Origin: Acidobacteriota bacterium
Lineage (GTDB): Bacteria; Acidobacteriota; Terriglobia; Terriglobales; Acidobacteriaceae
Length of the DNA: 33,332 bases
NCBI GenBank assembly: GCA_028872955.1
Contig: JAGWNX010000042.1
Span: 1-33,332 of the forward strand
Direction of reading: 5' to 3'
The stretch's first letter is position 1. Each line of letters opens with the position of its first letter. The notes under the pieces are model-generated. The model did no database searches and was not told where the DNA came from. It saw nothing but the letters and a program-made list of their open reading frames with translations. A program made the position numbers and the translations under genes. Shown piece after piece: positions 1-33,332 of this stretch.

Positions 1-2
1 CT

Positions 3-74
3 TTTGAGGGACAAGGCGTCACCTGCGAAGGCAACCTTCGAGATTGTATGCGTTTCCTGGTCGAAGCAAAATAA
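3..74 (+). CDS. possible 3' end of a gene entering from the left edge
   Basis: A reading frame is open from the window edge to a TAA at 72-74 and would encode about 23 residues ending in FLVEAK. It would converge on pstS and stop just before the shared hairpin at 77-108. Another frame is also open over this short stretch (to TGA at 94-96), so coding status is weak. I do not recognise a family from so few residues. Confidence 0.2.
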   Translation, partial: FEGQGVTCEGNLRDCMRFLVEAK

Positions 75-108
75 AAACGCCGTGCAGGCTGGTTGACCTG
101 CACGGCGT
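68..108 (-). terminator. rho-independent terminator of pstS
   Basis: A perfect 12-bp inverted repeat (77-88 with 97-108, 8-nt loop) is followed, reading on the minus strand, by a T-rich run (complement of 68-76, consensus TTTTATTTT). It begins 5 bp after the pstS stop codon. The A-rich side lies before the hairpin on the plus strand, so it should work efficiently only for leftward transcripts. Stem length, GC content and T-run are all typical of an intrinsic terminator. Confidence 0.85.
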
Positions 109-113
109 CCATG

Positions 114-1121
114 CTACTTGATCTGCGCGATCGTCTTGCGAACCATGTCCTGCACCTGCTTGGGCAGCGGGGCATAGGTCATGGCAGCAGCCTCAGACTC
201 ACCGTGCGCCAGCATCCAGTTCAGGAAGGCGTTGAGGGCCTTGGCCTTGCTGGGATCGGTGGAGTGCGTCGGGATCAGCAGCCAGGTAAAGCTCGAGATG
301 GGGTAGCTGGTGGCACCGGCGGCGTTGGTGATCGACACGCGGTAGTCAGCCGGCATCGACTTGGCAGCCGCAGCGGCCGCAGCCGTCACGCCATCGGTCG
401 AAGCCTTCACAAACTTGCCCGCGGCGTTCTTCACCGTGCCGTACTCCATTTTGTTCTGCACGGCGTAGATCAGCTCAACGTAGCCGAACGAGAAGGGAGC
501 CTGACGCACCATGCCGGCCACACCCTCGTTGCCCTTCTGGCCGATACCCGTGGGCCACTTCACCGAGGTCGACTTGCCCACCTTGGACTGCCAGTTGGAG
601 CTCACCTTCGACAGGTAGTCCGTAAAGATGTACGTGGTGCCGCTTCCATCCGAACGATAGACCGGCAGGATGGCCTTCGCCGGCAGATTCACGCCCGGGT
701 TGTCCTTGGCGATGCGCGGGTCGTTCCACTTGCTGATCGTGCCCAGGTAGATGTCGGCGATCACGTCACCCGAGAAGTTCAGCGGGGTGGAGACGCCAGG
801 CAGGTTGTAGACCGGCACCACGGCACCCAGCACCGTGGGTATGTGCATGGTCTTGACCTTGGCCGCAGCAATCTGCTCGTCGTTCATCGGGCCGTCGGAG
901 GCGCCAAAGTCAACCGTGCCCTCGCTCACCTGACGAATGCCGCCGCCGGAGCCGATCGACTGATAGTTGATCTTGATGCCAGGATTTGCCTGGGCAAACT
1001 CCGAGAACCACTTGGAGTAGATCGGATACGGGAACGTTGCTCCCGCGCCGTTCAGGTTCTGGGCGGCGGCAGTCATGCTGCCGGCTACGAGTACTGCAAT
1101 TGCTAGAAGATTCCGTTTCAC
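114..1121 (-). CDS. pstS: periplasmic phosphate-binding protein PstS
   Basis: This is the substrate-binding subunit of the high-affinity phosphate ABC transporter, which captures phosphate in the periplasm. The mature N-terminus carries the family hallmark GAGATFPYPIYSKW, followed by a glycine-rich GSGGGIRQ phosphate-loop region, DFGASDGPM, and later SDGSGTTYIFTDYL, all typical of PstS. The length of about 335 residues is normal. I prefer the GTG at 1119-1121, which has an AGGGGGA ribosome-binding site and gives a clean signal peptide (KRNLLAIAVLVAGSMTAAAQ). An ATG nine codons upstream (1148) has no ribosome-binding site. It follows phoB and phoR on the same strand, with a 110-bp gap that holds a candidate Pho box. 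The permease and ATPase genes pstC, pstA and pstB are not in the window, and the terminator just after this gene argues against a directly downstream pstC. Confidence 0.96.
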   Translation of the reverse strand: MKRNLLAIAVLVAGSMTAAAQNLNGAGATFPYPIYSKWFSEFAQANPGIKINYQSIGSGGGIRQVSEGTVDFGASDGPMNDEQIAAAKVKTMHIPTVLGAVVPVYNLPGVSTPLNFSGDVIADIYLGTISKWNDPRIAKDNPGVNLPAKAILPVYRSDGSGTTYIFTDYLSKVSSNWQSKVGKSTSVKWPTGIGQKGNEGVAGMVRQAPFSFGYVELIYAVQNKMEYGTVKNAAGKFVKASTDGVTAAAAAAAKSMPADYRVSITNAAGATSYPISSFTWLLIPTHSTDPSKAKALNAFLNWMLAHGESEAAAMTYAPLPKQVQDMVRKTIAQIK

Positions 1122-1163
1122 ACTTCCCCCTGAAGATCGCCTGGCCATACACGCGGCCGACTG

Positions 1164-1200
1164 GTTAAGTGTCGCCGACGAATGTTACTGGCAGGTTACA
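1164..1200 (-). promoter_or_regulatory. candidate Pho box upstream of pstS
   Basis: On the minus strand, the gap between phoR and pstS contains two GTAAC direct repeats whose starts are 11 bp apart (complement of 1195-1199 and 1184-1188). A related TTAAC follows 20 bp further on (complement of 1164-1168). PhoB-type regulators bind direct repeats with an 11-bp period. The position before pstS and next to phoBR supports the call, but the half-sites are degenerate relative to the enterobacterial consensus. Confidence 0.35.
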
Positions 1201-1231
1201 TCGGCATCAAAACGGGGAGAATCTGCGGAAT

Positions 1232-2608
1232 TTACACCCTGTTCTCAGGCGCCAAAGGCAGGGTGAAGACGAAGGTGCTGCCGGCGTTCAGCTCGCTCTC
1301 GGCGTGGATGGTGCCGCCATGAATCTGCACCGTATGCTGGGCAATGGCCAGCCCCAGGCCGGTGCCGCCGGACTCCCGGGAGCGTGCTTTATCCACCCGA
1401 TAGAAGCGCTCAAAGATGCGATCCAGGTGTTCGGAGGCAATTCCCTGGCCAAAGTCCTGCACCCGGAACTCGACCGCTGGCTCCGGTTCCGCCAGACGCC
1501 GGGCGCTGACCACAACCCGGGCGTGCTGCTGATTCCGCGGCTTACCGTACTTGATCGCGTTCTCGATCAGGTTGCTGAGCACCTGGACGATGGCATCGGG
1601 GTCGGCCAGCACCAGGTCATCGGCCAACTCGCCCGTCTCCAGGCTGGCGTTGGTGTCCTGCACCAGCCCGCTCATCGCCTGGACGGAGTCCCGCACCAGC
1701 AGACTGGCGGCCACGGGCACGATGTTCAACTGCTGGCCTGAGGACTCAACTCGCGTCATCACCAGCAGATCTTCGGTCAGGCGGTTCATGCGGGTGGCAT
1801 TCTTCAGAATCGTACCCAGAAACTCACGTGCCACCGGGCTCAGACTCTGCTCATGGTCCAGCAGTGTCTCCACGTAACCGGTGATGGAGGTGAGCGGGGT
1901 ACGAAGTTCGTGGCTGACGTTGGCGACGAAGTCGCGCTGGGTGCGCTCGACCTGCTCGATGCGGGTGATGTCATGCAGCACGGCCACGGCGCCCCCGCCC
2001 GGCATGGGAGAGGCGCTTACTTCAAAGATATGGCCCGGCAACAGGGTGGTGGTGCGGCGCTCGGTTACCACTCGCTCCTGCAGCGCGGTACGCACACAGT
2101 CCAGCGTGTCCGGATCCCGGATCGTCTGCACCAGCGCATGGCCCACCCGAACCGAGGTGAAGGCGGCCTGTGCCAGCAGCCGCTTCATGTGCTGGTTGGC
2201 CCATTGAATGCGGCCCGCAGCATCCAGCGCCAGCACGGCGTCCTGCATGCTGTCCACCATGGCGGCCAGTTCGTCGCGGCTGGCTGCGGACTGTGCCAGC
2301 AGATTCTCCACCCGGGTGGAGACCACAGAGATGGCGTAGGCCAGGCCATCGAAGTCGTGGAATGGCTGCTCGGCGATCGCGACCGGGTGCTCTGCGATCG
2401 AAGCAGTCGCAGTCTCCAACTGGTGGATGTTTCGCCGGACCGAGTTGGTGAGCAGTAGCGCGTTGATGGCGCCCCAGGCCAGCACCAGCACTGTGGCCAG
2501 CACCCAGCTATGCGGGGTAAAACGGGTCCGCATCAGCGCCACAAAGGCCAGCGCAACGGTCATTCGGACGAAAAAGGAGACAAAGAGACTGCGAGTCAAG
2601 GAGAACAC
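1232..2608 (-). CDS. phoR: phosphate-regulon sensor histidine kinase PhoR
   Basis: This is a membrane histidine kinase that should phosphorylate the adjacent PhoB in response to phosphate limitation. Two N-terminal membrane segments (about residues 8-25 and 34-54) are followed by a HAMP-like linker and a PAS domain (about 110-215). Next comes a HisKA domain with the phospho-accepting His233 in FVANVSHELRTPLTSI. The HATPase domain shows the N box NLIENAIKYG, the G1 box DFGQGI, the F box FERFYRVDKA and the G2 box GTGLGLAI. The near absence of a periplasmic loop between the two membrane helices is typical of PhoR, which senses via the Pst/PhoU complex rather than by a ligand. The start is a GTG with only a weak ribosome-binding site, 59 bp after phoB. 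The PhoR assignment rests on architecture plus phoB and pstS as neighbours. phoU is not visible. Confidence 0.9.
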   Translation of the reverse strand: MFSLTRSLFVSFFVRMTVALAFVALMRTRFTPHSWVLATVLVLAWGAINALLLTNSVRRNIHQLETATASIAEHPVAIAEQPFHDFDGLAYAISVVSTRVENLLAQSAASRDELAAMVDSMQDAVLALDAAGRIQWANQHMKRLLAQAAFTSVRVGHALVQTIRDPDTLDCVRTALQERVVTERRTTTLLPGHIFEVSASPMPGGGAVAVLHDITRIEQVERTQRDFVANVSHELRTPLTSITGYVETLLDHEQSLSPVAREFLGTILKNATRMNRLTEDLLVMTRVESSGQQLNIVPVAASLLVRDSVQAMSGLVQDTNASLETGELADDLVLADPDAIVQVLSNLIENAIKYGKPRNQQHARVVVSARRLAEPEPAVEFRVQDFGQGIASEHLDRIFERFYRVDKARSRESGGTGLGLAIAQHTVQIHGGTIHAESELNAGSTFVFTLPLAPENRV

Positions 2609-2621
2609 CAGTTCATGCCAC

Positions 2622-2641
2622 CCGGCAGCGGGGACTGCCGG
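2622..2641. other. hairpin between phoB and phoR
   Basis: A perfect 7-bp GC-rich inverted repeat (2622-2628 with 2635-2641, 6-nt loop) lies in the 59-bp gap between phoB and phoR. There is no T-run, so it is not an intrinsic terminator. It could be an mRNA stability or processing element. Confidence 0.3.
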
Positions 2642-2667
2642 GGCAGGCGGTCAGAGAGTGACGCGGC

Positions 2668-3372
2668 TCAGGCCGAGACGGCCTTGGGAATCTCGAAGCG
2701 GTAGCCGGCACCACGCATGGTCTTAAGATAACGCGGGGTCTCGGCATCGACCTCAATCTTTTCGCGAATCCGGCGCACGTAGACGTCGACCGAGCGGGGC
2801 GTGACGAAGCGCGCATCGCCCCAGACCGCGTCGAGCAGATGATCGCGGCTGAAGACGCGCCCGGGGTGGCGGGCCAGGTAGTCCAACAGCCGGAACTCCG
2901 TAGCCGTGGTGGTGACTAACTGGCCGTGCACGCGGAGTTGCATTGCGCCGGCGTCGATCTCAATGCCGTCGAACTTGATGAGCGACGGGGTGCTGGGGCG
3001 CTCGAAGCGGCGTAGCACAGCCTTCACCCGGGCCAGCAGTTCGCGGGTGGCAAACGGCTTGGTGATGTAGTCGTCCGCGCCCAGCTCCAGGCCATGGACG
3101 CGATCGTTCTCCGCAGCCCGGGCCGTCAGAAAGATGATGGGAACAACGCTGAGCGTCGGATTCTGGCGCAGCCGACGGCACAGGTCCAGGCCGTCACCGC
3201 CCGGCACCATGATATCCAGCAGAAACAGCGCGGGCGGATTACGCTCCGCATCGGCAATGATCTGGTTGATCGCCAGATACGGGCGCACCGTGTAGCCAGC
3301 GCTCTCCAGGTGATACTGCACCAGGCGGGAGATATCGACGTCGTCTTCCAGGACAAAGATGGTGTTACTCAA
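2668..3372 (-). CDS. phoB: PhoB-family (OmpR-type) response regulator
   Basis: This is a DNA-binding response regulator, the likely partner of the downstream PhoR for phosphate-starvation genes. The receiver domain has the acidic pair in FVLEDDVD, the phospho-acceptor Asp in LFLLDIMVPGGDG (about residue 53), the switch Thr in IFLTARA and the conserved Lys in YITKPFATREL. A winged-helix output domain fills the C-terminal half (LLDYLARHPGRVFSRDHLLD, then SVDVYVRRIREKIE). The full length of about 234 residues matches PhoB/OmpR proteins. A GTG at 3376-3378 abuts the GAAGGAA ribosome-binding site. The TTG at 3370-3372 lies six bases beyond it and yields MSNTIFVLEDD, so TTG is my preferred start. 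The gene is divergent from the receiver-domain gene at 3564. Confidence 0.92.
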   Translation of the reverse strand: MSNTIFVLEDDVDISRLVQYHLESAGYTVRPYLAINQIIADAERNPPALFLLDIMVPGGDGLDLCRRLRQNPTLSVVPIIFLTARAAENDRVHGLELGADDYITKPFATRELLARVKAVLRRFERPSTPSLIKFDGIEIDAGAMQLRVHGQLVTTTATEFRLLDYLARHPGRVFSRDHLLDAVWGDARFVTPRSVDVYVRRIREKIEVDAETPRYLKTMRGAGYRFEIPKAVSA

Positions 3373-3563
3373 AAGCACTTCCTTCGTTCACACAGAGTTC
3401 TTTTGCACGGACAGCTTAGCGCATCCCGGGGGAAGGAATTACGAACGTACGATGAATACACCGGAGAAAGTGTACCTGCGGTGCTCCTGGGGCGGAAGGG
3501 TATACTCGTGCGTAAGTTGCCTGCGTCGCTTATGGCCGCAGCGGCAGCCAGACGAAGGAGAGC

Positions 3564-3944
3564 GTGCCTCTGGCCAGCAAGCCCCAACTTGTGCTGTGTG
3601 TCGATGACGAACTGGTGGGCCTGCAGGTTCGTCGCATCCTGCTGGAGCGAGCCGGCTACCAGGTGCTGACCGCCAGCAGCGGGCCGGAGGGGTTGACGCT
3701 GTTTGCCGCCAACCCGGTGGACGTGGTGGTGCTGGACTATGCCATGCCCGGCATGGATGGCGGCGTGGTCGCGGCGGAGATGCGCCGTCGCCGTCCTGAT
3801 GTGCCAATTCTGCTGCTCACAGCCTACGTCAGCCTGCCCGCCGAGGTTTCGGCACGGATCGACACGATCATGACCAAAGGGGAGGGTGCGCCTCTGCTTC
3901 TGGAGCGGTTGCAGCAACTTCTCAGCAGGCGAACGGCATCCTAA
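3564..3944 (+). CDS. single-domain (CheY-like) response regulator
   Basis: A 126-residue protein consisting only of a receiver domain. The acidic pocket is in LCVDDE, the phospho-acceptor Asp is in VVVLDYAMPGMDG, the switch Thr is in LLLTAY and the Lys is in IMTKGEG. No DNA-binding or enzymatic output domain follows, so it should act by protein-protein contact or as a phosphate relay or sink. The start is a GTG with an AAGGAG site just upstream. The histidine kinase gene starts 54 bp downstream on the same strand, so the two probably form a cognate pair. An upstream TATACT at 3501-3506 could be a -10 element, but I see no convincing -35. Output and target are unknown. Confidence 0.88.
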   Translation: MPLASKPQLVLCVDDELVGLQVRRILLERAGYQVLTASSGPEGLTLFAANPVDVVVLDYAMPGMDGGVVAAEMRRRRPDVPILLLTAYVSLPAEVSARIDTIMTKGEGAPLLLERLQQLLSRRTAS

Positions 3945-3998
3945 AGCCTGAGCGGTAGAGATACGAGCGACGGTGGACAGGGATAGGAGTGGCGGGCT

Positions 3999-5822
3999 GT
4001 GGAGCTGAGGAAGTTCAAGCGCTTACTGATTGAGGTCTCGCTGCTGCCGGTTGTGGGTCTGTTGCTGCTGGCGGTTGGCCTGTACTCAGAGATCAGTGGC
4101 TCGAACAGCACGGTCGCCCTGATCCAGCGATCGGATTTGCACATCAATGAGGCGACCGAGACCGGCGCGCTGCTGATTGACGAGGACACTGGGCTGCGCG
4201 GTTATGAGGAGACCGCGGACCCCGCCTTTCTGCAACCCTACTACCTCGCCCACGCACGTCTGCAGCAAAAGCTGGCCGAGTTTCAGGCAGTGCCTGCCTC
4301 CAGCAGCGACCAGACGGAGCGCCTGCAGGATATTCTGGCCAAACACGACCAGTGGCATCGTGAGTTTGCGGAGCCAACGATCGCTGCGGTCAGGGCGCAC
4401 GGCGTGCAGTCAGACCATGCGATGAATCTGCGCGGCAAGGCGATGATGGACTCGATCCGCAGTGATCTGGACGCCATCATGGCCACGTCGCGCCGTCGCC
4501 GTGAGGCCCGCATCGAGCTGTGGCACGCACAGGTTCGACGCCTGCTGATCGGCCTGTTTCTGCTGGCTGGTGGATTGGGTGTGGCGCTGGGCGGCTTCAT
4601 GCGCAGCCGCCTGCACGACGTCTCCGACGCGTACAACGACTCGCTGGAGATGCTGAAGCGCCGCGCGGACGAGCTGTTTGCCAGCGAGCAGCGGTTGCGG
4701 GCAACGCTGAGCTCCATCGGCGACGGCGTCATCGCCTGTGACGTGCTGGGCAGAGTCTCAATGATGAATGCGACGGCGCTCGATCTGACCGACTGGAGCG
4801 AAGAGGATGCGATGGGCCGACCGTTGGTTGAGGTCTTCCCTACCTTGAACGAGCAGACCCAGCAGCCGGAAGAGAGTCCGATGGACGAGGTGAAGCGGCT
4901 GGACCGGGTGGTGGGCCTGAACCGCCACTCGCTGCTGGTGCGGCGGAACGGTACGCGGACGCCGATTGCCGAGACGGGAGCGCCGATTCGCAACAAGCGC
5001 CGCGAGATCGCCGGCATGGTGCTGGTCTTCCGCGACGTGACCATGGAGCGCCGAACCCAGGAGGCGCTGCTGGCCAACGAGAAGCTGGTGGTTGCAGGAC
5101 GGCTGGCCGCCACCATCGCCCACGAGATTCACAACCCGCTGGACTCCGTCTCCAACCTGCTGTACCTGATGCGGACGGGCAGCGATGAGGCCGAGGCAAA
5201 GCAGTTCATGACCATGGCGGAGCAGGAGCTGGCCCGCGTCACCCAGATCAGCCGCTCCATGCTGGGGCTGTATCGCGAGTCCAAATCTCCGGTCCGCATC
5301 GACCTGCGCACAATGCTGCAGGAGATTCTGTTGCTGATGGATCGGCGCATCAGCGACCTGTGTGCGACGGTCAAGACCGAGCTGCCGGATGCGATCTTCG
5401 TCGAGGGCTTCCCTGCGGAGCTGCGGCAGGTGTTTACCAACCTGATCGGCAACGCGGCGGAGGCTGCGCCGGGCGGGGAGATCATCATCCGCCTGAAGCC
5501 GCAACCGGCGGGCATGCAACCGGACGACCAGGGGCGGGACGGCCAGGACCACACCGGCCAGCCGATGCCCGAGGGCGTCTGGGTGGAGATTGCCGACAAT
5601 GGCCCGGGCATTCCCGATGCGATCCGCGGCCACCTGTTCGAGCCGTTCTTCACCACTAAAGGCGAGCAGGGTACGGGCCTGGGGCTGTGGGTCAGCCGCG
5701 GCATCGTGACCAAGCACGGCGGGCAGATCACCATCGAGAGCAAAGACCACGGTAGCGACCATGGCACGACCGTGCGGGTGCTGCTGCTGAGCAAGCCGAC
5801 CATCCACCAGGGCGATCGTTAG
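3999..5822 (+). CDS. CHASE3-PAS sensor histidine kinase
   Basis: A 607-residue inner-membrane sensor kinase. One membrane helix (about 12-30) is followed by an extracytoplasmic CHASE3 sensor domain with the diagnostic stretch DEDTGLRGYEETADPAFLQPY (about 61-81). A second helix follows at about 182-200, then a coiled linker, a PAS domain (about 230-350) and a HisKA domain with His375 in ATIAHEIHNPLDSV. The HATPase domain shows NLIGNAAEAAPGG, DNGPGIP, FEPFFTTK and GTGLGLWVS. The HExxNPL and FFTTK forms are typical of the NtrB/ZraS-like kinase subgroup. The GTG start has an AGGAG site nine bases upstream. It probably phosphorylates the receiver-only protein encoded just upstream. The stimulus cannot be read from sequence. 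Its end converges on threonine aldolase with a gap of 17 bp. Confidence 0.92.
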   Translation: MELRKFKRLLIEVSLLPVVGLLLLAVGLYSEISGSNSTVALIQRSDLHINEATETGALLIDEDTGLRGYEETADPAFLQPYYLAHARLQQKLAEFQAVPASSSDQTERLQDILAKHDQWHREFAEPTIAAVRAHGVQSDHAMNLRGKAMMDSIRSDLDAIMATSRRRREARIELWHAQVRRLLIGLFLLAGGLGVALGGFMRSRLHDVSDAYNDSLEMLKRRADELFASEQRLRATLSSIGDGVIACDVLGRVSMMNATALDLTDWSEEDAMGRPLVEVFPTLNEQTQQPEESPMDEVKRLDRVVGLNRHSLLVRRNGTRTPIAETGAPIRNKRREIAGMVLVFRDVTMERRTQEALLANEKLVVAGRLAATIAHEIHNPLDSVSNLLYLMRTGSDEAEAKQFMTMAEQELARVTQISRSMLGLYRESKSPVRIDLRTMLQEILLLMDRRISDLCATVKTELPDAIFVEGFPAELRQVFTNLIGNAAEAAPGGEIIIRLKPQPAGMQPDDQGRDGQDHTGQPMPEGVWVEIADNGPGIPDAIRGHLFEPFFTTKGEQGTGLGLWVSRGIVTKHGGQITIESKDHGSDHGTTVRVLLLSKPTIHQGDR

Positions 5823-5839
5823 GAGGCAATGCCGCCTGG

Positions 5840-6871
5840 CTAAACCAGGTGATGCAGCTGCGCCGTAATGGCGGCTGCGGCGTGCTGGCAGGCGGGGCGA
5901 TCCACGTCCAGATGCGTGACCAGACGGATGCTATGCGGGCCGGTGATGCTGACCAGAACGCCGTGCTTACGCAGCGTGGCAGCCAGGTCCTGGGCGGAGG
6001 CGTTGCCCTTCAGGTGAAAGAGCACGATGTTGCTCTGCACGCCGGCCAGGTCCAACTCCACGGCCGGGTGTGCGGCCAGAGTCTCGGCCAGCAGGCGGGC
6101 GTTGGCGTGGTCCTGGCACAGCCGCGAGGGCATCTGCTCCAGCGCAATCAGGCCCGCCGCAGCCAGCACACCGGCCTGCCGCATGCCGCCGCCCAGTGCT
6201 TTGCGAACGATGCGGGCGCGATCCATGAGCGCGCGGCTGCCCACCAGCATGGAGCCGACCGGCGCGGCCAGCCCCTTGGAGAGGCAGAACATGACCGTGT
6301 CAAAGCCACGGGTCAGCTGCGCGACCGTCGTGTTGAGCGCTGCGGCCGCGTTGAAGATGCGCGCGCCATCGCAGTGGGTGGGCACCCCCACAGACTTCGC
6401 CTGCTGCCATATCTCTTCCAGCACGGGCAGCGGCGTTACCGTGCCACCGGCCATATTGTGGGTGTTCTCGATCCAGAGGAGACCGGTCTGCGCTCGGTAG
6501 TAGAGGCGCGGCGCGAGGGCGGTCTGGATGTGGTGCCAGTGCAGGATGCCGCGCTCTGCGGCCACCGTGCGGATGAGGCAGCCGGAGAAGGCTGCGGCGG
6601 TGGCCATCTCCCACTCGTAGACGTGAGCGCGGGCCTCGCACAGTACCTCCTGCCCGGGCTGCGTGTGCAGACGCACGGCGATCTGGTTGCCCATAGTGCC
6701 GCTGGGCACAAAGAGCGCGGCCTCACGCCCAAAGATGGAGGCCGCTGCCTCCTCCAGCCGGTTGATCGTCGGGTCTTCGCCATAGACGTCGTCGCCGACC
6801 TCGGCTGCAGCCATCGCCTGACGCATGGCCGGCGTTGGACGGGTCACGGTATCACTACGCAGATCAATCAT
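5840..6871 (-). CDS. ltaE: low-specificity L-threonine aldolase
   Basis: A PLP-dependent fold-type I enzyme that cleaves L-threonine or L-allo-threonine to glycine and acetaldehyde in the cytoplasm. The N-terminus [20 protein letters not shown] and the following [17 protein letters not shown] are diagnostic of the family. [11 protein letters not shown] provides the PLP-contacting Asp, and the Schiff-base Lys lies in [12 protein letters not shown]. Starting at the ATG at 6869-6871 gives 343 residues, the normal size; a longer reading frame upstream adds only low-complexity sequence overlapping hemW. The ribosome-binding site is a GAAGGGG about 12 bases upstream. It lies 64 bp downstream of hemW on the same strand and may be cotranscribed, although no functional link is obvious. 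Confidence 0.95.
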
Positions 6872-6935
6872 CTGACTCAGAGCCCCTTCGAAGATGTGCT
6901 TGCTTGCGGTTGCGATGCCAGCGAGGCCGTCGCAC

Positions 6936-8147
6936 TCAACCAGCCGGTGCAAGCAGAAGCCGACTGAAGACCTCGTTGGAGAGCATACGCCCTTCTGCGG
7001 TAAGCGCAAGGCGCTGCCCTGTCTGCTGCAGGAGGCCGGCGTCGAACAACTCCTGCAGCGCGGGCTGCAACGACTGCAGCCTGGCGGTGCCAAACCGGCG
7101 CGCGAGCTGCTGCAGGCAGACCCCTTCCGTCAGGCGCAGGCCCAGGAAGAGACTCTCCTCAAACGCCTGGTCTTCGGTGAGTACCTCGACGGTCAGGGCG
7201 GCGCTCGCCAGCATGGGCAGCGGCGAGCGCTCGACCATGGGCGCGTAGCTTTCCAGCGCGTCCGCATTGGCAAACCGCACCGCACCCGTCTGCGTCTCCA
7301 GCATGGAGTGCGCATCGAGCCCGAAGCCAAGATACGGATGGCGCAGCCAGTACTTCAGATTGTGCCGGGAGGCGGCACCTTCGCGGGCAAAGTTTGAGAT
7401 CTCGTACTGCCGCACACCGGCGGCCTGCAGTTGCTGGCACGCCTGCTGGTACCAGGCTGCGGACTGGTCGTCGGTAGGCAGCGCGGCCGCGCCGTAGCGG
7501 GTGCCGTGGGCCAGCACCTCCTGGCCCAGCCGGGAGTCCTCGTCAACCTCAAGCATGTAGACCGAGAGGTGCGGCGCGCCGCTGTCGATGGCGACCTGCA
7601 GCGAGCTCTGCCAGCTTGCCTCTGTCTGGTGCGGGAGTCCGGAGATCAGGTCGAGATTGATATTGGCGATGCCAGCGGCGCGCACCCGGGTAATCTCGTC
7701 CAGGCAGATCTGCCGGGTGTGCAGGCGACCGATCGCGGCAGACTCACGATCGACGAACGACTGCACGCCGAAGCTGATGCGGTTGAGCCCATGCTGCTGC
7801 ATCGCCTCCAGCGTCTCCGGGTGCAGCTGGCCGGGCGCACACTCCAGGGTGAACTCGCACCCCGGCTGCAGCGCAAAGCTGGCGGCCAGGGCGCGGAAGA
7901 TCTGGTAGACCTGCGCAGGCTGCAGCAGGCTGGGCGTGCCTCCGCCCAGGTACAGCGTATCCACCCGATCAGGCAGCACAGCGCCCAGACTGGCGGCGCG
8001 AGCCGGAGCCGCTGCAATCTCCACGCAAAGCTGATCGACATACTGCTGGAGTCGTTCGTCGGCAAACACACCGGAGGCGAAGTTGCAGAATGTGCACTTG
8101 GCGCGACAAAACGGGACCGAGATGTAGAGGCCGAGGGTATCGGTCAT
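6936..8147 (-). CDS. hemW: HemW-type radical SAM protein (coproporphyrinogen III oxidase-like)
   Basis: A 403-residue cytoplasmic radical SAM protein. The CxxxCxxC cluster motif is at Cys14, Cys18 and Cys21 ([11 protein letters not shown]), followed by the SAM-binding [11 protein letters not shown]. Later motifs are [20 protein letters not shown] and [11 protein letters not shown]. The HemW-specific HNLKYW motif supports HemW rather than true HemN. HemW proteins are heme chaperones that insert heme into respiratory proteins; many are misannotated as HemN. A C-terminal HemN/HemW-type helical domain is present. The ATG has an AAGGG site five bases upstream. It is divergent from the DUF1223 gene across 111 bp, which should hold both promoters. 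Assignment to HemW rather than HemN is by motif only. Confidence 0.93.
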
Positions 8148-8258
8148 AGCTGCCCTTGTATTGTTTCACGCTGGTGGAGGGACGATGCGGGTGCAGGAGG
8201 TTGGTGTGTATCCAAACCGCGACGGCGAGCGTCAGATGCGGCGCAGGGAGGAGACACG

Positions 8259-9101
8259 ATGCCGCAGCGAAGCATACAACGCGCGTTGCTGGTGGCGATG
8301 GCACTGCTCGGCCTGGCCGCCGTCGTCTGGGCCACAGCCCGGCCAGCAGGCGCTAAGCCTGGCGGTGACCAGGCCGGCAACCAAGCCAGCAGCCAAGCCA
8401 GCAATCAGGTCACCCCCGGGCAGGGCCGCGTGCCGGTGATCGTCGAGCTGTACACGTCAGAGGGCTGCTCGAGTTGTCCGCCGGCCGACGCGCTGCTGGC
8501 CAGGCTGGCGCGCCAGCAGCCGGTGGCTGGTGCCTGGATCGTGGCGCTGGGCGAGCACGTGGACTATTGGGACTCTCTGGGCTGGCGCGACCGCTTCTCC
8601 TCCGGCGAGTTCACGGCGCGGCAGTCGCGGTATCGCGTTCGCTTTGGGCTGGAGTCCAACTACACACCGCAGATGGTGGTGGCAGGGCGTGAGGAGTTTG
8701 TGGGCAATAACGAGCGCCGTGCGCTGCAGGCAGTAGCGGCGGCTGCGCACGCCAGCCAGACTCCGCTCGTCCTCTCTGCTGTCGGCCGGCAACAGGGCAA
8801 GGTAGTGGCGACGGTGAGGGTTCCAGCGGTGCCTGCGCATGCGGAGCTGTATGCCGCGCTGGTAGACCCCGCTGCCACCACTGCGGTTACCCGGGGCGAG
8901 AACAGCGGCCGCAGACTGGACCACGTGGGCGTGGTGCGCGTACTGCAGCAGGTCCACTTCGATGGGCGCGAACCGGCCAGCGTTCCCGTAGCCATTACGC
9001 CTGCGCCGAACAGTGATTCGCAGCAGCAGTTGGTGGTCTGGCTCCAGTCCGCGGGCCAGGGTGCCGTGCTGGGTGCGGCCTTCAGCAGTCTGCCTCAGTA
9101 G
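8259..9101 (+). CDS. exported DUF1223 thioredoxin-like protein
   Basis: A 280-residue exported protein. An N-terminal hydrophobic segment (about residues 9-25) is followed by a low-complexity linker rich in Gln, Asn, Ala and Ser (about 37-52), then a DUF1223 domain. The domain opens with VELYTSEGCSSCPPAD, whose Cys70-x-x-Cys73 pair resembles a thioredoxin redox site, and continues with EHVDYWDSLGWRD, FTARQSRY and YTPQMVVAG, all characteristic of the family. The biochemical function of DUF1223 is not established, although a periplasmic redox role is plausible. The ATG has a strong GGGAGGAG site five bases upstream; a longer upstream in-frame stretch overlaps hemW and lacks support. It is 84 bp upstream of the ABC exporter on the same strand. 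Confidence 0.9.
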   Translation: MPQRSIQRALLVAMALLGLAAVVWATARPAGAKPGGDQAGNQASSQASNQVTPGQGRVPVIVELYTSEGCSSCPPADALLARLARQQPVAGAWIVALGEHVDYWDSLGWRDRFSSGEFTARQSRYRVRFGLESNYTPQMVVAGREEFVGNNERRALQAVAAAAHASQTPLVLSAVGRQQGKVVATVRVPAVPAHAELYAALVDPAATTAVTRGENSGRRLDHVGVVRVLQQVHFDGREPASVPVAITPAPNSDSQQQLVVWLQSAGQGAVLGAAFSSLPQ

Positions 9102-9185
9102 CGGAACGCATAAAGATACGGGGAAAGCAGACGAACGGCGAATCGCAACGGGCCCTCAAACATCTAGAATGGGTAGCGAGAGCCC

Positions 9186-11261
9186 ATGGCAGAGACCCAG
9201 ACCACGGATAACAACAAGGCAACGCCTGCCCAGGCCGGGCAGGCCGCCAGCCCTGGTGCGAAAGCCAGCGACAAAAAGCCCGCGCAAGACGATGACGTCG
9301 TAGGCAAAGCCTACGACGGGCGGCTGATGCGGCGGCTGCTGACCTACCTGCGGCCCTACAAGCTGCAGGCAGGACTCTCGGCAGCGGCCATTGTCTTCAA
9401 GGCAGGCAGCGACGTCGCCGGGCCGTACCTGGTCAAGGTCGCGGTCGACACCTACATGTCTGGCAAAGACCGGGAGCATCTCTCCTGGCTGGCCCGCCAC
9501 CTGAGTCCTCAGCCGTATACGGGCATCACCCAGCTGGCCGGGCTCTACCTCGCGTCCCTGCTGCTTACCCTGGGGCTGGAGTTCCTGCAGACCTACCTGA
9601 TGCAGTGGACCGGGCAGAAGATCATGTTTGATATGCGCAGCCAGATCTTTCGGCACCTGCAGCGCATGTCGCCCGCTTTCTTCGATCACAACCCCGTGGG
9701 CCGGCTGGTGACGCGCGTGACCTCGGACGTTGACGCGCTGAACGAGATGTTCACCTCGGGCGTTCTGGCCATCTTTGAGGATGTCTTTATCCTGGCCTTC
9801 ATTGTGCTCATCATGCTGCGTATGAGCTGGCCGCTGGCTATTCTGGCGCTGATCGTCATCCCGGCCATTTTGTATGTCACCAAGATCTTCCGGCGGTTTG
9901 TGCGGGAGAGCTACCGGCGGCAGCGCGCTGCGACGGCCAAGATCAACAGCTTCACGCAGGAGTACGTCTCCGGCATGGCGGTCGTGCAGCTATTCAACCG
10001 CGAGCGCCGCGCCTTTCAGGACTTCGCAGCCGTGAATATGGACAACAAGATCGCCTGGACAGACGCGATCTTCGCCTACGCGGTGTACTACCCGGTGGTG
10101 GAGTTTCTCAGCTCTCTGGCGATGGCGCTGGTCATCTGGCAGGGCGGCCGTGCGGTCCTGCACAACCTGGCCTTTCAGGCGGCACTGCCTGCGGCTCTGC
10201 GTGGCGGCAATGCCCCGGGCATCTTCGGCACCATCACGGTCGGCGTGCTCATCGCGTTCATCCAGTACGCGCAACGGTTCTTCCGGCCCATTCAGGACCT
10301 CAGCGACAAGTACAACATTCTGCAGGCAGCCATGGCTGCGGCAGAGCGCGTCTTCAAGCTGCTGGACACCGGCACCGAGATCGTCGCTCCGGCGCATCCG
10401 CAGGCTGGCGACTCCTCTGGCCGGGTGGAGTTCCGCGAGGTCTGGTTCACCTACCAGCGCCTGAGTGCAGAGCAGCAGCACCGCATCGCCTCGGCAACTC
10501 CTGCCGAGCTGGATGCGATGACTGAGATCGAGTGGATTCTGCGCGGCGTCAGCTTTGTGGTGGAGCCGGATGAGACCGCTGCCATTGTGGGCCATACGGG
10601 CGCAGGCAAGACCACGATCACCGCGCTGATGATGCGCTTCTATGACATCCAGCACGGCAGCATTCTGGTAGATGGCGTAGACGTGCGGCAGCAGGACCTG
10701 CAGGCACTGCGGCGCCGCTTCGGGGTGGTGCTGCAGGATCCCTTCCTGTTCACCGGAACCGTCGCGGAGAATATCCGGCTCGGCTCGCAGTGGATCACCG
10801 ACGAGCAACTGGAGCAGGCCGCCGAAGACGTGAACATCGGGGAGTTTATCCGCACGCTGCCGGGCGGCTTTGCAGAGCCGGTCCGCGAGCGCGGCGCGAC
10901 TCTCTCCACCGGGCAGAAGCAGCTCATCAGCTTTGCGCGTGCCCTGGCTCACCGGCCGGGCATCCTGATCCTTGACGAGGCGACCTCATCGGTCGATACC
11001 GACACCGAACTGCGCGTACGGGCCGCACTCTCCAAGATGATCACCGGACGCACCTCAATCCTCATCGCGCATCGACTCTCCACCATTCAGAGGGCAGACA
11101 CCATTCTGGTGATGCACAAGGGCCACCTGCGCGAGCGCGGCAGCCACCAGGAGCTGCTGGCACGCCGTGGGCTCTACTGGAAGCTGTATCAGCTGCAGTA
11201 CAAGGATCAGGAGCTCGTCGGCGAGGCCGCGCCCCAGATCGCTACGACGCAGCCAGCCTAG
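9186..11261 (+). CDS. ABC exporter, fused permease-ATPase half-transporter
   Basis: A 691-residue type IV ABC exporter (MsbA/MdlB/BmrA-like) with a six-helix membrane domain (about 55-385) and a nucleotide-binding domain (about 413-660). It shows Walker A GHTGAGKTT (469-477), Q-loop VVLQDPF, signature LSTGQKQ (573-579, with Thr replacing the usual Gly), Walker B ILILDEAT and switch His629 in IAHRLST. Two features depart from the usual domain. About 20 charged residues (roughly 427-447) are inserted between the A-loop aromatic FTYQ and the strand WILRGVSF. There is also a longer loop (about 325-346) before the last membrane helix. A 45-residue hydrophilic N-terminal tail precedes the first helix. 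It probably works as a homodimer. The substrate is unknown: lipid, drug or peptide. It ends 9 bp from the convergent YdeI-like gene. Confidence 0.93.
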   Translation: MAETQTTDNNKATPAQAGQAASPGAKASDKKPAQDDDVVGKAYDGRLMRRLLTYLRPYKLQAGLSAAAIVFKAGSDVAGPYLVKVAVDTYMSGKDREHLSWLARHLSPQPYTGITQLAGLYLASLLLTLGLEFLQTYLMQWTGQKIMFDMRSQIFRHLQRMSPAFFDHNPVGRLVTRVTSDVDALNEMFTSGVLAIFEDVFILAFIVLIMLRMSWPLAILALIVIPAILYVTKIFRRFVRESYRRQRAATAKINSFTQEYVSGMAVVQLFNRERRAFQDFAAVNMDNKIAWTDAIFAYAVYYPVVEFLSSLAMALVIWQGGRAVLHNLAFQAALPAALRGGNAPGIFGTITVGVLIAFIQYAQRFFRPIQDLSDKYNILQAAMAAAERVFKLLDTGTEIVAPAHPQAGDSSGRVEFREVWFTYQRLSAEQQHRIASATPAELDAMTEIEWILRGVSFVVEPDETAAIVGHTGAGKTTITALMMRFYDIQHGSILVDGVDVRQQDLQALRRRFGVVLQDPFLFTGTVAENIRLGSQWITDEQLEQAAEDVNIGEFIRTLPGGFAEPVRERGATLSTGQKQLISFARALAHRPGILILDEATSSVDTDTELRVRAALSKMITGRTSILIAHRLSTIQRADTILVMHKGHLRERGSHQELLARRGLYWKLYQLQYKDQELVGEAAPQIATTQPA

Positions 11262-11270
11262 GCGCGCAGT

Positions 11271-11969
11271 TCAGTCGCCCTCATTGTTGTGGCCTGCATC
11301 AGCCTTGGCTGCGCGGTGCAGCGCGTCGGCAATGGCCTGTGCGGTGCGCTTCTCGCGCGACTCCGGGGTCTGGTAGTAGAAGATGCCCAGCAGATGACCG
11401 CGACGCTGCACCGGAGTCAAAGCCTGCCAGGCAGCGCGTGCTGACGGTATCCGGCGAAAGGCGGCCTCCAGAATGGGCGGCGTCTCGCGCTCGCTCTCCA
11501 TGGCCAGCATCAGGCGTTCTGCCATCTGCCGGGCGCGGCGTTGGCGCGACTCCGGCGACTTCACGGCCTCCACCCACTTGCCTATCTGGTCGCGGGTTGT
11601 GTCGCTCAGTTGGCCATACCACCGCAGCAGCACCTTCTCCTGCTTCAGCAGTCCTGCCAGCTCCATGGGCATCTCAGGATCGCGCTTTTCGAGGTCCGGG
11701 TAGATCACGAACTCGATCGACTGACCGAGCCCGGCTCCGGCGGCCTGCTGCATCTTTCCGTTCACCACCAGGCAACGAGCCTTCTGCCCCGGCATGGGAA
11801 ACAGCGAGGTGCGAAAGACCTCGCCGGCGATCTCGACACAGACGCGTGCGCGCACCATCTGCTTCCACGTCACGGCCGGGTCAAACGGAAGAACGGCAAC
11901 GGTCCAGCCCAGATCTCCGGGATGTCGAACCAGCGTGGCATGCACGAGTTTTCGCAGAGCGGCCGGCAT
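11271..11969 (-). CDS. YdeI/OmdA-like protein with DUF1905 domain
   Basis: A protein of about 232 residues with two parts. The N-terminal half (MPAALRKLVHATLVRHP, GWTVAVLPFDP, RARVCVEIAGEVFRTSLFPM) matches the DUF1905 beta-barrel fold. The C-terminal half (FRRIPSARAAWQALTPVQRRGHLLGIFYYQTPESREKR) matches the bacteriocin-protection YdeI/OmpD-associated family. Proteins of this group are small and cytoplasmic, and their molecular role is poorly defined. I chose the ATG at 11967-11969 because it leaves a 51-bp divergent promoter gap before lpxB; the longer reading frame would overlap lpxB. The ribosome-binding site is weak. It is convergent with the ABC exporter. Confidence 0.8.
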   Translation of the reverse strand: MPAALRKLVHATLVRHPGDLGWTVAVLPFDPAVTWKQMVRARVCVEIAGEVFRTSLFPMPGQKARCLVVNGKMQQAAGAGLGQSIEFVIYPDLEKRDPEMPMELAGLLKQEKVLLRWYGQLSDTTRDQIGKWVEAVKSPESRQRRARQMAERLMLAMESERETPPILEAAFRRIPSARAAWQALTPVQRRGHLLGIFYYQTPESREKRTAQAIADALHRAAKADAGHNNEGD

Positions 11970-12020
11970 CCGGTGAACCTGAGAAGACTCTACACTGGAG
12001 GAACGGACAGGAGCGAAGCA

Positions 12021-13217
12021 GTGAAGGTATTTCTCTCGGCCGGCGAGGCCAGCGGCGACCACTACGGCGCAATGATTCTGCGCGAGTTGCAGCGGCGCTT
12101 GCCTGCCGTACAGGGCTTCGGCCTAGGCGGGCTGGAGATGGCTGAGGCGGGCATGGAGCGCGTCGTCCGGGCCGAGGATGTTGCCGTCATGGGCATCACC
12201 GAGGTGATCCGGCACATGCCGCACATCTATGGCGAGTACCGTCGGCTGGTGCGGGCGCTGCAGCAACAGCGGCCCGCGGTGGCGGTGCTCATCGACTTTC
12301 CGGACGTGAATCTGCGGCTGGCGCGCAAGCTGAAGGCGCTGCAGGTTCCGGTGGTGTACTTTGTAAGCCCGCAGCTGTGGGCGTGGAAGCGCGGCCGCCT
12401 GCGCTGGGTGCAGGAGCGGGTCGATCGCATGATGGTGATCTTCCCCTTCGAGGAGGAGTTCTACCGTGCCCGCGGCGTACGGGCAGAGTTTGTGGGGCAT
12501 CCGCTGGCCGAGCTGCCGCTGCCCACGAGCAGCCGCGAGGAGTTCGCCCAGCGTTACGGCCTGGACGCCGACCGACCGTGGGTGGCACTGCTGCCGGGCA
12601 GTCGGCGCAAAGAGGTGCTGGCCAACCTGCCGGAGATGCTGACCGCTGCCCAGGCGCTGGGCCCGGGCTACCAGTACCTGCTGCCGGTGGCCTCTACCCT
12701 GCCAAGTGAGTTTGTGGCCGGGCTGCTGGGCGGTGTCGTGGTCACGCTGGTAGACGATGCGCGCGCAGCCCTGCACCACGCGCGCGGCAGCGTGGTGGCC
12801 AGCGGCACAGCCACCGTGCAGGCGGCCGTGATCGGCAATCCGTTTGTGGTGGTCTACCGGGTGTCTCGGCTCACCTACCAGGCGGCCAGGCGGCTGGTGC
12901 GGTACCCGGCCGAGATTCCTGCGCCAGCGGACGAGGATGGCAACCTGCCCATCGCCATGGTGAATCTGATTGCAGGACGACGTGTGGTGCCGGAGTTGCT
13001 GCAGGAGCGGTTCACGGGCGCCCAGGTGGCCGCAACCCTGCTTCCCCTGCTGCAGGACTCCCCTGCCCGGCGGCAGATGCTGGCCGATCTGGCCGAGGTA
13101 CGGGCCCGGCTGCAGCCTGCGGAGTCAAACCCGATCGAGCGGGTTTGTGACACTGTGGAAGGATTCCTGCGCGCGGCCGAGCGTGTCGCAGTCCGAAAGC
13201 AACCCGGCAACGTCTAA
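12021..13217 (+). CDS. lpxB: lipid-A-disaccharide synthase LpxB
   Basis: This GT19 glycosyltransferase condenses UDP-2,3-diacylglucosamine with lipid X to form the lipid A disaccharide at the cytoplasmic face of the inner membrane. Family landmarks are the N-terminal VFLSAGEASGDHYGA, FGLGGLEMAEAGM, IDFPDVNLRLARKLK, the signature VVYFVSPQLWAWKRGR, FPFEEEFY, FVGHPLAE, LLPGSRRKEV and the late SGTATVQAAVIGNPFVVVYR. The start is a GTG with an AGGAG site seven bases upstream, giving 398 residues, normal for LpxB. It is direct evidence of a lipid-A-type outer membrane. The next gene follows after 18 bp on the same strand and is probably cotranscribed. Divergent from the YdeI-like gene. Confidence 0.96.
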   Translation: MKVFLSAGEASGDHYGAMILRELQRRLPAVQGFGLGGLEMAEAGMERVVRAEDVAVMGITEVIRHMPHIYGEYRRLVRALQQQRPAVAVLIDFPDVNLRLARKLKALQVPVVYFVSPQLWAWKRGRLRWVQERVDRMMVIFPFEEEFYRARGVRAEFVGHPLAELPLPTSSREEFAQRYGLDADRPWVALLPGSRRKEVLANLPEMLTAAQALGPGYQYLLPVASTLPSEFVAGLLGGVVVTLVDDARAALHHARGSVVASGTATVQAAVIGNPFVVVYRVSRLTYQAARRLVRYPAEIPAPADEDGNLPIAMVNLIAGRRVVPELLQERFTGAQVAATLLPLLQDSPARRQMLADLAEVRARLQPAESNPIERVCDTVEGFLRAAERVAVRKQPGNV

Positions 13218-13235
13218 CGGAGCGACGGCTGTAGG

Positions 13236-15275
13236 ATGAGAGAGACCAGACAACGATTGAGGGTACGAGCCAGTATGCGTTCGCGGGTGCCGGAAGTGCG
13301 GAGTTGGATGCAGGTAGGTCGAGGTGTGCTGCTGGCAGCACTGACCATGACAGCGACAGCAGCCTGGGCTGCCCCGGCCCGACCGCAGCTGCAGGTGACA
13401 GGGTACGTGATTCAGGCCGACCTGGACCCGCAGGTGAACCGCCTGAGCGCAACGGCAGACGTGACCTTTACCGCGCTGGAGGACCTGACCACCGCGACCT
13501 TTGAGCTGAACAACGGCCTGCAGATCAACAAGCTGACGGACGCCAAGGGCAGCGCATTGCAGACCGACCGGCTCAGCACCAACTCGACCGTGCGGATCAG
13601 CCTGAATGAGCCCTTGGCCAAGGGCACCAGCACGACGTTTCACTTTGAGTACAGCGGCCTGCTGAAGGGCGCGGAGACCAGCCCGGTGGATGGCATCAAG
13701 TTGGCTGCGGTGGAAGATCCGGTGAGCATCCTGCTCTACCCCGGGCGCTGGTTCCCCATGGTCGGCCTGTTCACCAACCGGTTCACCGCAGAGCTGCACA
13801 TTCGTGTGCCCTCGGATGAGCGCGTGGTTGGGAGCGGGCCGCAGGGACACAAGAGCCTGCCCGACAACCGCACCGAGTACACCTTCAACTGGAAGAAGCC
13901 AGGCTTCCCCGGCACGATCGTAGCGGGCAAGTTTGTGGAGCCGGTGAGCGAGGGTGGCCTGCACAACATGCACATCTACGTGACGGAGCCGCACAAGGCG
14001 GGTGCGCTGGACTTTCTGCGTCAGGCCGGGCGCGAGTTCGAGTTCATGACCTCGACGTTTGGCGAAGCTGAGGCCGACCGGATCGACATTGTGGAGCTGC
14101 CCGATGACTCCGTCGCGGCGGCCTGGGCGCCAGAGATTGCAGCCATCGCAGGACGACGGATCGTGGACCACAACAGCCAGCGTCTGTTGAGCAATACGCT
14201 GGCTCACCAGTGGTGGGGCAGCGAGATCTCACCCGCTACGCTGAACGACGCATGGATCACCAACGGCATGTCGCGCTACGCGGAGCTGATGTATCTCGAG
14301 GACTCGGCCGGGCGAAGCGCGTTTCAGAGCGCGGTGACCGACGTGCAGGCTGGCGCGCTGGCCTATGATACGGAGCCGCTGACGACCCTGGGTCGGCTGG
14401 ACCCTTTTTCGCCGCAGTTTCAGTCCATGACGCTCGAAAAGGGCGCCATGGTCTTCCATATGCTGCGCTGGGAGATGGGGAACGAGGCCTTCACACGTTT
14501 TCTGCGCGGCCTGCTGTCGCAGTACACCGATAAGCCGGTCAAGACCTCCAATGTGGAGTCGGTCGCCGAGGCGCAGTCACACCTGGAGCTGACGCCATTC
14601 TTCTCGCAGTGGCTGGATGGCACCGGGGCCCCGACCTTCAACAACAAGTACACGGTCTTCAGACTGGGCAACAGCAAAGGCTTCCGCACCATCGGCTCCA
14701 TCAGCCAGGACCTCGACCTCTTCCGCATGCCGGTCGAGTTGCGGATTGAAACCGATGGCAAGACCGAGATTCGCCGGGTGGATGTAAGCGGCACCGACTC
14801 CAGCTTTACGGTGGAAACCTTCGGGCGTCCGCGCCGCATCAGTATCGATCCGGAGAACTGGGTGCTCAAGAGTACCCCGGACCTGGCCGTGCGCGTGGCC
14901 GTACTGCGCGGACAGCAGCAGGTGGCGCAGGGAGACCTGACGGCAGCGCTGGTGGAGTACCAGAAGGCGCTGGACGTGAATAAGACCAGTTCGCTCGCCT
15001 CCTACCGCATCGGCGAGGTGTTCTTTATGCAGCGCAACTACCAGTCCGCAGCCAACTCCTTCCGCGATGCACTGCGCGGCGACGGCGACCCACGCTGGGT
15101 GGAGGTCTGGAGTCATATCGAGCTGGGTCGCATCTTTGACCTGACCGGGCAGCGGGACCGCGCTGTGAACGAGTATCGACTGGCCGTGCAGACCAATGAC
15201 AACACGCAGGGTGCCGTGAATGAGGCGCGCGCCCTGATGCAGAAGCCCTACAAGCGGCAGGACACCGACAACTAA
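13236..15275 (+). CDS. exported M1-peptidase-like protein with lost active site and C-terminal TPRs
   Basis: A 679-residue exported protein. The signal peptide is about residues 27-46, and an ATG at 13308 may be the true start because GGAG lies four bases upstream. An N-terminal M1-type beta domain is followed by a gluzincin-like helical domain and a C-terminal TPR-like region (about 560-660, DLTAALVEYQKALDVN and VEVWSHIELGRIFDLTGQ). The M1 signature is recognisable but broken. The usual HExxHQWWG reads N320-T-L-A-H324-QWWG, and the usual WLNEG Glu ligand reads W340-I-T-N343-G. The first zinc His, the catalytic Glu and the third zinc ligand are therefore all replaced. The GxMEN exopeptidase loop is also missing (SVAAAWAPEIAAIAGRR). 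I infer a non-catalytic binding or scaffold protein in the cell envelope. Related proteins may be annotated simply as M1 aminopeptidases. Confidence 0.88.
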   Translation: MRETRQRLRVRASMRSRVPEVRSWMQVGRGVLLAALTMTATAAWAAPARPQLQVTGYVIQADLDPQVNRLSATADVTFTALEDLTTATFELNNGLQINKLTDAKGSALQTDRLSTNSTVRISLNEPLAKGTSTTFHFEYSGLLKGAETSPVDGIKLAAVEDPVSILLYPGRWFPMVGLFTNRFTAELHIRVPSDERVVGSGPQGHKSLPDNRTEYTFNWKKPGFPGTIVAGKFVEPVSEGGLHNMHIYVTEPHKAGALDFLRQAGREFEFMTSTFGEAEADRIDIVELPDDSVAAAWAPEIAAIAGRRIVDHNSQRLLSNTLAHQWWGSEISPATLNDAWITNGMSRYAELMYLEDSAGRSAFQSAVTDVQAGALAYDTEPLTTLGRLDPFSPQFQSMTLEKGAMVFHMLRWEMGNEAFTRFLRGLLSQYTDKPVKTSNVESVAEAQSHLELTPFFSQWLDGTGAPTFNNKYTVFRLGNSKGFRTIGSISQDLDLFRMPVELRIETDGKTEIRRVDVSGTDSSFTVETFGRPRRISIDPENWVLKSTPDLAVRVAVLRGQQQVAQGDLTAALVEYQKALDVNKTSSLASYRIGEVFFMQRNYQSAANSFRDALRGDGDPRWVEVWSHIELGRIFDLTGQRDRAVNEYRLAVQTNDNTQGAVNEARALMQKPYKRQDTDN

Positions 15276-15298
15276 GCGCAGCACAGCGCGCCACGCGA

Positions 15299-16540
15299 CT
15301 ACTCGTAGCGCAGGGCCTCAATGGGGTCCAGGTTAGCGGCCTGGATGGCTGGAATCATGCCGCTGACTGTGCCCACCACCACCAGAATGACCGTAGCGGC
15401 CACCACCGAGAGCGGCGAGATGAGCAGATGGATATCTGCCGCCTGGCCGTTGCTCGCGATGGCACTGTAGAACGTAATGGAGCCAATGGACTTGGCCACG
15501 GCGTAGGCCAACAGCACGCCGGCCACACCGCCGGCTCCGGTGATGACCATGGCCTCGGCCAGGAACTGCAGCAGGATGTGGTGGCGGCGCGCGCCGAGCG
15601 CCTTCTCAACGCCGATCTCGCGGGTGCGTTGCTGCACGCTCACCAGCATGATGTTCATCAGGCCAATGCCGGCGATGCCCAGCGTGAGCGCTCCGATGAA
15701 CAGCAACAAGGCCTGTAGCCCCAGCGAGATGATTCGGAACTGGGAGAGCTGCTGCATGATGTCGGCAACATAGACGGCGTTATGGTCCGATGCGTGGAAG
15801 CCGTGCTGCGTGGCCAGGGCGTTGCGCAGCGCCTGCTGTACGGCCTCATGGTTGCCGTTGTAGCTCATCCAGATGCCATCGATGTACTTGGTGTCTTTCA
15901 AGTCGCCCATGGTGCTGAAGGGGATGTAGATGATCCGGTTGACGTTGTCATCGCCCTCCTGCATCTTGGCCTGCAGCACGCCCACCACGGTGAAGTCCAC
16001 GCCGTTGACGCGTATGGTCTGGCCCAGGGCGTAGGCGCCGGAGTAGAGTTTCGTCTTTGCCTCAGAGCCGATGACAGCCACGTGCTCCCGCTGCTGCACA
16101 TCGCTGGCCGAGATAAAGCGCCCCTCGGCGACCGGCATGTTCTGAATCAGCGCAATCTCCGGGACGATGCCCTGCACGCTCCACGTGTAGGTGTGCAACT
16201 CGTTCTGCACTGTGCAGGAGTCCTTGTAGTAGATCGGCGCGACGTGAATCGCACCGGGCACAGTCTCCTGCAGGTACTCGACGTCGTCCATCTGGAAGCG
16301 AACGGGCACGCCCGCCTTGGTGCCGCCCACCTGTTCGCTGGTGCGGCCGGGGAAGACGCCGATCATGTTGGTGCCCCACTGGGCAAAGATCGTCTCAAAC
16401 GCGCGCCCGAAGCCGGCGCCATAGGCCAGCAGCAGCACCACGGTCGCAATGCCCCAGGCCATGCCGAGGATGGTGATGGCCGTGCGGCGAAGGTTGTGCC
16501 GCATGGCCTCCAGCGCCTGAGAGAAGATGTCTCGCAACAT
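15299..16540 (-). CDS. MacB/FtsX-type ABC permease (second of pair)
   Basis: A 413-residue permease. A first membrane helix (about 19-42, TAITILGMAWGIATVVLLLAYG) is followed by a large periplasmic MacB core domain (about 45-270). Three C-terminal helices make up the FtsX domain, including GLMNIMLVSVQQRTREIGVEKALGAR. This signature (IMLVSV, then RTREIG, then KALGAR) is classic for MacB and LolC/E-like mechanotransmission permeases. An AAAGGAG site lies nine bases before the ATG, within the end of the upstream permease gene, and the gap is only 6 bp, so the two are translationally linked. No ATPase or membrane-fusion protein is next to them. The gene ends 23 bp from the convergent M1-like gene. 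Confidence 0.9.
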   Translation of the reverse strand: MLRDIFSQALEAMRHNLRRTAITILGMAWGIATVVLLLAYGAGFGRAFETIFAQWGTNMIGVFPGRTSEQVGGTKAGVPVRFQMDDVEYLQETVPGAIHVAPIYYKDSCTVQNELHTYTWSVQGIVPEIALIQNMPVAEGRFISASDVQQREHVAVIGSEAKTKLYSGAYALGQTIRVNGVDFTVVGVLQAKMQEGDDNVNRIIYIPFSTMGDLKDTKYIDGIWMSYNGNHEAVQQALRNALATQHGFHASDHNAVYVADIMQQLSQFRIISLGLQALLLFIGALTLGIAGIGLMNIMLVSVQQRTREIGVEKALGARRHHILLQFLAEAMVITGAGGVAGVLLAYAVAKSIGSITFYSAIASNGQAADIHLLISPLSVVAATVILVVVGTVSGMIPAIQAANLDPIEALRYE

Positions 16541-16546
16541 TCCGGG

Positions 16547-17803
16547 CTACTCCTTTCGCAGAGCTTCGACTGGCTCCAGGCTGGCGGCACGATACGCAGG
16601 GTATAAGCCGGAGGCGACTCCGCAAAGGGTCAAGGTGGTGAGCGCGATCGCTGCCGACCAGGGCACCAGCGTGGGCGGATCGAAGCCCATGTCGTTGTTG
16701 CCCAGGCGCTGGCCCAGGATGTACATCAGCAGCCCTGCACCCCCCACGCCGATGGCTCCGCTGATGGCTGTCAGCATCATGCCCTCCAGGAAGAACTGCG
16801 CCATGATGCTGCGGTTGGTCGCACCCAGGGCCTTGCGCAGTCCAATCTCTTTGGTGCGCTCCGTCACCGTGACCAGCATGATGTTGATGATGCCGACCGC
16901 GCCGAGCGCCAGCGTGACGACACCCACGCCGCCCAGAAAGATATCCATCGCGGTGAAGATGATGCCCACGGTGCGGGCGCTCTTGATGGTATCCCACTCC
17001 TCAAAGGCCTCCTTCATGCTCGCGTCAAAGCCGTGCCGCTCCGCAACAATGCGATGCACTTCGGCCTTGGCGGTCTCGTTCAGGTCCTCGGAGAGCGGCT
17101 GATACTGGATCGACGAGACCGAGTCGGCCGGGATGTTGTCGCCCTTGAGCGGGAAGAGCTGCAACATGGTGGAGAGCGGGATGTACACCTTCTGGTTGTC
17201 GCCATCATCGTTGCCGCGCCCCACGTGCGCCGCGACACCAACCACCTGGAAGCGATAGCCGTTCAGCGTAATGTACGCACCAATCGCCGGATGCCCGGAG
17301 AACAGCAGTTGATGATTCTTCTGCCCCAGGACGACGACCTGGCGGCGCTGCCGTTCGTCCTCGCCGTCCAAATAGCGGCCCTGGGCCAGGGGCAGGTTCC
17401 GAATGTGCGGGTAGTTTGCCTCAATGCCCATCACCGCGCCGCCTGCCGAGGAGAACTCGCTGACCTGCTTGATATCGCCCCGGTTGACGAGTGCCGTGAC
17501 GTCACGCACGTGCGCGGCACGGCTGCGGATGGCGTTGGCGTCGCTGAGAGTGAGCTTGTATGGAATGAGGCCGGTGTGCTGGTTGGGCAGCGCAGGAATG
17601 GTGCCGCCCCACATCATGATGACGTCCTGCCCGAGCTCGGAGAGGCTGCGCCGCTGGCCGGAGCGAAAGCCCTCGCCCAGGCCGATGAGCAACAGCAGCG
17701 AGGCCACCCCCCAGGCGATGCCAAACATGGTCAGGAAGGACCGCAGCTTGTTCGCCGTGATGGAGTCAAAGACCTGTCGAAGGATGTCGAGAAGGACTCG
17801 CAT
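16547..17803 (-). CDS. MacB/FtsX-type ABC permease (first of pair)
   Basis: A 418-residue paralogue of the following permease, with the same layout. One N-terminal helix (LRSFLTMFGIAWGVASLLLLIG) is followed by a MacB-type periplasmic domain and an FtsX domain with three helices, containing IINIMLVTVTERTKEIGLRKALGAT. The C-terminus ends LEPVEALRKE, a common MacB-permease ending shared with the partner (LDPIEALRYE). The ATG at 17801-17803 has an AGGAG site eight bases upstream; a GTG seven codons earlier is less likely. The pair probably forms a heterodimer that needs an ATPase encoded elsewhere. These proteins drive efflux or envelope lipoprotein and peptide export in known relatives; the substrate here is unknown. 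Confidence 0.9.
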   Translation of the reverse strand: MRVLLDILRQVFDSITANKLRSFLTMFGIAWGVASLLLLIGLGEGFRSGQRRSLSELGQDVIMMWGGTIPALPNQHTGLIPYKLTLSDANAIRSRAAHVRDVTALVNRGDIKQVSEFSSAGGAVMGIEANYPHIRNLPLAQGRYLDGEDERQRRQVVVLGQKNHQLLFSGHPAIGAYITLNGYRFQVVGVAAHVGRGNDDGDNQKVYIPLSTMLQLFPLKGDNIPADSVSSIQYQPLSEDLNETAKAEVHRIVAERHGFDASMKEAFEEWDTIKSARTVGIIFTAMDIFLGGVGVVTLALGAVGIINIMLVTVTERTKEIGLRKALGATNRSIMAQFFLEGMMLTAISGAIGVGGAGLLMYILGQRLGNNDMGFDPPTLVPWSAAIALTTLTLCGVASGLYPAYRAASLEPVEALRKE

Positions 17804-17853
17804 GCGGTTGTCTCCTGGCTGCACGGCTGCGCTATGGGATACGCACGGCAGTT

Positions 17854-17866
17854 GGGAACGGTTCCC
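17854..17866. other. 13-bp palindrome upstream of the permease pair
   Basis: A perfect inverted repeat GGGAAC-G-GTTCCC lies in the 68-bp gap between the dehydrogenase-like gene and the permease pair. It could be an operator for the permease genes or a small hairpin. There is no T-run. Confidence 0.25.
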
Positions 17867-17871
17867 CGCGC

Positions 17872-18438
17872 TTAGGAGGTGGAGGTCAGCGGCAGGGGAA
17901 GGTTCTTGACGAGCGCCGGAACGTCGTTGTCCGGCTGGAGGTCGATGACGAAAGAGAGCGCCTCAAGCAGCTGCCGTGTGGCAGCTAAGATCGCCGGGCT
18001 GGCAGAGGCGGGGTAGAGGAGTTGCAGGGTAGACTCGGCACGCAGCGGCCCGCGCACAGCAAAGCAGCGGTCAGGCCGATAGACGCAGGAGGCGAGGTCG
18101 GTAATGCTCTGCGCCGTGGAGGGTGTACACAGCGCCGTGCGCGGCGGAGCCATGCGATCGATCATGCAGAAGATCTCCAGCTTGGACTCCAACTCGTCCG
18201 GCACGAAATCAAAGGCGATATCGGCCTCGCGCACCGCATCTTCCACGGTTGAGACCAGCTCCAGGCCGGCCATGGTCGCAAAGTCCTGCTCCGCACGGCG
18301 CAAATTCGCGGGCATCACATCTTCCAGCACCACCTGCAGGCCAGCCTGCAGGCAGAGCCGCGTAAAGCCCCGCCCGGCCACACCCGCGCCGATGACGGCT
18401 ACGCGGCGGAAGCCCGGCGTTGTCTGCTGGGAGCTCAC
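17872..18438 (-). CDS. truncated 3-hydroxyacyl-CoA dehydrogenase-like NAD-binding protein
   Basis: A 188-residue protein covering only the NAD-binding domain of the 3-hydroxyacyl-CoA dehydrogenase family. The Rossmann motif VAVIGAGVAGRGF is intact, with acidic residues after the second strand (VVLEDV). The later ADIAFDFVPDELESKLEIF and CTPSTAQSITDLAS follow the family pattern. The segment where active enzymes have their catalytic His (HFFNP) reads AVRGPLRAESTLQLL, and the whole C-terminal catalytic/dimerisation domain is absent. It is therefore unlikely to be a normal beta-oxidation enzyme. The start is a GTG whose GTGA overlaps the stop codon of the upstream 61-codon gene, with GGAG four bases before it, which indicates translational coupling. 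It may be a divergent NAD-binding sensor or a degenerate remnant; the open frame and coupling favour a maintained gene. Confidence 0.8.
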   Translation of the reverse strand: MSSQQTTPGFRRVAVIGAGVAGRGFTRLCLQAGLQVVLEDVMPANLRRAEQDFATMAGLELVSTVEDAVREADIAFDFVPDELESKLEIFCMIDRMAPPRTALCTPSTAQSITDLASCVYRPDRCFAVRGPLRAESTLQLLYPASASPAILAATRQLLEALSFVIDLQPDNDVPALVKNLPLPLTSTS

Positions 18439-18620
18439 TTGGCTCCGTGGACGGCTGCCATGACTGCCTCAAAGCTGGGGTCGGCGGCCTTGATGTGGTC
18501 CGCGACGCGCTGACGCTCCTCCTCGCTGAGCGAGGGCAGCACGGCCAGAATGCGGCGAATGGTTACAGAGATATCGTCAACGTAATTCATGGTACGGATG
18601 GCTTCGCCAGAGAGAGGCAT
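18435..18620 (-). CDS. small protein of unknown function coupled to the NAD-binding protein
   Basis: A 61-residue soluble protein with a predicted helical pattern (ISVTIRRILAVLPSLSEEERQRVADHIKAADPSFEAVMAAV). I see no membrane segment, cysteines or known motif. The ATG has an ideal AGGAG site five bases upstream. Its TGA stop overlaps the GTG start of the next gene by four bases, so the two are made together. I do not recognise a family. The SLSEEERQRVADHI pattern resembles short helical regulatory proteins but does not allow an assignment. Confidence 0.65.
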   Translation of the reverse strand: MPLSGEAIRTMNYVDDISVTIRRILAVLPSLSEEERQRVADHIKAADPSFEAVMAAVHGAK

Positions 18621-18680
18621 GAACGCTCCTGAATAGATGATGCTGCAAGTAGTCTAACCGGTTCAGGCGGGCGATGCATG

Positions 18681-18735
18681 GTGCCGCTAATCGTGCGGTG
18701 CATCGTGCCGCTCATCATGCGCTAATCATGCGCGG
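18681..18735. repeat. imperfect short tandem repeats at the malQ 3' end
   Basis: A 17-bp unit GTGCCGCTmATCrTGCG occurs at 18681-18697 and 18705-18721 (24-bp period). A shorter third copy (GCGCTAATCATGCG) overlaps the malQ stop codon. The minus-strand copies contain successive stop codons. This looks like slippage or local duplication. Confidence 0.5.
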
Positions 18736-20275
18736 CATCACTTTGGGGTGCGGGCGGCACGTAGCCATCGCGGTCCGTCACCTCGGTGATCGCCGCCAGC
18801 TGACTGGCAAAATCCGGGTGCAATGCGTCCGGGTGGAAGCGCCAGGCCCAGTTGCCGGTGCTGGCAGCGGGCACGTTCATGCGCCCCTCGGAGCCGATGT
18901 GCAGGATGTCCTGCAGCGGGAAGATGCAGCAGTTGGCCACAGACCGCGCCGCCGCGCGCACCATCGTCCACACAATCTGTCCGTCATGCTCAATCGGTTG
19001 CAGATACGTTTGCAGGTTGGTCCGCTCAGCCGCAGAGGCGTCGTCGCGCCACCAGCCCAGCGTGGTGTTGTTGTCGTGGGTTCCGGTATAGACCACCGAG
19101 TTCGGCACAAACCGGTGCGGCAGATGCATGTGCGCGCCACGGTCAGAGAAGCCAAACTGCAGCACACGCATGCCCGGCAGGCCAAAGCTCTCGCGCAGCG
19201 CGTCCACCTCTGGAGTAATGACACCCAGGTCCTCTGCCAGGAACGGCAGCTGGCCAAAGACCTGCCGCAGGCGCGCGAACAGTTGCTGGCCGGGTGCTTT
19301 GACCCAGGTGCCGTTGATCGCTGTCTCCTCGGCGGCGTCGATGCACCAGTACGCCTCGAAGCCGCGGAAGTGATCCAGCCGAATGGAGTCGTAGAGCGCC
19401 AGTGACCGGCGCACGCGCTCCACCCACCAGTCAAAGCCGCGCTGCTCCAGCAGATCCCAGCGATAGAGCGGGTTACCCCAGCGTTGTCCGGTGGCCGAGA
19501 AGTAATCCGGTGGCACGCCGGAGACATGCAGCGGCCGCCCGGAATCGTCCAGGTCAAAGATCTCCGGATTAGCCCACACGTCGGCGCTGTCGTAGTTCAC
19601 AAAGATGGCGACATCGCCAAGGATCGTGATCTCGTGCTGGTGGCAGTACTGCCGCAGCGCGGACCACTGCTGATGGAACAGGAACTGAATGACCTGCTCG
19701 ATCTCGACCTGGTGCGCGTACCGTGCGCGTGCCTCCGCCAGGGCCGCGGGCTGGCGCTGTGCCAGCTCGGTGGGCCAGTCTGCCCAGCAGACATAGCCAA
19801 ACTCCCGACGCAGCACGTTGAACAAAGCGTAGCTGGCCAGCCAGTACTGGTTGCCCTGGCAGAACTGCTCATACTCCGCCCGCTGATCTGGCGAAGCGCG
19901 ATGGAGAAAGTTACTGGCTGCTGCCTCAATGACAGGCAGCTTGCACCGCGTGGCCTCTGCAAAGTCAGCGGGCCCGCTGTTGCCTGGCAACCCGGCAATC
20001 TGCTCGCCGCTCAACCAGCCATCGCGCTCCAGGTGCTGCACACTCAGCAGCAACGGATTGCCCGCAAAGGCCGAGAGCGCCGAGTACGGTGAGCTGCCGT
20101 ACCCCGTGGGGCTGAGTGGCAGCACCTGCCACAGGCGCTGCTTGGCAGCCACCAGGAAGTCCACAAAGGTGTACGCTGCCGGACCAAGGTCTCCGATGCC
20201 GCCATAGGAGGGCAACGAGGTGACATGGAGCAGAATTCCAGAGAGACGTTCGGACTTGGCAGGCCCCACACTCAT
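18722..20275 (-). CDS. malQ: 4-alpha-glucanotransferase (amylomaltase) MalQ
   Basis: This GH77 enzyme transfers alpha-1,4-glucan segments between maltodextrins in the cytoplasm, in glycogen and maltodextrin metabolism. The 517-residue length is normal for the short bacterial type. Catalytic residues are visible: nucleophile Asp301 in SIRLDHFRGFEAYW, acid/base Glu348 in PFLAEDLGVITPEV, and Asp401 in YTGTHDNNTTLGWW. Other family signatures are LLHVTSLPSYGGIGDLG, WQVLPLSPTGYGSSPYS, GDVAIFVNYDSADVWANP and GVPPDYFSATGQRWGNPLY. The ATG has a GAGGAG site nine bases upstream. The C-terminus (PQSDAAHD) ends inside a short repeat cluster. It is monocistronic or follows ppiD, from which it is separated by a possible terminator. 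Confidence 0.96.
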   Translation of the reverse strand: MSVGPAKSERLSGILLHVTSLPSYGGIGDLGPAAYTFVDFLVAAKQRLWQVLPLSPTGYGSSPYSALSAFAGNPLLLSVQHLERDGWLSGEQIAGLPGNSGPADFAEATRCKLPVIEAAASNFLHRASPDQRAEYEQFCQGNQYWLASYALFNVLRREFGYVCWADWPTELAQRQPAALAEARARYAHQVEIEQVIQFLFHQQWSALRQYCHQHEITILGDVAIFVNYDSADVWANPEIFDLDDSGRPLHVSGVPPDYFSATGQRWGNPLYRWDLLEQRGFDWWVERVRRSLALYDSIRLDHFRGFEAYWCIDAAEETAINGTWVKAPGQQLFARLRQVFGQLPFLAEDLGVITPEVDALRESFGLPGMRVLQFGFSDRGAHMHLPHRFVPNSVVYTGTHDNNTTLGWWRDDASAAERTNLQTYLQPIEHDGQIVWTMVRAAARSVANCCIFPLQDILHIGSEGRMNVPAASTGNWAWRFHPDALHPDFASQLAAITEVTDRDGYVPPAPQSDAAHD

Positions 20276-20338
20276 GCGCGCAATCTCCTCAAAAAAAACC
20301 GATGATGGCCCATGATACGCGGTCGCGAGCAGCAGAAA

Positions 20339-20376
20339 GGGCCTGCACCACGCTGGATTTGCGAAGGAGCAGGCCC
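20339..20376 (-). terminator. possible terminator between ppiD and malQ
   Basis: An 8-bp perfect GC-rich stem (GGGCCTGC at 20339-20346 with GCAGGCCC at 20369-20376) encloses a 22-nt loop, starting 26 bp after the ppiD stop. The following minus-strand sequence has only a short TTTCT, so termination may be weak or rho-assisted. Confidence 0.4.
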
Positions 20377-20402
20377 GGAGTTCAACTAGTTACGCTGTGG
20401 CG

Positions 20403-22376
20403 TTAGCTACCCAACGGCGCGGGCGACTGGGTCGCCTGCTTGGAGTAGCGAATCGCTCCAGCCTTCTGATACTTCTGCGTCAGGTCGTCCACGTAGATGC
20501 GGAAGACCTCATCCCGCTGCGCGCTCAGCAACTGCTCGCGGGTCTGTGCGAAGTTCTTTGCGATGTCTTCTGGAGTCGGCTCCTGCTTCTGGGTCAGGCT
20601 TACCACCGCACCCACACGGCCCGTGTTGATCGGACCGGAGATTGCGCCCACCGCCAGGTTGAAGACGACTGCCGCCGGTCCGGTGAGAGCACCAAGCTCC
20701 GGCACCTGCCCGTCGCGGCCAACCAGATCGCTGGACTTGACCGGAATCTTCAGCTCGGCAGCCGCCTTCTTCAGGTCGTTCAGCACCTTGGCACGGTCAT
20801 CCAGCTTGGCCAGCTGTGCGGTCAAAAGCTGTGGCAGCTGCTGGTCGCGGTAGTCCTCCAGCAGGTGCGACTTGTAGTCCGCAAAGTCCGGCATGTGCGC
20901 GGGCTTGATGTCTACCACCTGGTAGATGGCAAAGCCATCGCCCGTGGTGACGAACGCGGGAGCTGCGCCCTTGCTGACGCCAAAGGCCTGAGTCAGCAGC
21001 GCGGAGCCGTCGGCCAGCCCGGCGATCACGCCATCCTTGGCCACATAGTCCGTGGTCACGGCATGCAGATTGTGCGCTGCCGCAGTCTTGTCGATGCCCT
21101 GCTGCGTGGCCTGGGCCACCAGCTGCGCGGCAAAGGCCTGCTCCGCGGCGCCAGCCTTCTGCTGCTCCAGCACCGGAACAATCTCCGGCTTCACCTCCGC
21201 CAGCGGCTGCATGTGCGCAGTCTTCTTATCCTCAACCTGCAGAATGTGGTATCCAAACTGGGTCTTCACCACATCGGAGGTCTGCCCGGGGTTCAGGCTG
21301 AACGCCACCTTATCGAACTCCGGCACCGTCTTGCCGCGATCAAGCCACCCCAGCTCGCCACCCTGGCCCTTGCTGCCTGGGTCATCCGAGTTCTTGCTGG
21401 CCAGATCAGCAAAGTTGGCACCGCCCTTGATCTGCTTCAGCAGGTCCTCCGCCTTGGCCTTGGCCGCTGCGTCGGTCTTGGCGTCGGCACCCGCCGGCAC
21501 CTGGATGAGGATGTGCCGAACCTTGACCTGCTCCTTCACCTGGAACTGATCCTGGTGCTGGTTGTAGTACGCCTGCAACTCAGCGTCCGACACCTGCGGC
21601 CTGCCACCGGGCAAGTTCGATGCGTCAAACGACGCATACTCAATCTTGCGCGTCTCCGGCACGGCATTGGCGTAGCGCGCGGCATTCTGCTTAAAGAAGG
21701 CCTGCAGTTCGTCGTCGCTTGGGTTGATGGTCTTGCGGATGTCGTCGCCGGAGACCACGGCGTAGTCAAACTTTACCTTGGTGCCCTGGATGCGATAGGC
21801 ATCGCGCACGGCATTGTCTGAGACGGTCACGCCGCCGGTGATGAGCGCCTGCAGACGGTTCAGCTCCATGTCGCCCTTCACCTGGCTCTCAAAGTCGGCA
21901 CGCGAGGTCTGGAAGGCGGACTGCACGAAGTTGATGTAGGCGTCGTCACCGACATAGGTGCCATTAGGAAAGAGGTACTGCGCAAATGGGCCGGTCTGCA
22001 GCTCGTGCAGCAGGTCCGCATCGCTTACCTGCAGCCCAAGGCGATCCGCCTCCTGCTTCAGAATGGCGCGCTGCACCAGCATCATGCCGGCGCGCTGCGT
22101 CATATAGGGCAGCAGGAAGTCCGGCAGTCGCTGCTGCTGGAGCTGACGCTGCGCCCACTGGTTGACCTCTGCCGCCAGCACAGGCGTGCCACCTGCGGAG
22201 AAGCGGCCCAGCAGGCCCGGCTCCCGCACTGTGGCGTACACACTGGCATCGCCAGTAGCCGAGTTGTCAAAGATGCCCGGGACGAGCGTGATGACCATCG
22301 TGACCACTGCGGCACCGATGATGATGGCGAAAAGTACCTTAGTAAAGCGATTGTTCTGCTGCAGAATGCGGATCAT
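20403..22376 (-). CDS. PpiD/SurA-like peptidyl-prolyl isomerase, membrane-anchored
   Basis: A 657-residue periplasmic folding factor. The N-terminus MIRILQQNNRFTKVLFAIII leads into a single membrane anchor (about residues 12-34), followed by a SurA-N-like chaperone region (about 80-260). A parvulin domain follows (about 270-380, KVRHILIQVPAG, ADLASKNSDDPGSKGQGGELGWLDRG, PGQTSDVVKTQFGYHILQVED). A second parvulin-like half and a C-terminal segment complete a PpiD-like layout. The parvulin domain keeps the usual glycine-rich core and the terminal FGYHIL motif, so isomerase activity is plausible. PpiD-type proteins assist newly exported proteins at the Sec translocon. I use the ATG at 22374-22376; an upstream GTG would add a 33-residue basic extension unlike the family. 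There is a weak AAAGG site about 12 bases upstream. Confidence 0.88.
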   Translation of the reverse strand: MIRILQQNNRFTKVLFAIIIGAAVVTMVITLVPGIFDNSATGDASVYATVREPGLLGRFSAGGTPVLAAEVNQWAQRQLQQQRLPDFLLPYMTQRAGMMLVQRAILKQEADRLGLQVSDADLLHELQTGPFAQYLFPNGTYVGDDAYINFVQSAFQTSRADFESQVKGDMELNRLQALITGGVTVSDNAVRDAYRIQGTKVKFDYAVVSGDDIRKTINPSDDELQAFFKQNAARYANAVPETRKIEYASFDASNLPGGRPQVSDAELQAYYNQHQDQFQVKEQVKVRHILIQVPAGADAKTDAAAKAKAEDLLKQIKGGANFADLASKNSDDPGSKGQGGELGWLDRGKTVPEFDKVAFSLNPGQTSDVVKTQFGYHILQVEDKKTAHMQPLAEVKPEIVPVLEQQKAGAAEQAFAAQLVAQATQQGIDKTAAAHNLHAVTTDYVAKDGVIAGLADGSALLTQAFGVSKGAAPAFVTTGDGFAIYQVVDIKPAHMPDFADYKSHLLEDYRDQQLPQLLTAQLAKLDDRAKVLNDLKKAAAELKIPVKSSDLVGRDGQVPELGALTGPAAVVFNLAVGAISGPINTGRVGAVVSLTQKQEPTPEDIAKNFAQTREQLLSAQRDEVFRIYVDDLTQKYQKAGAIRYSKQATQSPAPLGS

Positions 22377-22532
22377 GCTGAACGTAAGACCTTTGTGGCG
22401 CGGAGTAGCGTCATGCCGACGTTGACCGCTTGCCCGGAGTTTTTTGCGCGGCGTGGCTGACGGTTCAAAATGCACCAGCAGGCCATTGGCACGGGCAAGC
22501 CAACAGTATAAATGACGCTCCGCCCAAATTCA

Positions 22533-22564
22533 CATCGGCTGGCGGATTGATCCGTCAGCCGATG
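22533..22564. other. 14-bp stem hairpin between ppiD and the BON-domain gene
   Basis: An inverted repeat CATCGGCTGGCGGA-TTGA-TCCGTCAGCCGATG has 14-bp arms with one imperfect position (a G-U wobble in plus-strand RNA, an A-C mismatch in minus-strand RNA) and a 4-nt loop. It lies 30 bp past the stop of the BON gene and could end that transcript, although only TGAATTTG follows it on that strand. It could also be an operator or an mRNA element of the ppiD promoter region. Confidence 0.45.
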
Positions 22565-22593
22565 CGTGCTGCCCTTGCCTGCCCTGCCCCTGC

Positions 22594-23736
22594 CTAATAC
22601 GGCGCAGGATAAAAGACAGGGTGTGGATAGAAGTATGGAGGCGGTGGCTGGCGGCGCTGCATGGGCTGGCCAGCCGGTGCAACGCTATGAGCCAGCCGAT
22701 CCATCTCCGCCTGCGAGACCGTTACGACGGGAGCGGGCTGGGTCAGGTGGAAGGTCAGAATCGCCTCAGCCGGGACATAAGTGTTGTTGCGCGAGGTAGC
22801 TGCCGAGGCTCCCACACCTGCTGCCCCGCCGGCCACGGCACCGATCGCGGCACCCGGTCCTCCGCCGGCGATGGCACCGATGATGGCGCCCATCGCACCC
22901 AGGCCCACCGCACTGCTCACCGTCTGGCCAGACTTGTCTGCACTCTCGTGCGTCCACTGGTCTGAGACCACCGGGTACACCTGGCCGCCCAGGGTCACCT
23001 GCGTCAGTTGCAGGGCGAGGTGCGCTCGGCCACTGATAGCCCCTGAACTCTTCACATCCACCACAGTTCCCTGCACGGCAGCACCGCGCGGAATCGCAAC
23101 CGCGCCGTTGGCAACCACATCGTTGAGCACGATGCCGTCAAAGAGGGTGCCCGGCTGGCCGTGCCGGGTATCGATTCCTTCGTTGATCCGCACCCGAACC
23201 AGGGCTCCGCTGGGGATGGTGACCGCCATGCCAGCCTGTTGACCTGCAGCGTAATTGCCCGGCGCAGATCGCTCAATCGTGGCCGGGCGCGGGGCTGTGG
23301 CCTGCTGCGGCACGGGCTGGGGCTGCGCTGCCGACTGCGACGGGGCCAGTGGAGGAACCGAAAGCGGCTGCGGCGACTGCGATCCCGTGCCTGCCGGCTG
23401 CGCTGCCGGTGCGGGCGGGTCAGTCGCCAGCGTCAACTCGTCAACCACCTTTTGAACCCCCTGCGCCCGGGAGGCCAGCGTCTCTGCCAGCACCCGCGTG
23501 GGCTCATCCTTGACTACGCCAGTCAGCGTGACTGTGCCATAGACGGTCGTGGTTGTAATTCTCTGATCTGCAAGTTGCTGATTGCTGGCCAGCGCCTTCA
23601 ACACATTGGCCTCAACCTGGGCATCGGGGGTTGAGGGAACGGCAGAGCTTGCCTGAGCAAGCAGGGCGGCAGGGCTCACAAGTGCAGTGAGGGTAAGGGT
23701 CCGGATGAGGCTCCGGGTTGTCACGGATACGTGCAT
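22594..23736 (-). CDS. exported BON-domain, glycine-zipper protein
   Basis: A 380-residue envelope protein. A signal peptide (TRSLIRTLTLTALVSPAALLAQA) precedes a BON domain (about 37-105, VEANVLKALASNQQLADQRI, VYGTVTLTGVVKDEPTRVLAE). A Pro/Gln/Ala-rich linker (about 108-155) follows, then a beta-rich region resembling TrbI/conjugal-type surface proteins (IPSGALVRVRINEGIDTRHG, FDGIVLNDVV, IPRGAAVQGTVVDV). Next comes a glycine zipper (about 290-330, GLGAMGAIIGAIAGGGPGAAIGAVAGG) and a Pro/Tyr-rich tail (PPPPYFYPHPVFYPAPY). BON domains bind phospholipid surfaces, and glycine zippers pack in membranes, so an outer-membrane or periplasmic association is likely. The ATG has a perfect GGAGGAG site five bases upstream. 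Its precise role is unknown. Confidence 0.85.
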   Translation of the reverse strand: MHVSVTTRSLIRTLTLTALVSPAALLAQASSAVPSTPDAQVEANVLKALASNQQLADQRITTTTVYGTVTLTGVVKDEPTRVLAETLASRAQGVQKVVDELTLATDPPAPAAQPAGTGSQSPQPLSVPPLAPSQSAAQPQPVPQQATAPRPATIERSAPGNYAAGQQAGMAVTIPSGALVRVRINEGIDTRHGQPGTLFDGIVLNDVVANGAVAIPRGAAVQGTVVDVKSSGAISGRAHLALQLTQVTLGGQVYPVVSDQWTHESADKSGQTVSSAVGLGAMGAIIGAIAGGGPGAAIGAVAGGAAGVGASAATSRNNTYVPAEAILTFHLTQPAPVVTVSQAEMDRLAHSVAPAGQPMQRRQPPPPYFYPHPVFYPAPY

Positions 23737-23899
23737 GTACACTCCTCCGAGCGCCTTGCCTGCAATTGATTCCACGCAGGCTTTGACTCTCACTCGATAC
23801 AGACTCAACTTCACGGTAAAAGTTACTGCAACCGACTCGATGCCATGCGAAAACTTCCCTCATCCCCGGCGGCCTGGCGAGAGCCACCAGTGCGGCCAT

Positions 23900-23928
23900 T
23901 TGACCACAACCTCGAACAGGTCTAATAT
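23900..23928 (+). promoter_or_regulatory. sigma70-type promoter of tRNA-fMet
   Basis: A -35 TTGACC (23900-23905) and -10 TAATAT (23923-23928) are separated by exactly 17 bp. The first base of the tRNA is only seven bases past the -10 element, so the 5' leader would be nearly absent. Confidence 0.75.
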
Positions 23929-23934
23929 CAAAAG

Positions 23935-24014
<80 letters not shown>

Positions 24015-24024
24015 AGCGAAAACG

Positions 24025-24086
24025 CCAACCCGGAATAACCCGGTGTAAGAGCAGCCACATTTGCTCCGCCGGGTTGGGTTGTTTTT
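24025..24086 (+). terminator. terminator downstream of tRNA-fMet, with repeated AACCCGG boxes
   Basis: A 9-bp outer stem CCAACCCGG (24025-24033) with CCGGGTTGG (24069-24077) encloses a nested GAGCA/TGCTC stem (24049-24053 with 24062-24066). A T-rich tract follows (24079-24086). A second AACCCGG at 24037-24043 could pair with the same downstream arm. The structure fits an intrinsic terminator for the tRNA. The repeated boxes between an att site and int could alternatively be recombinase arm sites. Confidence 0.65.
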
Positions 24087-24105
24087 GGGCACCTTTTCGC
24101 ATGAG

Positions 24106-25428
24106 TTATGCCTTCCTAAATAGCTTGCTTACGACAGCCGAATTAGCTTCCCGCTTTGACTCCATCAGCGCGTTGCCATAGACGTTCATCGTGGTCGAGA
24201 TTTGGGCGTGCCGCATGAGCTTCTGCTGCACTCCCATCGGTGCTCCGGTGTCATCCAGCCAGGACCTGTAGGTATGCCGGAAGGTGTGCCATCCGATGCT
24301 GCCGTATTTGCCGGCAGCATCCCACCGCTCGTCATGCAGCGGCAGGCGCTTCCCGTTCGGAACGGGAAAATCGGTCTTGCACCACTCTCCTGCGACTGCC
24401 CCGCAGTTGGGACAATCCACGAGACAGCAACCGGCAGGACGGATGTAGTCCTGTCCAATCGGCGAGGCGTGGAAGTGTCGTCCCGTCATGGGACTGACGA
24501 AGAGCAGGTCCGACTCTACAATCCCGGCACCCTCGTCCCCCAGCTTGGCTAGAGCCTCGCGCTCGGCTTCACGAATGAAGTCGAGCAGAACGGAAGCCAG
24601 ATCCGGGTCGAGGGGCAATTCGTCTTCTGAGTATTCCGTTTTCACCAGCTTCACCCGACCATGCACGACGGCTCGCACGATTTGCATACTCAGCTTCTCG
24701 AAGTGGATGTCTGGCTTTTCGACTGCCAGAACCTCCTCGACGCGAAGGCCCGAGCACTGCGCGAGAAGGACCATAGTGCGGTAAGGTTGCGGGATCAATG
24801 GAAGCATCAAAAAGAACTGCTCCACGGTGAGGATCACCGGACGTTTCCGACGTTTGCTGATGCCCTTGATTTCGACCAGCTCCATCGGATTCCGCTGCCA
24901 TTCGACCATCTCCCACAGCATGGCTTTCTCATACAAGCGATGTATGACAGCCTTGATGTGTCCTTTGGTCTTGGGTGCAGCTTCGAGTCCCCGGAGCCAC
25001 TCCTGTACGTGCATCGGCTTCACGCGAGCGATACGATGGGTTCCCCATTTCGCACGCACACGCTTGATGACGCTCAGGTAGGAGCTGGCGGTCGAATAGC
25101 TCAACTCGCCTACGTTGTCGCAGGATTCCCCCGGTCGGACCTTCTTGATTTCAAGCAGGCGCTCTTCCCGTATGAACCGATCCAGCAACGCATCGAAGGT
25201 GGGCTCTTGGACGGCTAACGTCGGGTTGTCAGAGTTAAGTTGAAGCACAAAGGATTCCAAGTGCCGCTCGACCGCGGTCTGCGTTGGAAACTGCTCTGTG
25301 CTGAAATACATGGACTTTTCCTTGCCGGTCTGGGGGTCCGCGTACCGATACTCCCAGGCCGACTTGTTGTTGGCTCGCGGCACTCGCCGCAGATAGCCAC
25401 GTTGGTAACGTTGCCGTGTGTGCTTCAA
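24106..25428 (-). CDS. tyrosine-type site-specific recombinase (integrase) with cysteine-rich insertion
   Basis: A 440-residue integrase. The N-terminal part (about 1-70) is an arm-binding-like region, followed by a SAM-like core-binding domain (about 75-175) and the catalytic domain (about 195-435). Catalytic residues are all present: Arg229 (QCSGLRVEEVL), likely Lys263 (LVKTEYSEDELPL), His381 and Arg384 (GWHTFRHTYRSW), His407 (KLMRHAQISTT) and nucleophile Tyr417 (NVYGNA). Between the second strand region and the HxxR box is an insertion (about 330-368) with Cys334, Cys335, Cys339, Cys342, Cys350 and His365, arranged as CPNC-x7-C with a distal LHDERW. It resembles a small zinc-binding module. 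The TTG start has AGGAG eight bases upstream and overlaps the preceding gene's stop as TTGA. Its 3' end faces the tRNA. Confidence 0.93.
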   Translation of the reverse strand: MKHTRQRYQRGYLRRVPRANNKSAWEYRYADPQTGKEKSMYFSTEQFPTQTAVERHLESFVLQLNSDNPTLAVQEPTFDALLDRFIREERLLEIKKVRPGESCDNVGELSYSTASSYLSVIKRVRAKWGTHRIARVKPMHVQEWLRGLEAAPKTKGHIKAVIHRLYEKAMLWEMVEWQRNPMELVEIKGISKRRKRPVILTVEQFFLMLPLIPQPYRTMVLLAQCSGLRVEEVLAVEKPDIHFEKLSMQIVRAVVHGRVKLVKTEYSEDELPLDPDLASVLLDFIREAEREALAKLGDEGAGIVESDLLFVSPMTGRHFHASPIGQDYIRPAGCCLVDCPNCGAVAGEWCKTDFPVPNGKRLPLHDERWDAAGKYGSIGWHTFRHTYRSWLDDTGAPMGVQQKLMRHAQISTTMNVYGNALMESKREANSAVVSKLFRKA

Positions 25429-25688
25429 GGATGTTGCTCCTGTCTAGTCACAGCGGCCCGATCAGTTGTATTCGATTTTAGGCCCTTCTCCAGCCATGAA
25501 TTCAAGGAAGAAAGTCGGAATCTCCAGCGTTTTCCTACCTTGAAGGCGGGTACTTCATGCTGCCGCGCTTTGCCTTCCAGCGTCTTCCAGTGCATCCCCA
25601 AAACGGAAGCAGCCTCATGGAGATCAAGCAGGGGCTCGAACGAAGAATTGGAGAGAATGCGCGGCTGTGGCTTCGTGGCTGAGAGCAT
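25425..25688 (-). CDS. excisionase-like MerR/HTH_17-type DNA-binding protein
   Basis: An 87-residue DNA-binding protein. The winged-helix excisionase fold is visible as LLDLHEAASVLGMHWKTLEGKARQHEVPAFKVGKRWRFRLSSLNSWLE (residues about 20-67). This is the usual helix-turn-helix followed by a wing and a C-terminal helix. I selected the ATG at 25686-25688 with GGAAGG four bases upstream; a TTG 31 codons earlier would add an unstructured extension. Its TGA stop overlaps the integrase TTG start, so the two are translationally coupled. This suggests it controls integrase activity or direction (Xis-like), or represses the pair. Role is inferred from fold and linkage. Confidence 0.82.
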   Translation of the reverse strand: MLSATKPQPRILSNSSFEPLLDLHEAASVLGMHWKTLEGKARQHEVPAFKVGKRWRFRLSSLNSWLEKGLKSNTTDRAAVTRQEQHP

Positions 25689-25973
25689 GGAACCTTCCGT
25701 TGGGGCGGCCCCGATGTCGATCCAGGGCTGAGATAACGTACAGTGCTCCGACGATTGCCCAAGACCGTTCGCTGTGTCCAATTCATAACGACGACCTACT
25801 TATCAACAGGAGGAATAAGTTCTTTTCCGTATACGTTTTTCGAGCTGACTGCATCTAATTCCACCATTGCTTCAGCGGTGGGACGTTTGCGCTCATCCGT
25901 TTCCTTCTACACCGCATTACGCACGGCTGCGCTCGTCCCATCCCATTTCCTCGGAGTTCATGGGAGCGCCCGT

Positions 25974-26918
25974 ATGCTGCGAAACGAAACAAAACTGATG
26001 GAATCGGCCATTGCTTTGGCTGAAGAGCTTCATTATCAACGGGCAGCTCGGAAGCTCCGTATAAGTCAACCGATGCTGACCAAAAACATCCAAGATCTCG
26101 AATCGATTCTGGGTAGTCCACTCTTCGTTCGCAACCGCAGTAGCCGCAAGAATGTCACCCTGAACGATGCCGGACGAGCTTACGTCCAGCAAGCCAGACT
26201 GTCGTTGCTTTATGGAGAGAGAGCGGTTCAGGCAGCAAAAGCTGTCATGCAAAACGTTGACGTGCCGTTTCATGTCGGGCGCTCACCATACACTGATCCG
26301 TTCTTGACTTCGACTCTTCTTTCTATAAGCCTCCCGCTGTATCCCAAGCTGCGGATCGAATTGGCAAGTCAATACTCGATTGATCTTGTCCACGATCTCC
26401 TTGATGGCGTCTTGTCCTTAGTAATTGCGAACGAACCTCCCGAATCGGCGCTACTCACACAGCTTCTAATTGCTGAGTCCCCGTTTTATATCGCGATGGC
26501 TCGTAGAGACGAACTTGCGTGCAAGCCATCGGTTTCGATGGCTGACCTTAATAATCGTAAGTGGATACTGTTTGAACGGAAATTGCATTCTTCGTTGTAC
26601 GATTCAATACTCGACACTGCAGAACGGCTTCATGTGAAACCAGCAAGTGTTCAGCATGTAACGGCTCCCGAAGAGGCGTTTCCTTTTGTCGCTGACAACT
26701 CGGCTGTTGCGTTCTTGGTAAAAGCTGGAGCACTGCTCATGGCCCGTAATGGGGTGACCATTCGGCCACTCGCAGAACCAGAACTACGGCTTCGTACGTA
26801 CCTGGTTTCTCGTGCTGACGACGATTCTAAGGTTGCGAGCGAACTCGTGCGGTCATTCATGCGTAAGATTTCAGAAGTCAGCGCCTACCGCCAGCTCACA
26901 CTTCCGATATCTGTTTGA
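25974..26918 (+). CDS. LysR-type transcriptional regulator
   Basis: A 314-residue regulator. The N-terminal winged helix-turn-helix (SAIALAEELHYQRAARKLRISQPMLTKNIQDLESILGSPLFVRN) is canonical LysR. It is followed by a linker helix and a type 2 periplasmic-binding-protein effector domain (PFHVGRSPYTDPFLTSTLL, then LVIANEPPESALL). The ATG at 25974 has GGGAG seven bases upstream; an upstream in-frame extension of 77 codons lacks LysR similarity. Codon use is noticeably less GC-rich than in the core genes to the left. It is separated from the divergent integrase-xis pair by about 285 bp with no other gene. It converges on the zinc-ribbon gene with a 4-bp gap. Its target is unknown and could be within the element. 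Confidence 0.9.
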   Translation: MLRNETKLMESAIALAEELHYQRAARKLRISQPMLTKNIQDLESILGSPLFVRNRSSRKNVTLNDAGRAYVQQARLSLLYGERAVQAAKAVMQNVDVPFHVGRSPYTDPFLTSTLLSISLPLYPKLRIELASQYSIDLVHDLLDGVLSLVIANEPPESALLTQLLIAESPFYIAMARRDELACKPSVSMADLNNRKWILFERKLHSSLYDSILDTAERLHVKPASVQHVTAPEEAFPFVADNSAVAFLVKAGALLMARNGVTIRPLAEPELRLRTYLVSRADDDSKVASELVRSFMRKISEVSAYRQLTLPISV

Positions 26919-26922
26919 CTCC

Positions 26923-27132
26923 CTAATTCTCTTTGCTTCCAAGCTGCGGGCTGCTTCCACCGACAATCTGGATTTCAATTTTCCCCGCCCATTCACACTG
27001 GGGGCATAACACTATTCCTGTCGTGATCGCCCTCATATCGATGTCTGCGAGATTGATGACGTACTGGCAATTGGGGCAAACATGAGCGCTTTCCCAATGT
27101 TCTGTAAGATTGGTGCTGTTGTTTGCGCTCAT
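26923..27132 (-). CDS. small zinc-ribbon protein
   Basis: A short protein of 69 residues (ATG at 27130-27132) or 88 residues (TTG at 27187-27189). Two CPxC knuckles, VCPNCQYVIN and LCPQCEWAG, are separated by about 22 residues, and the rest is acidic or polar. The pattern is a typical zinc ribbon with no enzymatic domain. The longer start overlaps the stop codon of the VWA-like gene as TTGA, which would be coupling, but it lacks a clear ribosome-binding site; the ATG also has only a weak site. It is the last gene of the leftward run of four. Whether it binds nucleic acid or protein cannot be told from sequence. Confidence 0.65.
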   Translation of the reverse strand: MSANNSTNLTEHWESAHVCPNCQYVINLADIDMRAITTGIVLCPQCEWAGKIEIQIVGGSSPQLGSKEN

Positions 27133-27185
27133 ACAATTCTGCTCTGGACTGCGAGGCTGGACACGCTGATGGGGCGAAGTGCAAC

Positions 27186-29297
27186 TCAACGCTGGATCGC
27201 AATAGGAATTTGTCGAAAGACGACTTGGCGGCGAGTTGGCGAGAATAGACCTACCTGACAGGTGTACTGACCAGGTGGAAGGTCCGGAACGGTAACGTCG
27301 ATCAGAAATTCGTCCGTTGTCATTCCGTGACGTGATCTCTGTTGAGGCTGCTGAAATCCACTTGAGAAGACCTGCCCCTGTCGGTCAACAATAGTCACCG
27401 CCGCGACCAGTTGATCTGTATCGTTCGGAGGCTGATACGCTTGGAGATAAACATAGATCGGTTTATGGGAAGAGAAGACTCGGTTGACGCTGGGGACGAG
27501 CTTGTCTCGACCGTCAAACAAAGGGTTATCGCGGTCTCCTGAACCCTTTTTTGAACTAAAGAGCAGATACTTCACCGCGGTCTTCTGATTCCCAATGACA
27601 ACGGAACTGATTGGAATCTCCAGATTTCGCGATAGATTGGGAATCTGAAATTGGGTTTGATAGGTTCCGATCCGTCCGGAGACGCTATCCCTCGCCAAAA
27701 ACTTCAGCGAGTATTTTCCCGGGAGCAGCGTCAGTCCAGCTTGATAGCTGATGGGGTGCATTGCCAGTTCGCTCGCTAACGGGCCGGAGAGAACGATGTC
27801 TGCCTTATCACGAAGATTGGCGACCGTGACATGGAACTCATCTTTCACTTCGGCAATAAAGTCGATGACTGTACGATCCGCGCCCTTTCGTTTCGCCAAA
27901 GCAAGTTCGCTTCCAGGGATCTTTACGGCAAGGGGCACGAAGTACTCGGCTTGATTGATGCGAAAGTAGTTCAATTCCAATGCGATCGGAATATCCGTCT
28001 CGGGATCGTTGAGCGCCAACGCTTCTTCAAGCTGTCTTTCCTTGTCTGCTGCCGTGAACTCCTTAAACTCCTTCTTTGCGTAGTAGCCGGGTGAATAATC
28101 GAGGTTCGCTGACATATGGTTCGCGAGGGAGATATTTACTCGTCTGTAATGGCCATCAGCCGCCGCGTTGGAGGTGTAGTAACCGATGATGTAGTAGCTG
28201 GACACGGATTGTTGTGCCCGCACAATCCCGCGCGAGAGGTCGTTGTAGTTCAGTAATGCTTTGCCACCGGTATCTGCGGCCAATGTCCGGAACGTATCCT
28301 GCGAACGGTCAAAATTCGTCGTGACTGCAGTGGCCGCTGCTCCCGTATACATCGCAAGTGTGCCCGGCGAGGCTGCCGTCGCGTCTCCGATAGGAGCCGC
28401 GCCCAACAGTCCGCGTGTGTCAATTGGCCAGATCGCTACGTCCGCGCGTACCGCTGAGTTTATGGTCGACTGAAGTTGTGCCTGATTATCGAGGCCGTTC
28501 AATCTCATTCCACTGGAGAAGTACAGCAGGCTCTTTTTCTGTCGGATATTGCCGAACCTTGTGATGACATTTTGCAACGCAGCGAGTTGGCGATCCGAGT
28601 TGAACAGGTTGAACTCTGTGTCGTCCTGACCGAACGGAGCGCCAGTATCCGCAGCACTCGCGTCGTGCGCGTTGCCACTCAGCCCTTGCCCCTCCCCAAC
28701 AGTAAGCGAGTGGATCGTAGCTAGAAGAGCTGCGTGGTCGCTGGTAAAGTCTCGTTCGTCTCGGATGCCCCCACCGCTGTAGGTCAAGATTGAAACGAGA
28801 TCATCGGGAGTCATCTTTTGCTCGATAAAAGTCTGTGCCGATGACAAGGCACGCAGTTGATCGCTCATCGGCATGGAGGTCATATCGAAGTACAGAATGA
28901 GCAATCGGTGATCGTTATAACGATTTCCAGTTCGGGGCGGCGGGGTTCCGGGCACCGTTTTTACGCCCTCGCCATTGAGAGGCGTCCCGGGGAGGTCGAC
29001 GTTAGGCTTTCCCAACTTTTGCAAATCACAGATTCGAATCCGTTGCACCTTACCGTCTTCCGTGAGCAAGAAGTCGCTGGCTGTGAGATTTTCCACCAAA
29101 TCACCTTTCTTATCTCTCACGGTCACAGTTCGCAGCACGAGTTGTGTGCTTACGGAAAGTGTGAACGGCTTCGCGGGGTCCGGTGCGACCTGACTGTCTT
29201 GACCGTTTGCATTGGGGAGTTTTTGCTGTGCATGCATCCCTGCTGCGAACAGCAACACCGAAAAGCTAAATAACGCCGTGCCTGTTCTCTTAAACAT
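27186..29297 (-). CDS. exported VWA-like protein, acidobacterial TIGR03436 type
   Basis: A 703-residue secreted protein. The signal peptide (about 1-23, ending GMHAQ) is followed by a region with TLSVSTQLVLRTVTVRDKKGDLVENLTASDFLLTEDGK, the conserved opening of the VWA-like domain family found mainly in Acidobacteriota. The VWA domain (about 130-390) includes LLILYFDMTSMPMSD, FIEQKMTPDDLVSILTYSGG, and SLLYFSSGMRLNG with VRADVAIWPIDTRGL. The metal site (MIDAS) reads D138-M-T140-S-M142 rather than DxSxS, so it may not bind metal in the usual way. About 310 residues of beta-rich sequence follow. The ATG has TAAGG eight bases upstream. It begins 10 bp after the beta-barrel gene. A role in surface adhesion or protein assembly is inferred, not shown. 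Confidence 0.88.
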   Translation of the reverse strand: MFKRTGTALFSFSVLLFAAGMHAQQKLPNANGQDSQVAPDPAKPFTLSVSTQLVLRTVTVRDKKGDLVENLTASDFLLTEDGKVQRIRICDLQKLGKPNVDLPGTPLNGEGVKTVPGTPPPRTGNRYNDHRLLILYFDMTSMPMSDQLRALSSAQTFIEQKMTPDDLVSILTYSGGGIRDERDFTSDHAALLATIHSLTVGEGQGLSGNAHDASAADTGAPFGQDDTEFNLFNSDRQLAALQNVITRFGNIRQKKSLLYFSSGMRLNGLDNQAQLQSTINSAVRADVAIWPIDTRGLLGAAPIGDATAASPGTLAMYTGAAATAVTTNFDRSQDTFRTLAADTGGKALLNYNDLSRGIVRAQQSVSSYYIIGYYTSNAAADGHYRRVNISLANHMSANLDYSPGYYAKKEFKEFTAADKERQLEEALALNDPETDIPIALELNYFRINQAEYFVPLAVKIPGSELALAKRKGADRTVIDFIAEVKDEFHVTVANLRDKADIVLSGPLASELAMHPISYQAGLTLLPGKYSLKFLARDSVSGRIGTYQTQFQIPNLSRNLEIPISSVVIGNQKTAVKYLLFSSKKGSGDRDNPLFDGRDKLVPSVNRVFSSHKPIYVYLQAYQPPNDTDQLVAAVTIVDRQGQVFSSGFQQPQQRSRHGMTTDEFLIDVTVPDLPPGQYTCQVGLFSPTRRQVVFRQIPIAIQR

Positions 29298-29307
29298 TTG
29301 ATTGGCC

Positions 29308-32286
29308 TTAGAAATGGAGCCGCAGAGTCATCTGCATACTTCTCATTGGGTTGGCTGCTACTGGCAGACCAAACTGCGAACTTGTTGTCGTGGAGTTCCA
29401 ACTCGTAACGTTGACTTTATTGAGCATGTTCGTACTGTCCAATCGAAGCTCCAGATTCTTCTGGTCGACGAGACGAAAGGTCCGTCCCAATGATGAGTCG
29501 AGACCAAACTGCGAAGGCCCGGTGATCGAGTTCCTCCGCGCGTTGCCCCAGTGACCAATCGAAGGAGCTAGAAAGGCTGCTGGATTAAGGAACCGGCCTG
29601 GGGGAGCGTCGGTGACGGATAGCCCGGAATAATCAGGACGGAGTGTTCCAGTCACTCCCGTACCCTGTACCGTAGCAAAGTAGATTGGAGTTTCTGGAAG
29701 GCCGGTTCCCGCGGTGATTTGCGAGGCAATGGTCCAATCTCGCAAAAGTTTGCCACCCCAACCTTGCAGTGTCGTTATTCCTGCCTTGCCCATGCCGCTT
29801 GTGTATTGGAGCGAAACGCTAAGGGAATGCCGCTGGTCAAAGTTTGATAGCGACCGTTCTGCGGCGAGGTTTCTCCAGTCCTGAGCGATTACTTGTGCCG
29901 ATTGGCCAAGAGATCCTCCGAGAGCTGCGTCGTCAATAGCTTTCGCATACGTATATTGCACCGATGCGGCAAAGCCGCGATGGAGATGGCGCCGCAGTTG
30001 GACTTGCCCCGCATCCCTTGAAGAGGCCCCGCCAGAAGAGAGGTAGATAAAGCCTCTTGGACAAGAGGGACAGGGATCGGCTGCACCGCTCGGATAGGTA
30101 TTTGGAAGAAATGCCTGCTGTGCATGGCTTCCTCTGATCCCTAGATAACTCAAGACGAGCGTAGAAGTCCAAGGTAGATCCCGCTGAACCGAGAGATTGA
30201 AATTTTGAGCGTAGCCTACCCGGAGATTCGGATCGACTGCGTAGGTCGGAAACTGGAGAGTTGATGGCGGATTGAAACCATTCGCGACGGTGAGAGGGAT
30301 AGCCGGACTATTTTGAACGCTAAAGCTCTTTGAGATTGGTGCTTGCTGTGCTAGCGCAGAGGCTATTGGGAGGTAGACCGAAGTGTTGTAGTACAAGCCA
30401 TAGCCTGCCCTCAGTAGCCAGGAGGAGTCTGCGATAGGGCGCCATGCAAGTCCGATACGGGGTTCGAAGCCGCTTCTGTCAGGTTTTATCAAAGAAGCCG
30501 GGTAAACCTGCCCCGTCACGCCTCCGGTTTGAACGCTGGCTAACACGGGGCTTGCTGCTGAGAAATTTGGGGAAACGTCAAGATTTACGAGACGCTGTTT
30601 CTTTTCGTCAATTGGAGAGCCATAATCCCAACGCACTCCTACGTTCAACGTCAGGCCGGCAGCGACACGAAAATCATCGGCAAGGTATGCGTCGTATACG
30701 TTCTGGCGCAAATATTTATCTGCGTTTCCGTAAGCAAGTGTGCTGGTATCAGGAATTCCGATCAGGAAATCGGCAAAGTCATTACCAGTAGCTGCCCCGG
30801 TGAAGTTGAATGTGCCACGCCCATTCTGCTGGTTGAGCAGATTGAACTGTTGGCGGCGAAAATCGGCACCGACCCTGATGTTGTGCCGATAATGGTTCCA
30901 TAGAGCGGCATAAGAAATACCGCTCGTCTGGTTTCGTGTGAATGAGAACTGGCCATCTGTGAGGCTGGAGGTTCCTCCTGAAAAGAAGAGGCTAGGCGGA
31001 CCCCAATCTGACGGATCTCGATCATTACCCTGGATACCGGCTGCTCCCGAAACGTCGATCTTATCGGCAAAGTATGGAACCACACGCGATGCAAGGCGGT
31101 TGTACTGAAAGCCATAGGTCATCGACAATCGGGGTGTATAGAGATGTTGCCAATTCACGGAAGCATTCAAACCCAGGCTGGATATTCCGTCCATAAATCC
31201 GAATAGATTCACACTCGTGGAACGTGTGCTCTGACCAGCGAACACACCGTACAAGAGATCTTTGGCTGAGAGGTTCTTAGTGAGCCTGGACTGCCAGCTA
31301 TCAATGTTGATCGATGAGGTCGTGACCTGCTGATAGTTGTACTGTGATGCCCCCGAGACATTTGGCAAAGGATAGAGGTTCAATAACGCCTTTGCCTGTG
31401 CATTTACCGGAACGGTGTTCCCAGGATAAGGGACATGCGTTGATGGGTCGCTCGCCACGGGTTCGTTGCTTCCTGAAAGGTCACCCGTTCTCTCGGTAGA
31501 AGTGGGGACGATGCCCGCTTGTACCGTCGCGACATGGTCACGCACCGCCTGATAGTTGAGCGCGAACGTCGGTCCGTTCTGCCACAATAAATGGGGAATT
31601 CTTAGCGGACCGCCTAGACTCGCAATCGCGGTTATGCGACTGTAGACGGGTTTCTGAGAAGTGACACCTGACAGCGAGAACGGGCGGGCATCGAAGGCGG
31701 AATTACCGATGATGACTCCAGCGTTTCCCGAATAGAGCGCGCGGATATCCTGACGGTTGTTGCCGGTTGCCCTAGACTGCCCGAAGATAGTTGTTGCGGC
31801 ATTGTTGTTGGTACCGTTGATAATGAGACTGTCGGTTGGCCCAAGAGGGGCATTGGTATCGTCGTACGCCGCTCCAAGAGGTGCAACATTCAACGGTTGC
31901 CTCGACAAAGCTGCGACGGCTGTGGCTGTATTCGGATCCCGTACCATCCCTGGCTTGCTAACCATCGACGCATAAGGCAGCATCACGAGGTCCCACGTGA
32001 CCAGACCGCTAGCGGCAGAGAAGACAAGGTCTCTTTCAGCAGTTTCGAAACCGACCGTCTCGACTCTTAGGTGCCACGGAGCATCCGTCACTCCTACAAG
32101 CAGGTACAGTCCATTGGCATCAGTCACTGCACGAACGGTGCTCTGACCGTTTGTTGCGATAACAACGACCCCTGGTACCGGCTTCCCCTGATAGCGAACC
32201 AAGCCTTGTTGATCTGCTGCAAACGCGGACAGTACGATGCACGGAAACAATACACTGAGAAGGGTTTTGAGACAAAGATATCGCAC
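29308..32286 (-). CDS. TonB-dependent-type outer-membrane protein with carboxypeptidase-regulatory domain
   Basis: A 992-residue outer-membrane protein. A signal peptide (about 1-23, FPCIVLSAFAAD) precedes a carboxypeptidase-regulatory-like Ig fold (about 26-105, GLVRYQGKPVPGVVVIATNGQ, TDANGLYLLVGV). A plug-like segment and a large beta-barrel with alternating aromatic strands follow. The C-terminus ends RSMQMTLRLHF, with a terminal Phe recognised by the BAM machinery. This architecture (Oar-like/TonB-dependent receptor) is expanded in Acidobacteriota. It has no clear TonB box, so energy coupling is uncertain. The GTG start has AAGGGAG about 12 bases upstream. The M56 gene ends 49 bp upstream, and the VWA-like gene follows after 10 bp, which supports one transcription unit. 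The cargo could be a carbohydrate, peptide or metal chelate. Confidence 0.88.
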   Translation of the reverse strand: MRYLCLKTLLSVLFPCIVLSAFAADQQGLVRYQGKPVPGVVVIATNGQSTVRAVTDANGLYLLVGVTDAPWHLRVETVGFETAERDLVFSAASGLVTWDLVMLPYASMVSKPGMVRDPNTATAVAALSRQPLNVAPLGAAYDDTNAPLGPTDSLIINGTNNNAATTIFGQSRATGNNRQDIRALYSGNAGVIIGNSAFDARPFSLSGVTSQKPVYSRITAIASLGGPLRIPHLLWQNGPTFALNYQAVRDHVATVQAGIVPTSTERTGDLSGSNEPVASDPSTHVPYPGNTVPVNAQAKALLNLYPLPNVSGASQYNYQQVTTSSINIDSWQSRLTKNLSAKDLLYGVFAGQSTRSTSVNLFGFMDGISSLGLNASVNWQHLYTPRLSMTYGFQYNRLASRVVPYFADKIDVSGAAGIQGNDRDPSDWGPPSLFFSGGTSSLTDGQFSFTRNQTSGISYAALWNHYRHNIRVGADFRRQQFNLLNQQNGRGTFNFTGAATGNDFADFLIGIPDTSTLAYGNADKYLRQNVYDAYLADDFRVAAGLTLNVGVRWDYGSPIDEKKQRLVNLDVSPNFSAASPVLASVQTGGVTGQVYPASLIKPDRSGFEPRIGLAWRPIADSSWLLRAGYGLYYNTSVYLPIASALAQQAPISKSFSVQNSPAIPLTVANGFNPPSTLQFPTYAVDPNLRVGYAQNFNLSVQRDLPWTSTLVLSYLGIRGSHAQQAFLPNTYPSGAADPCPSCPRGFIYLSSGGASSRDAGQVQLRRHLHRGFAASVQYTYAKAIDDAALGGSLGQSAQVIAQDWRNLAAERSLSNFDQRHSLSVSLQYTSGMGKAGITTLQGWGGKLLRDWTIASQITAGTGLPETPIYFATVQGTGVTGTLRPDYSGLSVTDAPPGRFLNPAAFLAPSIGHWGNARRNSITGPSQFGLDSSLGRTFRLVDQKNLELRLDSTNMLNKVNVTSWNSTTTSSQFGLPVAANPMRSMQMTLRLHF

Positions 32287-32335
32287 AGGAATGCAAAGCT
32301 CCCTTGAAGCGTCTATTCAGATTGCTATTGAACGA

Positions 32336-33332
32336 TTAGTTTTCGACTGGTCGATTAGCGCTGTCGATCGTCAACAGATCGGCTGGAGCTTTCCTGGCCT
32401 GGAGTTTCAGCCCAAGCTGCTGCTGAACCGCCGTAAAGAGCGATGTACCTGTAGGGTCAGCCAACGCTTGTGAGTTGCTGGTGGCGTCGGGCACCCCCAA
32501 CGCCTGACTGGTATCTGGAGTCCACTCCAACCTGAATTTATAGTTGTTCTTTAATCCCGTCATATCGAAGACGGGGCGACCGGATTGCTCACCCAAGAAG
32601 CGGGCCAGCGTCTCCATATTTGCGCTCGTGGCTATGACTTCCCCACGTCCCCCATGGATATCGTTTGGGACATTTGAACCCACGGCTACCTCCATCTTAG
32701 GTCCGCTCTTATCGATGATGAGCGCGTAGATGGGAACGTCCTTCGATTGGGTATGGAACACGAGCTTGAAACGATCCGCGAGGAGACTTTGCAACCGAAG
32801 TCTGACCTGCTCCTGAAATACACGGCGCTCGTCCGTAGTCATGTTGTGAGGGTCCCCGCCAAATGGCGTATCTGGCTTACCCTCTATGTCGAATCGTTGC
32901 GTATCCATCCAAGCCGGTTCGCCCGTGATCTGGTCATCGCCGACGTCATAGGCGATTTTGATCAGAAAGCGGAGTGTCGCATGGTTGATCACAAGCCGGC
33001 CGCCAGGTGCAAACAAAACAGAAAGCTTTGTTTGGGGGGCGCTCGGCTTGATCGTTGCTATGTCGAATTTCGGTCGCGCTGCTTCATGAGTAATCTCGGC
33101 CCGCGCAGACTGTCCCGTCATCACGCCTATGACAAACGGTGTGAGGACTGTACATATGCCCAGTAGCACAAGGGTGTATTTGTAGAGGCCTGTCAACCGT
33201 TTGCCGATTCGCCGAGAGACTATCATGTCGATTCGCTGGCGTAGGTCACCGCCGCCGATGCTTGACACATAGTGAAGAGGCAGTGCTTTGCAGTAGGCGC
33301 AGATCGTGAGGATGCTCTCCGCATAGACTCTG
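32336..33332 (-). CDS. M56/BlaR1-type metallopeptidase fused to TIGR03435 domain (5' end beyond window)
   Basis: The reading frame stays open to the window's right edge, so only the C-terminal 331 or so residues are seen. The edge sequence, RVYAESILTICAYCKALPLH followed by YVSSIGGGDLRQRIDMIVSRR, is the conserved end of the M56 (BlaR1/MecR1) peptidase domain. A membrane helix follows (YTLVLLGICTVLTPFVIGVM), then a TIGR03435-type extracytoplasmic domain (FDIATIKPSAP, GGRLVINHATLRFLIKIAYDV, LRLQSLLADRFKLVFHTQSKDVPIYALII, FDMTGLKNNYKFRLEWTPD). This fusion is typical of acidobacterial genomes. An internal GTG at 33266-33268 could be mistaken for a start, but the upstream frame matches M56. The HExxH zinc motif would be outside the window. 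A sensor-protease role, probably with a BlaI-like repressor encoded to the right, is inference. Confidence 0.85.
   Translation of the reverse strand, partial: RVYAESILTICAYCKALPLHYVSSIGGGDLRQRIDMIVSRRIGKRLTGLYKYTLVLLGICTVLTPFVIGVMTGQSARAEITHEAARPKFDIATIKPSAPQTKLSVLFAPGGRLVINHATLRFLIKIAYDVGDDQITGEPAWMDTQRFDIEGKPDTPFGGDPHNMTTDERRVFQEQVRLRLQSLLADRFKLVFHTQSKDVPIYALIIDKSGPKMEVAVGSNVPNDIHGGRGEVIATSANMETLARFLGEQSGRPVFDMTGLKNNYKFRLEWTPDTSQALGVPDATSNSQALADPTGTSLFTAVQQQLGLKLQARKAPADLLTIDSANRPVEN

Follow-up and report, generated by a model that had tools for sequence, protein, structure and literature searches.

Does a run of four same-strand genes at one end of an acidobacterial contig encode a cell-envelope system, and which of these genes belong to it? 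The window, that is, the whole stretch of DNA that was analyzed (33,332 nucleotides), is the entire contig C89 (JAGWNX010000042.1), and the M56 gene is therefore truncated at the contig end. All four reading frames of the original prediction were found where it had placed them, on the minus strand. They encode the C-terminal part of an M56 (BlaR1-like) sensor protease with a TIGR03435/DUF3738 domain (positions 32,336 to 33,331; 331 aa, running off the contig), a plug-less TonB-receptor-like outer-membrane barrel with an N-terminal CarboxypepD_reg domain (29,308 to 32,286; 992 aa), a secreted VWA protein of the TIGR03436 family (27,186 to 29,297; 703 aa), and a small zinc ribbon (26,923 to 27,189; 88 aa from a TTG start), which scored under every Pfam cut-off. 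The gaps of 10 bp between the VWA and barrel genes and of 49 bp between the barrel and TIGR03435 genes were confirmed, while the 53 bp given for the zinc ribbon reflect an internal ATG start; read from the TTG, the frame overlaps the VWA stop by 4 bp. Separate promoters or terminators inside the run had been named as evidence against a common unit, and promoter-like (4 versus 4.1) and terminator-like (5 versus 6.7) sites were found there at the level of shuffled sequence. Genes were called as longest open reading frames, and some starts of the VWA, BlaI, and M56 genes lie too early.

A lack of conserved co-occurrence had likewise been named as counterevidence, and we found that the run recurs in related genomes. 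The window-type clade, defined by its VWA protein, was present in 85 of 398 genomes of the family, with a patchy distribution over 13 genera (our genome tallies of 41/60, 8/60, and 85/398 each count the window's own genome). Among the strong VWA homologs examined in a 60-genome sample, 33 of 35 had a barrel gene directly upstream, and the other two lie at contig edges; one further strong match out of the 36, G038:C52, contains internal stops and was left out. Within the window's clade, the barrel gene was directly upstream of the VWA gene in 91 of 93 copies. Nine of these 91 end at a contig edge above the barrel gene, and 78 of the remaining 82 informative copies had a TIGR03435 gene directly upstream of the barrel gene (median gap in the clade, 17.5 bp), compared to a background of 1 in 220 same-strand neighbors of unlabelled genes. 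The window, L046, and L166 to L169 served to build the profiles for TIGR03435, M56, and BlaI, and these six copies are not independent; without them, the count was 72 of 76. The exceptions were L228, L264, L290, and L297, the last of which has a split barrel gene. In the core version of the barrel-VWA pair, TIGR03435 was found in 0 of 33 cases. L170, a locus from another family that has an upstream TIGR03435 gene and falls inside the clade by tree, was excluded from both the 93 copies and the core count. Because they are conserved in relatives, the TIGR03435, barrel, and VWA genes are not a chance row of reading frames. The predicted four-gene combination thus held for these three, which are conserved far beyond chance, and failed for the zinc ribbon. 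Recurrence in many related species suggests an inducible cell-envelope system that has not been described so far.

Comparison of their sequences in trees shows joint descent of the barrel and the VWA protein: the window clade was monophyletic in both trees, and the clades match. Their pairwise distances were also correlated (r of 0.97 over 117 loci and 0.85 inside the clade), a relation confounded by shared species history that we did not use as proof.

The zinc ribbon was tried as a member of the system and rejected. It lies behind the VWA gene in only 2 of the 93 clade copies, the window and L268, and is thus probably not part of the system. A homolog was present in 8 of 60 genomes, the window's own included; in the other seven it was on a different contig than the VWA match, or there was no VWA match. 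The LysR-type regulator (25,743 to 26,918, plus strand; HTH_1 and LysR_substrate above cut-off) is a neighbor outside the conserved set, and a LysR match near the barrel-VWA pair was seen only in L046 among 34 other loci.

Further along lies an integration module, comprising an excisionase-type HTH_17 protein (25,425 to 25,781, minus strand; HTH_17, 40.8 bits; TIGR01764, 33.4 bits) and a tyrosine integrase into which a phage zinc-finger domain is inserted (24,106 to 25,428, minus strand; PF00589, 38.3 bits; PF24623, 33.4 bits). The integrase stands beside the 3' end of a tRNA-Met (CAT) identified by ARAGORN (23,935 to 24,011, plus strand), a recurrent integration site, and GC content falls from ~63% to ~53% in the region, in agreement with the tRNA-linked, lower-GC context noted previously. 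Each of 12 same-genus genomes contained a match to this tRNA; the left-hand gene adjoins it in 11 of them (in G398, the two are ~105 kb apart), and in 8 of the 12 loci the tRNA is followed by an integrase relative or a piece of one. A search of the 207-contig assembly for a second copy of the tRNA end (distal att), allowing up to 2 mismatches, returned one copy only; the contig ends inside the run. The suggestion that the set moves as a unit is therefore only partly borne out: matching barrel and VWA clades, patchy distribution, and the position of the window copy behind a tRNA and an integrase favor it, while the failure to find a distal att copy and the location of the set away from this tRNA in the four same-genus genomes with both places known (G105, G117, G418, and G439) do not.

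M56 protease-sensors of the BlaR1 kind control penicillin resistance in other bacteria. The sensor fragment of the window scored 221.6 bits with TIGR03435 (cut-off, 40) and 176.6 bits with DUF3738. Neither Pfam nor NCBIfam reported an M56 domain in the window. The N-terminal ~85 residues of this fragment aligned to residues ~255 to 358 of 10 full M56 proteins of relatives and to residues 410 to 482 of an eleventh with an overlong frame (E values of 6e-16 to 1e-11 for the eleven listed). Of the M56 sensor originally predicted, the window thus holds TIGR03435 and an M56 tail of ~85 residues; the M56 domain itself is not seen in this gene, which is cut by the contig end.

Across the clade, 32 of 93 copies carry M56 as a fusion with TIGR03435. 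This count led us to reject M56 as a constant member; the constant part is TIGR03435. A BlaI reading frame was found in 31 of these 32 loci, directly upstream in 28 according to filtered gene calls, and blaI usually overlaps the M56 gene by 4 bp. In the same-genus locus L166, BlaI is followed by M56-DUF3738, barrel, and VWA, the distances between successive genes being -4, 4, and -1 bp. PF05569 (M56) was detected in 3/3 and PF03965 (BlaI/MecI family) in 2/2 scanned proteins of relatives, and HEXXH was present in 30 of 33 M56-TIGR03435 proteins. At the sensor position of the three proteins scanned we found only DUF3738 and no penicillin-binding domain. In 15 of 78 runs, the sensor domain also occurs in free proteins encoded by that run. 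Another 46 of the 78 contained unfused TIGR03435 only, with no adjacent M56 or BlaI gene, and regulation there would therefore act in trans or be different.

We then searched for BlaI-type operators (TACTACAnnTGTAGTA-type consensus). Sites with at most one mismatch occurred 11 times in 2.06 Mb and 0 times in three shuffles, which preserved base composition only; 10 lie at the start of blaI/M56 and 1 lies 37 bp before the barrel gene of L291. Sites with two mismatches (8 versus 5 in three shuffles) were partly above shuffle level, and those with three (16 versus 86) were below it. De novo dyads in blaI upstream regions included CTACA-NN-TGTAG (5/29) and CTAC-N4-GTAG (11/29). In L280, the BlaI gene directly precedes the VWA gene. 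No operator with up to three mismatches was found in the right third of the window, whose M56 start, BlaI gene, and operator lie off the contig. As far as sequence can tell, the arrangement of fusion, BlaI gene, and operators is the one predicted by the proposal that the M56 protease, sensing a signal by way of TIGR03435, governs the barrel and VWA genes.

The window barrel scored 511 bits with PF25183 (cut-off, 30) and 36.7 bits with CarboxypepD_reg (cut-off, 32.3). In its AlphaFold2 model, the barrel extends from ~186 to 992, with 22 strands by our own count from the DSSP list, and residues 103 to 182 have a pLDDT below 50. The best PDB matches were TonB-dependent receptors, with Z scores up to 24.9 (PirA, 4.0 Å over 429 residues). 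Among 30 barrels scanned at an E value of at most 0.01, PF25183 was found in 30 and PF00593 in 21, and the PF07715 plug was found in none. Because PF07715 matched only 6 of 19 controls, the real plug test was a home-made profile built from 19 paralogs of the window's own genome, which recovered 19/19 of them in leave-one-out controls. This profile matched 0 of the 30 barrels (5 of which lack the N terminus or start after it) and 0 of 118 paired barrels (best E value, 0.16). The barrel is thus TonB-type by fold, as claimed, but has no plug. Where both patterns matched (44 of 82 clade members), a short motif precedes the barrel by 31 to 32 residues; a regular expression written for a conserved motif in front of the barrel matched no more than 27 of 82. 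Together, these sequence comparisons show that plug-less TonB-type barrels form a stable lineage whose partner is constant.

This partner, the VWA protein, scored 215.5 bits with TIGR03436 in the window (cut-off, 81.25) and has a signal peptide by inspection. Its model (pLDDT, 75.5) contains a VWA domain, with a Z score of about 16 for this fold, followed by C-terminal beta-sandwich domains. The canonical MIDAS motif is DxSxS. Here it is degenerate, the fifth position being Met or Leu in 112 of 127 sequences and Ser in 2, with a pattern that permitted only M, L, or S at that position and left 13 of 127 unmatched.

Judged by gene order, domain make-up, operators, and plug loss as read from the sequences, the run probably represents an inducible envelope operon of the BlaR1/BlaI type with a non-penicillin sensor, controlling a plug-less barrel and its VWA partner. 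In relatives, the full form comprises an operator, blaI, an M56-DUF3738 protease, often at least one secreted DUF3738 protein, the barrel, and the secreted VWA protein. From this arrangement we infer induction, repressor cleavage, a ligand, direct barrel-VWA binding, and transport with its direction. The extracytoplasmic DUF3738 domain of the protease would sense a ligand or an envelope state, upon which the protease would cleave BlaI, and barrel, VWA, and secreted DUF3738 proteins would be made. The BlaR1 sensor has the same fold as class-D beta-lactamase; by analogy, secreted DUF3738 may handle the same ligand as the sensor. At the outer membrane, the plug-less barrel could form a wide conduit or an anchor, and the co-produced VWA protein might gate it, pass through it, or be displayed on it. 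A more specific version, which we put forward tentatively, is that of a natural plug-less barrel gated in trans: the VWA or secreted DUF3738 protein would fill or cap the pore of a protein-scale conduit, while the BlaR1-like protease would use its own DUF3738 domain to follow the same ligand, or the state of the assembly, and would free the operon from BlaI.

Other readings of the barrel-VWA pair have to be weighed against this operon. It might be an uptake pair of the SusC/SusD kind, in which a large substrate is bound by the VWA or a secreted DUF3738 protein and then brought in through the barrel with the help of TonB, the short pre-barrel segment replacing the plug. CarboxypepD_reg followed by a TonB-receptor barrel is the make-up of SusC-type proteins, BT1762-1763 aligned with a Z score of 22.3, the pre-barrel motif would supply the replacing segment, and inducible control suits a nutrient response. 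However, TonB opens such receptors by plug movement (PMC11658791), and the plug profile was absent from all 118 paired barrels; nor did Pfam scans of the VWA and TIGR03435 partners reveal a SusD family, so that we regard uptake as rather unlikely. We are also doubtful, and a shade more so, of a structural, non-transporting pair in which the barrel holds the VWA protein at the cell surface to promote adhesion or build a matrix. The VWA and beta-sandwich domains of the model would fit, and the biofilm scaffold RbmA took the top eight Foldseek rows for the whole VWA model. These rows show little beyond Ig-like domains, because their TM-scores to the query were 0.12 to 0.13 at ~12 Å rmsd, and a TonB-receptor-type barrel would be unusual as an anchor.

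Two further readings deny the operon its unity. BlaI and M56 might mainly control TIGR03435 genes, with the barrel-VWA pair as an unrelated hitch-hiker; M56 is indeed absent from 46 of 78 runs, and the core pair lives without TIGR03435. Yet the adjacency in 78 of 82 copies across 13 genera with its short median gap, the operator before the L291 barrel gene, and the BlaI gene before the L280 VWA gene all argue otherwise, making this very unlikely. Least credible, and scarcely worth retaining, is the view that the genes came together by chance as cargo of an integrative island. The adjacent integrase and tRNA, the lower GC, and the zinc ribbon would fit such a mix, but the VWA clade occurs in 85 of the 398 family genomes with the same neighbors in the copies read, the order of the three larger genes is conserved, and four same-genus genomes have them elsewhere than at this tRNA.

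The favored operon resembles the beta-lactam sensing systems BlaR1/BlaI and MecR1/MecI in its M56 protease with a C-terminal sensor, its BlaI-family repressor gene, its TACTACAnnTGTAGTA-type operators, and, for 15 of the 78 runs, the occurrence of the sensor domain in free proteins as well. It differs in that the sensor is DUF3738/TIGR03435 rather than a class-D beta-lactamase-like domain, and, as output, a plug-less barrel and a VWA protein take the place of beta-lactamase or PBP2a. Oar of Myxococcus xanthus likewise joins a CarboxypepD_reg N terminus to a TonB-receptor-type barrel and, as its part in PopC secretion indicates, such barrels can serve protein export (PMC6434023). Unlike Oar-type receptors, the barrels described here lack the defining plug and have a constant VWA neighbor. 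An engineered plug-less FpvA barrel was complemented by a plug supplied in trans as a soluble protein, showing that a separate protein can serve a TonB-type barrel that has no plug of its own (PMC10994204), whereas plug loss is natural in the paired barrels examined here.

The window proteins are far above the cut-offs of the TIGR03435 paralog family and the acidobacterial VWA family TIGR03436, and the NCBIfam lines for these families mention neither an operon nor pairing with a barrel nor a link to M56/BlaI. In the open-access literature, we found no paper naming TIGR03435, TIGR03436, or DUF3738, none on VWFA-related proteins or BlaR1/M56 in Acidobacteriota, and none on Bacteroidetes BlaR1/BlaI homologs with a sensor domain; the passages covered of the one genome paper that matched von Willebrand, TonB, and Acidobacteri contained nothing on the pair. 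Our data give a testable context to TIGR03435/DUF3738, TIGR03436, and PF25183 barrels, whose Pfam and NCBIfam entries name no function, and suggest re-use of a BlaR1/BlaI-type switch with a different sensor beside an envelope output. If the barrel were gated in trans or exported protein, it would represent an unrecognized outer-membrane route in common soil bacteria, and gating in trans would make it a new module for transport or secretion that carries its own feedback sensor.

DUF3738 was also considered as an STN-like signaling domain of the FecA/FecR type and rejected: profile comparison gave probabilities of 0.4% with Escherichia coli FecA and 0.1% with FecR, a weak but negative result given single-sequence templates, and 42 scanned domains had no Pfam STN match up to an E value of 10. 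Searches for solved relatives returned a single match for DUF3738 (E value, 0.34) and none for the VWA protein up to an E value of 0.1. A lipobox as a rule in the VWA proteins was rejected as well (9 of 127, with uncertain starts). A peptide-pattern search yielded no close relatives among GTDB contigs, and 7 of 16 loci from other families (L179 to L185) were low-scoring VWA homologs without an adjoining barrel gene. The barrel of L076, missed by the automatic call, was revealed by translated BLAST, and the one-contig genomes G295, G372, and G515 carry the complete blaI run.

Family scans of the minus-strand ORFs at the right end of the window confirmed an open TIGR03435/DUF3738 fragment (32336-33331), a PF25183 barrel (29308-32286) whose N terminus carries a CarboxypepD_reg domain and a TIGR03436 VWA protein (27186-29297), whereas the small zinc-ribbon ORF (26923-27189) remained under every Pfam cutoff. 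We found homologues of the VWA protein with E ≤ 1e-20 in 41 of 60 same-family genomes, its own included, with 36 strong matches (E ≤ 1e-93). Thirty-five strong homologues were examined (34 loci of relatives and the window): in 33 of them the VWA gene was immediately preceded by a same-strand barrel gene, and the other two begin at a contig edge. Elsewhere in the phylum, 16 loci outside this family were read, and nine of them (L170 to L178) also have the pair, with a barrel-VWA gap of 0 to 23 bp in L171 to L178; the seven loci without it were low scoring. A DsbD-type protein (DsbD_N and DsbD_TM) follows the VWA gene in one close relative (L044, 2-1687). The zinc-ribbon ORF, counted as a member of the set in the original prediction, overlaps the VWA end in a second case (L268, 12106-12336), and its membership is not supported.

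The pair occurs in two versions, and the window's genome carries both. The core version, which has no TIGR03435 gene, lies on contig C138, where the neighboring gene clusters are common to a same-genus genome (G034). Its barrel gene is preceded by a secreted DUF5666 protein in 19 of 33 informative loci (e.g., L062 and L068), the family being named for one only of these 19 proteins. The VWA tree and the barrel tree each place the window's version in a clade of its own, which takes up 83 of the 117 tips (counting L170) and holds no intruders (FastTree supports of 0.85 and 0.89). A profile search detected this clade in 85 of 398 family genomes, spread over 13 of 79 genera, and 93 copies were analyzed in all.

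In this clade, the barrel gene is directly upstream of the VWA gene in 91 of the 93 copies. Of the two exceptions, L296 meets a contig end, and in L280 (3995-6519) the VWA gene is split over two ORFs and directly follows a BlaI gene, with neither an M56 nor a barrel gene intervening. Nine of the 91 copies end at a contig edge above the barrel; among the 82 informative ones, 78 have a same-strand TIGR03435 gene as the barrel's immediate upstream neighbor. The exceptions comprise L228, L264 (another barrel), L290 (TIGR03435 present but on the opposite strand) and L297 (a barrel gene in two ORFs, with TIGR03435 behind). Without the six copies from which the profiles were built, the count was 72 of 76. 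As a background, TIGR03435 directly preceded an unlabeled gene of at least 150 aa in 1 of 220 same-strand pairs from the same loci, and a barrel gene of any kind in 77 of 83. The TIGR03435-barrel gap has a median of 17.5 bp and does not exceed 60 bp in 62 of the 78 runs, and in L286 to L288 four tandem TIGR03435 genes, 2 to 5 bp apart, are followed by 33 bp to the barrel. The conserved co-occurrence that had been predicted was thus found: the TIGR03435-barrel-VWA combination is real and conserved, and it is not described in the open-access papers searched. TIGR03435 itself has many paralogues and no named function; one genome of 4.2 Mb in 9 contigs (G031) has 18 matches at E ≤ 1e-20.

Of the 78 runs, 17 have TIGR03435 solely as a fusion with M56, 15 have both fused and free forms, and 46 have the free form alone. 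All three fused proteins scanned carried Peptidase_M56 and DUF3738 in a single chain (Pfam), and HEXXH was present in 30 of 33 M56-TIGR03435 proteins. The M56 sensor originally predicted for the run is borne out in part. The first 85 residues of the window's fragment align with residues about 255 to 358 of 10 of the 11 listed full-length M56-TIGR03435 proteins, the eleventh being an overlong frame, and we infer from this that an M56 protease gene crosses the contig end; the M56 domain itself was not found inside the window by family scans.

A BlaI ORF was present in 31 of 32 loci with M56-TIGR03435, and both upstream genes scanned contained Penicillinase_R (Pfam). A de novo dyad search in 29 blaI upstream regions returned CTAC-N4-GTAG in 11 and CTACA-N2-TGTAG in 5; in one shuffled set, no dyad of the same lengths exceeded counts of 2 and 1, respectively. 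We take this dyad to be the core of the BlaI/MecI operator. Scanning the 2.06 Mb of all loci with TACTACAnnTGTAGTA yielded 11 sites with at most one mismatch and none in three base shuffles. Ten of these sit where blaI begins or where an M56 frame overlying a blaI frame begins. The remaining one, around 6888 in L291 with one mismatch, is 37 bp upstream of a barrel gene with no blaI beside it, and this predicted operator suggests control in trans. Sites with two mismatches numbered 8, versus 5 in the three shuffles together, and sites with three mismatches 16 versus 86, and therefore only the closest sites carry weight. The same-genus locus L166 runs from operator through blaI, M56-DUF3738 and barrel to VWA, with junctions of -4, 4 and -1 bp. 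Positions 22001-33332 of the window hold no TACTACAnnTGTAGTA site with three or fewer mismatches, and this arrangement is not visible there because the contig ends first.

According to PMC7593790, BlaR1 is an M56 protease whose sensor domain responds to an extracellular ligand, which leads to degradation of BlaI and expression of the target genes; the BlaR1 sensor domain is likened there to class D beta-lactamases. Here, DUF3738 occupies the sensor position instead, and since the same runs also encode DUF3738 as free proteins, the resemblance of sensor to effector is repeated. The simplest model would be an inducible response in which DUF3738 recognizes a ligand or an envelope state, BlaI is then removed, and the plug-less barrel and the VWA protein are made together. 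The original proposal, an M56 protease sensing an envelope signal through TIGR03435 and controlling barrel and VWA protein, is supported in its core by the conserved combination and the accompanying BlaI ORFs.

The barrel lacks a plug. The window's genome has 29 PF25183 matches, from which 21 frames were extracted; leaving out the two VWA partners gave 19 paralogues. In leave-one-out tests, a profile of their plug segment recovered all 19 (E ≤ 6.2e-10). Among VWA-paired barrels it matched none, neither in a set of 30 (best E, 0.3), of which five lack the N terminus or start after it, nor in all 118 longer than 850 aa (best E, 0.16). Pfam Plug was found in 6 of the 19 control paralogues versus 0 of 30 paired barrels. 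Where the plug would be, the core version has a glycine-rich stretch, with a median of 24 glycines in the richest 60 residues (33 proteins) and up to 40 in core-type loci; the median in the window's version is 9 (82 proteins). In an AlphaFold2 model, the barrel begins at about residue 186 and has 22 strands by our count, with residues 103 to 182 under a pLDDT of 50. The known structures matching this model are TonB-dependent receptors (e.g., PirA, Z of 24.9, 4.0 Å over 429 residues), and the SusC-type BT1762-1763 aligns with residues 184 to 992. By fold and family, the barrel derives from a TonB-dependent receptor. It is not one by the definition in PMC6434023, which asks for both barrel and plug, because the plug is absent. 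The N-terminal architecture resembles that of Myxococcus xanthus Oar, a barrel that can be needed for protein secretion (PMC6434023); Oar, however, keeps its own plug and TonB box. Since Oar can be needed for secretion, and since a plug supplied in trans can serve plug-less FpvA (PMC10994204), the boldest reading of the barrel would be a trans-gated conduit.

Its VWA partner in the window has a signal peptide, as judged by inspection. The VWA domain matched several VWA domains with Z of about 16 (about 170 residues at about 3 Å), and the MIDAS is degenerate, with Met or Leu at the fifth position in 112 of 127. No solved relative was found by sequence up to an E of 0.1; the C-terminal beta-strands resemble Ig-like domains with low Foldseek scores.

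The window is the complete contig C89 of a 3.48-Mb assembly in 207 contigs, and its protein families point to an acidobacterial source. GC content is 61 to 68% left of about 24 kb and about 51 to 57% to the right, and the drop starts at tRNA-Met(CAT) (23935-24011), confirming the predicted tRNA-linked, lower-GC region. The tRNA is followed by a tyrosine integrase (24106-25428), an excisionase-type HTH protein and a LysR regulator, after which come the four minus-strand ORFs. Directly behind tRNA-Met, 8 of 12 same-genus loci (L299 to L310) have an integrase or integrase fragment of this family, 43 to 93% identical over the best piece of each (93% over 276 residues in L299); none is present in the other four within the bases covered. 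This tRNA is a recurrent integration hotspot in the genus. The claim that the set moves as a unit is only partly supported: the window copy sits at this hotspot, but a second copy of the tRNA end was not found, and in the four same-genus relatives with both places known the operon is away from tRNA-Met (more than 1 Mb on the same contig in G117 and G439, about 64 kb in G418, another contig in G105). The window copy may therefore ride on the integrated element or merely abut it. The integrase of the window carries an inserted phage zinc finger (PF24623, residues 329-372) preceding the HxxR box, and a similar cysteine-rich insert was seen by eye in L302.
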